This document shows positions 1 through 64,000 of a stretch of 64,000 bases of DNA, piece by piece. Positions within the stretch are counted from its first letter, which is position 1. The number at the start of each line of letters is the position of its first letter. The stretch is taken from assembly GCA_902768985.1 (NCBI GenBank), contig CACXNA010000001.1:124001-188000 (forward strand), given 5' to 3'. Source of the stretch: an uncultured Bacteroidia bacterium (GTDB lineage: Bacteria; Bacteroidota; Bacteroidia; Bacteroidales; UBA932). The position numbers were made by a program, and so were the translations under genes. Below the pieces are notes generated by a model, which ran no database searches, was not told the DNA's origin, and was given only the letters and a program-made list of their open reading frames with translations.

Positions 1-1
1 C

Positions 2-787
2 GCCACGGGCTACTTCGTGGAGTACCGCGGCAGCGCCGTGCGCGCGCTCTCGATGGAGGGCCGCCTGACGCTCTGCAACCTCTCCATCGAGATGGGAGCG
101 CGCGGCGGTTTCATCGCCCCGGACGAGACCACCTTCGCCTACCTCAAGGGGCGCGAGTATGCGCCGAAGGGGGAGGCCTGGGACAAGGCCGTGGCCTACT
201 GGAAGACCCTGCGCAGCGGCGACGACGCCGTCTTCGACAAGGAGCTTGTCTTCGACGCGGCCGACATCGCCCCGATGATCACCTACGGCACCAACCCGGG
301 CATGGGTATCCCCGTGAGTGGAAGCATCCCTGCAGATGCCACGCCGAAAGCGTTGAATTACATGGGATTCCAGGCGGGACAAAAACTGCTTGGACATCCC
401 GTCGACTATGTCTTCCTCGGCGCCTGCACCAATGGCCGCATCGAGGACTTCCGGGCCTTCGCCTCGCTGGTGAAGGGTCGTCACAAGGCCGCCGGCGTGA
501 CCGCCTGGCTGGTGCCCGGCTCCTGGGCCGTGAAGCGCCAGATCGAGGAGGAGGGGCTGGACAAGCAGCTCGCGGAAGCGGGCTTCGAGGTTCGTCAGCC
601 CGGCTGCTCTGCCTGCCTCGCGATGAACGACGACAAGATCCCCGCCGGGAAATATGCCGTCAGCACGAGCAACCGTAATTTTGAGGGCCGCCAGGGCCCC
701 GGCTCCCGCACCATGCTTGCCAGTCCGCTGACCGCGGCGGCCGCGGCCGTCACGGGTGTTGTAACCGATCCCAGAACGCTATTATGA
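2..787 (+). CDS. leuC: 3-isopropylmalate dehydratase large subunit, C-terminal part
   Basis: This is the C-terminal part of LeuC; the start lies upstream of the window. With LeuD it isomerises 2-isopropylmalate to 3-isopropylmalate in leucine biosynthesis, using a [4Fe-4S] cluster. The visible 261 codons carry the three cluster cysteines typical of the aconitase family: one in FLGACTNGR (codon at 425) and a CxxC pair in PGCSACL (codons at 605 and 614). The [15 protein letters not shown] stretch near the end is also characteristic of LeuC. The stop codon overlaps the leuD start (ATGA at 784-787), which suggests translational coupling of the two subunits. Confidence 0.96.
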
Positions 788-1383
788 AACAGAAATTCGA
801 CATCATAGAGAGCACTTGCGTGCCGCTTCCGCTGGAGAACGTGGACACGGACCAGATCATCCCGGCCCGCTTCCTGAAGGCTACTACGCGGGAGGAGAAG
901 TTTTTTGGCGACAACCTGTTCCGCGACTGGCGCTTCAATGCCGACGGCACGCCCAAGAAGGATTTCGTGCTGAACGATCCCCGCTACGGCGGCTGCATCC
1001 TGGTGGCCGGCAAGAACTTCGGCTCCGGCTCGAGCCGTGAGCACGCCGCCTGGGCCATCGCCGGTTACGGCTTCCGGGTGGTGATCTCCAGCTTCTTCGC
1101 CGACATCCACAAGAACAACGAACTCAACAACTTCGTGCTGCCGGTGGTGGTCTCGGAGGCGTTCCTGCAGGAACTCTTCGACAGCATCGCCGCCGACCCG
1201 AAGATGCAGGTGCGCGTCGACGTTCCCGCCCAGACGGTGACCAACCTGGCCACCGGCCGCAGCGAGAAGTTCGAACTCAACGCCTATAAGAAATATTGCT
1301 TGACTAACGCATTAGATGATATAGATTATCTTCTTGAAAATAAGTCAAAAATTGAACAATTTGAGAGAAATAGACAAGGCTAG
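784..1383 (+). CDS. leuD: 3-isopropylmalate dehydratase small subunit
   Basis: LeuD is the swivel-domain subunit that pairs with LeuC in the second step of leucine synthesis. At 199 residues it has the normal family length. It shows the opening [13 protein letters not shown] and the glycine- and serine-rich substrate loop [14 protein letters not shown]. The start overlaps the leuC stop by four bases. The expected C-terminus ([16 protein letters not shown]) is followed by a few residues and a stop that falls at the edge of a palindromic repeat. The next gene appears to start inside this one. Confidence 0.96.
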
Positions 1384-2998
1384 GAGCGAAGCGACTAAGC
1401 CCCTTCCCGCCGGGAAGGGGTTTGGGGATGGGGTCGTTGGACGACCGTATTTCGACAATCGAGTTGTCGAAATACTCGATACCACGCTGCGCGACGGCGA
1501 GCAGACGGCGGGCGTCTCGTTCAATGCGAACGAGAAGCTGGCCATCGCCCAGCTCCTGCTCGAGGAGCTGAAGGTCGACCGCATCGAGGTTGCGTCCGCC
1601 CGCGTGTCCAAGGGGGAGAGCGAGGCGTTCCGGCGCATCTGCGCCTGGGCCGCCGACGCCGGCTGCCTGGACCGCGTGGAGGCCCTGGGATTCGTGGACG
1701 ACGGCGTGTCCGTGGACTGGATCGCCGACGCCGGCGGCAAGGTGGTCAACATCCTCGCCAAGGGTTCCCTGCGCCACCTGGAGAAGCAGCTGAAGAAGAC
1801 CCCCGAGCAGCACGCCGAGGACATTATCCGCGTGATCGGCCACGCCGGCGTGCGCGGCCTCGCGGTCAACCTCTACCTCGAGGACTGGTCCAACGGCATG
1901 GCCGATTCGCCCGACTACGTGTTCGGCCTGCTGGACAAGCTTCGTTTCCAGCCCATCCAGCATGTGATGCTGCCCGACACTCTTGGTGTGCTCAACCCCT
2001 GGCAGGTGGAGGAATACATCGGCCGGATGAAGCAGCGCTTCCCGAACCTGGCTTTCGATTTCCACGCCCACAACGACTACGGTCTCGCCGTGGCGAACAC
2101 CCTGGCGGCGGCCCGTGCCGGCGTCGGCGGCGTCCACGTGACCGTGAACGGGCTGGGCGAGCGCAGCGGCAACGCCCCCGTGGCGAGTGTCGTGGCGGCG
2201 CTCAAGGACCAGCTCGGCTGCGCCGTCCGCGTGGAGGAGGGGAGCCTCACCCACGTCTGCAAGTACGTGGAGAGCATCGCCGGTATCCGCATCCCGGACA
2301 ATGAGCCGGTGGTGGGTGAGAATGTCTTCACGCAGAGCAGCGGCGTGCACGCCGACGGCGACAACAAGGCCGACCTCTATGCCAACCGCCTGCTGCCGCA
2401 GCGCTTCGGCCGCGAGCGCAGCTACGCGCTGGGCAAGATGAGCGGCAAGGCCAACATCGCCAAGAACCTCGACAAGCTGGGCATCCGCCTCACGCCCGAG
2501 CAGATCAAGCTCGTGACGCAGCGCGTCGTGGAGCTCGGCGACAAGAAGGAGTCCCTGGCTCCGGAGGACCTCCCGTTCATCGTGGCGGACGTCCTCAAGA
2601 CGACGCACAACGCCACCCAGGACAACATCCACATCGTCAACTACTCCCTGCAGCTGGCCCGCGGCATGCGCCCGGTGGCCATCGTCAAGGTCAGCATCCA
2701 CGGGGAAGAATATGAAGCCGCCGCCCCCGGCGACGGTCAGTACGACGCCTTCATGAAGGCGCTCTGGATCATCTACGAGAAGCTCGGCAAGAAGCACCCC
2801 GTGCTCACCGACTATCAGGTCACCATCCCCCCGGGAGGCAAGACGGACGCCCTCGTGTCCGCCAGCATCTCCTGGAAGAACGGCGACTACGAGTTCAAGA
2901 CCCGCGGCATCGACTCCGACCAGACGGAAGCCGCCATCAAGGCCACGGTCAAGATGCTCAACATCATTGAAAACATGGATCTGAATCAATTGAAATGA
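1334..2998 (+). CDS. 2-isopropylmalate/citramalate synthase family protein
   Basis: This is a DRE-TIM acyltransferase of the LeuA/CimA/homocitrate synthase family, condensing acetyl-CoA with a 2-oxo acid. The catalytic domain begins at [14 protein letters not shown] and contains the metal-binding HAHNDYG motif and [10 protein letters not shown]. The C-terminal part (about residue 410 onward) resembles the LeuA allosteric domain. The position between leuD and leuB fits leucine synthesis, but a citramalate synthase feeding isoleucine is equally possible. There is no ATG between leuD and the conserved domain. The only in-frame starts are TTG codons at 1334, 1352 and 1361, inside leuD, so the product would carry about 30 residues encoded by a palindromic repeat. 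The stop overlaps the leuB start (ATGA). Confidence 0.88.
1381..1475. repeat. palindromic repeat at the leuD / isopropylmalate synthase junction
   Basis: Three inverted repeats lie in series. CCCCTTCCC and GGGAAGGGG flank a short loop near 1400-1420. GTCGT and ACGAC flank three bases near 1433-1445. A perfect 12-base arm pair follows (GTATTTCGACAA at 1447-1458 and its complement at 1464-1475, loop TCGAG). The segment begins at the leuD stop and ends just before the first conserved residues of the next protein. It looks like a dispersed intergenic repeat that is now read through by that gene. Confidence 0.75.
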
Positions 2999-4053
2999 AA
3001 CTGAACATTGCCCTTCTGCCCGGGGACGGCATCGGCCCCGAAGTCATCAGCCAGGCGGTCAAAAGCGTTGACGCCGTCTGCCGCAAGTTCGGACACGAGG
3101 TGTCCTACCATTTCGCATACGTGGGCGCCTGCGCCATCGACCGTTTCGGCGACGCCTTCCCGGAGGTGACCTACAAGACCTGCCTGGATTCCGACGCGGT
3201 ACTTTTCGGCGCCGTCGGCGACCCCAAATATGACAACGATCCGACCGCCAAGGTGCGTCCGGAGCAGGGCCTGCTGGCCATGCGCAAGCAGCTCGGCCTG
3301 TACGCCAACCTGCGCCCCGTGGAGACCTTCAAGTCGCTCGTCCACAAATCCCCGCTCAAGGAGGAGCTGGTGGACGGCGCCGACTTCCTCGTGATCCGCG
3401 AGCTCACCGGCGGCATGTATTTCGGCGAGAAGGGCCGCCTCGACGGAGGCGACACCGCCTACGATACGAACATCTATCACCGTTACGAGATCGAGCGCAT
3501 CCTCAAGCAGGCGTTCGAGTACGCCATGCGCCGCCGCAAGCATCTCACCGTGGTGGACAAGGCCAACGTGCTCGAGTCCTCCCGCCTGTGGCGCCAGATT
3601 GCCCAGGAGATGGCCCCGAATTACCCCGAGGTCACGACGGACTACATGTTCGTGGACAATGCCGCGATGAAACTCATTACGGGCCCGAAATTCTTCGACG
3701 TCGTCGTGACGGAGAACACCTTCGGCGACATCCTCACCGACGAGGCCAGCGTGGTCTCCGGCTCGATGGGCCTGCTCGCTTCCGCCTCCGTCGGCGAGAA
3801 GACCGGCGTCTACGAACCCATCCACGGATCCTGGCCGCAGGCCGCCGGCAAGAACATCGCGAACCCCCTCGCAGCCATCCTTTCGGCTGCGATGATGTTC
3901 GAATATGCCTTCGGTTTGATGGAGGAAGGACGTGCAATTCGCAACGCATTGACTGCCAGCATTGAAAACAATTATGTCACCGATGATTTGGCCGCTTCCG
4001 GCACCGCTCATACGACCGAGGAAGTGGGTGATTGGGTGGCAAAACACATCTAA
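2995..4053 (+). CDS. leuB: 3-isopropylmalate dehydrogenase
   Basis: LeuB oxidises and decarboxylates 3-isopropylmalate to 2-oxoisocaproate with NAD+. The 352-residue length is normal for the family. The N-terminus [11 protein letters not shown], the [21 protein letters not shown] segment with substrate arginines, the metal-binding region DNAAMKLI, and [12 protein letters not shown] followed by the NAD-binding [13 protein letters not shown] are all present. The start overlaps the preceding stop by four bases, so the gene is part of the leu operon. The next gene, ilvE, begins 24 bases downstream. Confidence 0.96.
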
Positions 4054-4077
4054 AAAACGGTAATATAAGCTAAAGTT

Positions 4078-5112
4078 ATGGCACAGATAGATTGGGATAC
4101 TTTAGGCTTCGACGCCTACCGTACGCGCACCGTGGTCCTGGCTCACTACCGGGACGGCGCCTGGTCTGACATCCAGACCACCGAGACCTTCTCTTTCACC
4201 ATCGACCCTTTCACGCAGGGACTGCACTACGCCATCTCCTGCTTCGAGGGCCTGAAGGCTTTCACCCAGAAGGACGGCAGCATTGTGATGTTCCGTCCGG
4301 ATAAGAACGCCGCCCGCATGGCGCGTTCCGCCCGTTTCCTCGGACTGCCCGAGCCGCCCCAGGAGATGTTTATCAAGATGTGTGAACTCTGCGTCAAGAA
4401 CAACCTGGAGTTCCTGCCGCCCTACGGCCATCAGGCTTCGCTGTACCTGCGTCCGCTGCTCTTCGCTCCGCACCCGCAGATGCAGCTGGTGCCGTATCCG
4501 GAGGTGATCCTGGCCGTCATGTGCGCCCCGGCGGGCTCCTACTACGGCGCCCACCTGCGTTCGGCCGCCGCCGTGATTCCCGGCGATTTCGACCGCGCCG
4601 CGCCGAAGGGTACGGGCTCCTACAAGCTCAGCGCCAACTACGCCGGCACCTTCGTGCCTTACCAGATCGCCCATCAGCAGGGCTATGCGGAGCTGCTTTA
4701 CCTCAATTCCGCGACGCGCGAGTATGTGGACGAGTTCGGCTCCTCCAACTTCTTCGGCATCAAGGACAACACCTACGTGACCCCGTTGTCCGACAGCGTG
4801 CTGCCTTCCATCACCAACCTGACGCTGCAGGAGTGCGCCGCGGACTTCGGCATGAAGGTCGAGAAGCGCCGCGTGCCCCTCGAGGAGCTGGCCGAGTTTG
4901 AAGAGGCCGGCGGCTGCGGCACTGCCGTGGTCATCACCCCGATGTCGCACATCGACATGAAGCCCGTCCTCCGGGAGCCGGCGGTGTCCCGCAGCTTCCG
5001 CTACGAGGAAGACGGCGCCGTGGGCCCCGTCTGCACCAAACTCTACAAGAGAATTACCGGTATCCAGTTCGGTGAGATCGAAGACGTCCACGGCTGGTGC
5101 TATAAGATCTAA
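4078..5112 (+). CDS. ilvE: branched-chain amino acid aminotransferase
   Basis: This fold-type IV PLP aminotransferase completes leucine, isoleucine and valine synthesis by transamination with glutamate. The 344-residue protein has the longer BCAT architecture, with ISCFEGLKAF near residue 55, PLP lysine region GTGSYKLSANYAG near residue 180, and EFGSSNFFGI near residue 220, followed by the phosphate-binding region. It lies directly downstream of leuB on the same strand, so the leucine pathway ends inside the cluster. The next aminotransferase gene starts two bases after its stop. Confidence 0.94.
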   Translation: MAQIDWDTLGFDAYRTRTVVLAHYRDGAWSDIQTTETFSFTIDPFTQGLHYAISCFEGLKAFTQKDGSIVMFRPDKNAARMARSARFLGLPEPPQEMFIKMCELCVKNNLEFLPPYGHQASLYLRPLLFAPHPQMQLVPYPEVILAVMCAPAGSYYGAHLRSAAAVIPGDFDRAAPKGTGSYKLSANYAGTFVPYQIAHQQGYAELLYLNSATREYVDEFGSSNFFGIKDNTYVTPLSDSVLPSITNLTLQECAADFGMKVEKRRVPLEELAEFEEAGGCGTAVVITPMSHIDMKPVLREPAVSRSFRYEEDGAVGPVCTKLYKRITGIQFGEIEDVHGWCYKI

Positions 5113-5114
5113 GG

Positions 5115-6431
5115 ATGAAGATTTTCAGCGAAGCGCTGGTCGCCGAGGCCTGTCGCGTGAACAACATAGCGGACCTGTCGACCGCCACGATCGGAGAGAT
5201 CCTCCTGGCGGCGTCGTACCTGGAGCAGAAGACGGGGATACCCTTCGTCCGGATGGACCAGGGCTCGCCCGGCCTGCCCATCAACCGCTACGGCGTCGAA
5301 GCTGAGAAGCGGGCGCTGGATAGCGGGATCGGTTCGCAGTATCCGGCCGCGGCCGGCGTGCCCGAGCTCAAAGAGGCCGCTTCCGCGTTCGTCAAGGCCT
5401 TCATCGATGTCGATATCGCCCCGCGGGGCTGCGTGCCCACGACGGGCTCCGTAGCGGCCTCTTTCGGGTCGTTCATCGCCTGCACGCAGCGCATCCCCGG
5501 CAAGGACAAGGTGTTGTTCGTCGATCCGGGCTTCCCGATCCAGAAGTCGCAGCTGCGCGTGCTCGGGATCGGCTGGCGCGAATTTGACATCTACGCTTGG
5601 CGCGGCGCCGCCCGGCTTCGCGAGAAGCTGGAGCAGGAACTCGCCGCGGGCGATGTCGCCGCCATCGTGTATTCCAACCCCAACAATCCCGCATGGATCT
5701 GCCTGGAGGAGGAAGAGCTGCAGGTGATCGGCGAGCTGGCCACGAAGTACGACGCCGTCGTGATGGAGGACCTGGCCTACTTCTGCATGGATTACCGCCG
5801 GGAGCTGGGCCATCCCTACGAGGCCCCCTTCCTGCCCACGGTGGCGCGCTATACGGACAATTACATCCTGATGCTCTCCGCGTCCAAGATCTTCAGCTAT
5901 GCCGGCCAGCGCATCGCGCTTTGCTGCATCTCCGACAAACTCTACGAGAAGCAGTATCCGGCCATGGCGAAGCGTTACCTCGACGCCGGCGTGTTCGGCG
6001 TCACGCTCACCGCCTCCATCCTCTACATGATCACAAGCGGCTGCACGGCCACGACGCAGTACGGCTACGCCGAGATGCTGCGGCTCTCCTGCGAGGGCAA
6101 GATCGATTTCGTGGAGGACACGCGCGAGTACGCGCGCCGGGCGGCCCGGATGAAGGAAATCTTCCGCCGGCACGGTTTCTCCGTGGTCTACGACCGCGAC
6201 GTGACGCGCGAGGTAGGGGACGGCTTCTTCTTCACCCTGGGCTACGAAGGCCTGAGCGGCGACGAGCTGGTGGTCGAGCTGATGTACTATGGCGTCAGCA
6301 GCATCTCCCTGTCCACGACGGGCAGCACCCGCCAGGGCGTGCGCGGCTGCACGAGCCGCATGCGCGAAGAACTCTATCCCGTCCTCGAGGAGCGCATGGC
6401 TGAATTCGAGCGGGATCATCCGAAGAAATAG
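5115..6431 (+). CDS. PLP-dependent aminotransferase, class I/II fold, substrate unknown
   Basis: This 438-residue protein is a fold-type I aminotransferase. SNPNNPAW carries the PLP ring-contact asparagine, and SASKIFSYAGQR carries the Schiff-base lysine. A C-terminal RGCTSRM segment may hold the carboxylate-binding arginine. It sits between ilvE and metX in a run of leucine, methionine and lysine genes, so it may serve one of these pathways or aspartate/glutamate transamination. The sequence alone does not give the substrate. It does not look like LL-diaminopimelate aminotransferase. The gene is tightly packed, two bases after ilvE and five before metX. Confidence 0.85.
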   Translation: MKIFSEALVAEACRVNNIADLSTATIGEILLAASYLEQKTGIPFVRMDQGSPGLPINRYGVEAEKRALDSGIGSQYPAAAGVPELKEAASAFVKAFIDVDIAPRGCVPTTGSVAASFGSFIACTQRIPGKDKVLFVDPGFPIQKSQLRVLGIGWREFDIYAWRGAARLREKLEQELAAGDVAAIVYSNPNNPAWICLEEEELQVIGELATKYDAVVMEDLAYFCMDYRRELGHPYEAPFLPTVARYTDNYILMLSASKIFSYAGQRIALCCISDKLYEKQYPAMAKRYLDAGVFGVTLTASILYMITSGCTATTQYGYAEMLRLSCEGKIDFVEDTREYARRAARMKEIFRRHGFSVVYDRDVTREVGDGFFFTLGYEGLSGDELVVELMYYGVSSISLSTTGSTRQGVRGCTSRMREELYPVLEERMAEFERDHPKK

Positions 6432-6436
6432 TTTAT

Positions 6437-7471
6437 ATGAGATATAATAAGCTTGTCATAGACAAACCCTTCCAGTTTGAAGCAGGCGGTCAGCTCGACC
6501 ACCTGGAGCTGGTGTACCATACCTCCGACCGGGAATACCGGCCGGGCGACATCGTGGTCTGGGTTTGCCACGCGCTGACCGGCAATTCCAATCCCGAGGA
6601 CTGGTGGCCGCAGCTCGTGGGCAAGGACAAGCTCTTCGATCCGGACCGCTATTACGTCGTCTGCGCGTCGATGCTCTGCTCGCCCTACGGCGAGACGGGG
6701 CCCGCGTCGATTAATCCCAAGACGGGGCGGCCCTATCTGTTCGACTTCCCGCGCACGACGGTGCGCGACATCGTGAACGCCAATATCCTGGTGCGCAAGC
6801 ACCTGGGCATCGAGCACATCGACCTGATGCTCGGCCCCTCCATCGGCGGTTTCCAGGCCCTGGAATGGGTGATCATGGAGCCGGAGGTGGTGCGGGACGT
6901 GGTCTTCCTGGCCACGGCCACGCGCGTGCCGCCCTTCATGACGGCGTTCAACGAGTCCCAGCGCATGGCGCTGGAGGCCGATCCCACATTCCGCGAAGCG
7001 AAGGATCTGAACGGCGGCGCCGCGGGCCTCTCCTGCGCGCGCTCGATCGCCCTCATTTCCTACCGTACCTACGCCGGCTACAACCTCACGCAGGCGGAGC
7101 CGGAGGAGGATACCCTGTTCGCCGACCGGGCGGGCTCGTACCAGCGCTACCAGGGCCTGAAGCTCCTGCGGCGCGCGTTCGACGCCTACAGCTACTGGTA
7201 CCTCACCTATGCCCTCGACAGCATGAACGTCGGCCGGGGCCGGGGCGGGGTGGACGCGGCGCTCTCGCGCATCCAGGCGAACTGTATGATGATCAGCATC
7301 GACAGCGACGTGCTGTTCCCGCCCAGCCACGGCCGGGCCACGGTGGCTGCCCTCAAGACGGCGGCCTACCGGGAGATCAGCTCCGCGTTCGGCCATGACG
7401 GCTTCCTGATCGAGAACGACCAGCTGACCGCCATCCTCAAGCCGATGCTGGACAAGTACCAGAACCGTTAG
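6437..7471 (+). CDS. metX: homoserine O-acetyltransferase
   Basis: This alpha/beta-hydrolase-fold acyltransferase activates homoserine for methionine synthesis. The 344-residue length fits MetX. It has CHALTGNSNPEDWW near the N-terminus, the nucleophile elbow GPSIGGFQ (serine near residue 138), the catalytic aspartate region SIDSDVLFPP and the catalytic histidine in AFGHDGFL. The acyl donor (acetyl or succinyl) cannot be decided from sequence alone; MetX naming follows the family. Its TAG stop shares the G with a possible GTG of the next frame, and lysC begins about 24 bases later. Confidence 0.93.
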   Translation: MRYNKLVIDKPFQFEAGGQLDHLELVYHTSDREYRPGDIVVWVCHALTGNSNPEDWWPQLVGKDKLFDPDRYYVVCASMLCSPYGETGPASINPKTGRPYLFDFPRTTVRDIVNANILVRKHLGIEHIDLMLGPSIGGFQALEWVIMEPEVVRDVVFLATATRVPPFMTAFNESQRMALEADPTFREAKDLNGGAAGLSCARSIALISYRTYAGYNLTQAEPEEDTLFADRAGSYQRYQGLKLLRRAFDAYSYWYLTYALDSMNVGRGRGGVDAALSRIQANCMMISIDSDVLFPPSHGRATVAALKTAAYREISSAFGHDGFLIENDQLTAILKPMLDKYQNR

Positions 7472-7494
7472 TGAAGATAAAACATTGTAAGGAT

Positions 7495-8808
7495 ATGAAA
7501 ATTATGAAATTCGGCGGCACCTCGGTTGGGTCCGCACAACGCATCCAGCATGTCGCGGACCTCGTGTCCCGCGGCGGCCGCAATTTCGTCGTCCTGTCGG
7601 CCATGTCCGGCACGACCAACTCCCTGGTGGAGATTTCCGACTACCTGTTCAACCGCAACGTCGAGGGCGCCCGCGAGACCATCGACCGCCTGGCGGCGAA
7701 GTACCGTGGCGTGATCGCCGAGCTGTACAGCACGGCCGAGGCGCGCGACAAGGCGCAGAAGTACGCCGACGGCGTGTTCGACTATATCAAGACCTTCACC
7801 AAGAAGCTCTTTACCCAGGTGGAGTCGAAGATCATCGTCGGTCAGGGCGAGCTCCTGTCCACGCACATGATGGCCTTCTACCTGGAGGAGAAGGGCGTGG
7901 CGGTGCAGCTGCTGCCGGCACTCGACTTCATGAAGATCGACGTCCAGGGCGAGCCGGATACGGATTACATCAAGGAGAAGCTCACCGCGCTGCTCGCGAA
8001 ATATCCCAAGGCCCCGCTCTACCTCACGCAGGGCTTCATCTGCCGCAACCCGCACGACGAGATCGACAATCTGCAGCGCGGCGGCTCGGACTACACCGCT
8101 TCGCTGATCGGCGCGGCCGTCGGCGCGGAGGAGATCCAGATCTGGACCGACATTGACGGCATGCACAACAACGATCCCCGTATCGTGGACCACACCACGG
8201 CCGTGCGTCACCTCCATTTCGAGGAGGCCGCTGAGCTGGGTTATTTCGGTGCCAAGATCCTGCATCCGACCTGCATCCAGCCGGCCAAGTTCGCCGGCAT
8301 TCCGGTGCTCCTGCTCAATACGATGGATCCTGAGGCTCCCGGCACGCTGATCGACAATATCCCCGAGGCCGGCACCATCAAGGCCATCGCCGCGAAGGAC
8401 AATATCACCGCCATCCGCATCAAGTCTTCCCGCATGCTCCTCGCGCACGGTTTCCTGCGCAAGGTCTTCGAGATCTTCGAGAGCTGGCAGACTTCCATCG
8501 ACATGATCTGCACCTCGGAGGTGGGCGTGTCGATGTCGATCGACAACACGCGCCACCTCGGCGAAATCGTCCACGACCTCAAGAAGTACGGCACCGTGGG
8601 CGTGGACCTGGACATGTGCATCATCTGTGTGGTGGGCGACATGGACTGGGAGAACGTGGGCTTCGAGTCCCGTGCCCTGGACGCCATGAAGGACATCCCC
8701 GTGCGTATGATTTCTTACGGCGGCAGCAACTACAACATCTCCTTCCTCGTGAAGGGGGAGGACAAGGCACGCGCCCTGCGCTCCTTGAGCAAATGCCTGT
8801 TTAAGTAA
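7495..8808 (+). CDS. lysC: aspartate kinase, monofunctional
   Basis: This enzyme phosphorylates aspartate, the first step towards lysine, methionine and threonine. The kinase domain opens with MKFGGTSVGSAQRI and contains the substrate-binding GGSDYTASLIG. The C-terminal third (from about residue 295) resembles tandem ACT domains used for feedback control. No homoserine dehydrogenase domain is fused. I chose ATG 7495 (MKIMKFGG) because it fits the family N-terminus; a GTG at 7471 would add eight unconserved residues, and ATG 7504 is the other option. The stop TAA overlaps the ATG of lysA. Confidence 0.94.
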   Translation: MKIMKFGGTSVGSAQRIQHVADLVSRGGRNFVVLSAMSGTTNSLVEISDYLFNRNVEGARETIDRLAAKYRGVIAELYSTAEARDKAQKYADGVFDYIKTFTKKLFTQVESKIIVGQGELLSTHMMAFYLEEKGVAVQLLPALDFMKIDVQGEPDTDYIKEKLTALLAKYPKAPLYLTQGFICRNPHDEIDNLQRGGSDYTASLIGAAVGAEEIQIWTDIDGMHNNDPRIVDHTTAVRHLHFEEAAELGYFGAKILHPTCIQPAKFAGIPVLLLNTMDPEAPGTLIDNIPEAGTIKAIAAKDNITAIRIKSSRMLLAHGFLRKVFEIFESWQTSIDMICTSEVGVSMSIDNTRHLGEIVHDLKKYGTVGVDLDMCIICVVGDMDWENVGFESRALDAMKDIPVRMISYGGSNYNISFLVKGEDKARALRSLSKCLFK

Positions 8809-9965
8809 TGCTGAAGGGTGATTTCCCGGTAGAACGCTTTGCAGGCCTGCGGACCCCGTTCTACTATTACGATCTGCCCCTGCTGCGCCGCACGCTTGAC
8901 CTCGTGCGGGAGCAGTTGGACCGCAACCCGGACTTCCGGGTGCACTATGCGGTCAAGGCGAATTACAACCCCCGTATCCTCGCGGAGATCGCTTCGCGGG
9001 GCTTCGGCGCCGACTGTGTGAGCGGCGGCGAGGTGCAGGCGGCGCTGGACGCGGGCTTCCCCGCGGAGGGCATCGTCTTCGCAGGTGTGGGCAAGAGCGA
9101 CGAGGAGATCCGCCTCGCGCTGCAGGCCGGCATTTCCCGTTTCAACGTGGAGTCCGCGGCCGAGCTGGAGATCATCGACGCCCTGGCGGGCGAGATGGGG
9201 AAGGTGGCCCCCGTGGCCCTGCGCATCAATCCTGACATCGGCGCGCACACGCACGCCGGCATCACCACCGGCCTGGCCGAGAACAAATTCGGCATCAATT
9301 ACGAACAGTTGGACGAGGTGATGGACCTGGCACTGCGCCTGCAGCATGTGCACTATGTGGGACTTCATTTCCACATCGGCTCGCAGATCCTCGATATGAG
9401 CGATTTCGTGGCCCTCTGCAACCGCGTCAACGAGCTGGTTGTGCGTCTGCAGCGCGGCGGCCGTCCGGTGGGCGACATCAACGTGGGCGGCGGCCTGGGC
9501 ATCAATTACCAGCATCCCAACCATTTCCCGATTGCTGATTTCGCCGGTTGGTTCGAGACTTTCCGCAAGCATCTCAAGCTGCCGCAGGGGACTGTCGTGC
9601 ACTTCGAGCCGGGCCGCTCCATCGTGGCGCCCTGCGGCTCGCTGATCTGCCGCGTGCTCTATGTCAAGCAGGGTACGCACAAGCAGTTCGCCATCATCGA
9701 CGGCAGCATGACCGAGCTGGTGCGTCCGGCGATGTACCGGGCTTACCACCGTGTGGAGAACATTTCTTCCGGCGAGCCGGAGGAAATCTATGATGTGGTG
9801 GGACCCGTCTGCGAGAGCTCCGATGTCTTCGTCAAGGAGTTCTCCATGGACAAGTGCCACCGCGGGGACTTTGTCGCCATCCGCTCCGCCGGCGCCTACG
9901 GCGAAGCCATGGCCTCCCGCTACAACCTCCACCGCATCCCCGACGCCTACTTCTTCGAAGGGTAG
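8808..9965 (+). CDS. lysA: diaminopimelate decarboxylase
   Basis: LysA decarboxylates meso-diaminopimelate to lysine. The 385-residue protein has the fold-type III PLP motif HYAVKANYN with the Schiff-base lysine near residue 47. VSGGEVQAAL, HIGSQI, the glycine-rich GGGLGI, EPGRSIV and the active-site cysteine segment GPVCESSD follow. It is the last gene of the cluster: the start overlaps the lysC stop (TAATG), and a gene-free repeat region follows. Confidence 0.95.
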   Translation: MLKGDFPVERFAGLRTPFYYYDLPLLRRTLDLVREQLDRNPDFRVHYAVKANYNPRILAEIASRGFGADCVSGGEVQAALDAGFPAEGIVFAGVGKSDEEIRLALQAGISRFNVESAAELEIIDALAGEMGKVAPVALRINPDIGAHTHAGITTGLAENKFGINYEQLDEVMDLALRLQHVHYVGLHFHIGSQILDMSDFVALCNRVNELVVRLQRGGRPVGDINVGGGLGINYQHPNHFPIADFAGWFETFRKHLKLPQGTVVHFEPGRSIVAPCGSLICRVLYVKQGTHKQFAIIDGSMTELVRPAMYRAYHRVENISSGEPEEIYDVVGPVCESSDVFVKEFSMDKCHRGDFVAIRSAGAYGEAMASRYNLHRIPDAYFFEG

Positions 9966-9976
9966 AAGGTAGCCTT

Positions 9977-9998
9977 GTCATGCCCGACCTGATCGGGC
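9977..9998 (+). repeat. GTCATGCCCGACCTG dispersed repeat
   Basis: Imperfect palindrome with GCCCGA and TCGGGC arms, just after the lysA stop. The first 14 bases recur at 33707-33720, fused to a different repeat. Confidence 0.6.
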
Positions 9999-10080
9999 CT
10001 CTCCTCCTTCCCGGCACTACTGCCACCTGCCACTGTCTCTCGCTGTGAGCTATAAGTGGTTGACTGATAGAAATTGATGC

Positions 10081-10112
10081 ATTTATACTCCCCCAATTGG
10101 GGGAGTATAAAT
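10081..10112. repeat. perfect 32-base palindrome
   Basis: Both arms are 16 bases (ATTTATACTCCCCCAA and its exact complement) with no spacer. It could fold as the terminator of the lysA transcript, act as an operator, or be another dispersed palindrome. There is no T-run typical of an intrinsic terminator. Confidence 0.75.
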
Positions 10113-10732
10113 ATATAATCATCTATCCAACAGACAGTTCCGCCTCACAGCAAAAATAGATCGAGCATTTCCTCCACTACGCCAACCTGCCCCTTGTTCA
10201 AAAACACCTGCGGACCCAACCTTGATTTGGCGCCACTGTGGGGCAGGTGAGGTCCGCAGATGCGCGCCCCAGGTCGCCACCTGCGGCCCCCACCACCATT
10301 CTACGCCATCCAGTGGCATATTACCTCCGCAGATGATTTTGATTAAGGGGAGTTTGGGCAAGAATTTGGGGGTGGGGAAGGAGGATGGGTTGCCTGTTTT
10401 TCGTAATTACTTATGATTGAATACTTTCTGAAAGTAACCAGGTTCCAAAGTCCCCGGTTACTCTAGCAAGTATTTGATTGATAGTCGTTTATGAAAAACG
10501 GACATCTAGTCGGGTGAGGTAGTTTTGGGGCTGTCGCCGCCTCCCATTACGGTAGTCGGCGCCTCCAGCCGGGAGAGGTCTGTTAATGGGGGGTGGCAGG
10601 ACGAGCGTGGTAGTCAAAGGCATCAGCGCCTCGCATTACGCGGCTCGGCGCTTACAGGCTAGGGGTCGTCGCTGAGCTCGTCGAAACGGCTCGCGACGCC
10701 ACGCCTGTTGCCTGGTGCGGCCACACCAACCG

Positions 10733-10792
10733 GGCAGCAAGCGGGCGATTTTGAGAGCCCCCATGGCTCTCAAAACCGTCCGACTTGCTGCC
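10733..10792. repeat. long two-stage hairpin
   Basis: An inner perfect 11-base stem (TTTTGAGAGCC at 10749-10759, complement at 10765-10775, loop CCCAT) is enclosed by an outer 9-base stem (GGCAGCAAG at 10733-10741, complement at 10784-10792). A further hairpin, CCGCCGGAA/TTCCGGCGG, lies at 10882-10907. Confidence 0.7.
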
Positions 10793-11011
10793 GCCGACTA
10801 TGGTAATGGGCGGCGGCGGTGCCCCCAAGCACTATCAGCGGCACTCGACAACCCTGCCAGCAAATTGACTACCCGCGGGAGCCGCCGGAAATCGTATATT
10901 CCGGCGGTGAGCGCCCAGGACAGGGAGTTGAAGCTGCCGACTGGATAATCTCCCTGTTCCGTGCGCAAAAATGCCACTGTTTGTGCACGGCCCGGGCCTT
11001 TTCCAAAGGTA

Positions 11012-11142
11012 TATCCTCAAAATGGGGTGCCGGTGAGGACAAAGGCCAGTTTTTCCGCCACTTATCCTCAAAATAGGCTGGATTTGAGGACAGGGCGGGC
11101 TTTTTCCCGGGGATATCCTCAAAATGGGGTGCTGGTGAGGAT
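11012..11142. repeat. TCCTCA..TGAGGA palindromic repeats, three copies
   Basis: Arms TCCTCA and TGAGGA recur at 11014-11039, 11065-11090 and 11116-11141, each with a spacer of about 14 bases. The first two form a unit (joined by a TTTTTCCGCCACTTA linker) that is closely repeated at 33792-33870. Confidence 0.75.
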
Positions 11143-11192
11143 GGGGCGGGGCTCGGCCTAGGAGGGCTCGGCCGTGGAGGAGAGGGAGGGGC

Positions 11193-11990
11193 CTAGGCCG
11201 TGTGGCGGGAGACGATATCGCTGAGGATCTGGTGGTTTTCCAGATTGTTGGCGCCGACGAGGATGGTCGGGCCGTCGAAGTGCAAGCGGGCGCCGGCGCG
11301 GCCGGTGAGCACGCCGCCCGCTTCGGTCAGGACTAGGTAGGCGGCGGCGTAGTCCCAGGGCATGATGCGGTACTCGAAGTAGAGTTCGCACAGGCCGCAG
11401 GCCAGGTAGCAGAGCTCGATGGCGCAGGAGCCGAAGCGCCGGACGTCGTTGCATTTCTGATAGGCTTCCCGGATGATGGCGCTGCAGGTCTCTGCGTGCT
11501 CCTTATGATAGAGGCAGAGCGCCGTGATCAGCATGCTCTGGTCGAAGGGCCGGTCGGAGACGTGGATGGGCTTGCCGTTCAGGCGTGAGCCGCCGCCCTT
11601 GACGGCGTCGAAGAGCTGGTCGTGGTAGGGGTTGTAGACCACGCCGAGCAGGATCTCGTCGCCTCCCTTCAGGGCCACGGAGATGCAGCATTCGGGGAGC
11701 TCGCGGGCGAAGTTGGCCGTGCCGTCGATGGGATCCACGATCCAGACGTATTCGTGCTGGGTGTCCAGCAGGTCATTCTCTTCTCCCAGGAAGCCCGAGC
11801 CCGGCAGCAGCGCGCGCAATTCCTTGTACAGGAAATCCTGCACGGCCAGGTCGGCGCTGGTGCAGAGGTTCGTGACGGAGCCCTTGGTCTTGACCAGCAG
11901 GTGCTCCCGGTCCATCATCAGCCGGGAGGCTTCCCGGACCGTCGCCTGCACCTGGGGGAGCAGGCTGACGAGATTCAGTTCGTTGCTCAT
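11193..11990 (-). CDS. inositol monophosphatase family protein
   Basis: This 265-residue protein belongs to the Li+-sensitive sugar-phosphate phosphatase fold. The metal-binding motifs are in order: GEEN near residue 74, WIVDPIDGTANF near residue 85, and WDYAAAYLVLTEAGG near residue 210. The substrate could be inositol phosphate or another small phosphate such as 3'-phosphoadenosine 5'-phosphate. It is the last gene of a minus-strand group that begins with nadE, and lies 9 bases after the thioesterase gene. The downstream side is repeat DNA. Confidence 0.9.
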   Translation of the reverse strand: MSNELNLVSLLPQVQATVREASRLMMDREHLLVKTKGSVTNLCTSADLAVQDFLYKELRALLPGSGFLGEENDLLDTQHEYVWIVDPIDGTANFARELPECCISVALKGGDEILLGVVYNPYHDQLFDAVKGGGSRLNGKPIHVSDRPFDQSMLITALCLYHKEHAETCSAIIREAYQKCNDVRRFGSCAIELCYLACGLCELYFEYRIMPWDYAAAYLVLTEAGGVLTGRAGARLHFDGPTILVGANNLENHQILSDIVSRHTA

Positions 11991-11999
11991 AAGGGAAAG

Positions 12000-12410
12000 T
12001 TACGCGTTCATCGTGGCCTGCATCGCCTCGTAGAGGGCGGGGAAGCGCTCGGCGATCACGGCCGGACGGCCGCCGTCGAAGAAGCAGTGTACCGTCTCGC
12101 CGGTGGCGACAATCTTGCCGGCCACGCGCATTGTGTAGGCGATGATCAGCTTCACTTCGCTCAGGCTCTTGACCTTGACTTCCACTTCAATTACGTCCTT
12201 GAACGTAGTGGTTTTCTTGTAATTGCATGCGGCAGAGACGACGGGGGAGACGATGCCCTCGGCCTCCATCCGGTCGAAGCCGTAGCCCAGCTGGTCCAGC
12301 CAGTCGATGCGGGCTTCTTCCATGAAGCGGATATAGTTGGAATGATGGGTGATACCCATCTTGTCGGTCTCGTAGTACTTGACTTCGTGCAGGTAAGGTT
12401 TCGTCGTCAT
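12000..12410 (-). CDS. acyl-CoA thioesterase, 4-hydroxybenzoyl-CoA thioesterase fold
   Basis: This 136-residue protein is a single hotdog-fold domain of the YbgC/FadM type. The motif YYETDKMGITHHSNYIRFMEEAR contains the conserved aspartate and the tract where the family active site lies; only part of it is needed to recognise the family. It probably hydrolyses an acyl-CoA in the cytoplasm, substrate unknown. Its start overlaps the end of the upstream symporter gene by four bases, so the two are likely translated together. Confidence 0.9.
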   Translation of the reverse strand: MTTKPYLHEVKYYETDKMGITHHSNYIRFMEEARIDWLDQLGYGFDRMEAEGIVSPVVSAACNYKKTTTFKDVIEVEVKVKSLSEVKLIIAYTMRVAGKIVATGETVHCFFDGGRPAVIAERFPALYEAMQATMNA

Positions 12411-13819
12411 GATTTGCGTTTTTTGGAAACGGAGGATTCATATTCCCGCAGGGCCTTGATGGCTTGCGGACAGAGGAGGATCAGCACGATGACGTTGATC
12501 CAGGCCGTCAGGCCCACGCCCACGTCGCCCAACTGCCAGATGACGTTGGTCTCGTGCTGGGCGCCGAAGATGACCATCGCCAGCAGCGAGAAGCGGAAGA
12601 TCCAGATGCAGACCTGTTCTGTTTTCTTCTTTTCCGGCCGGTCCGCAAAGATCTGCATGATGCTGGACTCGCCGTAAAAGTAATAGGCCATCACGGTCGT
12701 GAACACGAAGAACACGAGGGCGATGCTCACGAAGGTGCTGCCGAAGCCCGTCAGGACGGAATCCACGGCCGCCTGCGTGTAGCCCACGTAGTTGTCGCCA
12801 AGCTGCGGCGCACCGGCCACGAGCAGCTCGCCCGTCTTGGCGTCGAGGATGTTGTAGGTGCCCGAGCAGAGGATCATCAGGGCCGTGGCCGTGCAGATGA
12901 GCAGCGTGTCCACGTAGACCGAGAAGGCCTGCGCGAGGCCCTGCTTGGCGGGGTGCGAGACGGCTGCGGAAGCGGACACGATGGCGCCGCCGCCCTGGCC
13001 GGCCTCGTTGGAGAAGATGCCGCGCTTGACGCCCATCATGATGGTGGAGCCGAGGATGCCGCCCGCCACGGGCTGGATGCCGAAGGCGCCGTCGAAGATG
13101 GCCTTGAACACACCCGGCACGGCGTCCAGGTGCTGGGCGATGACAATCAGCGTGATGATGATATAGCCCGCCGCCATGAACGGCGTCACGATGGATGCGA
13201 CGCGTGCGATGCTCTTGATGCCGCCGATGATGACGAGTCCCAGCACGAAGGCCAGTCCGAGCCCGGAAGCGAGCGGGGAGAGCTGGAAGGAATTGTCCAG
13301 CGCACCGGCCATGCCGTTGGCCTGCACCGTGGGCAGGAAGGTGCCGTAGCCCACCAGGACCAGGACGGAGAAGAGGATGCCCAGCCAGCGGACGCCCAGG
13401 CCCTTCTCGATATAGGACGCAGGTCCGCCGCGAAAGCCCGTGGCGTGGTGGAATTTGTATTTCTGGGCGAGGGTGGACTCCACGAAGGCCGTGGATGCGC
13501 CGAAGAAGGCGATGATCCACATCCAGAAGATGGCGCCGGGGCCGCCCAGGGCGATGGCCGTGGCCACGCCGACGATGTTGCCCGTGCCCACGCGGCCCGA
13601 GAGGGCCACGCAGAATGCTTCGAATGAGGATATACCGTGCTGTCTGCCGTCCGGCGACTTCTCCGCGCGGGCGAACAGCGAACGGATCATCAGTCCGAAA
13701 CGGCGCACCTGCACGAAGCGGGTCCTAACGGAAAAGTAAAGACCGGCTCCCACCAGGAGCACGACCAGGGCGGGGCTCCAGATGATGTCGTTGAGGACGG
13801 AGACGATTCTCTCGAACAT
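12407..13819 (-). CDS. alanine or glycine:cation symporter (AGCS family)
   Basis: This 470-residue inner-membrane protein has about ten hydrophobic segments and is a sodium-coupled amino-acid carrier. Family signatures include ALSGRVGTGNIVGVATAIALGGPG near residue 75 (shown in part: GTGNIVGVA) and the GIFSNEAGQGGG loop near residue 275. It probably imports alanine or glycine. It lies three bases after nadE and overlaps the thioesterase gene by four bases. Confidence 0.92.
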   Translation of the reverse strand: MFERIVSVLNDIIWSPALVVLLVGAGLYFSVRTRFVQVRRFGLMIRSLFARAEKSPDGRQHGISSFEAFCVALSGRVGTGNIVGVATAIALGGPGAIFWMWIIAFFGASTAFVESTLAQKYKFHHATGFRGGPASYIEKGLGVRWLGILFSVLVLVGYGTFLPTVQANGMAGALDNSFQLSPLASGLGLAFVLGLVIIGGIKSIARVASIVTPFMAAGYIIITLIVIAQHLDAVPGVFKAIFDGAFGIQPVAGGILGSTIMMGVKRGIFSNEAGQGGGAIVSASAAVSHPAKQGLAQAFSVYVDTLLICTATALMILCSGTYNILDAKTGELLVAGAPQLGDNYVGYTQAAVDSVLTGFGSTFVSIALVFFVFTTVMAYYFYGESSIMQIFADRPEKKKTEQVCIWIFRFSLLAMVIFGAQHETNVIWQLGDVGVGLTAWINVIVLILLCPQAIKALREYESSVSKKRKS

Positions 13820-13822
13820 TGC

Positions 13823-15757
13823 TTAGTCAGTGAGCTTCCACCAGGTTTCCAGGTCGGACGGGGCCCGCCAGTCGCCGCGGGGCGACAGGGAGACGGAACC
13901 GACCTTGGGCCCGTCGGGCAGGCAGGAACGTTTGAATTGCTGGTTGAAGAATCGCTTCAGGAAGGTCTCCAGCCACTTGCGCAGGGTGGCGTCGTCATAG
14001 CTGCCGGCGAAGGCCTTGCGGGCCAGGAAGAGCAGCTTGTCGGGATCGGCGCCGCTGCGGAAGAAGTGATACAGGAAGAAGTCGTGCAGCTCGTACGGGC
14101 CGACGGTGTCTTCCGTCTTCTGGGCGATCTTGCCGTCCTTGTCGGCCGGCAGGAGTTCGGGACTGATCGGGGTGTCCACGATGTCCAGCAGCGTGGCGTG
14201 GATGTCGCCGGCCGCGTCGAACTTGTTGTCCGCGGCCCAGCGGACCAGCGTGCGCACCAGCGTCTTGGGCACGCTGGCGTTGACGCCGTACATGGACATA
14301 TGGTCGGCGTTGTAGGTGCACCAGCCGAGGGCGAGCTCGGAGAGGTCGCCCGTGCCGACGACGATGCCGCCTTCCTTGCCGGCGACATCCATCAGCAGCT
14401 GCGTGCGCTCGCGCGCCTGGCTGTTCTCGTAGGTGAGGTCGTGATTGTTCTCATCCTGGCCGATGTCGGCGAAATGCTGCCGGACGGCGGGGACGATGGA
14501 TATTTCACGGGAAGTGATGCCCAGCTCGCGCATCAGGTCCACGGAGTTGTCGTGGGTGCGGTGCGTGGTGCCGAAGCCCGGCATGGTGATGCCGATGATG
14601 TTCTCACGCGGCAGGCCGAGGGTGTCGAAGGCCAGCACGGTCACGAGCAGCGCGAGGGTGGAATCGAGGCCGCCGGACACGCCGATGACCGCCTTCTTGC
14701 AGCGGATGTGCTCCAGGCGCGTGGTCAGGCCCGCCACCTGGGCGGCGAGGATCTCGCGGCAGCGCACGCCGAGCGCCTCCGGATCGCCCTGGGGGACGAA
14801 GGGATGCGGCTCCACGTAGCGGAGGAGCTTCGCCTCGAAATCCGTCGCGGCGGCTTCGCCGGCGTCCTGCGTGACGTAAGCGGGCAGGGGCCCCTCGAAG
14901 CCGAAGCTGTGCTCCTTGGCGCGCAGGGTGTCCAGGCGCTGGATGTCCACGTCGGCGAGGATGGCGCGGCTGCCGCGTGCGAAGCGCTCGGCTTCGGCGA
15001 GCAGGGTGCCGTTCTCGCAGATGAGCGAGGCGCCGGACCAGACGAGGTCCTGCGTGGATTCGCCTTCGGCGCAGGAAGCGTAGACGTAGGCGGCGTAGAG
15101 CCGGGAAGCGGTGGCGCTCACGAGGCTCTTGCGGTATTCGTGCTTGAAGAGATAATCGTTGCTGGCGGAGAGGTTCAGGATCAGCTGCGCACCGGCCACG
15201 GCGGCCTGCGAGCAGGGGGGAACGGGAACCCACAGGTCCTGGCAGAGCTCGATGGCGGCGAGCGCCTCTCCGATGCGGAAGAGCTGGCGCGTGCCGAGCA
15301 GGACCTCGTCCTGGCCGGCGAAGCGGATGCGCGCACCGGAGGGGGAGAGCACCCGTGCGGAGGCGAACCAGCGCGGCTCGTAGAATTCGTTGTTGCCGGC
15401 GAGATAGGTCTTGGGGACGATGCCGAGAATGCGCCCGGCGCGCAGGGCGACGGCGCAGTTGAAGAGCCGTCCGGCGTGGCGCACGGGGACGCCGATGACG
15501 AGCATCGGCTCCAGCTTGGCGCTGGCGGCGACGATCTCCGCCACGGCGGCTTCCGCGTCGGCGAGCAGGCGCTCCTGGCCGAACAGGTCGGCGCAGGTGT
15601 AGCCGGTCACGCTGAGTTCCGGGAAGACGATGACGGAGGGACGCTGCGCTTTCAGGTCCCGGCAAAGTTGGAGGATTTCCCGGGCGTTCGCCGCCGGGTC
15701 GGCCACGTGCACGCGCGGCATGGCCGCCGCTACACGAATGAATCCAAGACGCTTCAT
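13823..15757 (-). CDS. nadE: glutamine-dependent NAD+ synthetase
   Basis: NadE amidates deamido-NAD to NAD+ using ammonia from glutamine. The N-terminal nitrilase-like glutaminase domain shows VFPELSVTGYT with the catalytic glutamate. The C-terminal synthetase domain carries the PP-loop GVSGGLDSTLAL near residue 360. At 644 residues it is a typical two-domain enzyme. I start at ATG 15757 (MKRLGFIRVA); a frame extension to 15793 would run back through the promoter. A TATATTTG -7 box ends six bases before this ATG, so the mRNA may be nearly leaderless. It diverges from the glutamine-synthetase region. Confidence 0.94.
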   Translation of the reverse strand: MKRLGFIRVAAAMPRVHVADPAANAREILQLCRDLKAQRPSVIVFPELSVTGYTCADLFGQERLLADAEAAVAEIVAASAKLEPMLVIGVPVRHAGRLFNCAVALRAGRILGIVPKTYLAGNNEFYEPRWFASARVLSPSGARIRFAGQDEVLLGTRQLFRIGEALAAIELCQDLWVPVPPCSQAAVAGAQLILNLSASNDYLFKHEYRKSLVSATASRLYAAYVYASCAEGESTQDLVWSGASLICENGTLLAEAERFARGSRAILADVDIQRLDTLRAKEHSFGFEGPLPAYVTQDAGEAAATDFEAKLLRYVEPHPFVPQGDPEALGVRCREILAAQVAGLTTRLEHIRCKKAVIGVSGGLDSTLALLVTVLAFDTLGLPRENIIGITMPGFGTTHRTHDNSVDLMRELGITSREISIVPAVRQHFADIGQDENNHDLTYENSQARERTQLLMDVAGKEGGIVVGTGDLSELALGWCTYNADHMSMYGVNASVPKTLVRTLVRWAADNKFDAAGDIHATLLDIVDTPISPELLPADKDGKIAQKTEDTVGPYELHDFFLYHFFRSGADPDKLLFLARKAFAGSYDDATLRKWLETFLKRFFNQQFKRSCLPDGPKVGSVSLSPRGDWRAPSDLETWWKLTD

Positions 15758-15762
15758 ACACG

Positions 15763-15770
15763 CAAATATA
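15763..15770 (-). promoter_or_regulatory. Bacteroidetes-type -7 box for nadE
   Basis: Minus-strand TATATTTG matches the TAnnTTTG consensus. It ends six bases before the nadE ATG, implying a very short or absent leader. Confidence 0.65.
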
Positions 15771-15907
15771 GCGGATTTGCATAAGCTATGCAAGATATTA
15801 TAATAGTGGTATAATAAAAACTTTTAAAAAGTTTTGAAAAACTCTTGCATTTCCAATTTTTCTTCGTAACTTGCAGTCGAATTTTTGGTTTAAAACAAAG
15901 TTAAGTA

Positions 15908-15985
15908 GTGGCACGCACCCTGAATAATCAGAAGCAGAATTCCCAGAACCAGCAGCAGGTTCCGGGTGCTTCCAGGTGCGTATAA
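15908..15985 (+). CDS. putative Gln/Asn-rich leader peptide
   Basis: This is a 25-codon frame with a GTG start at 15908 and TAA at 15983-15985. An in-frame TAA at 15902 rules out a longer product. Codons 6-17 read NNQKQNSQNQQQ: six glutamines (all CAG) and four asparagines in twelve positions. No SD site is obvious, as is normal in this group. The frame lies about 55 bases before a terminator-like hairpin and 160 bases before the glutamine synthetase start. A 7-base helix (15913-15919 with 15975-15981) encloses the Gln codons. The arrangement fits a leader-peptide attenuator. The GTG start and the missing clear promoter keep this tentative. Confidence 0.5.
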   Translation: MARTLNNQKQNSQNQQQVPGASRCV

Positions 15986-16022
15986 CTCCAGTCCTTATGC
16001 GACACATCATTAAAAGAAGCAC
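15942..16022 (+). promoter_or_regulatory. alternative RNA helices in the glnN leader
   Basis: A hairpin over the last Gln codons pairs CCCAGAACC (15942-15950 region) with GGTTCCGGG (one mismatch, loop AGCAGCA). An overlapping option pairs GTGCTTC (15966-15972) with GAAGCAC (16016-16022). A third pairs ACGCACC (15913-15919) with GGTGCGT (15975-15981). Mutually exclusive helices overlapping a leader reading frame are expected for attenuation; which of them controls the terminator was not resolved. Confidence 0.45.
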
Positions 16023-16039
16023 AATTTGAAAATCAGATA

Positions 16040-16078
16040 AGAGAGGCTGGTCCGGTGGACTAGCCTCTCTACTTTTAT
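16040..16078 (+). terminator. terminator-like hairpin in the glnN leader
   Basis: A 14-base stem with one G-U pair (16040-16053 with 16057-16070) closes a GGT loop and is followed by ACTTTTATAA. The T-run is short for a strong intrinsic terminator, but the stem is very stable. Its place between the leader peptide and the gene suggests an attenuator. Confidence 0.65.
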
Positions 16079-16146
16079 AAGTGTGAACGTGTAACGGACG
16101 ACGAAAAAAAGATAAGTAGTTAGTTTAATTTATAAGTGTAGTGTTT

Positions 16147-18321
16147 ATGGACAGATTTGATTTGGTTAAGGAATCCTTCATGAGAAGGGAGGTTCCTGCA
16201 GAAGTCCCCGCTGGCAAGACTTCCGAGTACTTCGGTGAACTCGTGTTCGACCGAAAGAAAATGTGCAAATACCTGGATGCCGACAGCCTCCAGGCGCTCC
16301 TGGCCTGCATTGAAGGCGGTGAGCCCCTCGACCGCAAGACGGCCGACGGCGTGGCCCGCGGCATGAAAGAATGGGCGATGGAGCACGGCGTAACCCACGT
16401 CACCCACTGGTTCCAGCCCCTGACCGAGGGTACCGCCGAGAAACACGACTCCCTGATCGACTACGACGGCAAGGGCGGCGTCATCGAGACCTTCGACGGC
16501 AAGATGCTCGCCCAGCAGGAGCCGGACGCCTCCTCCTTCCCGAACGGCGGCATCCGCGCCACCTTCGAAGCCCGCGGCTACACCGCCTGGGATCCGACCT
16601 CCCCGGTCTTCATCCTGGACGACACCCTCTGCATCCCGACTGTTTTCATTTCCTATACTGGCGAGGCGCTCGATTACAAGACCCCGCTCAAGAAAGCCCT
16701 CAAGGCCGTCAGCGACGCTGCCGTGCCTATCTGCAAACTCTTCGATCCGGGTGTGTCCAAGGTCTATTCCTACCTGGGCTGGGAGCAGGAGTACTTCCTC
16801 GTCGACGAGGCGCTCTACGCCGCCCGCACGGACCTGATGATCACCGGCCGCACCCTGTTCGGCCACAACTCCTCCAAGAACCAGCAGCTGGACGACCACT
16901 ACTTCGGCGCCATCCCGACCCGCGTGGCCGCTTTCATGCGTGACCTGGAGATCGCCGGCCACCGCCTCGGCATTCCTCTGAAAACCCGCCACAACGAGGT
17001 GGCTCCGAACCAGTTCGAGCTCGCGCCGATCTACGGCGAGACCAACCTCGCCAACGACCAGAACCAGATCGTGATGAACCTGATGGGCCGCATCGCCCGC
17101 AAGCACGGCTTCGTGGTGCTCCTGCACGAGAAGCCCTTCGACGGCGTGAACGGTTCCGGCAAACACAACAACTGGTCGCTCGGCACGGACAAGGGCACGC
17201 AGCTCCTCGCCCCGGGCAAGGATGCCAAGGGCAACCTCCAGTTCGTCACCTTCTTCGTCAATGTCCTGGCCGCCGTGCAGAAGCACAACGCCCTGCTGAA
17301 GGCCTCCATCGCCAGCGCCACCAACGCCCACCGTCTGGGTGCCAACGAGGCGCCGCCCGCAATCGTGTCCGCCTTCCTCGGCCGCACGATGACCGATGTG
17401 CTCCACAAACTGCTTGAGGTTCCGTCCGACACCCCGATCGAGATCGCGGGCAAGAAGGGCAAGAGCGTCGGCCTGGTGGAGATCCCGGAGATCTTCGTGG
17501 ACAACACCGACCGCAACCGTACCTCTCCGTTCGCCTTCACGGGCAACCGCTTCGAGTTCCGCGCCGTCGGTTCCTGCGCCAACTGCGCCGGTGCGATGAC
17601 CACGCTCAACGCCGCCGTGGCCGAGCAGCTCATCGCCTTCAAGGCCGACGTGGAGAAGGAGATCGCCAAGGGCAAGAAGACCAACGTGGCCATCATGGAC
17701 GCCCTGAAGCCCATCATCAAGTCCGTTATCGATACCGTCTGCTTCGACGGCAACGGCTACTCCGAGGAGTGGAAGAAAGAAGCCATCAAGCGCGGCCTCG
17801 ACGTGGAGACCAACGTCCCGAAGATGTTCGCCGAGTTCACCAAGCCCGCCGCCATCGAGATGTTCACCAAGACCGGCGTCTACACCGAGAAGGAGCTGGA
17901 GGCCCGCAACGAAGTGAAATGGGAGACCTATGTCAAGAAGGTCCAGATCGAATCCCGCGTGATGGTCCGCATGGCCCTGAACCACATCGTCCCGGCCGCC
18001 CTCGAGTACAAGGCCAAGCTTCTGAAGGAAGTCGCCCTCGCCAAGGAGGTCTACGGCAACCTGGACAGCTGCACCACCGAGCTGCGCATCCTGGAGGACA
18101 TCAACAAGTATGTGGACGATGTCCGCGAGAAGGCCACCGCGATGAAGGAGGCCCGCAAGGCCGCCAACGCCATCGAGGACGGGTACAAGCGCGCCCTGGC
18201 CTACCACGAGATCGCTGAGAGCCTGTTCGCGCTGCGTCGTCCGATCGACAAGCTCGAAGAGGTGGTCGACAACAAGATGTGGCCGCTGCCGAAGTATCGC
18301 GAGATGCTCTTCATCAGCTAG
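16147..18321 (+). CDS. glnN: glutamine synthetase, type III
   Basis: This enzyme makes glutamine from glutamate, ammonia and ATP. The 724-residue length and the motifs KTRHNEVAPNQFELAPIY and NGSGKHNNWSLGT mark the large GSIII class usual in Bacteroidales rather than the 450-residue GSI. The first ATG (16147) is chosen over the GTG six bases upstream. It opens a plus-strand run with gltB, gltD, pyrG and purF, so the cell makes glutamine and then uses it in the same gene neighbourhood. Control may come from the leader with its Gln-rich peptide and hairpin. Confidence 0.96.
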   Translation: MDRFDLVKESFMRREVPAEVPAGKTSEYFGELVFDRKKMCKYLDADSLQALLACIEGGEPLDRKTADGVARGMKEWAMEHGVTHVTHWFQPLTEGTAEKHDSLIDYDGKGGVIETFDGKMLAQQEPDASSFPNGGIRATFEARGYTAWDPTSPVFILDDTLCIPTVFISYTGEALDYKTPLKKALKAVSDAAVPICKLFDPGVSKVYSYLGWEQEYFLVDEALYAARTDLMITGRTLFGHNSSKNQQLDDHYFGAIPTRVAAFMRDLEIAGHRLGIPLKTRHNEVAPNQFELAPIYGETNLANDQNQIVMNLMGRIARKHGFVVLLHEKPFDGVNGSGKHNNWSLGTDKGTQLLAPGKDAKGNLQFVTFFVNVLAAVQKHNALLKASIASATNAHRLGANEAPPAIVSAFLGRTMTDVLHKLLEVPSDTPIEIAGKKGKSVGLVEIPEIFVDNTDRNRTSPFAFTGNRFEFRAVGSCANCAGAMTTLNAAVAEQLIAFKADVEKEIAKGKKTNVAIMDALKPIIKSVIDTVCFDGNGYSEEWKKEAIKRGLDVETNVPKMFAEFTKPAAIEMFTKTGVYTEKELEARNEVKWETYVKKVQIESRVMVRMALNHIVPAALEYKAKLLKEVALAKEVYGNLDSCTTELRILEDINKYVDDVREKATAMKEARKAANAIEDGYKRALAYHEIAESLFALRRPIDKLEEVVDNKMWPLPKYREMLFIS

Positions 18322-18363
18322 TTATCAATCATCATTGTAAGTATTTCTTTAGAAACACACTAG

Positions 18364-22839
<4,476 letters not shown>

Positions 22840-22845
22840 CGCCTT

Positions 22846-24201
22846 ATGGGAGACTACAAAGCATTTTTGACGATACCCCGCAAGGAAGCCGGCTACCGGC
22901 CGGTTCATGACCGTATCCAGGATTTCGGGGAAGTGGAGCAGACGCTCAACGAGGGCGACCGCCGGCTGCAGGCGTCTCGCTGCATGGACTGCGGCGTGCC
23001 CTTCTGCAACTGGGCCTGCCCACTGGGCAACCGTCCGCCGGAGTGGAACGACGCCGTGTATAAAGGGGACTTCGAGCTGGCCTACCGCCTGCTCAACTCG
23101 ACCAACGATTTCCCGGAGTTCACCGGACGCGTGTGCCCGGCGCTCTGCGAGAAGGCCTGCGTGCTCAACCTGACGATGCACGAGCCTACGACCAACCGCG
23201 AGAACGAAGCGGCCATCACGGAAATCGCTTACCGCGAGAACTATGTGCACCCGGTTGCGCCGGAGCGCAACGGTCGCAAGGTGGCCGTGGTCGGCGCGGG
23301 CCCCTCGGGCCTGGCCGCGGCCAACCAGCTGAACCGCAAGGGCTACACCGTGACGGTCTTCGAGAAGAACGAGAAGGCCGGCGGCCTGCTGCGGTTCGGC
23401 ATTCCGAATTTCAAGCTGAACAAGACCGTCATCGACCGCCGCATCGCGCTGATGGAGCAGGAGGGGATCACCTTCCGCTACGGCGAGGAAGTGGCGCCGG
23501 ACGCGCTGCCGAAGGGCTTTGACGCCTACGTCATCGCCACCGGCACCCCGACGGCGCGCGACCTGCCCGTGCCCGGGCGCGAGCTGAAGGGCGTCTACTT
23601 CGCCCTCGAGCTGCTCGCGCAGCAGAACCGCGTCCTGTACGGCGCTGAGGTCGACGCCGCCCACCGCGTGAGCTGCAAGGGCAAGGACGTGCTGGTCATC
23701 GGCGGCGGCGACACGGGTTCCGACTGCATCGGCACGGCGCACCGTCAGGGCTGCAAGTCCGTGATGCAGATCGAGATCATGCCCAAGCCGCCCGTAGGGC
23801 CGGACGACCCGGCCAACCCTTGGCCGAACTGGCCGCGCACGCTCAAGACCTCCTCTTCGCACGAAGAGGGTTGCGTGCGGCGCTGGAACATCAACACGCT
23901 CCGTTTCGTGGGCGAGAAGGGCAAGCTGACCGGCGTGGAGATCCAGCCCATCGACTGGAAACCCAACCCCGAGGGCGGACGCCCGCTGATGGTTCCCGCC
24001 GGCGAGCCGGAACTGGTCAAGGCCGACATCGTCCTGCTGGCGATGGGCTTCCTGAAGCCGCAGCTGCCCGAGGTGGGGGAGAATGTCTTCTTCGCCGGCG
24101 ACGTGCAGAGCGGCGCCTCCCTGGTGGTCCGCGCGATGGCTTCCGGCCACGCTGCCGCGGCCGCCGTGGACGCATACTTCAAAAAACCTAAAAAGAAATG
24201 A
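22846..24201 (+). CDS. gltD: glutamate synthase small subunit
   Basis: GltD passes electrons from NAD(P)H through FAD and Fe-S clusters to GltB. The 451-residue protein starts with a cysteine-rich adrenodoxin-like segment (RCMDCGVPFCNWACP and CPALCEKAC), then an FAD Rossmann motif VAVVGAGPSGLAAA near residue 147 and a nucleotide motif VLVIGGGDTGSDC near residue 285. It is six bases after gltB, and its stop overlaps the pyrG start. Confidence 0.96.
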   Translation: MGDYKAFLTIPRKEAGYRPVHDRIQDFGEVEQTLNEGDRRLQASRCMDCGVPFCNWACPLGNRPPEWNDAVYKGDFELAYRLLNSTNDFPEFTGRVCPALCEKACVLNLTMHEPTTNRENEAAITEIAYRENYVHPVAPERNGRKVAVVGAGPSGLAAANQLNRKGYTVTVFEKNEKAGGLLRFGIPNFKLNKTVIDRRIALMEQEGITFRYGEEVAPDALPKGFDAYVIATGTPTARDLPVPGRELKGVYFALELLAQQNRVLYGAEVDAAHRVSCKGKDVLVIGGGDTGSDCIGTAHRQGCKSVMQIEIMPKPPVGPDDPANPWPNWPRTLKTSSSHEEGCVRRWNINTLRFVGEKGKLTGVEIQPIDWKPNPEGGRPLMVPAGEPELVKADIVLLAMGFLKPQLPEVGENVFFAGDVQSGASLVVRAMASGHAAAAAVDAYFKKPKKK

Positions 24202-25817
24202 TGAACACGAAGTATATCTTCATAACGGGCGGCGTGGTCTCGTCGCTGGGCAAGGGTATCATCTCCGCCAGCCTGGGCAAATTGCTCCAGGCCCGCGGAT
24301 TCAAGGTGACGATCCAGAAGTTCGACCCCTATATCAACATCGACCCGGGGACGCTCAATCCCTACGAGCACGGTGAGTGCTACGTGACGGCCGACGGCAT
24401 GGAGACGGACCTGGACCTTGGTCATTACGAGCGCTTTACGGGCATCCACACCACCCGCGAGAACTCCATCACCACGGGCCGTATCTACAAGACGGTCATC
24501 GACCGGGAGCGTCGGGGCGACTACCTCGGCAAGACCATCCAGGTCGTCCCGCACATCACCGACGAGATCAAGCGCCGGATGCTGCGCAAGGACGTGAAGG
24601 GGGAGGATCTCGACTTCGTGATTACGGAAGTGGGCGGCACGATCGGTGACATCGAGAGTGCGCCGTTCATGGAGGCCATCCGCCAGCTGCGCTGGCAGCT
24701 CGGCCGCGACTCCGTCTGCGTCCACCTGACCTATGTGCCTTACCTGAAGGCCGCCGAGGAGCTGAAGACCAAGCCCACGCAGCACTCCGTCAAGGAGCTG
24801 CAAGGGATGGGGATCCAGCCCGACATCCTGGTGCTCCGCACTGAGCGCCACCTGGACGACGCCGTGCGCATGAAGGTCGCTTCCTTCTGCAACGTGGACC
24901 TCGAGTGCGTGGTGCAGAGCGAAGACCTGCCGAGCATCTACGAGGTGCCCGTGAACATGCAGCGCCAGGGCCTCGACGCGGCCATCCTGCGCAAGATCGG
25001 CATCCCCGTGGGGGAGACGCCCGCCATGAAATCCTGGCACGACTTCCTCGACAAGCAGGCGAACGCGCACCGGCTGGTGCACGTGGCCCTCGTGGGCAAA
25101 TATGACCTCCAGGATGCCTACAAGAGCATCCGCGAGAGCCTGAACCTCGCCGGTATCTACGACGAGGTGAAGGTGAAGATCCACTTCATCAACAGCGAAG
25201 GCATCACGCGGGAGAACGTGGCGGAGAAGCTCGCCGGCATGGCCGGCGTGGTGATCTGCCCGGGCTTCGGGCATCGCGGCATCGCGGGCAAGATCCTCGC
25301 CGCGGAGTTCGCCCGCACGCACGACCTCCCTTGCTTCGGCATTTGCCTGGGCATGCAGATGATGGTGATCGAGTTCGCCCGCGACGTGCTCGGCCTCGCC
25401 GACGCCGACAGCAGCGAGATGAACCCCGACACGCCGCACAACGTGATCGACATCATGGAGGAGCAGAAGAACATCACCCAGATGGGCGGGACGATGCGGC
25501 TCGGCGAGTATCCCTGCCAGCTCCGCGCCGGCAGCCGCGCCGCGGAGGCGTACGGCGGCCAGGAGAGCATCCGGGAGCGCCACCGCCATCGCTACGAGTT
25601 CAACAACAAGTACCGCAAGGATTACGAGAAAGCCGGCATGCAGTGCGTGGGTGTGAACCCCGACGCCGACCTGGTGGAGATCGTGGAGATTCCGGAGCTG
25701 CGCTGGTATATCGGCACGCAGTTCCATCCCGAGTACGCCTCGACGGTCCTGCATCCGCATCCGCTGTTCATGAGTTTTATCAAAGCCTGTATCGCAAATG
25801 GAAACGTTGAAGCATGA
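24198..25817 (+). CDS. pyrG: CTP synthase
   Basis: PyrG aminates UTP to CTP with glutamine nitrogen. The 539-residue protein has the synthetase domain starting FITGGVVSSLGKGI and the C-terminal class I glutaminase domain with the nucleophile in GICLGMQMM and the His-Glu pair in QFHPEYAS. The start ATG (24198) overlaps the gltD stop; ATG 24201 is an alternative. The 3' end overlaps purF by 20 bases, so expression with the GS/GOGAT genes is likely. Confidence 0.97.
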   Translation: MMNTKYIFITGGVVSSLGKGIISASLGKLLQARGFKVTIQKFDPYINIDPGTLNPYEHGECYVTADGMETDLDLGHYERFTGIHTTRENSITTGRIYKTVIDRERRGDYLGKTIQVVPHITDEIKRRMLRKDVKGEDLDFVITEVGGTIGDIESAPFMEAIRQLRWQLGRDSVCVHLTYVPYLKAAEELKTKPTQHSVKELQGMGIQPDILVLRTERHLDDAVRMKVASFCNVDLECVVQSEDLPSIYEVPVNMQRQGLDAAILRKIGIPVGETPAMKSWHDFLDKQANAHRLVHVALVGKYDLQDAYKSIRESLNLAGIYDEVKVKIHFINSEGITRENVAEKLAGMAGVVICPGFGHRGIAGKILAAEFARTHDLPCFGICLGMQMMVIEFARDVLGLADADSSEMNPDTPHNVIDIMEEQKNITQMGGTMRLGEYPCQLRAGSRAAEAYGGQESIRERHRHRYEFNNKYRKDYEKAGMQCVGVNPDADLVEIVEIPELRWYIGTQFHPEYASTVLHPHPLFMSFIKACIANGNVEA

Positions 25818-27558
25818 GTGTGGCGTGGCGATGATCCGCCTGCTGAAACCGCTGTCGTATTATAAAGAGAAATACGGCACGGAACGGTACGCCCTGAACA
25901 AGCTCTACCTGCTGATGGAAAAGCAGCACAACCGCGGCCAGGAAGGCGCGGGTGTGGGTTGCGTCAACCTGGACGCGCCGGTGGGCGAGGAGTACATGTT
26001 CCGCGAGCGGGCGATGGGCAAGGACGCGATCACCGAGGTGTTCAAGGCCATTGACGGCTCCTTCCTGGGCCATCTCTACATGGGACACCTCCGCTACTCG
26101 ACCACGGGCAAGAGCGGACTGCAGTTCGTGCATCCTTTCCTGCGCCGCAACAACTGGCGCGCGAAGAACCTCTGCCTGTGCGGCAACTTCAACATGACCA
26201 ATATCGACGAGGTCTTCCGTTTCCTGACGGCTCAGGGCCAGTCTCCCCGCATCATGGGCGATTCCTACATCACCCTGGAGCTGATGGGCCACCGCCTCGA
26301 CCGCGAGGTCGAGCGCCTCTACTCCATCGCGCGGGAGCTGGGCCTGGAGGGCGTCAAGATCACGGAATTCATCGACGACCACGTGAAAATGGGGAACGTG
26401 CTGCGCTCGACGATGCCGCATTTCGACGGCGGCTACGTCATGTGCGGCCTGACGGGCAGCGGCGAAATGTTCGCCGTGCGCGACCCCTGGGGCATCCGCC
26501 CCGCGTTCTGGTACCAGGACGACGAGATCGTCGTCGTGGCCAGCGAGCGCCCCGTCATCCAGACGACCTTCGACCTGCAGGCCGACGACATCCATGAGCT
26601 CCGTCCCGGTCAGGCCCTGATCGTGACGAAGCACGGCAAAATGGAGCTGGAGCAGATCCAGCATCCGAAAGAGAACAGCGCGTGCTCCTTCGAACGGATC
26701 TATTTCAGCCGCGGCTCCGACCGCGACATCTACCGGGAGCGCAAGCGCCTGGGTGAGCAGCTCACCCCCGCCATCATGAAGGCGATCGACGGCGACGTGG
26801 CGCATTCCGTATTCTCTTATATTCCGAACACGGCCGAAGTGGCCTTCTATGGTATGACGGAGGGCGTACGCCGGCTGGACCACGACGTGCGGATCGAGAA
26901 AGTCGTGGTCAAGGACATCAAGCTGCGTACCTTCATCACGGAAGGGGACGAGCGCAACGACCTGGCCGCCCACGTCTACGACATCACCTACGGTTCCCTG
27001 GAGCCGGGTGTGGACAACCTGGTCGTGATCGACGACTCGATCGTCCGCGGTACGACCCTGCGGGAGAGCATCTTCAAGATCCTCGACCGCCTGCATCCGA
27101 AGAAGATCGTGATGGTGTCGAGCGCCCCGCAGATCCGCTACCCGGACTACTACGGCATCGACATGTCGCACCTCGAGGAGCTCTGCGCCTTCCGCGCCGC
27201 CATCGCCCTCCTGCAGGAGCGCGGCATGCGGCACCTGATCGCCGAAATCTACCAGGCCTGCAAGACGGATCCGCTGTCCAACAACCATGTGCGGAACGTC
27301 TATGCGCCCTTCTCCGTGGAGGAAATCAACGCCAAGATCGTGGAGATGCTCCGCCCGGAAGGGATGCAGGCGCCCGTCGAGCTCGTGTTCCAGAGCATCG
27401 AGGGCCTGCACGCCGCCTGCCCGAACCATCCCGGCGACTGGTACTTCACCGGACGTTATCCGACCCCCGGCGGCGTCCGCCTCTGCAACGAAGCGTTTAT
27501 CGCTTATGTGGACCGGTCCGGCATCCTGAATGGAGCCACCGACATGCCCCGACAGTGA
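25798..27558 (+). CDS. purF: amidophosphoribosyltransferase
   Basis: PurF starts purine synthesis by moving glutamine nitrogen onto PRPP. The catalytic cysteine is Cys8 (HECGVAM), which implies removal of a short propeptide. KQHNRGQEGAGV follows in the glutaminase domain, and the PRPP loop VVIDDSIVRGTTL lies near residue 410. At 586 residues it is longer than the E. coli enzyme but resembles the long form seen in Bacteroidales. The start lies within the pyrG coding end. It closes the dense part of the glutamine operon. Confidence 0.93.
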   Translation: METLKHECGVAMIRLLKPLSYYKEKYGTERYALNKLYLLMEKQHNRGQEGAGVGCVNLDAPVGEEYMFRERAMGKDAITEVFKAIDGSFLGHLYMGHLRYSTTGKSGLQFVHPFLRRNNWRAKNLCLCGNFNMTNIDEVFRFLTAQGQSPRIMGDSYITLELMGHRLDREVERLYSIARELGLEGVKITEFIDDHVKMGNVLRSTMPHFDGGYVMCGLTGSGEMFAVRDPWGIRPAFWYQDDEIVVVASERPVIQTTFDLQADDIHELRPGQALIVTKHGKMELEQIQHPKENSACSFERIYFSRGSDRDIYRERKRLGEQLTPAIMKAIDGDVAHSVFSYIPNTAEVAFYGMTEGVRRLDHDVRIEKVVVKDIKLRTFITEGDERNDLAAHVYDITYGSLEPGVDNLVVIDDSIVRGTTLRESIFKILDRLHPKKIVMVSSAPQIRYPDYYGIDMSHLEELCAFRAAIALLQERGMRHLIAEIYQACKTDPLSNNHVRNVYAPFSVEEINAKIVEMLRPEGMQAPVELVFQSIEGLHAACPNHPGDWYFTGRYPTPGGVRLCNEAFIAYVDRSGILNGATDMPRQ

Positions 27559-27600
27559 CGCTCGCGTAACTATTCATTAAAATATTGAGAGAGAGTGACT

Positions 27601-27640
27601 TGCGAATTCTTTGAAATTCGCATGATAGGGGGATTTTTTT
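27601..27640 (+). terminator. possible terminator after purF
   Basis: An 8-base stem TGCGAATT/AATTCGCA (27601-27608 with 27615-27622) is followed ten bases later by GATTTTTTT. The distance between stem and T-run is not canonical, so this may instead be a leader structure of the P-II gene. Confidence 0.35.
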
Positions 27641-27681
27641 GTTTTTTCGAAAGTTGTTAACCATTTTAAGTTAGTAGTGTT

Positions 27682-28032
27682 ATGATGAAAAAAATTGAAG
27701 CCATTGTGCGTAAGACGCACTTTGAGGATGTCAAGCAAGCGTTGTTCGACGCCGACATCAACTGGTTCTCCTACTCTGAGGTCAAGGCCATCGGGCAGGA
27801 CCGGGAGGATCGCATCTACCGCGGTGTGATGTATTCCACCGACGTCATTTCCAGGATCGAGATTACCATCGTCTGCCGTGAGCAGTTCGTGGAGCCGGCC
27901 ATCCAGGCCATCATGGCCGCCGCCCGCACGGGCGAGGTCGGCGACGGGCGCATCTTCGTCAGCCCGGTCGACGACACCTGGTCCATCCGGACCGGCGAGC
28001 ACGGCGACACTGTCCTGCGGGACAAGAAGTAG
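27682..28032 (+). CDS. P-II family nitrogen regulator
   Basis: P-II proteins are trimeric sensors of 2-oxoglutarate, ATP and ADP that gate AmtB and other targets. The 116-residue protein has the family opening KKIEAIVR and the C-terminal TGEVGDGRIFVSPVDD. The T-loop reads AIGQDREDRIYRG, one residue shorter than in E. coli GlnB and without its usual sequence; Tyr46 aligns with the modifiable Tyr51. It lies 41 bases before amtB, so the classical glnK-amtB pair is present. Two ATGs stand in tandem at 27682. Confidence 0.93.
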   Translation: MMKKIEAIVRKTHFEDVKQALFDADINWFSYSEVKAIGQDREDRIYRGVMYSTDVISRIEITIVCREQFVEPAIQAIMAAARTGEVGDGRIFVSPVDDTWSIRTGEHGDTVLRDKK

Positions 28033-28073
28033 TTTTGGTTAGTAGTAGTGTAAACCTTTAAAATTAGAATGTT

Positions 28074-29294
28074 ATGGAAGAATTAGCTATATCTCTCGAT
28101 ACTGTTTGGATGTTGCTCGCAGCCATGTTGGTTTTCTGGATGCAACCGGGATTCGCCCTCTGTGAGGCCGGTTTCACGCGCAGCAAGAACTCTGTCAATA
28201 TCCTGATGAAGAACTTTGTGGACTTCATCCTGGGTTCCCTCCTTTTCTTCTTTGTCGGTTTCGGCTTCATGTTCGGCAGCGACGGCGCCGGCTTCATCGG
28301 TGCGCCCAACTGGGGCGACCTGTCCTTCTACAAGGGTGACCTCCCCGTCGAGGGCTTCCTGGTCTTCGAGACGGTCTTCTGCGCCACGGCCGCGACCATC
28401 GTCAGCGGTGCCATGGCTGAGCGTACCAAGTTCAACATGTACCTGGTCTACAGCGCCGTGATTTCGCTGCTCATCTATCCCGTCGAGGGTCACTGGACCT
28501 GGGGCGGTGGCTGGCTCAGCGAAATGGGCTTCCACGATTTCGCCGGTTCGGCGATCGTCCACAGCGTCGGCGGCGTGCTGGCCCTGATCGGCGCCATCGC
28601 CCTCGGCCCGCGTATCGGCAAGTACGGCAAGGACAAGAAGAGCCGCGCCATCCCGGGCCACAACCTGGCCCTTGCTGCGCTCGGCGTCTTCATCCTTTGG
28701 CTCGGATGGTTCGGTTTCAACCCGGGCAGCCAGCTGGCCGCCAGCGGGGAAGTGAACCGCACCGCCATCTCCCATGTGTTCCTGACCACCAACCTGGCAG
28801 CTGTCGCCGGTGGCGCTGCCACGATGTTCCTGACCTGGTTCAAGTACGGCAAGCCGTCCCTCTCCCTGATGCTCAACGGTATCCTGGCCGGTCTGGTCGG
28901 CATCACCGCCGGCTGTGACGTGGTCTCCCCTTGGGGCGCCGTCATCATCGGTTTCGTCTGTGGTATCGTGCTGGTGTTCGCCATCGAATTCATCGACCAC
29001 AAGCTGCACATCGACGACCCGGTGGGTGCTTCCTCCGTGCACGGTGTGTGCGGTATCCTCGGTACGCTGATGACCGGTCTGCTGGCTACGGACGGCGGCC
29101 TCTTCTACGGCGGCGGCTGGCACTTCTTCGGTGTGCAGGCCCTCGGTATCGTGGTCATCGACCTCTGGGCGGCCGTCTGCGGCTTCCTGCTCTTCTTCGG
29201 CATCAAGAAGTTCTGCGGCCTGCGCGTCGAACCGCGCGTGGAGGAGGAAGGCCTCGATGTCTACGAGCACGGTGAAGGCTGCTACAACAACTAA
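28074..29294 (+). CDS. amtB: ammonium transporter
   Basis: AmtB is an inner-membrane ammonium channel. The 406-residue protein has about eleven hydrophobic segments. The twin pore histidines are likely His163 (SAIVHSVGG) and His323 (SSVHGVCG). GHWTWGGGWL, near residue 140, carries the usual Trp-rich recruitment-site region. The P-II gene directly upstream suggests its activity is blocked by P-II when nitrogen is plentiful. An outer-membrane barrel gene follows after 33 bases. Confidence 0.96.
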   Translation: MEELAISLDTVWMLLAAMLVFWMQPGFALCEAGFTRSKNSVNILMKNFVDFILGSLLFFFVGFGFMFGSDGAGFIGAPNWGDLSFYKGDLPVEGFLVFETVFCATAATIVSGAMAERTKFNMYLVYSAVISLLIYPVEGHWTWGGGWLSEMGFHDFAGSAIVHSVGGVLALIGAIALGPRIGKYGKDKKSRAIPGHNLALAALGVFILWLGWFGFNPGSQLAASGEVNRTAISHVFLTTNLAAVAGGAATMFLTWFKYGKPSLSLMLNGILAGLVGITAGCDVVSPWGAVIIGFVCGIVLVFAIEFIDHKLHIDDPVGASSVHGVCGILGTLMTGLLATDGGLFYGGGWHFFGVQALGIVVIDLWAAVCGFLLFFGIKKFCGLRVEPRVEEEGLDVYEHGEGCYNN

Positions 29295-29327
29295 TCCATT
29301 TGTTCAACTGTTAAATTGTATTACCTT

Positions 29328-30044
29328 ATGAAAAAGATATTTACCATTCTCGCTGTTGCTGTCCTGTCTTTGAACGCCCTGATTCCTGCCAAGGCACAGG
29401 ACAAGGTGGAGGCTTCCATCGGCGCCGACTTCGTCAGCCGTTACATCTGGCGTGGCCAGGACCTGGGCGGCGTGTCCTTCCAACCGACGCTCGGTCTGGA
29501 CTGGAAGGGCCTGAGCCTGTCGGCCTGGGGTTCGGTAGGCATCGCCAATCCGGCCGACACGAAGGAGTTCGACCTGACGCTCAGCTACACGATCGGCGGC
29601 TTCAACATCGGCGTGACGGATTACTGGTTCGATGCGGGTCTGGACCCGCTGAACCGCTACTTCATGTATCGTTCCGACTGCACGAACCATGTCTTCGAGG
29701 CCAACATCGGTTATGATTTCGGCTTCGCCGCCATCCAATGGTACACCAACTTCGCCGGCAACGACGGCGTGAACCCCGCCGGTAAGCGCGCGTTCAGCAG
29801 CTACGTCGAGCTCAGCGCCCCGTTCTCCCTGGCCGGTGCGGACTGGACGGCCGCCGTCGGCGCGGTCCCGTTCGCCACGGATTTCTACGGCACGGAGAAG
29901 TTCGCGCTGGTGAACATCTCGGTGACGGCCTCGAAGGAGATCACCGTCACGGACACGTTCTCCATCCCCGTCTTCGCGCAGGTGGCTGCCAACCCGTACA
30001 CCCGGGAGGCCTTCTTCGTGATTGGCTTTACGCTGCAGCCGTAG
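29328..30044 (+). CDS. outer-membrane beta-barrel protein, TorF/Gcw_chp-like
   Basis: This 238-residue protein has a signal peptide (MKKIFTILAVAVLSLNALIP then AKAQ) and alternating strands ending in a C-terminal FTLQP, as in outer-membrane barrels. The segment SIGADFVSRYIWRGQDLGG resembles the TorF/Gcw_chp family. It follows amtB by 33 bases, so a role in letting ammonium or another nitrogen source cross the outer membrane is a fair guess, not shown. ATG 29328 is preferred to the TTG at 29316. Confidence 0.75.
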   Translation: MKKIFTILAVAVLSLNALIPAKAQDKVEASIGADFVSRYIWRGQDLGGVSFQPTLGLDWKGLSLSAWGSVGIANPADTKEFDLTLSYTIGGFNIGVTDYWFDAGLDPLNRYFMYRSDCTNHVFEANIGYDFGFAAIQWYTNFAGNDGVNPAGKRAFSSYVELSAPFSLAGADWTAAVGAVPFATDFYGTEKFALVNISVTASKEITVTDTFSIPVFAQVAANPYTREAFFVIGFTLQP

Positions 30045-30078
30045 CGTAATTGATAGTAATCATCATTCGTTTTTTATA

Positions 30079-30104
30079 GTCATTCCGGGCTTGACCCGGA
30101 ATCT
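30079..30104 (+). repeat. GTCATTCCGGG..CCCGGAATC repeat
   Basis: A 26-base imperfect palindrome between the barrel gene and asnB. Related copies lie at 33727-33752, 42023-42046 (reverse) and 45159-45184 (reverse). Confidence 0.85.
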
Positions 30105-30131
30105 ATCCAACAGGAATAAAACAGTAAGCTT

Positions 30132-31799
30132 ATGTGTGGAATAGTCGGTATTTTCAATGTCAAAGAACAGTCTGACGCCCTGCGTCGGAAGGCCCTGGAA
30201 ATGAGTCGCAGGATCCGCCATCGCGGACCGGACTGGAGCGGCATCTGGTGTGGTGGCAGCGCCATCCTCTGCCACGAGCGCCTGAGCATCGTGGACCCCA
30301 AATCGGGCGGACAGCCCCTGATCTCCCCGGACGGGAAGCAAGTGCTGGCCGTGAATGGCGAGATCTATAATCACCAGGAGATCCGCCGCCGCTACGCCGG
30401 GAAATACGATTTCCAGACGGGGAGCGACTGTGAAGTGATTCTGGCCCTTTACCGCGATAAAGGGCCGGATTTCCTGGAGGATCTCAGCGGCATCTTCGCC
30501 TTCGCGCTCTACGACGTGGAGAAGGATGCCTTCCTGATCGCCCGCGACCCCATCGGCGTGATTCCGCTCTACATCGGTTTCGACGACGCCGACGGTAAGG
30601 TCTACGTGGCCAGCGAGCTGAAGGCCCTGGAAGGGCAGTGCGAGCGCTACGAGCCCTTCCTGCCGGGCCACCTCTACTGGAGCCGCGAGCCGGGCGTGAA
30701 ACGTTGGTACACGCGCGACTGGATGGAGTACGAGGCCGTCAAGGACGGCCCCGCCTCCACCCTTGCCGTGCGTGAGGCGCTGATGGATGCCGTGAAGCGG
30801 CAGCTGATGTCCGACGTGCCCTACGGGGTGCTGCTTTCCGGCGGTCTGGATTCTTCCGTGATCTCGGCCATTGCCGAGAAATACAGCGCCATGCGCATCG
30901 AGGACGATTCCAAGACGCGCGCCTGGTGGCCGCGCCTGCACTCTTTCGCCGTGGGCCTGAAGGGCGCGCCCGACCTCGAGAAGGCGCGGCGCGTGGCCGA
31001 GCACATCGGCACCGTCCACCACGAGATCAACTATACCATCCAGGAGGGCCTGGACGCCATCCGGGACGTGATCTATTATACGGAGACGTATGATGTCACG
31101 ACCATCCGCGCCTCCACGCCGATGTACCTGCTGGCGCGCGTGATCAAGTCGATGGGTATCAAGATGGTGCTCTCCGGCGAGGGCGCGGACGAGATCTTCG
31201 GCGGCTACCTTTATTTCCACAAGGCGCCCGATGCGCGCGCCTTCCACGAGGAGACGGTCCGCAAGCTTTCCAAGCTGCATCTCTACGACTGCCTGCGCGC
31301 CAACAAGAGCCTCTCCGCCTGGGGCGTCGAAGGCCGCGTGCCTTTCCTGGACAAGGAGTTCCTGGACGTGGCGATGCGCCTGAATCCCGAGGCGAAGATG
31401 TGCCCGGGCGCGACCATTGAGAAGAAGATCGTGCGCGAGGCCTTCGCCGACATGCTGCCGGAGGAGGTGGCCTGGCGGCAGAAGGAGCAGTTCAGCGACG
31501 GTGTCGGCTACTCCTGGATCGATACGCTGAAGCAGCTCACGTCCGAGGCCGTCACCGACGAGCAGATGGCGCACGCCGCGGAACGCTTCCCGGTGCATCC
31601 GCCGCAGTGCAAGGAGGAGTACTACTACCGTTCGATTTTCGCGGAGCTCTTCCCGAGCGAGAGCGCGGCTCGCGCCGTGCCCAGCGAGGCCAGCGTGGCG
31701 TGCTCGACGGCCATCGCGCTCGAGTGGGACGCCGCTTTCAAGGGGAAGAACGACCCGAGCGGCCGCGCCGTGGCAGGCGTTCATGAGCAGGCCTATTGA
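30132..31799 (+). CDS. asnB: asparagine synthetase B, glutamine-hydrolysing
   Basis: AsnB makes asparagine from aspartate, ATP and glutamine. The catalytic Cys2 starts the N-terminal glutaminase domain (MCGIVGIFN). The synthetase domain has the PP-loop LLSGGLDSSVIS near residue 235 and LSGEGADEIFGGY near residue 350. The 555-residue length is normal. It sits in the glutamine cluster, after amtB and before glmS, with a dispersed repeat in the 87-base upstream gap. Confidence 0.96.
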   Translation: MCGIVGIFNVKEQSDALRRKALEMSRRIRHRGPDWSGIWCGGSAILCHERLSIVDPKSGGQPLISPDGKQVLAVNGEIYNHQEIRRRYAGKYDFQTGSDCEVILALYRDKGPDFLEDLSGIFAFALYDVEKDAFLIARDPIGVIPLYIGFDDADGKVYVASELKALEGQCERYEPFLPGHLYWSREPGVKRWYTRDWMEYEAVKDGPASTLAVREALMDAVKRQLMSDVPYGVLLSGGLDSSVISAIAEKYSAMRIEDDSKTRAWWPRLHSFAVGLKGAPDLEKARRVAEHIGTVHHEINYTIQEGLDAIRDVIYYTETYDVTTIRASTPMYLLARVIKSMGIKMVLSGEGADEIFGGYLYFHKAPDARAFHEETVRKLSKLHLYDCLRANKSLSAWGVEGRVPFLDKEFLDVAMRLNPEAKMCPGATIEKKIVREAFADMLPEEVAWRQKEQFSDGVGYSWIDTLKQLTSEAVTDEQMAHAAERFPVHPPQCKEEYYYRSIFAELFPSESAARAVPSEASVACSTAIALEWDAAFKGKNDPSGRAVAGVHEQAY

Positions 31800-31826
31800 G
31801 TTTTTGCGGAATTCTTGCCATCTTTG
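31795..31826 (+). promoter_or_regulatory. possible promoter for glmS
   Basis: CATCTTTG (31819-31826) matches the -7 consensus TAnnTTTG in seven of eight positions that matter less the first T. A TTG at 31795-31797 lies 21 bases upstream. The glmS ATG is 26 bases downstream. Confidence 0.4.
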
Positions 31827-31851
31827 CATGTTATAACAGAATTATTACAGT

Positions 31852-33696
31852 ATGTGTGGTATTGTTGGATATGTGGGTGGCCGGCAGGCCTACCCGATTC
31901 TGATCAAAGGACTGACCCGGCTCGAGTACCGGGGATATGACAGCGCCGGCGTGGCGTTGATTAACGACAGCGGCGATCTGGTCGTCTACAAGACCAAGGG
32001 CAAGGTCAAGGACCTGGAGGCTGCGGCGGCGGACAAGAATGTGTCCGGCAGCACGGGCATCGCCCACACCCGCTGGGCGACGCACGGCGAGCCGAGCGAC
32101 GTCAATTCGCATCCCCATTATTCCGAGAATCATCAGCTCGCCCTGATCCACAACGGTATCATCGAGAACTACCAGTCCCTGAAGACGGAGCTCACCCGCA
32201 AGGGCTATCATTTCCAGTCCCAGACGGACACGGAGGTGGTCATCCAGCTCATCCAGTATATGATGGATTCGCGCAAGGTGTCTTTCGACAAGGCCGTGCC
32301 CATGGCGCTCAAGCATGTCGTCGGCGCCTACGCGCTCGTCATCATGGACAAGAACCAGCCGGACAAGCTGATCGCCGCCCGCAAGGGCAGCCCGCTCATC
32401 ATCGGCGTGGGAGAAGGGGAGTATTTCGTCGGTTCCGACGCGTCTCCGATCATCGAGTATACCAATAAGGTTGTGTACCTGGGTGAGGAGCAGATCGCTT
32501 TCATCCAGCGCGGCGAGGATCTCCGCATCACGGACCTGCGCAGCGTCGAGCAGACAGCCGAGGTCCGGGAGCTGGAACTGAGCCTGAGCGAGATCGAGAA
32601 GGGCGGCTTCCCGCATTTCATGCTGAAGGAGATTTTCGAGCAGCCGCGCACGCTGCGCGCTTCCATGCAGGGCCGCCTGCATCCCGAGCTCGGCGAGGTC
32701 AAGCTTTCCGGTGTCATCGACAACCGGGAGCGACTGCTGAACGCTCAGCGTTTCGTCATCTGCGCCTGCGGTACTTCCTGGCACGCCGGCCTGATCGGCA
32801 AGTATATGATCGAGGAGCTGACGCGCAAGCCTGTTGAGGTGGAGTACGCGTCCGAGTTCCGCTATCGCCGTCCGGTCATTTATCCGACGGACGTCGTGAT
32901 TGCCATTTCCCAGTCCGGCGAGACGGCCGACACGCTGGCCGCCGTGAACCTGGCCCGCGAGTCGGGCGCCTTCCTGTTCGGTATCTGCAACGTGGTGGGT
33001 TCTTCCATCGCCCGCGCCACGGACACCGGCTGCTATACGCACATCGGTCCGGAGATCGGTGTCGCTTCCACCAAGGCGTTCACCGCCCAGGTGACGACGC
33101 TCTTCTTGCTCGCGATGAGCCTGGCCGAGCAGCTCGGCACCGTCTCTGACGAACGTCGCGCCGCCCTGATCCGGGAGCTGCAGAACATTCCCGACAAGAT
33201 TGCCAAGATCCTCGAGCACGACCAGCAGATCGCCGACCTGGCGAAGGTCTTCACCTATACGCACAATTTCCTCTACCTGGGCCGCGGTTTCAATTATCCG
33301 GTCGCCCTGGAGGGTGCGCTGAAGCTGAAGGAAATCTCTTATATCCACGCCGAGGGCTACCCGGCCGCCGAGATGAAGCACGGCCCGATCGCCCTGATCG
33401 ATGAGGAGATGCCGGTGGTCGTGATCGCGCCGCGCCGCGGTAATTACGAGAAGATTCTTTCGAATATTCAGGAGGTTAAGGCCCGCAAGGGCCGCATCAT
33501 CAGCGTAGTCACGGAAGGGGATACCGACGTGAAGACCCTGTCCGACTGGTCCTTCGAGATCCCGGACACGGAGGAGTGCTTCGAGCCGATCCTTTCGATT
33601 GTTCCGCTCCAGCTGCTGGCCTACCACGTCGCCATCGCCAAGGGCCGCGACGTCGACCAGCCCCGCAACCTCGCGAAGTCTGTGACGGTGGAGTAA
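31852..33696 (+). CDS. glmS: glutamine-fructose-6-phosphate aminotransferase
   Basis: GlmS makes glucosamine-6-phosphate for peptidoglycan and lipopolysaccharide. Cys2 (MCGIVGYVGG) is the glutaminase nucleophile. TRWATHGEPS and the sugar-isomerase (SIS) domains with CGTSWHAG near residue 306 and SQSGETADT near residue 350 follow. The C-terminus LAKSVTVE is the conserved family end. At 614 residues it is full length. It is the last gene of the glutamine cluster and is followed by repeats and the toxin-antitoxin/restriction island. Confidence 0.97.
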   Translation: MCGIVGYVGGRQAYPILIKGLTRLEYRGYDSAGVALINDSGDLVVYKTKGKVKDLEAAAADKNVSGSTGIAHTRWATHGEPSDVNSHPHYSENHQLALIHNGIIENYQSLKTELTRKGYHFQSQTDTEVVIQLIQYMMDSRKVSFDKAVPMALKHVVGAYALVIMDKNQPDKLIAARKGSPLIIGVGEGEYFVGSDASPIIEYTNKVVYLGEEQIAFIQRGEDLRITDLRSVEQTAEVRELELSLSEIEKGGFPHFMLKEIFEQPRTLRASMQGRLHPELGEVKLSGVIDNRERLLNAQRFVICACGTSWHAGLIGKYMIEELTRKPVEVEYASEFRYRRPVIYPTDVVIAISQSGETADTLAAVNLARESGAFLFGICNVVGSSIARATDTGCYTHIGPEIGVASTKAFTAQVTTLFLLAMSLAEQLGTVSDERRAALIRELQNIPDKIAKILEHDQQIADLAKVFTYTHNFLYLGRGFNYPVALEGALKLKEISYIHAEGYPAAEMKHGPIALIDEEMPVVVIAPRRGNYEKILSNIQEVKARKGRIISVVTEGDTDVKTLSDWSFEIPDTEECFEPILSIVPLQLLAYHVAIAKGRDVDQPRNLAKSVTVE

Positions 33697-33706
33697 TCTC
33701 CCGCAT

Positions 33707-33752
33707 GTCATGCCCGACCTGTCATAGTCATTCCGGGTTTGACCCGGAATCT
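33707..33752 (+). repeat. hybrid of two dispersed repeats
   Basis: The first half of the GTCATGCCCGACCTG repeat seen at 9977 (33707-33720) runs into a full GTCATTCCGGG..CCCGGAATC repeat (33727-33752). Confidence 0.7.
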
Positions 33753-33791
33753 CGTCATTCGCCGGCCCCACAGTCGGCGAATTTCGTATTG

Positions 33792-33870
33792 TATCCTCAA
33801 AATGGGGTGCTGGTGAGGACAAAAGCCGGTTTTTCCGCCACTTATCCTCAAATTAGGCCCTTTCTGAGGA
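33792..33870. repeat. TCCTCA..TGAGGA doublet
   Basis: Arms lie at 33794-33819 and 33845-33870. The unit, including the TTTTTCCGCCACTTA linker, closely matches 11012-11090. Confidence 0.75.
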
Positions 33871-33888
33871 CGGCATCGGTCTATACTG

Positions 33889-34068
33889 GCGGAGCCGGCA
33901 GGGCTGCGGTCGTCCGGACAACAAAATGTCCGTCCTCCCGCACCCTGCCGGCTCCCGCCACACTACTACAGCGCCGGCCGACCCGCCGCACCCGGCCCAC
34001 GGCCCCCGACAGCACGGGCAAACGGCCACAGGCCCCCGCACGCCTCCCGCACCGGCCGGCGCGGAACT
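33889..34068 (+). repeat. GC-rich long repeat, left copy
   Basis: This copy aligns by eye, at roughly three bases in four, with the reverse complement of 41485-41668. Anchors include GGCAGGGCTG, GCACCCTGCCG, CCCACGGCCCCCGAC and GGCAAACGGCCACAGG. The two copies lie outside the toxin-antitoxin and restriction genes. Confidence 0.7.
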
Positions 34069-34082
34069 ATCCATCCTGTTTT

Positions 34083-34496
34083 TTAGATTACCCCTGCTTC
34101 CACCAGAAGAACAAGCATCTCTGTGGGCGTTACAACCTGGGGTTTATTTGGAAAGTGCTTTCTGTTGTTGGTTACTAAATAAGCATCTTCCACAGATAGA
34201 CAGATCTCATAGAAAACTTGATCTGTCGGATCCGGATGTTCTTCCGGGGAAGGTGTCCTTCCCGGGTCGATACCGTCTTCTTTGAATTTAGTCAGGATGT
34301 CCGACGCTATATCTGAGGGAATGTCCAGGACGGGCAAGTGGAGTATTTGATAGTATTCCTCGAGTATCTCTTCACATACTAGAGGTTGTATGATTCCGTC
34401 AAATACGAGTGAGAGAATCCTGGAAGTAGATGAATCGGGTTTGTGTGTTTTGGCTGCGGCGACTAATACATTGGTGTCAATAACTGCATATATCAT
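34083..34496 (-). CDS. PIN-domain toxin
   Basis: This 137-residue protein is a PIN-domain ribonuclease, the toxin of a type II toxin-antitoxin pair. The N-terminal YAVIDTNVLVAA holds the first metal-binding aspartate, and a conserved glutamate lies in VCEEILEEY near residue 43. A central DPTDQVFYE and the late VTNNRKHF segment complete the fold. It follows its antitoxin by three bases. The lower GC of the pair compared with the neighbours suggests transfer. Confidence 0.85.
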   Translation of the reverse strand: MIYAVIDTNVLVAAAKTHKPDSSTSRILSLVFDGIIQPLVCEEILEEYYQILHLPVLDIPSDIASDILTKFKEDGIDPGRTPSPEEHPDPTDQVFYEICLSVEDAYLVTNNRKHFPNKPQVVTPTEMLVLLVEAGVI

Positions 34497-34499
34497 GTT

Positions 34500-34805
34500 T
34501 TATTTCTTCTTTTTTCTATGCCTATAGGCGGCGATCAGTTCATCGATTTCTTCGTCTGTCCATTCGTGTGATTCCTCGGCGGACAGATGCTGTGACCGCT
34601 GAAGTGCATTCCTTGCTGCAATGGACCGTTGTTCAGATTCGCTGTTCTTCAGCGAAATAGGGAAGGGGATAGCTTGCTCGCGGACTACGGTCCTGGCAAA
34701 CAGGTTGAATGCGGCGTTTGTGCTCAGTCCGAACTCGTTGCAGAGCTTGTCGAATTGTTTTTTGATGTCCGAGTCAAGGCGGATGGATATAGCAGTTGTT
34801 GACAT
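34500..34805 (-). CDS. RelB/DinJ-like antitoxin
   Basis: This 101-residue protein has the ribbon-helix-helix start MSTTAISIRLDSDIKKQF, typical of RelB/DinJ antitoxins that bind their own promoter. The rest (LSTNAAFNLFARTVVREQAIPF) matches the same family, and the C-terminus is basic. It is the first gene of a two-gene operon with a PIN toxin rather than the usual RelE/YafQ type. A TATATTTG box lies 23 bases upstream of the ATG. Confidence 0.85.
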   Translation of the reverse strand: MSTTAISIRLDSDIKKQFDKLCNEFGLSTNAAFNLFARTVVREQAIPFPISLKNSESEQRSIAARNALQRSQHLSAEESHEWTDEEIDELIAAYRHRKKKK

Positions 34806-34827
34806 AATGTATATTATCTTTATGGTG

Positions 34828-34835
34828 CAAATATA
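34828..34835 (-). promoter_or_regulatory. -7 box for the antitoxin-toxin operon
   Basis: Minus-strand TATATTTG matches TAnnTTTG exactly. The ATG follows at 34805. The AT-rich sequence around it could also carry the autoregulatory operator; a TATCGCG/CGCGATA palindrome lies farther upstream at 34878-34894. Confidence 0.6.
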
Positions 34836-35618
34836 GTATAATGATATTAATTTACAATACTAATTAACGAAAATACCTATCGCGATTCGCGATAAATAAA
34901 TAATACTGAATAATTTGTGAAGGGAGCGGCTTCCCAGAGGGGGATAGCGCAAATGCTCCTGATTTCATTACCGGCCGACTTCACGACCGTACCTATGCAA
35001 AAATAATCATTATCCTTGAAAACTACACTGTAAACCATACCGGCAGTCGGCAGGGACCCGGCTCCGGAGGAACTTCGTTCCAGTCGCCTGCGGCGCCCTC
35101 CACTCCGGCCCTTCCCCCTGTCCAAGTCCGGTGGTGGACACGTCCTCCGGCGCCAGTCCCTGCCAGCTTTACCCGGCTGACAGAATGCTGTTGCCTTGGG
35201 ACAGGTGTACAAAGAATCGCCATTCTACGCGATATTTCTGGAAACCTGTATTAGGATGGGATTCCCGATCCGGTCGGCGCAGAAATATTAGTGTGATACG
35301 TAATACTCTGTTTTTTTTCTTAAATTTGCTACGCAATCCCAACAGGAAAGCATAGTTAACATACCGAAAGCGTTTAGCTTGATTCCGACCCAATCGAATC
35401 GCCAATTCAAAAGAAAGCGGAGTCTGAGTGAAGCGCTTGCGCTGGCTATAATATGGGTTTCGGCTCACACTATAGCAGTGCGAGCCGTTATTACTTTTGA
35501 CTCGTTTCTTTCGAGGGCTTTGGCGAGCCCGATTGGGTAGATGAGACTAAAAGGAGGCTCGCACTTTCGCGTTTAATAGCACTAAAATGCCATCGAGCCC
35601 GGCGTTTTTTCCGGCAGG
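34836..35618. other. intergenic region between toxin-antitoxin and type III restriction genes
   Basis: These 783 bases hold no gene I can support. A minus-strand frame at 34877-35212 has no recognised domain and overlaps repeat DNA. Contents are a palindrome TATCGCGATTCGCGATA (34878-34894), a GC-rich repeat from about 35040, a palindromic element (35201-35249) and a hairpin (35461-35487, CGGCTC..GAGCCG) upstream of the restriction gene. Confidence 0.6.
35201..35249 (+). repeat. ACAGGTGT palindromic element, left copy
   Basis: It shares a 23-base identical core (AATCGCCATTCTACGCG then ATATTT, from 35215) with 41681-41729 in the same orientation. The core itself has ATCGC/GCGAT arms. The two copies bracket the restriction-modification genes. 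Confidence 0.75.
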
Positions 35619-38600
35619 ATGGAGCAAAGTCCAATACTGAACAACCCCTACGAGGAGCCTCGTTTCCATTACGACGCATACTCCAACGGGAACCTCGACT
35701 ATAGCAAAGTGCTGGAAGGTAGACGGCCGTACACGTCAAACCTCTCGGTAACGCCTTCTGGCCAGCAGAATCCCGAAATCTTCGGAGCATCCGAACTGGA
35801 TGACGGTTCAGATCCCAATGCCCGTTTCATCAACCATATCCGTGAAGTTGTTGGAGAATGGCGTAATAAATCTTATGCTGGTGCCACTCGCGTGACAAGG
35901 GAACTGCTGAATTTCTGGTTCAATAATCCGGAGCGTGCTTTCCGCCACCGCCTTTTTTTCTGCCAGCGTGAGGCCGTGGAAACAGCAGTTTATCTCAATG
36001 AGATTGCCGACCGTGACCCTAATATTGGCCGTAGCATTCTGAACGATCTGGAAGACCGCCGCAATACTGTTTCCCCGGATTACGACTTTGTTCTGCCCAG
36101 AACCGCCTTTAAGATGGCAACCGGAACCGGTAAGACCGTTGTGATGGCGATGTTCATCTTGTACAACTATCTCAACAAGAAAGAATACCCCACGGATACC
36201 CGTTTTGCCGACCATTTTCTGCTGGTGGCTCCTGGTATTACCATCCGTGACCGCCTGGGCGTCCTTTTCATTGATGATACCAACAAATGGGTCACAGACA
36301 AAGAGGACTATTATCACGTTCGCCAACTCATTCCGCCGGTATACGAACATCAACTGGGTGGATTGAATTCTGCCATTACCATTACCAACTACCACCAGTT
36401 CGAGCCCAAGGTTTTCTCCGGGAAGAAGGCAAGCCCGTTGGATGGTAAGTTGGTCTACAAAGATGGAGAGATGGTGAAACAGACCGATAAGGAAGAGTTT
36501 TCAACTGTTCTTTCCCGAGTCGTAGGCCGCAATATGAAGGGCAAGCGAATCCTGGTCATCAACGATGAAGCGCACCACTGCTATCTGCCAAAAGCCACAT
36601 CCGGCAGGACTGCTAATGATGAAGAGACGCAGGAGGGGAAGGAGGAGAACGAGAAGGCTATGGTCTGGTACGAGGGGCTCCGTCAGATGAAGCTGAACGG
36701 CTACCGTATCCAGCACGTCTATGACCTTTCCGCCACGCCTTACTACCTCAAGGGCTCCGGTTATCCGGAGTATTCCATCTTCCCCTGGGTGGTCAGTGAT
36801 TTTGGCTTGGTGGATGCTATCGAGAGCGGTCTGGTGAAGATCCCGTTCCTCCCGACCTTCGATGATACTCAGGATCTCGATGAACCCAAGCTCCGGAACA
36901 TCTACGAGCATATCCGCAAGGACCTCCCGAAGAAAGGCGTTCGCGGTGCCCGCAAGGCTGCGAAGGAAGAAGCGGAACGTACCGGTGAAGAAGTACAAAA
37001 AGTCGGAGAACAGGCTCCTAACCTTCCGACTCTCCTGAATAGCGCCTTGTCACAGTTCGTCAAGGACTATGAAGATTACGATAACGGTATGCGCCAGGCA
37101 GGTGAAGCCGGTGTGGATGTCTTTACTACGCCGCCGGTATTCATCGTGGTCTGCAACAATACCACCGTCTCGAAGGAGGTCTACAAGTACATCGCTGGTT
37201 ACGAAAGTGTGGATCAGAATGGCAATACCATTTACGTAGAGGGCCATTTTCCCATCTTCTCTAACTACCAGAATAACCTTCCGCTGAAGAAACAGCCCAC
37301 ACTTCTGATAGACAGCACGGCCATAGATGAAGCAGCCGCCACAATCGACGATGACTTCAAGGCTGTATTCAAAGACGAAATTGAGCAGTTCAAGCGCGAA
37401 TATGCCCAGATACACGGTGCCGGCAGTGCGGATAACCTTTCCGATGGTGACATCCTTCGCGAAGTGGTAAACAGCGTGGGCAAGCCTGGTACTCTGGGTG
37501 CACATATCCGTTGTGTTGTTTCGGTCTCTATGCTGACTGAAGGATGGGATGCCAACACTGTCACTCACGTCTGCGGTGTCCGAGCTTTCGGCTCCCAGCT
37601 CCTTTGCGAGCAGGTTGCAGGACGTGCCCTTCGCCGTCGCAGTTACGAACTGGTGGCTTATGATTCCCAGACCGGGGAAGAACTGGATAACAAGGAACTC
37701 AAGCGTCTTCGCAATAAGAAAGACGTCGTTGTCTATAAGTTCCCTCCGGAATATGCTCACATCATTGGCGTTCCGTTCAAGACCTTCAAGGGTGGTACTG
37801 CAGCACTGCCACGTCCGCCCAAGCCTCAGACCATAATCAAGGCTCTGCCGGAGAGAAAGGACTTCGAGATTCGTTTCCCGAATATCACAGGCTACCGGGT
37901 AGAGACAAAGGACGGTAAGATTGAAGCCGATTACACGGGTCTTCCCAAGTTCCGCCTCAACCTTACAGAAATCCCCACCAGGACCATTATGATGACGGCC
38001 GTCACTGATGAGCAGATTGAAATGGAAATGGACTACCGTGATGTTCGCGATGCCCAGGTGGTATACAAACTGACGAAGGAACTCATTTCCCGCAAATATA
38101 ATGACCCTAAGACGGGCCGTATGTTCCAGTTCTTCACGCAGCTGAAGGACATTGTTACCGAATGGTACGACACGCAGATTGAAGTACTGGGTGGCGATGG
38201 AACGGAGGAGCAGCGCCGTCTGGTCCTCAACTGGGACATCAACAAGGTGGTGTCCAGTATCTATGAGGGAATCCGCATGGCGGGTGCTTCATCGGAACGC
38301 ATTTCTGCCATCCTCAACTACTACAATCCGGAGGGAACCACTGCGCATGTTCGCGGTGCTACAACAAAACCGGTGTATGCAACCGTCAAGAGCCACGTCA
38401 ACCACGTTGTGGCCGATACCGCCAGTTGGGAGCAGATTGCTGCCAAGACGCTAGAGGAACTCCCTCAGGTCAAATACTATGTCAAGAATCATTTCCTGGA
38501 CTTCAAGATACCTTATTCCGACGGAGCCGTAGAACACGACTATGTGCCGGATTTCATTGCTGTCTGTCAGACCAAGGACGGCGACGGAGTGAATCTCATA

Positions 38601-38783
38601 ATCGAGATTTCCGGCTTCTCCAATGACCGTTCCGGCAATAAGGACATCAAGCGTCATTACACGCTGGATTACTGGATTCCCGCCACCAACAACCTGGAGA
38701 AGTATGGCCGCTGGGACTTCATTGAAATCGAGGATATTGATAACATAAAGGCTACATTAATCAGCAAAATCAACGAATTATGA
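35619..38783 (+). CDS. type III restriction enzyme, Res subunit
   Basis: Res subunits cut DNA with ATP-dependent translocation when paired with a Mod protein. The 1054-residue protein opens with ILNNPYEEPRFHYD, typical of a large Res subfamily. Helicase motifs follow: Walker A MATGTGKTVVM near residue 170, NDEAHHCY near residue 310, and the late SMLTEGWDANTVTH..QVAGRALRRR. The C-terminal VPDF..LIIEISG looks like a PD-(D/E)xK nuclease core. It overlaps the Mod gene by four bases (ATGA). GC is visibly lower than in the neighbouring housekeeping genes. Confidence 0.92.
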   Translation: MEQSPILNNPYEEPRFHYDAYSNGNLDYSKVLEGRRPYTSNLSVTPSGQQNPEIFGASELDDGSDPNARFINHIREVVGEWRNKSYAGATRVTRELLNFWFNNPERAFRHRLFFCQREAVETAVYLNEIADRDPNIGRSILNDLEDRRNTVSPDYDFVLPRTAFKMATGTGKTVVMAMFILYNYLNKKEYPTDTRFADHFLLVAPGITIRDRLGVLFIDDTNKWVTDKEDYYHVRQLIPPVYEHQLGGLNSAITITNYHQFEPKVFSGKKASPLDGKLVYKDGEMVKQTDKEEFSTVLSRVVGRNMKGKRILVINDEAHHCYLPKATSGRTANDEETQEGKEENEKAMVWYEGLRQMKLNGYRIQHVYDLSATPYYLKGSGYPEYSIFPWVVSDFGLVDAIESGLVKIPFLPTFDDTQDLDEPKLRNIYEHIRKDLPKKGVRGARKAAKEEAERTGEEVQKVGEQAPNLPTLLNSALSQFVKDYEDYDNGMRQAGEAGVDVFTTPPVFIVVCNNTTVSKEVYKYIAGYESVDQNGNTIYVEGHFPIFSNYQNNLPLKKQPTLLIDSTAIDEAAATIDDDFKAVFKDEIEQFKREYAQIHGAGSADNLSDGDILREVVNSVGKPGTLGAHIRCVVSVSMLTEGWDANTVTHVCGVRAFGSQLLCEQVAGRALRRRSYELVAYDSQTGEELDNKELKRLRNKKDVVVYKFPPEYAHIIGVPFKTFKGGTAALPRPPKPQTIIKALPERKDFEIRFPNITGYRVETKDGKIEADYTGLPKFRLNLTEIPTRTIMMTAVTDEQIEMEMDYRDVRDAQVVYKLTKELISRKYNDPKTGRMFQFFTQLKDIVTEWYDTQIEVLGGDGTEEQRRLVLNWDINKVVSSIYEGIRMAGASSERISAILNYYNPEGTTAHVRGATTKPVYATVKSHVNHVVADTASWEQIAAKTLEELPQVKYYVKNHFLDFKIPYSDGAVEHDYVPDFIAVCQTKDGDGVNLIIEISGFSNDRSGNKDIKRHYTLDYWIPATNNLEKYGRWDFIEIEDIDNIKATLISKINEL

Positions 38784-41380
38784 GCACCATAGACAAACCC
38801 GTAAACGCAATTGTCCATACCGGAGAAAAGAGGGCAACCCTCCCGACAACTGAACTTGCCGGTGAGGAAACCGAGGTTGTGGCCCACGGCCCCAGGGAAG
38901 CCGCCTACCGGACTTTCAAACACGACTTTGTCCGTGGACGTGATCCGGAACTATACTGGCTTCGGAAATACGACAATGATGATGAGGAGACGCAGGCTCC
39001 GGACCTGAAGGTGGACATCCGCAGCCTTTATGTGCATGAAGACATTCGTCCGGAGATGCTCATCAAGGGGTTGTACCGGATTAAGGAAGACAATAACTCT
39101 GGGATGATGTCGTTATTCGGTTCTGACATTCCCAACACTATTGTTGAGGATGAACTGGAAAGGGTTACGGAGTACTATAAGCACAATGCTGACTGGAAGA
39201 ACCGCCTTATTCAAGGCGACAGCTTACTGGTGATGAATTCGCTTCTCAAACGTGAGAGCATGGCAGGCAAAGTGCAGTGCGTATACATTGACCCTCCATA
39301 TGGCATTAAGTACGGGAGCAATTGGCAGATGAAACTTAACAACCGCGATGTGAAGGATAATGACCAGAATGTTTCTGGTGAGCCTGAAATGATTAAGGCT
39401 TTCCGCGACACTTGGGAATTGGGCATCCATTCGTATCTGACATATCTCCGCGATCGTTTGATTATTTCTCGTGAATTGCTTACCCAAAGCGGCTCGTGCT
39501 TTGTACAGATTTCAGATGAAAATGTTCATCTCGTCCGTAATCTAATGGATGAGGTGTTTGGCAGCGAAAACTTTGTTAGCCAAATCATATACACAAAAAC
39601 TTCTGGTTTTACGGCAAACACAATAGGTAATGTCGCTGACTATATCCTTTGGTATGCAAAAGATATTCAGAGCATTAAAATGAGGAAACTATTCGTAGAA
39701 AAAGACCCATTATCAGATCCTCATTATTCTTATCTACAGCTTGGAGACGGTACTTTGATGCCAATAAAAGAATGGGAGAAACGGAATAACATGGCTTTTG
39801 CATATAAAAGCAGGCCGAAAGGATGCAAGGTTGTTCGTTTCGGAGATATGACATCACAAGGCGGTGCAAGTGTTCCTCAACCTTTTGAATTCAATGGCAA
39901 GATTTATAATCCTCCCCACGATCGCCATTGGACGGTAAACTGGCCAGATGGCGTAAATCGCTTAAAGGAGCTCGGACGTATCTATGAGTCTTCTAATAGT
40001 TTGAACTATATTCGCTATTTCGAAGATTTTCCCATGATGGAGTTGAATAATATCTGGGATGATGTAATGGGAATTCAAAGCCGCAAAGACCCCAAAGTAT
40101 ACGTTGTTCAGACTTCAACCAAAACTATTCAGCGGTGTATACTAATGACTACTGACCCTGGAGATTTGGTTCTTGACCCCACGTGCGGTAGTGGTACAAC
40201 AGCTTATGTAGCGGAGCAGTGGGGACGTCGATGGATAACTATTGATACAAGTCGTATAGCGCTGAATATTGCCAAAAAGAGATTAACTACTGCTATCTTC
40301 CCGTATTACGAGTTATTTGGCGAGGATATTCGTCAAGGCTTTAGGTACAATCGAGTCCCTCATATTTCTCCAAAGGCTTTGTCCAGTAATGAGCAATTTG
40401 ACGAAGAGGTCCTTTATGATTCTCCAGAAGAAAATAAGAAAAAAATACGCGTCAGTGGCCCATTCACTGTCGAGACTCTCCAGAGTTTCAATGTGACTAG
40501 TCCTGAAGAAGTCAACCATAGCACCGACGAGGCTGAAGAGAATCGTTTATTCCAGGAGCGTATTTTTAGCCATTTGCAGACCAGTGGTATCCGTAATGGT
40601 GATAAATCCCAGCAAGCTATCTTCCACGGCGTTGAGGCTGTTTCCGACCCGTTCTTGAATGCAAAAGGTTACTACAACGACGCTGAAGGCAGAGAACGTC
40701 TTGTGTATTTCCATATTGGTCCCAAGTTCGGCTCTGTGTCCAAACGCGCTGTTAATGAGGCTGTACGCACATTCCGTGACACGCGTCTACATGAAGGTGC
40801 TTCTTGGCTCGTTCTGCTGGGCTTCTCCTTCCAGGACAGCATTGAAGACAAGGATTATAATCTGGGCCAGTTCACCGTTTCCAAGGTTCGTATGCATGAT
40901 GACTTGATGCAGGACGGCCTCCTCAAGAAAGACAAAGGCGCCGGCTCCTTCATTACCATCGGCGAACCTGATATCGCTCTTGTTGTTGATTCTCCCAATA
41001 CATGCCACGTTGAAATTCGTGGTCTTGATATTTACGACCCGATTAAAGACGATGTCAACGCTCGTAGCGTCTCTGATATTGCATACTGGGAGATTGATGA
41101 TGATTACGATGGCCGCCAGTTTATTGTGAAGAGCTTACATTTCTGCGGCGGTGATAAGAAGGAATTTGAGGCCTGGAAGAAAGGCCTAAGTTCAGTAGCC
41201 AAGTTGACTACGAAGAAGAATGCTGAACATACTCTACGCCTCGAACTAGATGATGACGTATGGGATACACTATATGGTTTCGAATCGGAGCCTTTGCAGT
41301 ATCGTGCTGGGCATAAAATTGCGGTCCGCGTCATCTCCCAGTTCGGTGAGGAATCCTCAAAAGTAATAGAGCAGAAATAA
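38780..41380 (+). CDS. type III DNA-methyltransferase, Mod subunit
   Basis: This 866-residue protein is an adenine-type N-methyltransferase of beta order: catalytic motif YIDPPYGIKYG near residue 172 precedes the SAM-binding LDPTCGSGTTAY near residue 467. The segment between them, the target-recognition region, is clearly more AT-rich than the flanks. A C-terminal domain of about 250 residues extends beyond the usual Mod length. It gives the Res partner its sequence specificity; the target site cannot be read from sequence. No short tandem repeats suggesting phase variation were seen. Confidence 0.92.
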   Translation: MSTIDKPVNAIVHTGEKRATLPTTELAGEETEVVAHGPREAAYRTFKHDFVRGRDPELYWLRKYDNDDEETQAPDLKVDIRSLYVHEDIRPEMLIKGLYRIKEDNNSGMMSLFGSDIPNTIVEDELERVTEYYKHNADWKNRLIQGDSLLVMNSLLKRESMAGKVQCVYIDPPYGIKYGSNWQMKLNNRDVKDNDQNVSGEPEMIKAFRDTWELGIHSYLTYLRDRLIISRELLTQSGSCFVQISDENVHLVRNLMDEVFGSENFVSQIIYTKTSGFTANTIGNVADYILWYAKDIQSIKMRKLFVEKDPLSDPHYSYLQLGDGTLMPIKEWEKRNNMAFAYKSRPKGCKVVRFGDMTSQGGASVPQPFEFNGKIYNPPHDRHWTVNWPDGVNRLKELGRIYESSNSLNYIRYFEDFPMMELNNIWDDVMGIQSRKDPKVYVVQTSTKTIQRCILMTTDPGDLVLDPTCGSGTTAYVAEQWGRRWITIDTSRIALNIAKKRLTTAIFPYYELFGEDIRQGFRYNRVPHISPKALSSNEQFDEEVLYDSPEENKKKIRVSGPFTVETLQSFNVTSPEEVNHSTDEAEENRLFQERIFSHLQTSGIRNGDKSQQAIFHGVEAVSDPFLNAKGYYNDAEGRERLVYFHIGPKFGSVSKRAVNEAVRTFRDTRLHEGASWLVLLGFSFQDSIEDKDYNLGQFTVSKVRMHDDLMQDGLLKKDKGAGSFITIGEPDIALVVDSPNTCHVEIRGLDIYDPIKDDVNARSVSDIAYWEIDDDYDGRQFIVKSLHFCGGDKKEFEAWKKGLSSVAKLTTKKNAEHTLRLELDDDVWDTLYGFESEPLQYRAGHKIAVRVISQFGEESSKVIEQK

Positions 41381-41484
41381 ACGATTCTTAGATACCTGAT
41401 TAGTGAGATTCCTTTATACCAAAGTGGCAAGTTACTGTCGCTCGACAAGATAATCTATTAATGTATGTTTTCGTGATGTTTGCG

Positions 41485-41668
41485 CCAGCCGGCGCGTGAG
41501 GTGCGCGGGAGCCTGTGGCCGTTTGCCTGCGCCGTCGGGGGCCGTGGGGAGCGTGTGCGGGGCGGCTGGCGCTATAGGCATTTGGCGGAATGGCGGCAGG
41601 GTGCTGGCGGACGGGCATTTTTCTGCCCGGACGTCAGCAGCCCTGCCGCCTCTGCCAGAAGCACCGGG
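41485..41668 (-). repeat. GC-rich long repeat, right copy (inverted)
   Basis: Reverse complement of the 33889-34068 repeat at roughly three bases in four. Together the copies form an inverted pair around the toxin-antitoxin and restriction genes. Confidence 0.7.
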
Positions 41669-41680
41669 TGGGACTATCTG

Positions 41681-41729
41681 ACAGGTGTCCATTAAATCGC
41701 CATTCTACGCGATATTTTAGGACACCTGT
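41681..41729 (+). repeat. ACAGGTGTCC palindromic element, right copy
   Basis: Perfect 10-base arms (ACAGGTGTCC at 41681-41690, complement at 41720-41729) enclose the same 23-base core as 35215-35237. Confidence 0.8.
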
Positions 41730-41954
41730 CGGCGTTTTGGGCCTTCTTAGGCGTTTTTCGGGAGGAGGTGTCCACCTTTTTTGCACCAAAGGCCGATTTT
41801 ATGGACACCTGTCATAAAATGAAAAGAAGCCGTCAGGTAACGGCTTTGAAAGTGGGGCTCGGACCAAATAATTGGGAGGGTTGTCATCCCTTCAAACGAA
41901 TTCCCCTTCGACGAATCCTGTTGCAAAGGTAGGGATATTTTCCGAAAAAGCAAC

Positions 41955-42983
41955 TTATCCCTTCTTGAAATGATCGAACCCCGGGGAGAGGGGGGAGGCG
42001 GTGCCGCGCCAGGTGATACGGGATTCCGGGTCAAGCCCGGAATGACTGGATCCTTCGACTGGCTCAGGATGACATTGCACGGAACGGCTGGATGTGACCT
42101 TGCCGATGACGAAGTGCGGGACGCTGAGGAGCATCTCGGCCTGCGGGGTGCAGGTGAAGAGGAGCTCGTAGTCCTCGCCGCCGGAGACGGCGAGGGCGAG
42201 GGGATCCCAGCCGAAGCGCTGGCAGCAGTGCTTCAGCGCGAGGGAGAGAGGGATCGCAGAGACGTCAATTTCGGCATTCATCCCCGATGCATCAAGAATA
42301 TGCTGCAGATCAGAACCGAGGCCGTCGGAGAGGTCCATCATGGCGTGCACGCCCAGGTTGAGGCGAAGCTCCTCGCCCTCCGGCACGCGCGGAACCGGGC
42401 GGTAGTGCCGGTCGATCAGGCGCTGCACCTCCACATCGCGCTCCACCCCTTCCAGGATGGCCTTCAGGCCGGCGGCGGAATCGCCCAGCGAACCGGTCAC
42501 GCAGATGACATCGCCCTTCTGGGCGTTGCTGCGCAGCCGGGCGCGCGCGTAAGGGCATTCGCCGAGAACGGTCACATTGATGCAGATCCGGTCCGGCGAG
42601 GCGGTGGTGTCGCCGCCGAGCAGGGGCGTTCCAAAGCGCTCAGAAATGTCGGCATAGCCGTGCATGAAAGCGTCGATCCAATCCGTGTCCAGGTCGGCGG
42701 GGAGGGCGAGGGAGAGGAAAGTGCCCGTGGGCTTGCCGCCCATCGCGGCGACGTCGCTGAGATTGACGGCGGCGGACTTCCAGCCGAGATCGTAAGGAGG
42801 AATCTCCTTGCGGAGGAAATGCGTACCTTCAATGAGCATGTCGCTGCTGACGAGGGTGTCGCGGCCGGTGGACTGGTGCAGCACGGCGCAATCGTCGCCG
42901 ATGCCCGTCACCCCGTCGGGGGCGCGGAAACGCGCCTGAATGCGCTCAATGAGGCCGAATTCGCCGAGTTCCGAAAGCTTCAT
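41955..42983 (-). CDS. thiL: thiamine-monophosphate kinase with repeat-derived insertion
   Basis: ThiL phosphorylates thiamine monophosphate to the active cofactor thiamine diphosphate. The motifs GIGDDCAV, DVAAMGGKP, LLGGDTTASP and LSDGLGSDL are those of the family, in order. Near the C-terminus, between FVIGKVTS and the expected ending SPGFDHF, about 20 residues (QCHPEPVEGSSHSGLDPES) come from two dispersed repeats, at about 42021-42085. The frame is kept and the normal end GFDHFKKG follows. It is the last gene of the tamB operon. Confidence 0.9.
   Translation of the reverse strand: MKLSELGEFGLIERIQARFRAPDGVTGIGDDCAVLHQSTGRDTLVSSDMLIEGTHFLRKEIPPYDLGWKSAAVNLSDVAAMGGKPTGTFLSLALPADLDTDWIDAFMHGYADISERFGTPLLGGDTTASPDRICINVTVLGECPYARARLRSNAQKGDVICVTGSLGDSAAGLKAILEGVERDVEVQRLIDRHYRPVPRVPEGEELRLNLGVHAMMDLSDGLGSDLQHILDASGMNAEIDVSAIPLSLALKHCCQRFGWDPLALAVSGGEDYELLFTCTPQAEMLLSVPHFVIGKVTSSRSVQCHPEPVEGSSHSGLDPESRITWRGTASPLSPGFDHFKKG
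42023..42075 (-). repeat. two fused dispersed repeats inside thiL
   Basis: A reverse GTCATTCCGGG..CCCGGAAT repeat (42023-42046) adjoins a GTCATCCTGAGCCAGTCGAA repeat (about 42051-42073, reverse). Both are read in frame in ThiL. Confidence 0.8.
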
Positions 42984-42989
42984 GACATT

Positions 42990-43856
42990 CTATTCGATAA
43001 CCAGCCCGTCGTAGGCCGGATGGACATGCGGCGGCAGCATGGCCGCAAAGGCCTCGTGCCGGGGCAGCAGGTGGGACAGGTGGGTGATGTAGGACTCGCG
43101 CGCGCCCACTTTCTCGAAGAAATCCAGGCACTCCTGCAGGGAGGGGTGGGAATGGTGCGGCTCGACCTTGACGCAGCCGAGGGTGACGAACTCCACGCCG
43201 CGCAGCTTCTCCAGCTCCGCCTCGCTGTCCAGCATCTTAATATCAGTAAGATAGGCAATGTTGCCGAAGCGGTAACCCAGCACGGAAAGCTTCTTCTCGA
43301 GGTGGTGCCAGCCGTGGATCGGGACCACCTCGACGGTGGCGTCCGGGGCCGGATGCGGCGGCAGATGATGATAGCCGAAGCCGCGCTCCCACTCCAGGAT
43401 CTCCTCATTGGCATTCGAGTGAACGGTAAAAGGCTGGGTAGGGTCGATATGATGCACGTGCCATTCCGGCGCGCCGGGATACTTCTCCTCCGCGAAGGCG
43501 TAGCCGTACTCGCGGCGGAGCGTATTCTCCACGTAAGGTTCGCACCAGATGTTGACGGGGTGCCGCTCCGCGAGGTTGAATGCGCGGGTGTCGTCGAGCC
43601 CGCCCGTATGGTCCTTGTGATTGTGTGTCAAAAGGATGGCGTCAAGGTGATGCACGTTCTGCCGCAACATCTGGGCGCGGAAATCGGGGCCGGCGTCCAC
43701 CAGGATCGTCAGGCCGCCGTACTCGACCAGGGCCGAGGCGCGCAGGCGCTTGTCGCGCGGGTCGGCCGAGCGGCACACCTCGCAGTCGCAGGCGACCATA
43801 GGGACGCCGTTGGAAGTTCCTGTGCCGAGAAAGGTCAGTTTTGCTTTCTGCTCCAT
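42990..43856 (-). CDS. MBL-fold metal-dependent hydrolase
   Basis: This 288-residue protein is a metallo-beta-lactamase-fold hydrolase, close in style to PhnP-type phosphodiesterases. It has FLGTGTSNGVP at the start, the metal motif THNHKDH near residue 80, and a cysteine-rich CDCEVCRSAD. The substrate is unknown, a cyclic phosphate ester being one option. I start at ATG 43856 (MEQKAKLTFLG); the frame extends upstream into mtaB but without conservation. It lies two bases after mtaB and six before thiL. Confidence 0.85.
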   Translation of the reverse strand: MEQKAKLTFLGTGTSNGVPMVACDCEVCRSADPRDKRLRASALVEYGGLTILVDAGPDFRAQMLRQNVHHLDAILLTHNHKDHTGGLDDTRAFNLAERHPVNIWCEPYVENTLRREYGYAFAEEKYPGAPEWHVHHIDPTQPFTVHSNANEEILEWERGFGYHHLPPHPAPDATVEVVPIHGWHHLEKKLSVLGYRFGNIAYLTDIKMLDSEAELEKLRGVEFVTLGCVKVEPHHSHPSLQECLDFFEKVGARESYITHLSHLLPRHEAFAAMLPPHVHPAYDGLVIE

Positions 43857-43858
43857 AA

Positions 43859-45112
43859 TCAATCTATTACAATGTCCGCCAGCGTGCCGACGAGCGCCGG
43901 GTCGTAGGGACGCGAGATGCGGATGTAGTTGCCGGTATAACCCTCCATCATCCCGTCGTGGACGGTGGATTCCCAAAGCACGCGCTCGTGCACGCCGCGG
44001 TTCTTCGCGCGGAAATCCGCGTGCAGCTTGCGGCAGAGCTCCTCCAGCACCGCCACGCGGTGCTTCTTGGTGGCCTCGTCTACCTGGCCGGGCATATCCG
44101 CCGCGGGCGTGCCGGGGCGGCGGGAGTAGGGGAAGACGTGGATGAAGGCCGGGTGAATGCGCTCGATGAAATTGAACGTCTCCTTGAAAAGCTCCTGCGT
44201 CTCGCCGGGCAGGCCGACCATCACGTCGATGCCGAAGAAGACCTTCGGCGCGCCCGGGCGCTCCATCTTGCGGCGTATCATTTCAATTCGCTCCGCGAAA
44301 AATGCGGTGTCGTAGTGGCGTCCCATGCGCTCCAGCAGGGTGTCGGCGCCGGTCTGCAGGGGGATGTGGAAATGCGGCTGGAACTTCGTCCCGGACGCGA
44401 TCCAGTCCACGATTTCCTCCGTCAGGAGGTTGGGCTCGATGCTCGAGATGCGGTAGCGCTCGATGCCCTCGACGGCGTCGAGGGCCTTCAGCAGATCGAG
44501 GAACGATTCGCCGGTCGTCCGGCCGAAATCGCCCGTATTCACGCCCGTGAGCACGATCTCGCGCACGCCTTCGGCGGCGATCTTCTCCGCGTTGCGCACG
44601 CACTCGGCGATGGGCAGGTTGCGGCTCTCCCCGCGAGCGTAGGGGACCGTGCAGTATTTGCAAAAGTTGTTGCACCCGTCTTGTACCTTCAGGAAGGCGC
44701 GGGTGCGGGATTCGGCAGCTGAGAAGGCGGAAAAGACGGTCGATGCCGCCTGGGGGACGGCGGGGGCCGGCAAACCCAGGAGTGCGAGGGTTTCGGCAAC
44801 CACAAGGCCCTTCTCCTTCGCGCCGAACACGCGCGAGACGCCTTCGATCCGCTCGATCTCGGCGCGCCGCAGTTCGGCGCTGCAGCCCGTCACGACGATG
44901 CGCGCCTCCGGGTGGAGGCGGTGCATCTTGCGCACCAGGTTGCGGGATTTGCTGTCCGCCGTGGCGGTGACGGAGCAGGTATTGATCAGGCACACGTCCG
45001 CCGCCTGGCCCCAGGGAACGACTTCCAGCCCCGCGGCGATGAAGCCGCGTTCGTAGGTCGCCGTCTCGGCGAAATTGAGCTTGCAGCCCAGGGTCAGCAG
45101 CGCGATCTTCAT
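43859..45112 (-). CDS. mtaB: tRNA (t6A37) methylthiotransferase
   Basis: MtaB adds a methylthio group to t6A37 in tRNA, a radical-SAM reaction. The N-terminal cluster cysteines are in TLGCKLN, NTCSVT and TGCSAE, and the radical-SAM motif is CNNFCKYC near residue 150. The C-terminal TRAM-like tail is short. At 417 residues it fits MtaB rather than RimO or MiaB. t6A itself is made by TsaD, which is encoded a few kilobases away at 50467, so both steps of this modification lie in the window. Confidence 0.9.
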   Translation of the reverse strand: MKIALLTLGCKLNFAETATYERGFIAAGLEVVPWGQAADVCLINTCSVTATADSKSRNLVRKMHRLHPEARIVVTGCSAELRRAEIERIEGVSRVFGAKEKGLVVAETLALLGLPAPAVPQAASTVFSAFSAAESRTRAFLKVQDGCNNFCKYCTVPYARGESRNLPIAECVRNAEKIAAEGVREIVLTGVNTGDFGRTTGESFLDLLKALDAVEGIERYRISSIEPNLLTEEIVDWIASGTKFQPHFHIPLQTGADTLLERMGRHYDTAFFAERIEMIRRKMERPGAPKVFFGIDVMVGLPGETQELFKETFNFIERIHPAFIHVFPYSRRPGTPAADMPGQVDEATKKHRVAVLEELCRKLHADFRAKNRGVHERVLWESTVHDGMMEGYTGNYIRISRPYDPALVGTLADIVID

Positions 45113-45115
45113 GGC

Positions 45116-45862
45116 TTAGGCGAGGAGGATGAAGACGCAGGGGCGTTTGCCGATAGGAGATTCCGGGTCAAGCCCGGAATGACTGTTTGGATGCCCGGAA
45201 TGACTGTTTTTACGCCAATCAGAAATTGACTTCGTACGGATGAACTGCGTCGGAAGGGTGATGTCCGCCGCCACGCAAAGCTGCGTGGTGGGGGAGAGAA
45301 TCTGCAGCATGTCCGCGAGCAGGGCGTCGTTGCGATAGGGCGTCTCGATGAGAATCTGGCTCTGATTCAGGGTGCGGGACTGCTTCTCCAGCTCCTTGAG
45401 CGCCGCGCGGCGCTCGTCGGTCTTGGCGGGGATGTAGCCGCGGAAGGCGAACGATTGGCCGTTCAGGCCGGAGGCCATCAGGGCGAGCATCAGCGAGGAG
45501 GGACCCACCAGGGGGACCACCTCGATGCCGTGGCGATGGCAGAGCGCCACGAGCGCGGCGCCGGGGTCGGCCACGGCCGGCAGGCCCGCCTCGGACATCA
45601 GGCCGACGTCCTGCCCGTCGAAGAGGGGCAGCAGGGCCTCCACTTCGGCCGGGGTGGTGTGCTCATTGAGTTCATGTAGATCCAGCTCGTCGATGTGCCC
45701 GCGCAGGCCGTAACGGGACAGGAAGCGGCGGGCGGTGCGAAGTTCTTCAACGACGAAGCAATGCAGGCCGCAGGCCGTCTCCAGGACGCTCTGCGGCAGG
45801 CACGCAGCCGGCTCGGTGTCACCGAGCGGCGTTGGGATCAGATACAGTTTCCCCGGATTCAT
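45116..45862 (-). CDS. RsmI-like SAM-dependent methyltransferase with repeat-derived insertion
   Basis: The protein belongs to the tetrapyrrole-methylase fold RsmI/YraL family (16S rRNA 2'-O-methylation in the best-known member). It opens MNPGKLYLIPTPLGD and has MSEAGLPAVADPG and VGPSSLMLALMASGLNGQ. The C-terminal ending IGKRPCVFILLA matches the family end, but just before it a dispersed repeat contributes about 17 residues (SHSGHPNSHSGLDPES) in frame. I start at ATG 45862, 51 bases into the longer frame. It overlaps the tamB 3' end by 44 bases. Confidence 0.85.
   Translation of the reverse strand: MNPGKLYLIPTPLGDTEPAACLPQSVLETACGLHCFVVEELRTARRFLSRYGLRGHIDELDLHELNEHTTPAEVEALLPLFDGQDVGLMSEAGLPAVADPGAALVALCHRHGIEVVPLVGPSSLMLALMASGLNGQSFAFRGYIPAKTDERRAALKELEKQSRTLNQSQILIETPYRNDALLADMLQILSPTTQLCVAADITLPTQFIRTKSISDWRKNSHSGHPNSHSGLDPESPIGKRPCVFILLA
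45153..45206 (-). repeat. dispersed repeat inside the RsmI-like gene
   Basis: A full reverse GTCATTCCGGG..CCCGGAATC copy (45159-45184) and a shorter partial copy (about 45193-45204), both read in frame. Confidence 0.85.
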
Positions 45863-48800
45863 TTTCAATCTGGATAATGACTTGCTCGGCGAACTTCTCC
45901 GCTTCCAGTTCATCGAGCTGCTGGCGCTTCTTCTTGGGGATGAACAGGCTGCGGGTGAAGTCCGCGAAGGACTTGTATTCTTTCTGGAAGCTGACGCCTA
46001 TGCCGTTTCGCTGCGAGAAGTCGAGGTAGCTCGTGAACTCATCGGCGGAGTGGGAGAAGACGTTGAAGCGGAATTTACCCTCCTCGTCGAGTTTGACCGA
46101 CAGGTCGACGTCGCCGGAGAAGTCGCCGCCGGCGCTACCCGTCGAATACTGGCGGTTACCGAAGTTGCCGCTGAGGATGACGCGGCTGTCGAAGAGCTCG
46201 GTGGACACCGAGATGTCGAAGAGGTTCTCGCCGGTACGCATCTCCTGGTAGCCGAATCCCACGTCGACCGGGATCTTGAAACGCTGGAGGATGTTGTTGA
46301 GCTGGCCGGACATGATTTCCATCACGTTGGAGTACAGCAGGGCGGTCTGGTTGAAGACGCCGGAGTTCTCGTCGGGCAGGAAGGTGCCGAGCAGCAGGAG
46401 GGACACGAACTGTTTCTGGACCTTGTCGCTCGTGCTCAGGGCCGATTCGACGGCCATGCGCGTGGTCGGATCCAGGTCGGGCACCTCGATCGAAAGGTTG
46501 AGCTTGGGGGCGCGCAGGCGGTCGCCCACGTTGATGACGCAGTTGACCGGGCGGCGCGACAGGTTGCCCGTGCCCAGCATCGGGTCGAGCGAGGCGCGCA
46601 GGCCGTAGGTTGCATTGATGTCCAGCTCGGTGTTCATCACGTCGCCGTTGAACTTGACGGAGCTGCCGCGCTGGACGGAGAAGTTCTTGGACAGGAGGCC
46701 CGGGAGGACGAACTGGTAGGTTCCTTCGCTGATGTTGTAGTCGCCGTTCAGGTCGAAAATGGCCCGGGACGGGCGCAGGGTGAGGGTTACGGTGCCCTGG
46801 CCGCTGACGGACGCCACGTTGCCGGCTTCCTTGTCGATTTCCACGAAGGCGTTGACGCTCGGCTGGATGGTCACCCGGCCGCGGATGGTGATGTCCGACG
46901 GCGTGACTTCCTTCTTCTTCATGTTGGCGAGCATCTCTTCGTACGGGTCGAGCTCGCGAACCGGCTGCGTGAAGGTCAGCAGCTTGCGGCCGTTGCCGCC
47001 CGCCGAGGAGGCGGTGCTGGCGGACGGGGAGATGTGCACCTCGCCGGGGCCGGAGGTATTGATATCCGCATCCACGTTGAGCGTCGTCAGCGGGCCGCGG
47101 GCGTTGGCGGAACCCGAGGCGCGCAGGAAGCCGTAGTAGGAGACGCCGGGCCGTTCCGGCGCATCCAGGACCTTCAGGTTGCTGAGCTGCACGCGGCCGT
47201 CGACCGTGAAATCTTTCAGGTGCTGGTAGCGCAGGGCACCGTCGAGGGACATACTGCCGCCGTCGTCGTCCAGGATGGCCACGTGGTCCATGTAGACGCC
47301 GTTCTGGTCGACCCGGAGCGGGCCGCTGACAGTGTAGGTGACGCCGGTGAGCCCGACCCGGGCGTAGGCGTCGTCGATGTGCAGGTCGTCGCTATAAGGG
47401 ATGAGGTCGTCCGGCGAACCGGTCACGCTGATGTTGCCGCTGATGCCGCCGCCCAGCTCCGTGATGGCGTCGGGCAGGAAGGCGGAGGCGACGGCCAGCG
47501 GGAAGCGATCCAGCGCGGCGTGGAGGTCGAGGCGCTTCTCCTGCAGGAAATAGTTGCCGCCGACGCGGAGGGCGTCACGCCCGTCGATATGGTCAACCAG
47601 GTTGATGCCGAGGTTCTTGCCTTCGTTCTGCCACTGGCTGGACAGGGAGATGGTGCCGGCATCGGCGCCGGAGAGGCGCAGGGTGTCGAGGCGGAAGTCC
47701 ATTTCCATGCCCATGGCCTTCTCCGGACCGGAGGTGACGACGGCCTGGCCGTTCATCAGGCCCTCGATGTGGAACTGCTCCGGCAGGAACTGGTTGACGA
47801 GCGCCAGGTCGAAGCGGTCCATGTGCAGGGCGAGGGTGTCGCTGTGGTTCGGGGAGAAACCGCCGTCCACTTCCAGGCGCTGCAATCCGTTGCTGATCAG
47901 GAAATGGTCCAGCAGGATGTCGTTGCCGTGCTTGATGATGTCGGCCGGGGCGAAGGTCCAGGTGTTCTCGCCCATCATGATGTACGAGCCGACCGGGTGC
48001 GCCTGGATGACCAGCTCGCCGTCCTGCTCGTCCCGGAACATGCTGCCTTCGAGGTTGACGGTAGCTTCGCCGCCCGTGCCGGAGAAATTATCATAATGGA
48101 CGCCCAGGGAGAGGGCGTTGTCGTCCGCGCCGAGCGTGATGGCGGGGTTGAGCACGGCCAGCGTGCCGGCCCGCAGCTCCGTGCTGATGATGTTGGCCAG
48201 CAGGGCGCCGTTCCGGTTGTCGAAGAGGAGGTTGACGTTGCGGAGATAATTCTTGCCGAAGGCGACGCGGTCGGAACTGATGCGGCCGTCCAACCGGCCC
48301 TGGTCCGTCGTGGACAGGGACAGGGTGGTGTTGTCCGCGATGTAGGCGCCGGGCACGAAGATGGACATCAGGTCACGCGTGTCGTGGAAGATGGCATCCA
48401 CGGTGTAGTTGCCGCAGCCGTTCTGTTCGAATTCGTCCGTAAAGAGGGCGTAGAGATCGCGGCGTACGGTGATTTCCTGCAGGTCCCGGGCGAATTGCGT
48501 GACGGGGCGGTCGCCCTGGAAGCGCGCTTCGAGGAAGGGGGCGTCCAGGCTGATCTCCTGCCAGGTCCCATCCGTGCGGGCGTTGACCTGCAGGTCGCCG
48601 ATCCGGTGCGTGCCTTCCTTGTCCGTCAGGCTGAGGCCTTCCAGCCGGACGCTGCCGTCGAAACGCTCGTCGAGGCGGACCAGGTCCGCGTGCAGGCCGG
48701 TGGCGACACGGGACAGCTTGCCGCCGGCGTCTACGCCGAAGGCGGCCAGATTGGCATCTGCAATCTGCCCGTCCACGCGGTAGCGGGCCCGGCCGTTCTT

Positions 48801-50405
48801 CGGCTTCAGGTCCAGCATGCCGGTCAGGTCGAGGCGCAGCAGGGGATCGTCGCTCTGGATGCGGCCGGCGGCCGTATCGTCGTGCAGCGAACCGATGACG
48901 CGGATATTGTGGATGTCATGCCCGAGGGCATGGATGCGGTCGATGAAGAGGGAGTCCAGGGTGGCTTCCGGCAGGCCACCGCCGTCGGCGAGGACGGCAT
49001 GGACGCGGGTCCGCAGCGTGGCGGTGCCGAGGACGTCGACGCCCAGGATGTCGCCGAGGTCCAGTTCGTGGGTCGCCAGGTTCAGCGCGAGCTCGATCGG
49101 ACGGACCGGATCCACCGCGTTGCGGATCGATCCCGTGAGGTTGAATGCGCCGGAGGGGCTTTGCATCTGGATGTCGAGGTCCAGATCGTTGAACGGACCC
49201 GTCGCTTCGACCTGGAGGGTCAGCGGGATGTTGTGGGCGATGGAACTGAAATCCGGAGCGGGTTTCTCAGGGGTGAGGCCGCCGAGGAAGCGCGAGAAGC
49301 CCGTGGTCGTGCCCGTCAGGTCCTGGAGCTGGGCGTCCAGCGTGGCCACCTGGATGTCAGGCAGGCCGTAGAGGTGGGCGTTCGCGGTGGCGGAGACGTT
49401 GGAGTAAGTCTCAGCGAAGACCAGGCGGTCGACGGTCATGTCGCATACGGGTCCTTCCACATGGCCGCGGCGGATCTCCATGACCGTCGGGCTGTCGATA
49501 AAGCTTCCGGAGAAATAGGCCAGGGTCTGCAGCGCGCAGCGCGAGCGCTGCAGGTCGCATTCGATGGGGACCGCGTTGACAAAATCGCCGAGATCCTTCG
49601 TCGATTCGTATTTCAGGGACAGGGCGCGGATGTGAATGTCCGACCAGGCGTCGCGCAGGACGAAGTCTTCGAACAGGGCGCCGTCCACGAAGCCGAACTC
49701 GCAGCTGGACGTGAGATTCTCGATCACGTAGCCGGACTTCTCCCGGGCGGTCAGGCGCTCGATGTCGCCGCGGATCTTGGCGTCGGCGATGGCGAATTTA
49801 TAGGCTGTGAGGTCCAGGGTGATGTCCAGGTCGTCGAAGTTGACCCCGAAGCCTTTGTACGTGCCGTGGTCGGGGAGGAAGCTGTTCATTCGGAAGCGGA
49901 AATCCTTGATACGCAGCTTCTTGATATCGAAAACATTGTCCCGGGACGGGGGCGCGTCGCTCGCTTGCAGGTGGAAAATACGGGAGAGGTTGTCGTGGTA
50001 TTCCTCGCCGGGTTCGCTGACCAGGTGGAAGCTGCCGCCCTCGATGGTGACGCGGCCCATGTGCAGACCCTCCTTGCGGAACAAACCGCTCAGGCCGAAG
50101 GTGGCCGTGAGCTTGTCGATGTGGGCGACGGTGTCGGCCGGAGCCCAGCCGCGGCCGTTGATGTCTTCTGCGTAGGGATGCGTGTCGATCAGCTTGAGGT
50201 TGCGGATGACGATCACGCCGGAGGTCATGACCTTGATCTCGTCGTACTGCACACGGCCGTCCATGATGGCAGCGAGCTGGTTGAGCGCGAATTTGGACAG
50301 GCGGGTCTGGACCAAAGGGGTCTGAATGGCGACGATAAACGCCATGAGCAGCACTGCCAGCAAGCCGACAATGCGCGCGATGATATATCCCTTTTTCCTG
50401 TACAT
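45819..50405 (-). CDS. TamB-family (DUF490) envelope protein
   Basis: This 1528-residue protein begins with a single N-terminal membrane segment (residues about 8-28) and then runs as a long beta-rich repeat, with the DUF490-type C-terminal region around residues 1100-1450. TamB-like proteins span the periplasm and help move outer-membrane proteins or lipids. It is the first gene of a minus-strand operon (rsmI-like, mtaB, MBL hydrolase, thiL). Its -7 box is TATATTTG, which faces the tsaD promoter. The final 44 bases overlap the next gene. Confidence 0.85.
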   Translation of the reverse strand: MYRKKGYIIARIVGLLAVLLMAFIVAIQTPLVQTRLSKFALNQLAAIMDGRVQYDEIKVMTSGVIVIRNLKLIDTHPYAEDINGRGWAPADTVAHIDKLTATFGLSGLFRKEGLHMGRVTIEGGSFHLVSEPGEEYHDNLSRIFHLQASDAPPSRDNVFDIKKLRIKDFRFRMNSFLPDHGTYKGFGVNFDDLDITLDLTAYKFAIADAKIRGDIERLTAREKSGYVIENLTSSCEFGFVDGALFEDFVLRDAWSDIHIRALSLKYESTKDLGDFVNAVPIECDLQRSRCALQTLAYFSGSFIDSPTVMEIRRGHVEGPVCDMTVDRLVFAETYSNVSATANAHLYGLPDIQVATLDAQLQDLTGTTTGFSRFLGGLTPEKPAPDFSSIAHNIPLTLQVEATGPFNDLDLDIQMQSPSGAFNLTGSIRNAVDPVRPIELALNLATHELDLGDILGVDVLGTATLRTRVHAVLADGGGLPEATLDSLFIDRIHALGHDIHNIRVIGSLHDDTAAGRIQSDDPLLRLDLTGMLDLKPKNGRARYRVDGQIADANLAAFGVDAGGKLSRVATGLHADLVRLDERFDGSVRLEGLSLTDKEGTHRIGDLQVNARTDGTWQEISLDAPFLEARFQGDRPVTQFARDLQEITVRRDLYALFTDEFEQNGCGNYTVDAIFHDTRDLMSIFVPGAYIADNTTLSLSTTDQGRLDGRISSDRVAFGKNYLRNVNLLFDNRNGALLANIISTELRAGTLAVLNPAITLGADDNALSLGVHYDNFSGTGGEATVNLEGSMFRDEQDGELVIQAHPVGSYIMMGENTWTFAPADIIKHGNDILLDHFLISNGLQRLEVDGGFSPNHSDTLALHMDRFDLALVNQFLPEQFHIEGLMNGQAVVTSGPEKAMGMEMDFRLDTLRLSGADAGTISLSSQWQNEGKNLGINLVDHIDGRDALRVGGNYFLQEKRLDLHAALDRFPLAVASAFLPDAITELGGGISGNISVTGSPDDLIPYSDDLHIDDAYARVGLTGVTYTVSGPLRVDQNGVYMDHVAILDDDGGSMSLDGALRYQHLKDFTVDGRVQLSNLKVLDAPERPGVSYYGFLRASGSANARGPLTTLNVDADINTSGPGEVHISPSASTASSAGGNGRKLLTFTQPVRELDPYEEMLANMKKKEVTPSDITIRGRVTIQPSVNAFVEIDKEAGNVASVSGQGTVTLTLRPSRAIFDLNGDYNISEGTYQFVLPGLLSKNFSVQRGSSVKFNGDVMNTELDINATYGLRASLDPMLGTGNLSRRPVNCVINVGDRLRAPKLNLSIEVPDLDPTTRMAVESALSTSDKVQKQFVSLLLLGTFLPDENSGVFNQTALLYSNVMEIMSGQLNNILQRFKIPVDVGFGYQEMRTGENLFDISVSTELFDSRVILSGNFGNRQYSTGSAGGDFSGDVDLSVKLDEEGKFRFNVFSHSADEFTSYLDFSQRNGIGVSFQKEYKSFADFTRSLFIPKKKRQQLDELEAEKFAEQVIIQIENESGETVSDPNAAR

Positions 50406-50420
50406 GTGCGATGTAATCTA

Positions 50421-50428
50421 CAAATATA
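50421..50428 (-). promoter_or_regulatory. -7 box for the tamB operon
   Basis: Minus-strand TATATTTG matches TAnnTTTG exactly, 16 bases upstream of the ATG at 50405. It lies 12 bases from the divergent tsaD -7 box, so both promoters share a very short spacer. Confidence 0.65.
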
Positions 50429-50439
50429 AGAAATATCCG

Positions 50440-50447
50440 TATCTTTG
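50440..50447 (+). promoter_or_regulatory. -7 box for tsaD
   Basis: TATCTTTG matches TAnnTTTG; the tsaD ATG is at 50467. Confidence 0.65.
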
Positions 50448-50466
50448 TCGAATAAATGTGTATCAA

Positions 50467-51489
50467 ATGGCAGACATCATACTCGGCATAGAATCTTCCT
50501 GCGACGACACTTCAGCGGCCGTCATCCGCGACGGGTGGCTTCTGTCGAACGTCATCGCCAGTCAGGACGTACACCGCGCCTTCGGCGGGGTGGTCCCGGA
50601 GCTGGCGTCGCGGGCGCACGAACAGAACATCGTCCCGGTGGTGAGTGAGGCGCTCGCCCGGGCGGGCGTCAAAGCGTCGGACCTGACCGCGATCGCCTTC
50701 ACCCGCGGCCCGGGTCTGCTCGGTTCGCTGCTCGTGGGTACTTCCTTCGCCAAGGCGATGGGCCTGGCGCTGGACATCCCGATTGTGATGGTCAACCACC
50801 TCCAGGGCCACCTGCTGGCCGATTTCATCCGCCAGCCGGACAAGCCCGTGCGGGAGCCTGCGTTCCCGTATCTCTGCCTGCTGGTCAGCGGCGGCAACTC
50901 GCAGATCGTCCGCGTGGACGACCCGCTCCATTTTGAGATTCTGGGCCAGACCATCGACGATGCGGTGGGGGAGGCCTTCGACAAATGCTCCAAGATGCTG
51001 GGTCTGGGCTATCCCGGCGGCCCCATCATCGACCGGCTTGCCAAGGAGGGCGACCCGACCCGCTTCAAGTTCACCAAGCCGCACATCGAGGGCCTGGACT
51101 ACAGCTTCAGCGGCGTGAAGACCTCGCTGCTGTATTTCGTCCGCGACGAGATGGCGAAGGATCCGGATTTCCTGGAGAAGAACAAGGAGGACCTGTGCGC
51201 CTCCTTCCAGAAGACGCTGATCGATATCCTGCTGGACAAACTGGTCAAGGCCGCCAAGCAGACCGGCATCAAGGAGGTCACCATCGGTGGCGGCGTGTCG
51301 GCCAACAGCGGCCTGCGCGCCCGGATCGAGGCCGAAGGACGCAAGCGTGGCTGGAATACTTATCTGCCGGAATTCAAGTTCACGACCGACAACGCGGCGA
51401 TGATCGCCATCGCCGGATACTACCATTACCTGGCCGGGGAGCGCACGCCGCTGGATGTGGCTCCCGTGTCCCGGATGTCTGATTTCTAG
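50467..51489 (+). CDS. tsaD: tRNA N6-adenosine threonylcarbamoyltransferase
   Basis: TsaD transfers the threonylcarbamoyl group to A37 of ANN-decoding tRNAs. The 340-residue protein starts at ATG 50467 (MADIILGIESSCDDT); a longer frame upstream is not conserved. Motifs are GIESSCDDT, the metal-binding HLQGH near residue 117, SGGNSQ and the TIGGGVSAN nucleotide region near residue 277. The gene is transcribed divergently from the tamB operon that carries mtaB, which acts on the same base. Confidence 0.96.
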   Translation: MADIILGIESSCDDTSAAVIRDGWLLSNVIASQDVHRAFGGVVPELASRAHEQNIVPVVSEALARAGVKASDLTAIAFTRGPGLLGSLLVGTSFAKAMGLALDIPIVMVNHLQGHLLADFIRQPDKPVREPAFPYLCLLVSGGNSQIVRVDDPLHFEILGQTIDDAVGEAFDKCSKMLGLGYPGGPIIDRLAKEGDPTRFKFTKPHIEGLDYSFSGVKTSLLYFVRDEMAKDPDFLEKNKEDLCASFQKTLIDILLDKLVKAAKQTGIKEVTIGGGVSANSGLRARIEAEGRKRGWNTYLPEFKFTTDNAAMIAIAGYYHYLAGERTPLDVAPVSRMSDF

Positions 51490-51495
51490 TTGATT

Positions 51496-53010
51496 ATGAA
51501 GGAGTTTGAAGTAGTCTGCCCGCTCACGCGGGAACCGCGCCTCAAGGAGATCGAGGCCAAGGCCGGCGGCATGAAATGGGTGCTGAAGAAGCGCTCCGTC
51601 GATGCGCGCAAGGAGCCGGTCTGGCGTTACCAGTATGAGGCGTACGGGCCCGGCGAGGAGTACGTGCCCTACACGCTGCCGGAGTACCTCGACGTCCACG
51701 ACGCCGAGCCGGTCATCGTCGTCGGCGCCGGCCCGGCCGGCATGTTCGCGGCGCTCAAGCTCCTGACGCTCGGGCTCAAGCCCGTCGTGCTGGAGCGCGG
51801 CAAGGATGTGCACGCGCGCAAGTTCGACATGGCGAAGCTCTCGCGCGACGGCATTGTGGACCCGGATTCGAATTACTGCTACGGCGAAGGGGGCGCGGGC
51901 GCCTTCTCCGACGGCAAACTCTATACGCGTTCGTCGAAGCGCGGCGACCTCCGCGAGGTGCTTTACCAGCTCGTGAAGTTCGGCGCCTCGAAGGATATCC
52001 TCATCGACGCGCATCCGCACATCGGCTCTGATAAACTGCCGGTCGTTGTGGAGAATATCCGCAATTTTATCGTCGAGCACGGGGGTGAATACCACTTTAA
52101 CTCAAAGGTTACATCCATTCAGGATCAGGTCGTTAAGACGGCGGATGGAAAAGAGTACCGCGCTTCGCGCATCATCCTCGCCACGGGCCATTCCGCGCGG
52201 GATGTGTACGAGATGCTGGCCGGAATGGGCGGCGCGCTCGAGGCGAAAGGCTTCGCGATGGGCGTGCGCGTGGAGCATCCGCAGGAGAAGATCAACTGGT
52301 GCCAGTACCACGGCCAGTGGAAGCCGGGCGTGCCGGCGGCGGAGTATTCCTTCGTCGAGCAGGTCGACGGCCGCGGCGTCTTCTCCTTCTGCATGTGCCC
52401 CGGCGGCATCCTGGTGCCGTCCTCGACGGAGGAGCAGACCGTCGTGCTGAACGGCATGTCCAACTCCGGCCGCAGCGGCAAATTCGCCAACGCGGGCGTC
52501 GTGGTCCAGATCGAGCCGGAGGATGTGCCGGGCGAGGGGCCTTTCAAGCTGATGGACTTCCAGCACGCCGTGGAGCGTAAGATGTACGACGCCGCCCAGG
52601 CGCTGGGCGCGGAGAATCCGATGGCGGCTCCCGCGCAGCGCATGGAGGACTTCTGCCTCGGCAAGGTCTCCAAGACCATGCCGCCGACCAGCTACCACCC
52701 CGGGGTGGTGAGTGCCCCGCTGCATGAATTGCTGCCGCCGCACGTGGCGCAGCGCCTCCAGAAAGCATTTCCGCGCGTGAAAATGCGCAACTACTATACG
52801 AACGCCGCGCTCCTGCTCGGCGTCGAATCCCGCACGTCCTCGCCGGTCCGCATCCCGCGCGACCCCGAGACGCTCGAGTATGTCTCGCTGCCGGGCATCT
52901 TCCCTTGTGGGGAAGGCGCCGGCTACGCGGGCGGCATCGTGTCCAGCGCGCTGGACGGCATCAACGTGGCCGAGGCCGTGGCCCGGTCGCTCAAACCCGC
53001 TGAGGCATGA
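51496..53010 (+). CDS. FAD-dependent dehydrogenase, COG2509-like
   Basis: This 504-residue flavoprotein has the Rossmann motif VIVVGAGPAGMFAALKL near residue 75, CYGEGGAGAFSDGKLYTR near residue 130, and ILATGHSARDVYEML near residue 220. The closing FPCGEGAGYAGGIVSSALDG is typical of the family. The reaction is not known. I start at ATG 51496, six bases after a TTG; the tsaD stop is seven bases upstream. The end overlaps the SGNH gene by four bases. Confidence 0.88.
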   Translation: MKEFEVVCPLTREPRLKEIEAKAGGMKWVLKKRSVDARKEPVWRYQYEAYGPGEEYVPYTLPEYLDVHDAEPVIVVGAGPAGMFAALKLLTLGLKPVVLERGKDVHARKFDMAKLSRDGIVDPDSNYCYGEGGAGAFSDGKLYTRSSKRGDLREVLYQLVKFGASKDILIDAHPHIGSDKLPVVVENIRNFIVEHGGEYHFNSKVTSIQDQVVKTADGKEYRASRIILATGHSARDVYEMLAGMGGALEAKGFAMGVRVEHPQEKINWCQYHGQWKPGVPAAEYSFVEQVDGRGVFSFCMCPGGILVPSSTEEQTVVLNGMSNSGRSGKFANAGVVVQIEPEDVPGEGPFKLMDFQHAVERKMYDAAQALGAENPMAAPAQRMEDFCLGKVSKTMPPTSYHPGVVSAPLHELLPPHVAQRLQKAFPRVKMRNYYTNAALLLGVESRTSSPVRIPRDPETLEYVSLPGIFPCGEGAGYAGGIVSSALDGINVAEAVARSLKPAEA

Positions 53011-53582
53011 AGAAAGTAGCCTGCGTCGGAGACAGCATCACCTGGGGCTTCACCATCGTGAACCGCAGCAAGTACAGTTATCCCGCCGTGCTGCAGCAGC
53101 TGCTGGGTGACGGCTTCGAGGTCCGCAATTTCGGCCACAACGACGCCGCGGCCCGTTTCGATGCGGATACGCCTTATGTCAGCAAGAAAGCCTACCGGGA
53201 CAGCCTGGCCTGGGAGCCGGACATCGTCCTGCTGATGCTCGGGACCAACGACACCAAGCCCTGGAACTGGAATCCCGGCATTTTCCGGGAGGATTATCTC
53301 CGGCTGGTGAAGTCCTATCTCGCGCTGCCCTCGCACCCGCGGGTAGTGCTCGTCGCGCCCATCCGCATCTTCCGGGTGCTCCCCGTCATGGCGCTCCGGC
53401 CGGACGTGCTGGAGGAGGGCGTCCGTCCCGCCATCCGCGACATCGCCGCCCAGCTGCACCTGCAGCTTGTCGATCTCTGCGATCTCTTCGACAGCGCCCG
53501 CTTCTGCCGGGACGGCATCCACCCCCAGCGTGAGGGCGCCCGCCTCCTCGCGGAAGCCCTCCACAAGGCGGTGGCCTTCTAG
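53007..53582 (+). CDS. SGNH/GDSL-family hydrolase
   Basis: This 191-residue protein is a GDSL esterase-type hydrolase without an obvious signal peptide. The catalytic serine is in GDSITWG near residue 10, the block III asparagine is in LGTNDTK near residue 80, and the Asp-His pair is in DGIHPQ near residue 170. It may act on acetylated sugars or on lipids; the sequence does not say. It is coupled to the preceding FAD dehydrogenase (ATGA overlap). REP palindromes begin about 50 bases downstream. Confidence 0.85.
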   Translation: MKKVACVGDSITWGFTIVNRSKYSYPAVLQQLLGDGFEVRNFGHNDAAARFDADTPYVSKKAYRDSLAWEPDIVLLMLGTNDTKPWNWNPGIFREDYLRLVKSYLALPSHPRVVLVAPIRIFRVLPVMALRPDVLEEGVRPAIRDIAAQLHLQLVDLCDLFDSARFCRDGIHPQREGARLLAEALHKAVAF

Positions 53583-53630
53583 CGCCCAATCCCTCCGCCG
53601 CCTCGCCTTCTGTTTCCACCATACCCCTCC

Positions 53631-53699
53631 AACTGTGGGTGTTTTCCCCCACAGTTAGCGCATTGTACCCTCTAACTGTGGGTGGATTTACCCACAGTT
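53631..53699. repeat. REP palindromes left of the transposase gene (two)
   Basis: AACTGTGGG/CCCACAGTT arms lie at 53631-53656 and 53674-53699, with short central spacers (TGTTTTCC and TGGATTTA). They stand as a doublet before the transposase gene. Confidence 0.85.
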
Positions 53700-53777
53700 G
53701 GCCACTTTTTCGAAAAAGCCTTCAATTCTGGTTGGAGATCAAATAGATTAAGGTTATATTTGGGAAAACTTAAATCT

Positions 53778-54707
53778 ATGAAAGGCGGAAACAGGAAGTT
53801 TAACAAACTGGGCGTTCATCACGTCTATCAGCGGGCCCTGGACCGAGGCATCATCTTCTACACGGTCATCGATCGGCTAGTATATCTTTCCATCTCCTCT
53901 GTTAAGGCGCGTGAATATGGCGTTCACGTGCTTGCAGCGGCTATTATGTACTCGCATACGCATCAGTCATGCGTGGCTGAGACCAAAGAGCAATTATACA
54001 AATACATCCAGGATTCTTCGTCCATCTTCGCGCGGATGTACAACCGGCATTATGGCTTGACCGGTTCCCTGTTTGCGCGTCCGTTTGGCAGTTCACTCAA
54101 GCGGAGCGCTAAAGACATCAAGAGCAACCTGGCCTATGTTAATAACAATCACACAGAGAAAGGATTGTGTTCAACGGCTATTCAGGCCCGGTGGAATTTC
54201 CTGGCGTACCGGGACCGGAAGAATCCTTTTTCTAAGCTGATAGAATCGCCTTCCGAGAAATTACTTCGTGCCATTGCCAGGATAAAAAGAATGGCTTCAA
54301 AAGGGAAGCATCTTTCTTACAGTGTATTGCTTAACGCCTTTAACGGCTTGGATGCCGGAGAGCGAGAGCAGTTGACGGATTACGTTATTTCCGCATATCC
54401 GCTGGTTGACTATGCAGCTGCAGCCGGGATCTATGAAGGATTCGACAATATGCTGACGGCATTTGACTCGAATACAGGGGGCGAGTTTGCACTTCGTGAA
54501 GAGTATTCTTCTTCACCGGATACAGCATATACTGAAATGATAGCCCTGGCGGAAAAGAATTCTTTAATTGGCGTGGAGAATCCGCCGCTTCTGCGCTTCC
54601 CGGAGGAGAAGCGGCGGCGGATGGCGCAGGCATTTTTCGAGCAGACCCACGCCCGAAAGTTCCAGATCTGCAAATTCCTCCACCTCCCGGAGCCAGAAAG
54701 TGCTTAA
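53778..54707 (+). CDS. REP-associated tyrosine transposase (Y1/IS200-like)
   Basis: This 309-residue protein is an HUH single-strand DNA transposase of the RAYT type. The His60-x-His62 pair (AIMYSHTHQ) and Tyr120 in LAYVNNNHTEKG are the likely catalytic residues. The context MYNRHYGLTGSLFARPF matches the family block GxLF. I start at ATG 53778 (MKGGNRKFN); the longer frame begins in the repeats. REP doublets stand on both sides, and the TAA stop at 54705-54707 lies within the right REP. Lower GC than the neighbours suggests transfer. Confidence 0.85.
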   Translation: MKGGNRKFNKLGVHHVYQRALDRGIIFYTVIDRLVYLSISSVKAREYGVHVLAAAIMYSHTHQSCVAETKEQLYKYIQDSSSIFARMYNRHYGLTGSLFARPFGSSLKRSAKDIKSNLAYVNNNHTEKGLCSTAIQARWNFLAYRDRKNPFSKLIESPSEKLLRAIARIKRMASKGKHLSYSVLLNAFNGLDAGEREQLTDYVISAYPLVDYAAAAGIYEGFDNMLTAFDSNTGGEFALREEYSSSPDTAYTEMIALAEKNSLIGVENPPLLRFPEEKRRRMAQAFFEQTHARKFQICKFLHLPEPESA

Positions 54708-54774
54708 CTGTGGGTAATTTCCCCCACAGTTAAGCACCTTACCCCTCCAACTGTGGGGAAAAACACCCACAGTT
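54701..54774. repeat. REP palindromes right of the transposase gene (two)
   Basis: The first has perfect 14-base arms (TGCTTAACTGTGGG at 54701-54714 and its complement at 54723-54736) and supplies the transposase stop codon. The second has AACTGTGGG/CCCACAGTT arms at 54749-54774. A third-site copy lies at 59604-59629. Confidence 0.85.
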
Positions 54775-54782
54775 AGCGCATT

Positions 54783-54813
54783 TTTGCGGTCCGGCGGGAA
54801 TTGTGTATCTTTG
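54783..54813 (+). promoter_or_regulatory. promoter for mnmA
   Basis: TTTG (54783-54786) and TATCTTTG (54806-54813) are separated by 19 bases, an exact match to the Bacteroidetes -33/-7 consensus. The ATG at 54822 is eight bases after the -7 box, so the mRNA should be nearly leaderless. Confidence 0.8.
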
Positions 54814-54821
54814 CGAATAGT

Positions 54822-56093
54822 ATGAAGATTTGCGTAGGACTTTCCGGGGGCGTGGACTCCAGCGTGGCGGCCTTGTTGCTCAAGCAGCAGGGCTACGACG
54901 TGTTTGCGATGTTCATGCAGAACTGGCATGACGTCGAGGGCACGCTCCACGGCGACTGCGAGTGGGAGGAGGACAAGTTCGTGGCCGAGATGGTCGCCCG
55001 CAAGATCGGTATCCCGTTCTATTTCATCGACTTGAGTAAGGAGTACCGGCAGCGCGTGGTGGACTATCTCTTCGACGAATACGCCCACGGCCGCACGCCC
55101 AACCCCGACGTCCTCTGCAACCGCGAGATCAAGTTCGACGCCTTCCTGCAGGCGGCGGAGCGCCTGGGCGCGGACTGCGTGGCCACGGGCCACTACTGCC
55201 GCAAGGAGACGCTCCCCGACGGGACCTGCCGCATCCTCGAAGGGACCGACCCCAACAAGGACCAGAGCTACTTCCTCTGCCAGCTCAGCCAGGAGCAGCT
55301 CGCCAAGGCGATGTTCCCCATCGGAGACCTGCTGAAGCCGGAAGTGCGGCGCCTCGCCAAGGAGGCGGACCTGCCTTCGGCGGAGAAGAAGGATTCGCAG
55401 GGCATCTGCTTCGTCGGCAAGGTGGACCTGCCCGTCTTCCTGCAGCAGAAGCTGAAAAGCGTCGAGGGCGACGTGGTCGAAGTCTTCGCGCCTTACTACG
55501 CCGATTCGGCGAAATACGCCCGCGACCGCGAGCTGCTCGCCAAGGGTACGGCGCTGACGGACAGCGAGTTGCTGGAACTGTCCGCGCCGATTGACTACAG
55601 CGACATCCGTTTCGAGACGGAGACCTACCGCTCCGGCAAGCACCATATCAAGAAGACGCGCGACAAGGCGAACCCCTGGGCGAAGCGCATCGGGCGCCAC
55701 GAGGGCGCGCAGTTCTACACCATCGGCCAGCGCAAGGGCCTGGGCATCGGCGGCCACGCCAGCCCCGTCTTCGTGCTGGCGACCGACATCGAGCGCAACA
55801 TCATCTACGTGGGCGAAGGGGAAAACCACCCCGGCCTGCTGCGCAGCTGCCTGCGCATCGCCCCGGACGAGATCCACTGGATCCGCCCGGCGGAGGCGAT
55901 GCAAATCGGCGAGCAGCGTCGCTACCGCGTGCGCATCCGCTACCGCCAACCCCTGCAGGACGCCACGCTCCTGATGCGGGAGAACGGCCTCTTCATCCTT
56001 TTCGACCAGCCGCAGCGCAGCATCACGCCCGGCCAGTTCGCGGTCTGGTACGCGCCGGACGGCGAAATGATCGGCAGCGGCGTCATCCTGTAA
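54822..56093 (+). CDS. mnmA: tRNA-specific 2-thiouridylase
   Basis: MnmA thiolates U34 of Glu, Gln and Lys tRNAs. The ATP-binding PP-loop is GLSGGVDSS (residues 6-14), and the two catalytic cysteines are probably Cys99 (DVLCNREIKF) and Cys196 (QGICFVG). The 423-residue length is longer than in E. coli (about 370) owing to extra residues between residues 225 and 290. I start at ATG 54822; a longer frame (from 54801) lies within the promoter. A second promoter-level signal, the right REP doublet, is immediately upstream. Confidence 0.95.
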   Translation: MKICVGLSGGVDSSVAALLLKQQGYDVFAMFMQNWHDVEGTLHGDCEWEEDKFVAEMVARKIGIPFYFIDLSKEYRQRVVDYLFDEYAHGRTPNPDVLCNREIKFDAFLQAAERLGADCVATGHYCRKETLPDGTCRILEGTDPNKDQSYFLCQLSQEQLAKAMFPIGDLLKPEVRRLAKEADLPSAEKKDSQGICFVGKVDLPVFLQQKLKSVEGDVVEVFAPYYADSAKYARDRELLAKGTALTDSELLELSAPIDYSDIRFETETYRSGKHHIKKTRDKANPWAKRIGRHEGAQFYTIGQRKGLGIGGHASPVFVLATDIERNIIYVGEGENHPGLLRSCLRIAPDEIHWIRPAEAMQIGEQRRYRVRIRYRQPLQDATLLMRENGLFILFDQPQRSITPGQFAVWYAPDGEMIGSGVIL

Positions 56094-56105
56094 CCTTTTC
56101 GAGAA

Positions 56106-56930
56106 ATGTCCATCCTGACCCGCAAATATCCATTCTTGCTGCACGGCCACTGGGCGAAAGATTGCCTGATCTACAGCCTCATCGTCGTGGGCATCCTGTA
56201 CTTCCTGCAGCCCTTCGGCTTCAACGGCTTCGGCGGCAACAAACTGCTGACCGCGTTGATCTTCGGCGCTGTGACCTTCTGCTGCTGCGCGCTCTATGGG
56301 CAGTTGATCTTCCACCCCCTGCAGCGCAGGGCCCGGGTCTGGCGCATCTGGCACCAGGCGCTGGGCGTGCTCGGGATGGTGCTCTTCATCGGCATCTGCA
56401 ACTATTTCACGTTCTCACTGCTCTTCAAGTTCCCGCTCAAATGGGAATACTTCTGGATGTTCCTTTGCTGGACGCTCATCATCGGCGTGGTGGTTACGGT
56501 CTGTTCCACGTCTATCGACTACTTCCGCTTCCTGCGCAGCCGGCTGGACGCCCTGCTGGACAAGACCACGCTGGAGCAGGAAAGCATCCGGGTCGCCATC
56601 CACGACACCCGCGTCCGCGGCAATGACCTCTCCCTGCCGATCAACGACCTCCTCTACATCGAGGCGCAGAAGAACAACGTCGCCGTCTGCTACCGCAAAG
56701 ACGGGAAACTGGTGCGCGATGAGATCCAGTCCACGCTCGCCGGCGTGCTCGACGACCTGGCGGAGTACGGCAACATCTTCCAGTGCCACCGCTCCTTCGT
56801 CGTGAACCTGAACAACATCACCTCCGCCAAGGGCAACTCCAACGGCTACACCCTGGAGCTCGGCGACGGGCTCGCCACGGTCCCCGTGTCCCGCTCTTTC
56901 GTACCGAAACTCAAGTCCTTTATCGCTTAG
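56106..56930 (+). CDS. membrane-anchored LytTR-domain transcription regulator
   Basis: This 274-residue protein has four or so hydrophobic segments in residues 20-145 and a LytTR DNA-binding domain from about residue 175 (LPINDLLYIEAQKNNVAVCYRK, ending SRSFVPKLKSFI). No phospho-receiver domain is present, so it is not a standard two-component regulator; the membrane part may sense a signal itself. It lies 12 bases after mnmA and 112 before a TonB-dependent receptor gene on the same strand, and may control it. Confidence 0.85.
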   Translation: MSILTRKYPFLLHGHWAKDCLIYSLIVVGILYFLQPFGFNGFGGNKLLTALIFGAVTFCCCALYGQLIFHPLQRRARVWRIWHQALGVLGMVLFIGICNYFTFSLLFKFPLKWEYFWMFLCWTLIIGVVVTVCSTSIDYFRFLRSRLDALLDKTTLEQESIRVAIHDTRVRGNDLSLPINDLLYIEAQKNNVAVCYRKDGKLVRDEIQSTLAGVLDDLAEYGNIFQCHRSFVVNLNNITSAKGNSNGYTLELGDGLATVPVSRSFVPKLKSFIA

Positions 56931-57042
56931 CGATTCGTCCGTAAAACGCGTCACTCGTCCGAGCCCTTAGTTGTTGGTCCGGTATTCTGGATGTCCGTCC
57001 TAGATATTTGGAAGGGTGTTTTTTCGTGCTTTCCTTTGCGGC

Positions 57043-59100
57043 ATGAAAAAGTTGCTGACCCTCCTTTTCGCGGCGCTTGCCGCCACCCTTCAAGTCCATG
57101 CCCAGACCCGCATCGACGGCGTCGTGTCCGACGAACACGGCCCGCTGGTCGGCGTGAACGTGTTCGTCGTCGGGACCATCGACGGCGCCGTCACGGACAC
57201 GCTCGGGCGCTTCTCCTTCACCACCGCCCGCACGGGCGAGCTGACGCTGCGCGCCGTGCTCCTGGGCTACGAGGAGCAGACGCTCGTCGCGGACGGCGCC
57301 CGCCTGCGCGGCCTGCAGATCCGCCTGCGCGAGCAGGCCGCCTCCATCGACGAAGTCGTCGTGACGGCGAGCACCTACAGCGTGGGCCGGAGCTCCCAGA
57401 TCAAGACGCTGGACGCGCTGGACGTGGTGATGGCCGGCAACTCCTGCGGAGACGTCGTCGCCGCCCTGCAGGTCCTGCCGGGCACACAGAAGGTGGGCGA
57501 AAACGGCCGCCTGTACGTGCGGGGCGGCGACAGCGAAGAGTGCCAGACTTTCGTCAACGGCATGCACGTGCTCGTCCCGTACAGCACGAACGTGGAAGGT
57601 AACGCGCAGCGCGGCCGCTTCTCGCCCTTCCTCTTCAAGGGGATGAGTTTCTCGCTGGGCGGCTATAGCGGCGAATACGGCCAGGCGCTTTCGTCCGTGC
57701 TCCCGATGGAGACGACTGACGTCGCTTCCAGCGACAAATTCGGCATCAGCGCGTCCCTGCTGGACTGGAACGTCGGCGGCACGAAGGCGTTCCGCCGCAG
57801 CAGCCTGTCCTTCAACGCGGACTACACGGATCTGGGGCTGCACAACGCGCTGTTCCCGGACCGCAACGACTGGACGCGTCCTTACCGCAAACTCTCCGGG
57901 GAGGCACAGTTCAAATATGAATGGGATAACGGGAGCAGCCTGAAATCCTATGTTGGCTACGACTGCACCTCGCTGGGCCTCCGCACCGAAGGCCGCGAGC
58001 TCTCGCTCGTCGAGCACAACGCCTACGCGAACGCGACGCTGCAGACCACCTTCGGGCGGGGCTACCGCTTCTTCGCGGGCGTGGCCAATTCGTCCGTCTT
58101 CAGCGACATCGACGATGCGCTCGTGCGCGGGGACCATTATCATAATTTCCGCAACGAGGTGCACCTGAAGGCGGAAATCCGCAAGAGCTTCTCGGCGGCG
58201 TTCAAGCTGTCGGCGGGCGTCGAGGACTATGTCCGCGACAGCCGGAAGCAGTACGACGCCACGGGCTACACGCTCGACTACAACCTCCTGGCAGGCCACG
58301 TGGACGCGCAGGTCCGCATCTTCCGGACGCTCTTCCTCAATCTCTCGGCACGCGCCGAGAAGGCGAGCTACAGCCCCGCCTGGGTGCTGATGCCGCGCGT
58401 GACGCTCAGTTTCGTTCCCGGCAAGCGCTTCCAGTCCTCCATCATGGTCGGCCGCTACAGCCAGAGTCCGGAGGACGACTGCCTCGCCCGGGGGCTCGGC
58501 CGCCTGGGCCAGAGCACGGCCGACCACGCCATCCTCAGCCTGCAGTACGGCACGAACCGCACGGTGGTGCGCGCCGAGGCGTACTGCAAGCGCTACCGCT
58601 CGCTGCCGCTGCTGCGGGACGGCGTCTACACGCCGGACGGCTACGGCTACAGCCGGGGCGTGGATTTATTCGTCGAAGACGCCTCGCTCATCCGCAACCT
58701 GACGCTCACGGCCGCGTACTCCTTCAACGATTCCCAGCGGCTCTACCAGGACTTCGACGCGCCGCGCACGCCGTCGTACGCCTCCCGGCACAACCTCCGC
58801 GTGACCGCGAAATACGGCATCGGCAAGGTCATCGTCGGGCTGGCCGACACCTACGCCAGCGGCCGCGTGTACCAGGCCGGCACGACGCCGTTCTACAACA
58901 GCCTCGACGCCAACGTCACCTGGCTGGCGCACCCGAAGGTCATCGTGTACGCCTCGCTGAACAACCTGCTCGGCCGCACGAACGTGTACCGGATCGACAC
59001 CGACGGCACGCCGGTGTCCGAGAGCCGGGACCGCTTCTTCTATATCGGAATTTTTGTTTCACTTAAAAATAGTAAAGCTTATGACATCGCTAATTTCTAA
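57043..59100 (+). CDS. TonB-dependent receptor with carboxypeptidase-like N-terminal domain
   Basis: This 685-residue outer-membrane receptor has a signal peptide (MKKLLTLLFAALAATLQVHA, then QTR), a beta-sandwich carboxypeptidase D-like domain (GVVSDEHGPLVGVNVFVVG), a plug domain beginning DEVVVTAST and a long beta barrel. It is smaller than many receptors of this class, and no SusD partner is encoded beside it. The substrate is unknown. I start at ATG 57043. The small exported protein downstream overlaps its 3' end. Confidence 0.9.
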   Translation: MKKLLTLLFAALAATLQVHAQTRIDGVVSDEHGPLVGVNVFVVGTIDGAVTDTLGRFSFTTARTGELTLRAVLLGYEEQTLVADGARLRGLQIRLREQAASIDEVVVTASTYSVGRSSQIKTLDALDVVMAGNSCGDVVAALQVLPGTQKVGENGRLYVRGGDSEECQTFVNGMHVLVPYSTNVEGNAQRGRFSPFLFKGMSFSLGGYSGEYGQALSSVLPMETTDVASSDKFGISASLLDWNVGGTKAFRRSSLSFNADYTDLGLHNALFPDRNDWTRPYRKLSGEAQFKYEWDNGSSLKSYVGYDCTSLGLRTEGRELSLVEHNAYANATLQTTFGRGYRFFAGVANSSVFSDIDDALVRGDHYHNFRNEVHLKAEIRKSFSAAFKLSAGVEDYVRDSRKQYDATGYTLDYNLLAGHVDAQVRIFRTLFLNLSARAEKASYSPAWVLMPRVTLSFVPGKRFQSSIMVGRYSQSPEDDCLARGLGRLGQSTADHAILSLQYGTNRTVVRAEAYCKRYRSLPLLRDGVYTPDGYGYSRGVDLFVEDASLIRNLTLTAAYSFNDSQRLYQDFDAPRTPSYASRHNLRVTAKYGIGKVIVGLADTYASGRVYQAGTTPFYNSLDANVTWLAHPKVIVYASLNNLLGRTNVYRIDTDGTPVSESRDRFFYIGIFVSLKNSKAYDIANF

Positions 59101-59605
59101 GAAAGGCATCCTTGCCACCGTTCTCTTCCTGATGGTTTCCCTTTTCTCCGCTCCCGCGCAAGACATGCGCGCGCTTATGGGCCAGTCCCTTTCGCGGCTG
59201 CAGAATCCCACGCCGGAGGCGTTCTTGACCTGCATCGCGGAGCTGAAACGCATCGACGCCATGTTCCCCGACCAGGTGGCCCCCAAGTACCAGCTGGCGC
59301 TGCAGAGCCTGAATTTCGCCGTGACGAATCCGCAGGCGGAGCAGACGGAGGGCCTGCTGGCCGAGGCCGAGCAGACGATCGCCGCGCTGGCGGAGATGCC
59401 GGCGGCGGATCTGTCGGACGTCTGCACCCTGCGGGGCTTCCTCTACATGACCCGCATCGTGCAGGACCCGGCCCGGAACGGCCAGCGCTACTACCTGGAC
59501 GTGATCCAGAACTACGAGAAAGCCCTGAAGGCCAATCCCGACAACGCGCTCGCGCAGCAGTTGCAGGAGAAATTCAACGAGGGCATGGCCCAGGCCATGC
59601 GCTAA
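59081..59605 (+). CDS. small exported protein, TPR-like, function unknown
   Basis: This 174-residue protein has a signal peptide (residues about 8-27, ending APAQDM) and an alanine- and leucine-rich helical region with a YYLDVIQNYEKALKANPDNALAQ segment near the C-terminus that looks like one tetratricopeptide repeat. It starts within the receptor gene (overlap of 20 bases), so the two are probably coupled. A REP palindrome follows directly, and the TAA stop (59603-59605) lies at the REP edge. Confidence 0.7.
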   Translation: MTSLISKKGILATVLFLMVSLFSAPAQDMRALMGQSLSRLQNPTPEAFLTCIAELKRIDAMFPDQVAPKYQLALQSLNFAVTNPQAEQTEGLLAEAEQTIAALAEMPAADLSDVCTLRGFLYMTRIVQDPARNGQRYYLDVIQNYEKALKANPDNALAQQLQEKFNEGMAQAMR

Positions 59606-59629
59606 CTGTGGGTGTTTTTCCCCACAGTT
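59604..59629. repeat. REP palindrome after the small exported protein gene
   Basis: AACTGTGGG/CCCACAGTT arms with spacer TGTTTTTC, the same as the copies around the transposase gene at 53.6-54.8 kb. Confidence 0.85.
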
Positions 59630-59652
59630 AAGCATGTTTTCGGGAAAATTGC

Positions 59653-59660
59653 TAAATTTG
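59653..59660 (+). promoter_or_regulatory. -7 box for cdd
   Basis: TAAATTTG matches TAnnTTTG; the ATG is at 59683. Confidence 0.6.
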
Positions 59661-59682
59661 GGTGATTTAACCACACAGACTT

Positions 59683-60156
59683 ATGATCAAGCGGGAGATT
59701 CACATCGCATACGAAGAATACGATTCCATCGATGAACTGAGCACGGCGGACCGCGAACTGGCCGCCGAGGCCATCCGGGCCATGCAGGGCGTGTACGCGC
59801 CGTATTCCAATTTCCACGTTGGGGCGGCGGTGCTGATGTCCAACGGGGCCATCGTCCACGGTGCCAATCAGGAGAACGCCGCTTTCCCGTCCGGGCTTTG
59901 CGCCGAGCGGACGGCGATGTTCGCCGCCGCAACGCGCTATCCCGACGAGGATATGGTCGGGATAGCGTTGGCGGGCGGGATGCGCGGGCATCTGGGGAAG
60001 GAGCCGGCGACGCCCTGCGGCGCCTGCCGGCAGGTGATGGCGCAGTATCAGGCCAAGTCCGGCAAGCCGATGTCGATCATCATGGTTTCGGCGGAAAAGG
60101 TCTGGAAATTCGAGAAAGTGGACGATATTCTTCCGCTCATTTTCAACAGCATTTGA
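59683..60156 (+). CDS. cdd: cytidine deaminase
   Basis: Cdd deaminates cytidine and deoxycytidine in pyrimidine salvage. The 157-residue protein has the zinc motif HGANQENAAFPSGLCAERTA (catalytic glutamate and first cysteine) near residue 65 and PCGACRQV near residue 110. It stands alone on the plus strand with its own promoter; the SRP RNA gene follows 20 bases after the stop. Confidence 0.96.
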   Translation: MIKREIHIAYEEYDSIDELSTADRELAAEAIRAMQGVYAPYSNFHVGAAVLMSNGAIVHGANQENAAFPSGLCAERTAMFAAATRYPDEDMVGIALAGGMRGHLGKEPATPCGACRQVMAQYQAKSGKPMSIIMVSAEKVWKFEKVDDILPLIFNSI

Positions 60157-60164
60157 TTTTTTAC

Positions 60165-60172
60165 TATATTTG
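60165..60172 (+). promoter_or_regulatory. -7 box for the SRP RNA gene
   Basis: TATATTTG matches TAnnTTTG. The RNA's likely 5' end (60177) lies five bases downstream. Confidence 0.65.
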
Positions 60173-60176
60173 CAGC

Positions 60177-60273
60177 GGGAAAGTCGTACACGACCAGCTC
60201 CCTCTGAACTCCCCCAGGGCCGGAAGGCAGCAAGGGCAGGAGGTTGTAGCGGTGCGATGTGCTAAGCTTTCCC
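60177..60273 (+). ncRNA. ffs: signal recognition particle RNA, small bacterial type
   Basis: The 4.5S-type SRP RNA binds Ffh and targets nascent membrane proteins. The conserved apical motif is present as GGGCCGGAAGGCAGCAAGG near 60218. The 97-nt RNA starts GGGAAAG and ends CTTTCCC (60267-60273), which pair to close the helix, and TTTTTT follows as a terminator. A perfect -7 box is just upstream. Length and structure fit the short bacterial form. Confidence 0.92.
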
Positions 60274-60292
60274 TTTTTTGTATTCTATCGGG

Positions 60293-61798
60293 ATGAAATC
60301 GGAAATTGTTGTAATCGGTGGGGGAGCCTCGGGGCTGATGGCGGCTTATCATGCCGCCCGGGCGCTTGTGGACGCCGGGCAGGCGGCGCAGGTGACGGTG
60401 CTGGAGAAGATGCCGCGGCCGGCCCGCAAGGTGATGATCACCGGCAAGGGGCGTTGCAATTTCACGAATGTGAAGGATTGGAACGCCTTCTCCGGCCACA
60501 TCCGCTCGAAGGCCAACTTCGTCAAATCCGCTTTCTACAATCTTCCGTCGCAGGCTGTCGTCGACTGGTTCGAGTCGTTCGGCCTGGAGACCGTCGTCGA
60601 GCGCGGCGACCGCGCTTTCCCAGCCTCGCACCACGCCTCCGACGTCGTCGACACGCTCGTCAACGCGTGCCTCTCCCTCGGCGTCAAAATCGAAACCGAA
60701 GCTGAAGTAGCCACCATCTCTACGGAAGCCGGCAGGCAGCTCCCCTCCGAAAACGTCCGGCAGAGCCGGACCCTTCCCACTGACTGCGTCAGCGGGCCCC
60801 TCCCTCTTACGAAGCCGAGGGTGGCTACGGTTTTCGGAGGGGACTGCCTGCCAGGCTTCAGCGTGAAACTGGTGGATGGCAGGGAGTGGAAGTGCGAGCG
60901 GGTGATTGTGGCAACGGGGGGACTGAGCTACCCGACGACGGGATCGACCGGCGACGGGCTGCGCTGGGCGCAGGAGTTGGGGCACCAGCTGGTGCCGACG
61001 TTCCCGTCGCTGACGGCGCTCGTGCCGAAGGGATACAAGTTGCAGGAAGACAAAGACTTGCACATTGACCGCAGCACGCCGCTGTCCGAGCTCGGACAGG
61101 CGCTCTGCGGCGTGCAGCTTAAGAATATCCAGCTCGCGCTGCGCATCGAAGGAACGGACGTGGACAGCGAATTCGGCGACATCGACTTTACCGACGGCGG
61201 CCTGGAAGGGCCCGTCGGCTTCCAGCTCAGCCGCAAGGCCGTCAAGGCCCTCGTGAACGGCTCCCGCGTCAGCCTGCAGCTCGACCTCAAGCCGGGCGTG
61301 GACCTGACCGAACTGACCGTCCGCGTCAAGGCCATCTGGGAAGAAATAGCCAAAGACCCGCGCTCGCGGGGCGTGCGCGAGAAGGAGCGCTGCCGCATCC
61401 TGCTGGGCAAGCTGATGCCGCGCGAGCTCATCCCGGGCTTCACCGCCATGCATCCCGAAATCATTACCGTCGAGCGGCGGGGGAGAGCCGACACCAAGGT
61501 GTGGGTGAACCTGGTCAGCATTGCCAAAGCGCTGAAAGCCTGGCAGTTCGACATCGCCGGATACGTCGGCTACGAGCGCGCGGTCGTCACCGCCGGCGGC
61601 GTGTCGACGGACGACTTCGTCGCCAAGACGATGGAGTCGCGCATCGTGCCCGGCCTTTACCTCTGTGGCGAAGTGCTCGACATCGACGCCGACACCGGCG
61701 GCTACAACCTCCAGCTCGCCTTCGCCACCGGCGCCCTCGCTGGCCGCAGCGCTGCCAAATCGCTATCAATCAAGACCTATGCTGAAGAAACTAAGTGA
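60293..61798 (+). CDS. HI0933-like FAD/NAD(P) oxidoreductase with in-frame repeat insertion
   Basis: This flavoprotein has the Rossmann motif EIVVIGGGASGLMAAYHA at the start, KVMITGKGRCNFTN near residue 50, and VIVATGGLSYPTTGSTGDG and CGEVLDIDADTGGYNLQLAF near the end. The enzyme's role is unclear; the family is widespread. Between residues 145 and 190 it carries a 45-codon insertion (60725-60859) bounded by inverted repeats, while the flanking family sequence (from SVKLVDGREW onward) continues unbroken. The frame is not disturbed. I start at ATG 60293; 501 residues. Confidence 0.88.
   Translation: MKSEIVVIGGGASGLMAAYHAARALVDAGQAAQVTVLEKMPRPARKVMITGKGRCNFTNVKDWNAFSGHIRSKANFVKSAFYNLPSQAVVDWFESFGLETVVERGDRAFPASHHASDVVDTLVNACLSLGVKIETEAEVATISTEAGRQLPSENVRQSRTLPTDCVSGPLPLTKPRVATVFGGDCLPGFSVKLVDGREWKCERVIVATGGLSYPTTGSTGDGLRWAQELGHQLVPTFPSLTALVPKGYKLQEDKDLHIDRSTPLSELGQALCGVQLKNIQLALRIEGTDVDSEFGDIDFTDGGLEGPVGFQLSRKAVKALVNGSRVSLQLDLKPGVDLTELTVRVKAIWEEIAKDPRSRGVREKERCRILLGKLMPRELIPGFTAMHPEIITVERRGRADTKVWVNLVSIAKALKAWQFDIAGYVGYERAVVTAGGVSTDDFVAKTMESRIVPGLYLCGEVLDIDADTGGYNLQLAFATGALAGRSAAKSLSIKTYAEETK
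60725..60859. repeat. 135-base palindromic element inside the HI0933-like gene
   Basis: The outer arms (about 32 bases) are near-perfect inverted repeats: one starts GAAGCCGGCAGGCAGC, the other ends CTGCCTGCCAGGCTTC. A further perfect hairpin GTCCGGC..GCCGGAC lies at 60755-60771. The length is exactly 45 codons. Confidence 0.85.
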
Positions 61799-62750
61799 TT
61801 TTCTGAGCTCCAAGGCCAGCCTGTTCATCATCCTGACGGCCGTGGTCACGTTCTTCTTCCCCCAGATCTTTGCGTGGGTCAAGGGGAATACGCAGACCAT
61901 CATCCTGGGCATCATTATGCTCACGATGGGGCTCACGCTGACGCCGAACGACTTCAAGCTGCTGGCGCAGCGTCCGTTCGACATCCTCATCGGCGCCGCG
62001 GCGCAGTTCACCATCATGCCGCTGGTGGCGTTCTCGCTTTCCTGGCTCTTCAGCCAGGTGCCCGCGTTCGCGCCCTACAGCACCGCGATGGCCATCGGCA
62101 TCATCCTCGTCGGCTGCTGCCCGGGCGGCGTGTCGAGCAACATCATGTCCTTCCTCTGTAAGGGCGACGTGGCCTACTCCGTGGGCATGACCTGCGCCTC
62201 GACGCTGCTGGCGCCCGTGCTCACGCCGCTGCTGGTGCTCGCGCTCGCGGGGGAGCGGGTGGATGTGGACGCCTGGGGGATGTTCAAGCAAATTCTCATC
62301 GTGACTATCATCCCCATCGCCATCGGCTTCTTCCTGAACGTCTGGCTCGGCCACAAGGACGTGTTCCGCCGGATCCAGGGCTGCATGCCGGGCGTGTCGG
62401 TCATCTGCCTGGCCTGCATCGTGGGCGGCGTCATCACCACGGTCCATGACCCGCTGGTGGAGAACGGCCTGGTCCTGTTCCTGCTGACCTTCGGGATGGT
62501 CTTCTGCCACAATACGATAGGGTATGTGCTTGGCTATCTTGTCGGCACGCTGTTCCACTTCAATACGGCCAAGAAACGCACCATCTCCATCGAAGTGGGT
62601 ATGCAGAACGCCGGCCTGGGCACCAACCTGGCCATGACCTTCTTTGTGGCCACCAACCCGATGGCTGTCGTGCCTTGCGCCATCTCCTGTGCCTGGCACA
62701 GCATCAGCGGCACCATCCTCGCCAACATTTTCGCACGTCGTCAATCGTAA
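61779..62750 (+). CDS. bile acid:sodium symporter (BASS) family transporter
   Basis: This 323-residue inner-membrane protein has about nine or ten hydrophobic segments and the family motifs TMGLTLTPNDF near residue 48, VGCCPGGVSSNIMSFL near residue 112 and EVGMQNAGLGTNLA near residue 283. Its cargo is unknown; besides bile acids, members carry other organic anions. It starts at ATG 61779, overlapping the HI0933-like gene's 3' end by 20 bases. A terminator follows at 62772. Confidence 0.9.
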   Translation: MLKKLSDFLSSKASLFIILTAVVTFFFPQIFAWVKGNTQTIILGIIMLTMGLTLTPNDFKLLAQRPFDILIGAAAQFTIMPLVAFSLSWLFSQVPAFAPYSTAMAIGIILVGCCPGGVSSNIMSFLCKGDVAYSVGMTCASTLLAPVLTPLLVLALAGERVDVDAWGMFKQILIVTIIPIAIGFFLNVWLGHKDVFRRIQGCMPGVSVICLACIVGGVITTVHDPLVENGLVLFLLTFGMVFCHNTIGYVLGYLVGTLFHFNTAKKRTISIEVGMQNAGLGTNLAMTFFVATNPMAVVPCAISCAWHSISGTILANIFARRQS

Positions 62751-62771
62751 TCCGTTTCTTCAAGCATACTC

Positions 62772-62804
62772 ACGCCGTTCTTCCCGGAACGGCGTTCTTT
62801 TGTG
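62772..62804 (+). terminator. terminator after the BASS transporter gene
   Basis: A 9-base stem ACGCCGTTC/GAACGGCGT (62772-62780 with 62787-62795) is followed by TCTTTTG. Confidence 0.65.
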
Positions 62805-62844
62805 TATATCGCTGCACAAGTGGCATTTATTCAAATATTTTTTT

Positions 62845-62852
62845 TATATTTG
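62845..62852 (+). promoter_or_regulatory. -7 box for the last gene
   Basis: TATATTTG matches TAnnTTTG, about 45 bases before the ATG at 62898. Confidence 0.55.
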
Positions 62853-62897
62853 TGGTAAACCCTGACAACACTTCGCCCCCAAAATTCCTTTTTTTTG

Positions 62898-64000
62898 ATG
62901 AAACGATGGTTCCGTTTGGCAATCGACGTCGATTACCGTCCCTGCGACCCGGGAATCAATAATTGGTCCTGCGACCATACCGAATACCTGAAAGCCGACC
63001 TCCAGGCTGGGCAGGCGCTTCGTTACAAGGATTCCAGCGGCCAGCTCGGACGGCTTACCCTGCTGGAGATGACGGACGAAGGCGTCGTGGTGGGATATGG
63101 CGACCGCTCCTATACCCTGACGGAGCATAATTCTTATATCAAACTCGACGAGACCGGTCGGGACTATACTGTTTTCGAGCTGAACGTTTACTTGATACAG
63201 GCCATCGTCGTCGAAGATACGCCTGCTTTTTACCGCCAGTTCCTGGTCAAAGAATCGGTTTTTAAACTGACGGGGCCGGACGTGCAGGTGTTGATGAACT
63301 CCGACCAAGCTTGCGCCAAATATGCCCTGGGGCGCTATCATTATATCCAGGTGCCCGAGCCGGATTCCTTCCGGAAGGCGGAATCGCTTTTCCGGGAGGC
63401 AGCGGCCGCGGGCGTCCCCGATGCCTTCGCCTCTTTGTCGCTGATGTACAGCTACGGCGATACGCACGAAGATCGCTATGATCCGGACGAGATGGTCCGG
63501 TGGCGCGACGAGGCGCTGGCCCGGGGGAGCGAACAGGCGGCGTTCCGCTACGCCCGGCACCGGATCGACGGCGAGTTCCTGACGCCGAGAGAACCGGACG
63601 TCGTCCGGGAGGAGATTGAAAAGCGGTTCGCCACGGAGACCGATGTCTGGCCGGAATGGTATTCCGTCCTCGGCGCTGCCTACGACGCGCTGGGCCAGCC
63701 CGAAAAGGCTCATGATATCTATTTGACCGGCTTGGCGCATGGGAGCCTTCGCTGCTATATAAGGCTGGCCATTTCAGCCTGGGAGAAGGGGGATGAAAAA
63801 GAGTACCGTGCCTGGATGGAGAAGGGCATGGCGGCTGGCTGCGGCTGGTGTTTCATCCTGGATGGCGATTTGGATGAGGAACGCTTCCAGGCGGGAGAAT
63901 CCAGATTTAAGAACCTGGTGTCCAGGCAGTTCCAGGACCGCTTCGAGCAGGGGCTCCGCCTGGGTGAGGGTGCCTGTGCTTATTATCTGGGGTACCATTC
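62898..64000 (+). CDS. Sel1/TPR-like repeat protein, truncated by the window end
   Basis: An open frame runs from ATG 62898 past the window end (367 codons visible, no stop). The first 100 residues form a beta-rich region (MKRWFRLAIDVDYRPC, then LGRLTLLEMTDEGVVVGYGD). After that, Sel1- or TPR-like helices appear: CAKYALGRYHYIQ, FREAAAAGVPDAFASLSLMY and ARGSEQAAFRYARH. No signal peptide is seen. Such proteins are usually protein-interaction scaffolds; the role here is unknown. The gene has its own -7 box and follows a terminator. Confidence 0.75.
   Translation, partial: MKRWFRLAIDVDYRPCDPGINNWSCDHTEYLKADLQAGQALRYKDSSGQLGRLTLLEMTDEGVVVGYGDRSYTLTEHNSYIKLDETGRDYTVFELNVYLIQAIVVEDTPAFYRQFLVKESVFKLTGPDVQVLMNSDQACAKYALGRYHYIQVPEPDSFRKAESLFREAAAAGVPDAFASLSLMYSYGDTHEDRYDPDEMVRWRDEALARGSEQAAFRYARHRIDGEFLTPREPDVVREEIEKRFATETDVWPEWYSVLGAAYDALGQPEKAHDIYLTGLAHGSLRCYIRLAISAWEKGDEKEYRAWMEKGMAAGCGWCFILDGDLDEERFQAGESRFKNLVSRQFQDRFEQGLRLGEGACAYYLGYH

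Follow-up and report, generated by a model that had tools for sequence, protein, structure and literature searches.

The trp, his, leu, thr and phe leaders of Proteobacteria are ribosome-mediated attenuators of amino-acid operons. Glutamine also controls glutamine synthetase at the RNA level through glutamine riboswitches, ligand-binding RNAs that are not known to carry a run of Gln/Asn codons. The leader described here, located upstream of glnN in an uncultured Bacteroidia bacterium, has in common with the Proteobacterial attenuators a run of regulatory codons in a short frame, an intrinsic terminator, a competing structure and genes of the same amino acid's metabolism. It differs in that it would read Gln and Asn, in that its genes belong to nitrogen assimilation and the amidotransferases, and in that its competing structure is a pairing between an apical loop and the terminator arm, whereas theirs is a hairpin containing that arm. 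With the glutamine riboswitches it would share RNA-level control of glutamine synthetase, but it has no Rfam match.

In the same phylum, leader-peptide candidates of Flavobacterium psychrophilum (PMC9723704) and sORFs in 5′ UTRs of B. thetaiotaomicron (PMC7366714) are likewise short frames before operons for which attenuation was suggested; the available excerpts of both papers deal with other genera, name no Gln/Asn leader and describe no conserved structure. The LEU element of Actinobacteria (PMC1262725) also combines a leader peptide carrying regulatory codons with a conserved pseudoknot; according to its excerpt, however, it concerns leucine, and what takes part in its base stem is the Shine-Dalgarno box of leuA and no terminator. 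The uORFC-8-2 motif before cysS (PMC8632094), as excerpted, is another comparative-genomics find with a regulatory-codon leader frame, a stem structure and a terminator, but for cysteine and in Rhodobacterales. In the open-access literature searched, we found no leader-peptide attenuator reading glutamine or asparagine and no paper in which 'glutamine codons' occurs together with the terms leader peptide and attenuation; neither 'glutamine' nor 'Bacteroid-' appears in the main text of PMC2965389. An earlier, sequence-only reading of this DNA had known of no described Gln-reading leader of this kind in Bacteroidales. The proposed attenuator would work in a known way and would be a variant in its antiterminator, its regulon and the amino acids that it reads.

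We call the window the whole stretch of 64,000 nucleotides (64 kb) that was analysed; it belongs to a genome of 2.35 Mb, in which a GlnRS gene is present. The leader region contains the following features.

15845–15873, + strand: putative promoter of Bacteroidetes type in −33/−7 layout, TTG at 15845–15847, 19 nt, TAACTTG at 15867–15873 (from sequence)
15908–15985, + strand: leader peptide frame, GTG start, MARTLNNQKQNSQNQQQVPGASRCV, TAA stop (from sequence; kept in relatives)
15923–15958, + strand: Gln/Asn-rich codons 6–17, NNQKQNSQNQQQ, proposed stall site (from sequence and aligned peptides)
16040–16078, + strand: predicted intrinsic terminator, stem 16040–16070, weak T tail 16071–16078
16147–18321, + strand: glnN, type III glutamine synthetase (ORF, Pfam GSIII_N)

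The sequence-only reading had proposed the layout of amino-acid attenuation from, among others, three elements: a GTG frame of 25 codons with six Gln and four Asn in twelve of them, a 14-base terminator-like stem after it, and a type III glutamine synthetase gene behind. All three were recovered. The ten Gln and Asn codons all fall inside codons 6–17, the predicted hairpin has 14 pairs, 8 of them G-C (dG −25.0 kcal/mol), and the N-terminal domain of the glnN product matches Pfam GSIII_N with an E-value of 6e-74. Directly 3′ of the hairpin stands ACTTTTATAA; we agree with the earlier judgement that the T-run is weak in the window copy, while several relatives have runs of at least six T. The doubt over the GTG start is answered by relatives with ATG at the equivalent position. 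The doubt over a promoter is answered by the putative element listed above, which ends about 34 nt 5′ of the start codon; TAnnTTG, the form of its −7 box, is present within the 55 nt preceding the start codon of 16 of 26 leaders, where shuffles would give 2.7. The Bacteroidetes promoter consensus quoted in the excerpt of PMC7366714 is TTTG / TAnnTTTG. The folding energy of the 271-nt leader is better than that of 200 out of 200 dinucleotide shuffles (z −4.5). With our own detector, run on both strands, this is the one Gln/Asn-rich short ORF in the 64-kb window with a terminator-like hairpin behind it; three further such ORFs come without the hairpin.

Four structural features bear on how the leader might work.

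15913–15981, + strand: helix enclosing the Gln codons (predicted; comparative support weak)
15966–16022, + strand: proposed antiterminator stem-loop, outer stem of 7 bp and inner stem of 10 bp, dG −15.0 kcal/mol (folding, covariation)
15988–15993, + strand: apical-loop segment CCAGTC, able to pair with the terminator 5′ arm
16045–16050, + strand: GGCTGG in the terminator 5′ arm, alternative partner of the loop

Folded one by one, the leaders form a two-part stem-loop 3′ of the Gln codons and then the terminator. RNAalifold on alignment A2 returned the terminator and small hairpins only, missing the long stem-loop because MAFFT misaligns its 3′ arm. When 50 leaders are aligned to the model, an alignment that is fitted to the structure and leans towards it, 84.3% of cells pair (72.5% in shuffles), 28 of 31 pairs have changed on both sides, and doubly changed cells number 194, against 65 in shuffles and at most 69 in slid versions. 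MAFFT alignment A3 agrees in direction, though its figures are smaller: 78.7% of cells paired against 74.9% and 21 doubly changed cells against 9.1 expected; 7 of its pairs have changed on both sides, which 96 of 500 shuffles reach. Exchanging arms among 38 leaders weakens the stem-loop (z −10.4) as well as the terminator (z −10.3). The hairpin between the frame and the first gene covaries in relatives.

The helix that had been drawn around the Gln codons fares differently. It is predicted at −28.4 kcal/mol for the stretch, a fold that untranslated RNA would therefore favour, and it shares bases with the downstream stem-loop, which makes the two mutually exclusive, as the earlier reading had said of its alternatives. 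In comparison, however, it is the weakest part of the layout: arm swapping gives z −2.9, whereas two of four control regions reach −3.6 and −4.3 (the other two −1.2 and −0.6). Of the layout first proposed, the terminator and a competing structure stand, both covarying, and the likely antiterminator is the downstream stem-loop. A classical 2:3 hairpin containing the 5′ half of the terminator is absent, the stem-loop stopping short of 16040; this sets the leader apart from the classical sub-type, not from the mechanism as a whole.

Stem-loop and terminator could be linked through the apical loop, whose motif is CCAGYC. In 52 of 54 distinct leaders this loop segment finds, at the best offset, its full complement in the terminator 5′ arm, a competing pairing that lies outside the model; in the other two (L037 and L181) five of six bases are complementary, and the set leaves out L070, L072 and L100, whose loop and terminator sequences are others and pair more weakly (−6.6 to −10.3 kcal/mol). 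Changes are compensated between the partners: CCGGYC occurs with GGCCGG, ACGGCC with GGCCGU and CCGGUC with GACCGG. Only one of 2000 swaps matched or beat the leaders' own pairing, which at −11.8 kcal/mol far exceeds the −7.7 kcal/mol of shuffled regions. Loop and terminator arm are 46–61 nt apart in 44 of 46 leaders. The last Gln pair precedes the loop segment by 24–31 nt in 30 of 46, so that a stalled ribosome would leave the stem-loop largely free. A weak point is that the stop codon has no constant position relative to the loop, falling before, in or after it. In the window, the loop lies immediately 5′ of the 3′ arm of its stem, and its pairing with the terminator would thus form an H-type pseudoknot; the energy of this pairing, −9.1 kcal/mol, adds up with that of the stem-loop to roughly that of the terminator, the pseudoknot penalty not counted. 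As a separate observation, the L070 and L072 leaders before glnN (genomes G097 and G133) are rich in Lys and Gln, FQKKQKRSQAQSWQG.

Taken together, we are confident that the leader is a ribosome-mediated transcription attenuator sensing charged tRNA-Gln and, in many copies, charged tRNA-Asn as well. Polymerase would start about 30 nt 5′ of the GTG and transcribe the leader. With charged tRNA plentiful, the ribosome would pass the Gln/Asn codons and reach the frame end. There it would cover or disrupt the stem-loop together with the CCAGYC motif, leaving the terminator free to fold and end transcription before glnN. Were charged tRNA-Gln or tRNA-Asn scarce, the ribosome would stall within the run of Gln and Asn codons. 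The stem-loop, lying ahead, would then form, and its loop would pair with the 5′ arm of the terminator, probably in an H-type pseudoknot, allowing polymerase to continue into glnN and the glutamine island. If the frame were left untranslated, the enclosing helix would block the antiterminator stem-loop.

The same elements could be arranged without a pseudoknot, the loop becoming free to pair with the terminator arm only once the stem-loop has opened, which would make the latter an anti-antiterminator. The complementarity is compatible with either geometry, stem-loop and terminator do not overlap, and 19 of 46 lowest-energy folds do not hold the pairing bases in the apical loop. We nonetheless think this arrangement unlikely, since the other 27 folds hold at least five of these bases in the apical loop, as the window does, immediately 5′ of the stem 3′ arm and in keeping with an H-type pseudoknot; were concealment of the bases its role, the stem-loop would be expected to have them paired.

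Much less plausible is a glutamine-binding riboswitch, or another ligand-binding RNA, with an incidental reading frame. Its appeal is that a structured leader and a terminator precede a glutamine synthetase gene, and that glutamine riboswitches of the glnA and Downstream-peptide motifs have been treated in cyanobacterial work. Against it, no Rfam family passes its threshold at the leader, where the models of these two motifs and the T-box model gave no match and lax limits yielded only a microRNA family, with an E-value of 1.3 and far below its threshold. Stem sequences differ freely among leaders, conservation is highest in the loop and at the core of the terminator, and the frame, its start and its Gln/Asn density are themselves conserved, with exchange of CAA and CAG in distant copies.

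That conservation was followed upstream of glnN, in the preferred reading the first gene under attenuator control. A nucleotide search with the leader as query brought up only 2 relatives among 40, because the leader diverges fast; relatives were hence sought through the GlnN protein. By this measure the closest named ones, Candidatus Cryptobacteroides species among them, are Bacteroidales MAGs from rumen and gut, and we term the group Cryptobacteroides-like. The sample comprised 80 regions upstream of same-genus glnN genes. Among judged upstreams of glnN genes with at least 84% identity and the N-terminus present, 20 of 21 carry a Gln/Asn-rich frame, which begins about 186–244 nt 5′ of glnN; L095 is the exception, L049 was too short to judge and G015:C4 is absent from the sample. 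Loss of the frame or its codons in close relatives had been named beforehand as refuting the idea, which thus came through. By our own reading, such a frame is present in 28 of all 80 upstreams and lacking in 51, the last one being too short. Those without include L095, nine of a more distant glnN group, and L101 and L104, which have another kind of leader; some frameless glnN genes sit behind another gene, which in G001 and G146 is asnB with a leader of its own (L190 with L073, L191 with L074).

Across 17 aligned leaders the frame measures 24–26 codons, GTG and ATG starts alternate at one position, and Gln is CAG throughout; CAA and CAG are mixed in three distant leaders. The nearest relative, with 98% glnN identity, differs by a single CAG in the frame. 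Synonymous changes make up 322 of 769 single-base codon differences in pairwise comparison and 19 of 50 between nearest pairs, where 22% is expected. Several leaders contain more Asn than Gln codons. Two candidate signals were dropped: exclusive use of CAG is ordinary here (149 CAG against 6 CAA in the island genes), and the preference for AAT (38 AAT and 19 AAC in leaders, 21 and 163 in genes) goes with A/T-rich third positions in other leader codons too.

It is similarly improbable that the nascent peptide itself arrests the ribosome, in place of codon-specific stalling on uncharged tRNA. The C-terminal CV is indeed conserved in the closest leader group; outside it the ends differ (LIASV, RLLRVLFPVVRHK, LCSIHQS), and the feature common to all is Gln/Asn density.

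Other leader types were seen along the way. Before glnN paralogs, L101 and L104 (genomes G125 and G078) have a different short frame with FDFDYLY, MRTLLIAFDFDYLYVTIPSDNFLI and MTTSTKYFDFDYLYGRVHVATD, followed by an inverted repeat and a T-run; this coding pattern was seen in 3 of 200 genomes of the genus, in 2 of the 3 before glnN, and is possibly an attenuator for other amino acids. The glnN upstreams L068, L069 (G058, G106) and L075 (G052) show a terminator-like hairpin and no visible Gln/Asn frame, and are perhaps degenerate attenuators.

Behind the leader, glnN opens a one-strand cluster (16147–33696) whose genes produce or use up glutamine or ammonium; downstream of glnN the intergenic gaps range from −20 to 123 nt.

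18364–22839, + strand: gltB (ORF, family search)
22846–24201, + strand: gltD (ORF, family search)
24198–25817, + strand: pyrG (ORF, family search)
25798–27558, + strand: purF-like gene (best NCBIfam model, below cut-off)
27682–28032, + strand: PII gene (Pfam P-II passed; best NCBIfam model below cut-off)
28074–29294, + strand: amt (ORF, family search)
29316–30044, + strand: ORF between amt and asnB
30132–31799, + strand: asnB (ORF, family search)
31852–33696, + strand: glmS (ORF, family search)
33757–33782, + strand: terminator-like hairpin 3′ of glmS, possible end of the island

The + strand between 16000 and 34300 has two other terminator-like sites: the terminator of the leader itself and, within amt, one at 28690. 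A glutamine-dependent NAD synthetase gene (CN_hydrolase and NAD_synthase domains; 13823–15793) diverges upstream. Elsewhere in the window, at 60170–60277, lies a Bacteroidales small SRP RNA (Rfam RF04183, 104.5 bits).

Covariance model R1, trained on 23 glnN leaders, begins 3′ of the Gln codons and so excludes both the codons and the gene; it was searched in 300 same-genus genomes. We inspected 40 matches, chosen by us and not at random: 20 second loci or new genomes and 20 full-length weaker matches, none a training locus, though some are close kin of a training locus (L174 of L046, L381 of L065). In 24 of the 40, a frame with at least six Gln+Asn codons ends at or in the structure, and each of these 24 stands directly 5′ of a homologue of a nitrogen gene of the window: glnN in 12, PII then amt in five (L177, L178, L179, L375, L377), asnB in five (L183, L188, L190, L191, L376), gltB in one (L176) and a purF-like gene in one (L189). 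Thus the layout first proposed is also supported by leaders before genes other than glnN, and all these genes make or use the same amino acid. The downstream proteins are 64–95% identical to those of the window, the five PII loci scoring best to the amt behind PII. The remaining 16 matches had neither such a frame nor a match to the window's nine island proteins. Fisher's test of frame against nitrogen gene (24/24 against 0/16) gives p = 1.6e-11 if the matches are independent, which they are only in part, some being related; among the inspected matches the association appears as a strong pattern. R1 matches occur in 220 of the 300 same-genus and 315 of 393 same-order genomes, bare terminators being among the inspected ones; covariance-model E-values are far too optimistic for terminator-like sequence, so our calls rest on inspection.

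A terminator acting with an sRNA or a non-functional upstream frame, its Gln/Asn richness due to chance or low complexity, is the least credible explanation, for although CAG repeats are of low complexity and could expand, AAT and AAC codons are interspersed among them, a similar detector finds 0 of 49 such frames in glnN upstreams mostly of other families, and among the inspected matches 24 of 24 with a frame, against 0 of 16 without, precede nitrogen genes.

Beyond the genus the leader is rare in our searches, and since weak copies score inside the chance range, absence elsewhere is not proven. In 393 same-order genomes nothing but the window exceeded 48.0 bits. A strict detector that misses Asn-rich leaders found 0 of 49 in glnN upstreams (2 of the 49 same-genus), asnB and PII upstreams gave 0 of 29 (3 same-genus; 10 more without a start found were left out), and none of 29 same-order R1 loci had a leader, the match being assumed mid-locus, so that loci at contig ends may have been missed. 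Exceptions outside the same-genus searches are three MAGs (L243, L244, L269) deposited under the names Porphyromonadaceae, Muribaculaceae and Bacteroidaceae. Model R2 added two genomes of one other family (L396, L398); in these an Asn-rich frame precedes glnN, the loop reads CCAGCC and the terminator arm GGCTGG. At two further R2 loci (L404, L406), a frame with at least six Gln+Asn codons had no nitrogen gene visible behind it.

The window has one leader and the same genes have their own elsewhere, so a single leader may serve the whole fused island, whose co-transcription is putative. In genome G158, PII (L377) and asnB (L376) have separate leaders. In the gap before PII in the window (27559–27681), the largest in the island, lies an inverted repeat (GCGAATT/AATTCGC) with a T-run further on; five other genomes carry a separate Gln/Asn leader before PII.

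With somewhat more confidence than doubt, we propose regulon-wide control by charged tRNA-Gln and tRNA-Asn through leader peptides in Cryptobacteroides and some other Bacteroidales. The leader would head each nitrogen transcription unit, one for the fused island and separate ones where the genes are dispersed. Its antiterminator would be a pseudoknot: a stem-loop gated by the ribosome would use its loop to capture the 5′ arm of the terminator. This RNA is a compact candidate for a ribosome-controlled pseudoknot antiterminator, and its presence would predict which operons respond to glutamine shortage. If the regulon reading is true, these bacteria would take translation capacity for glutamine as the measure of their nitrogen status. 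Were the attenuator confirmed, glutamine as the ribosome sees it would tune nitrogen assimilation in these gut and rumen Bacteroidales.
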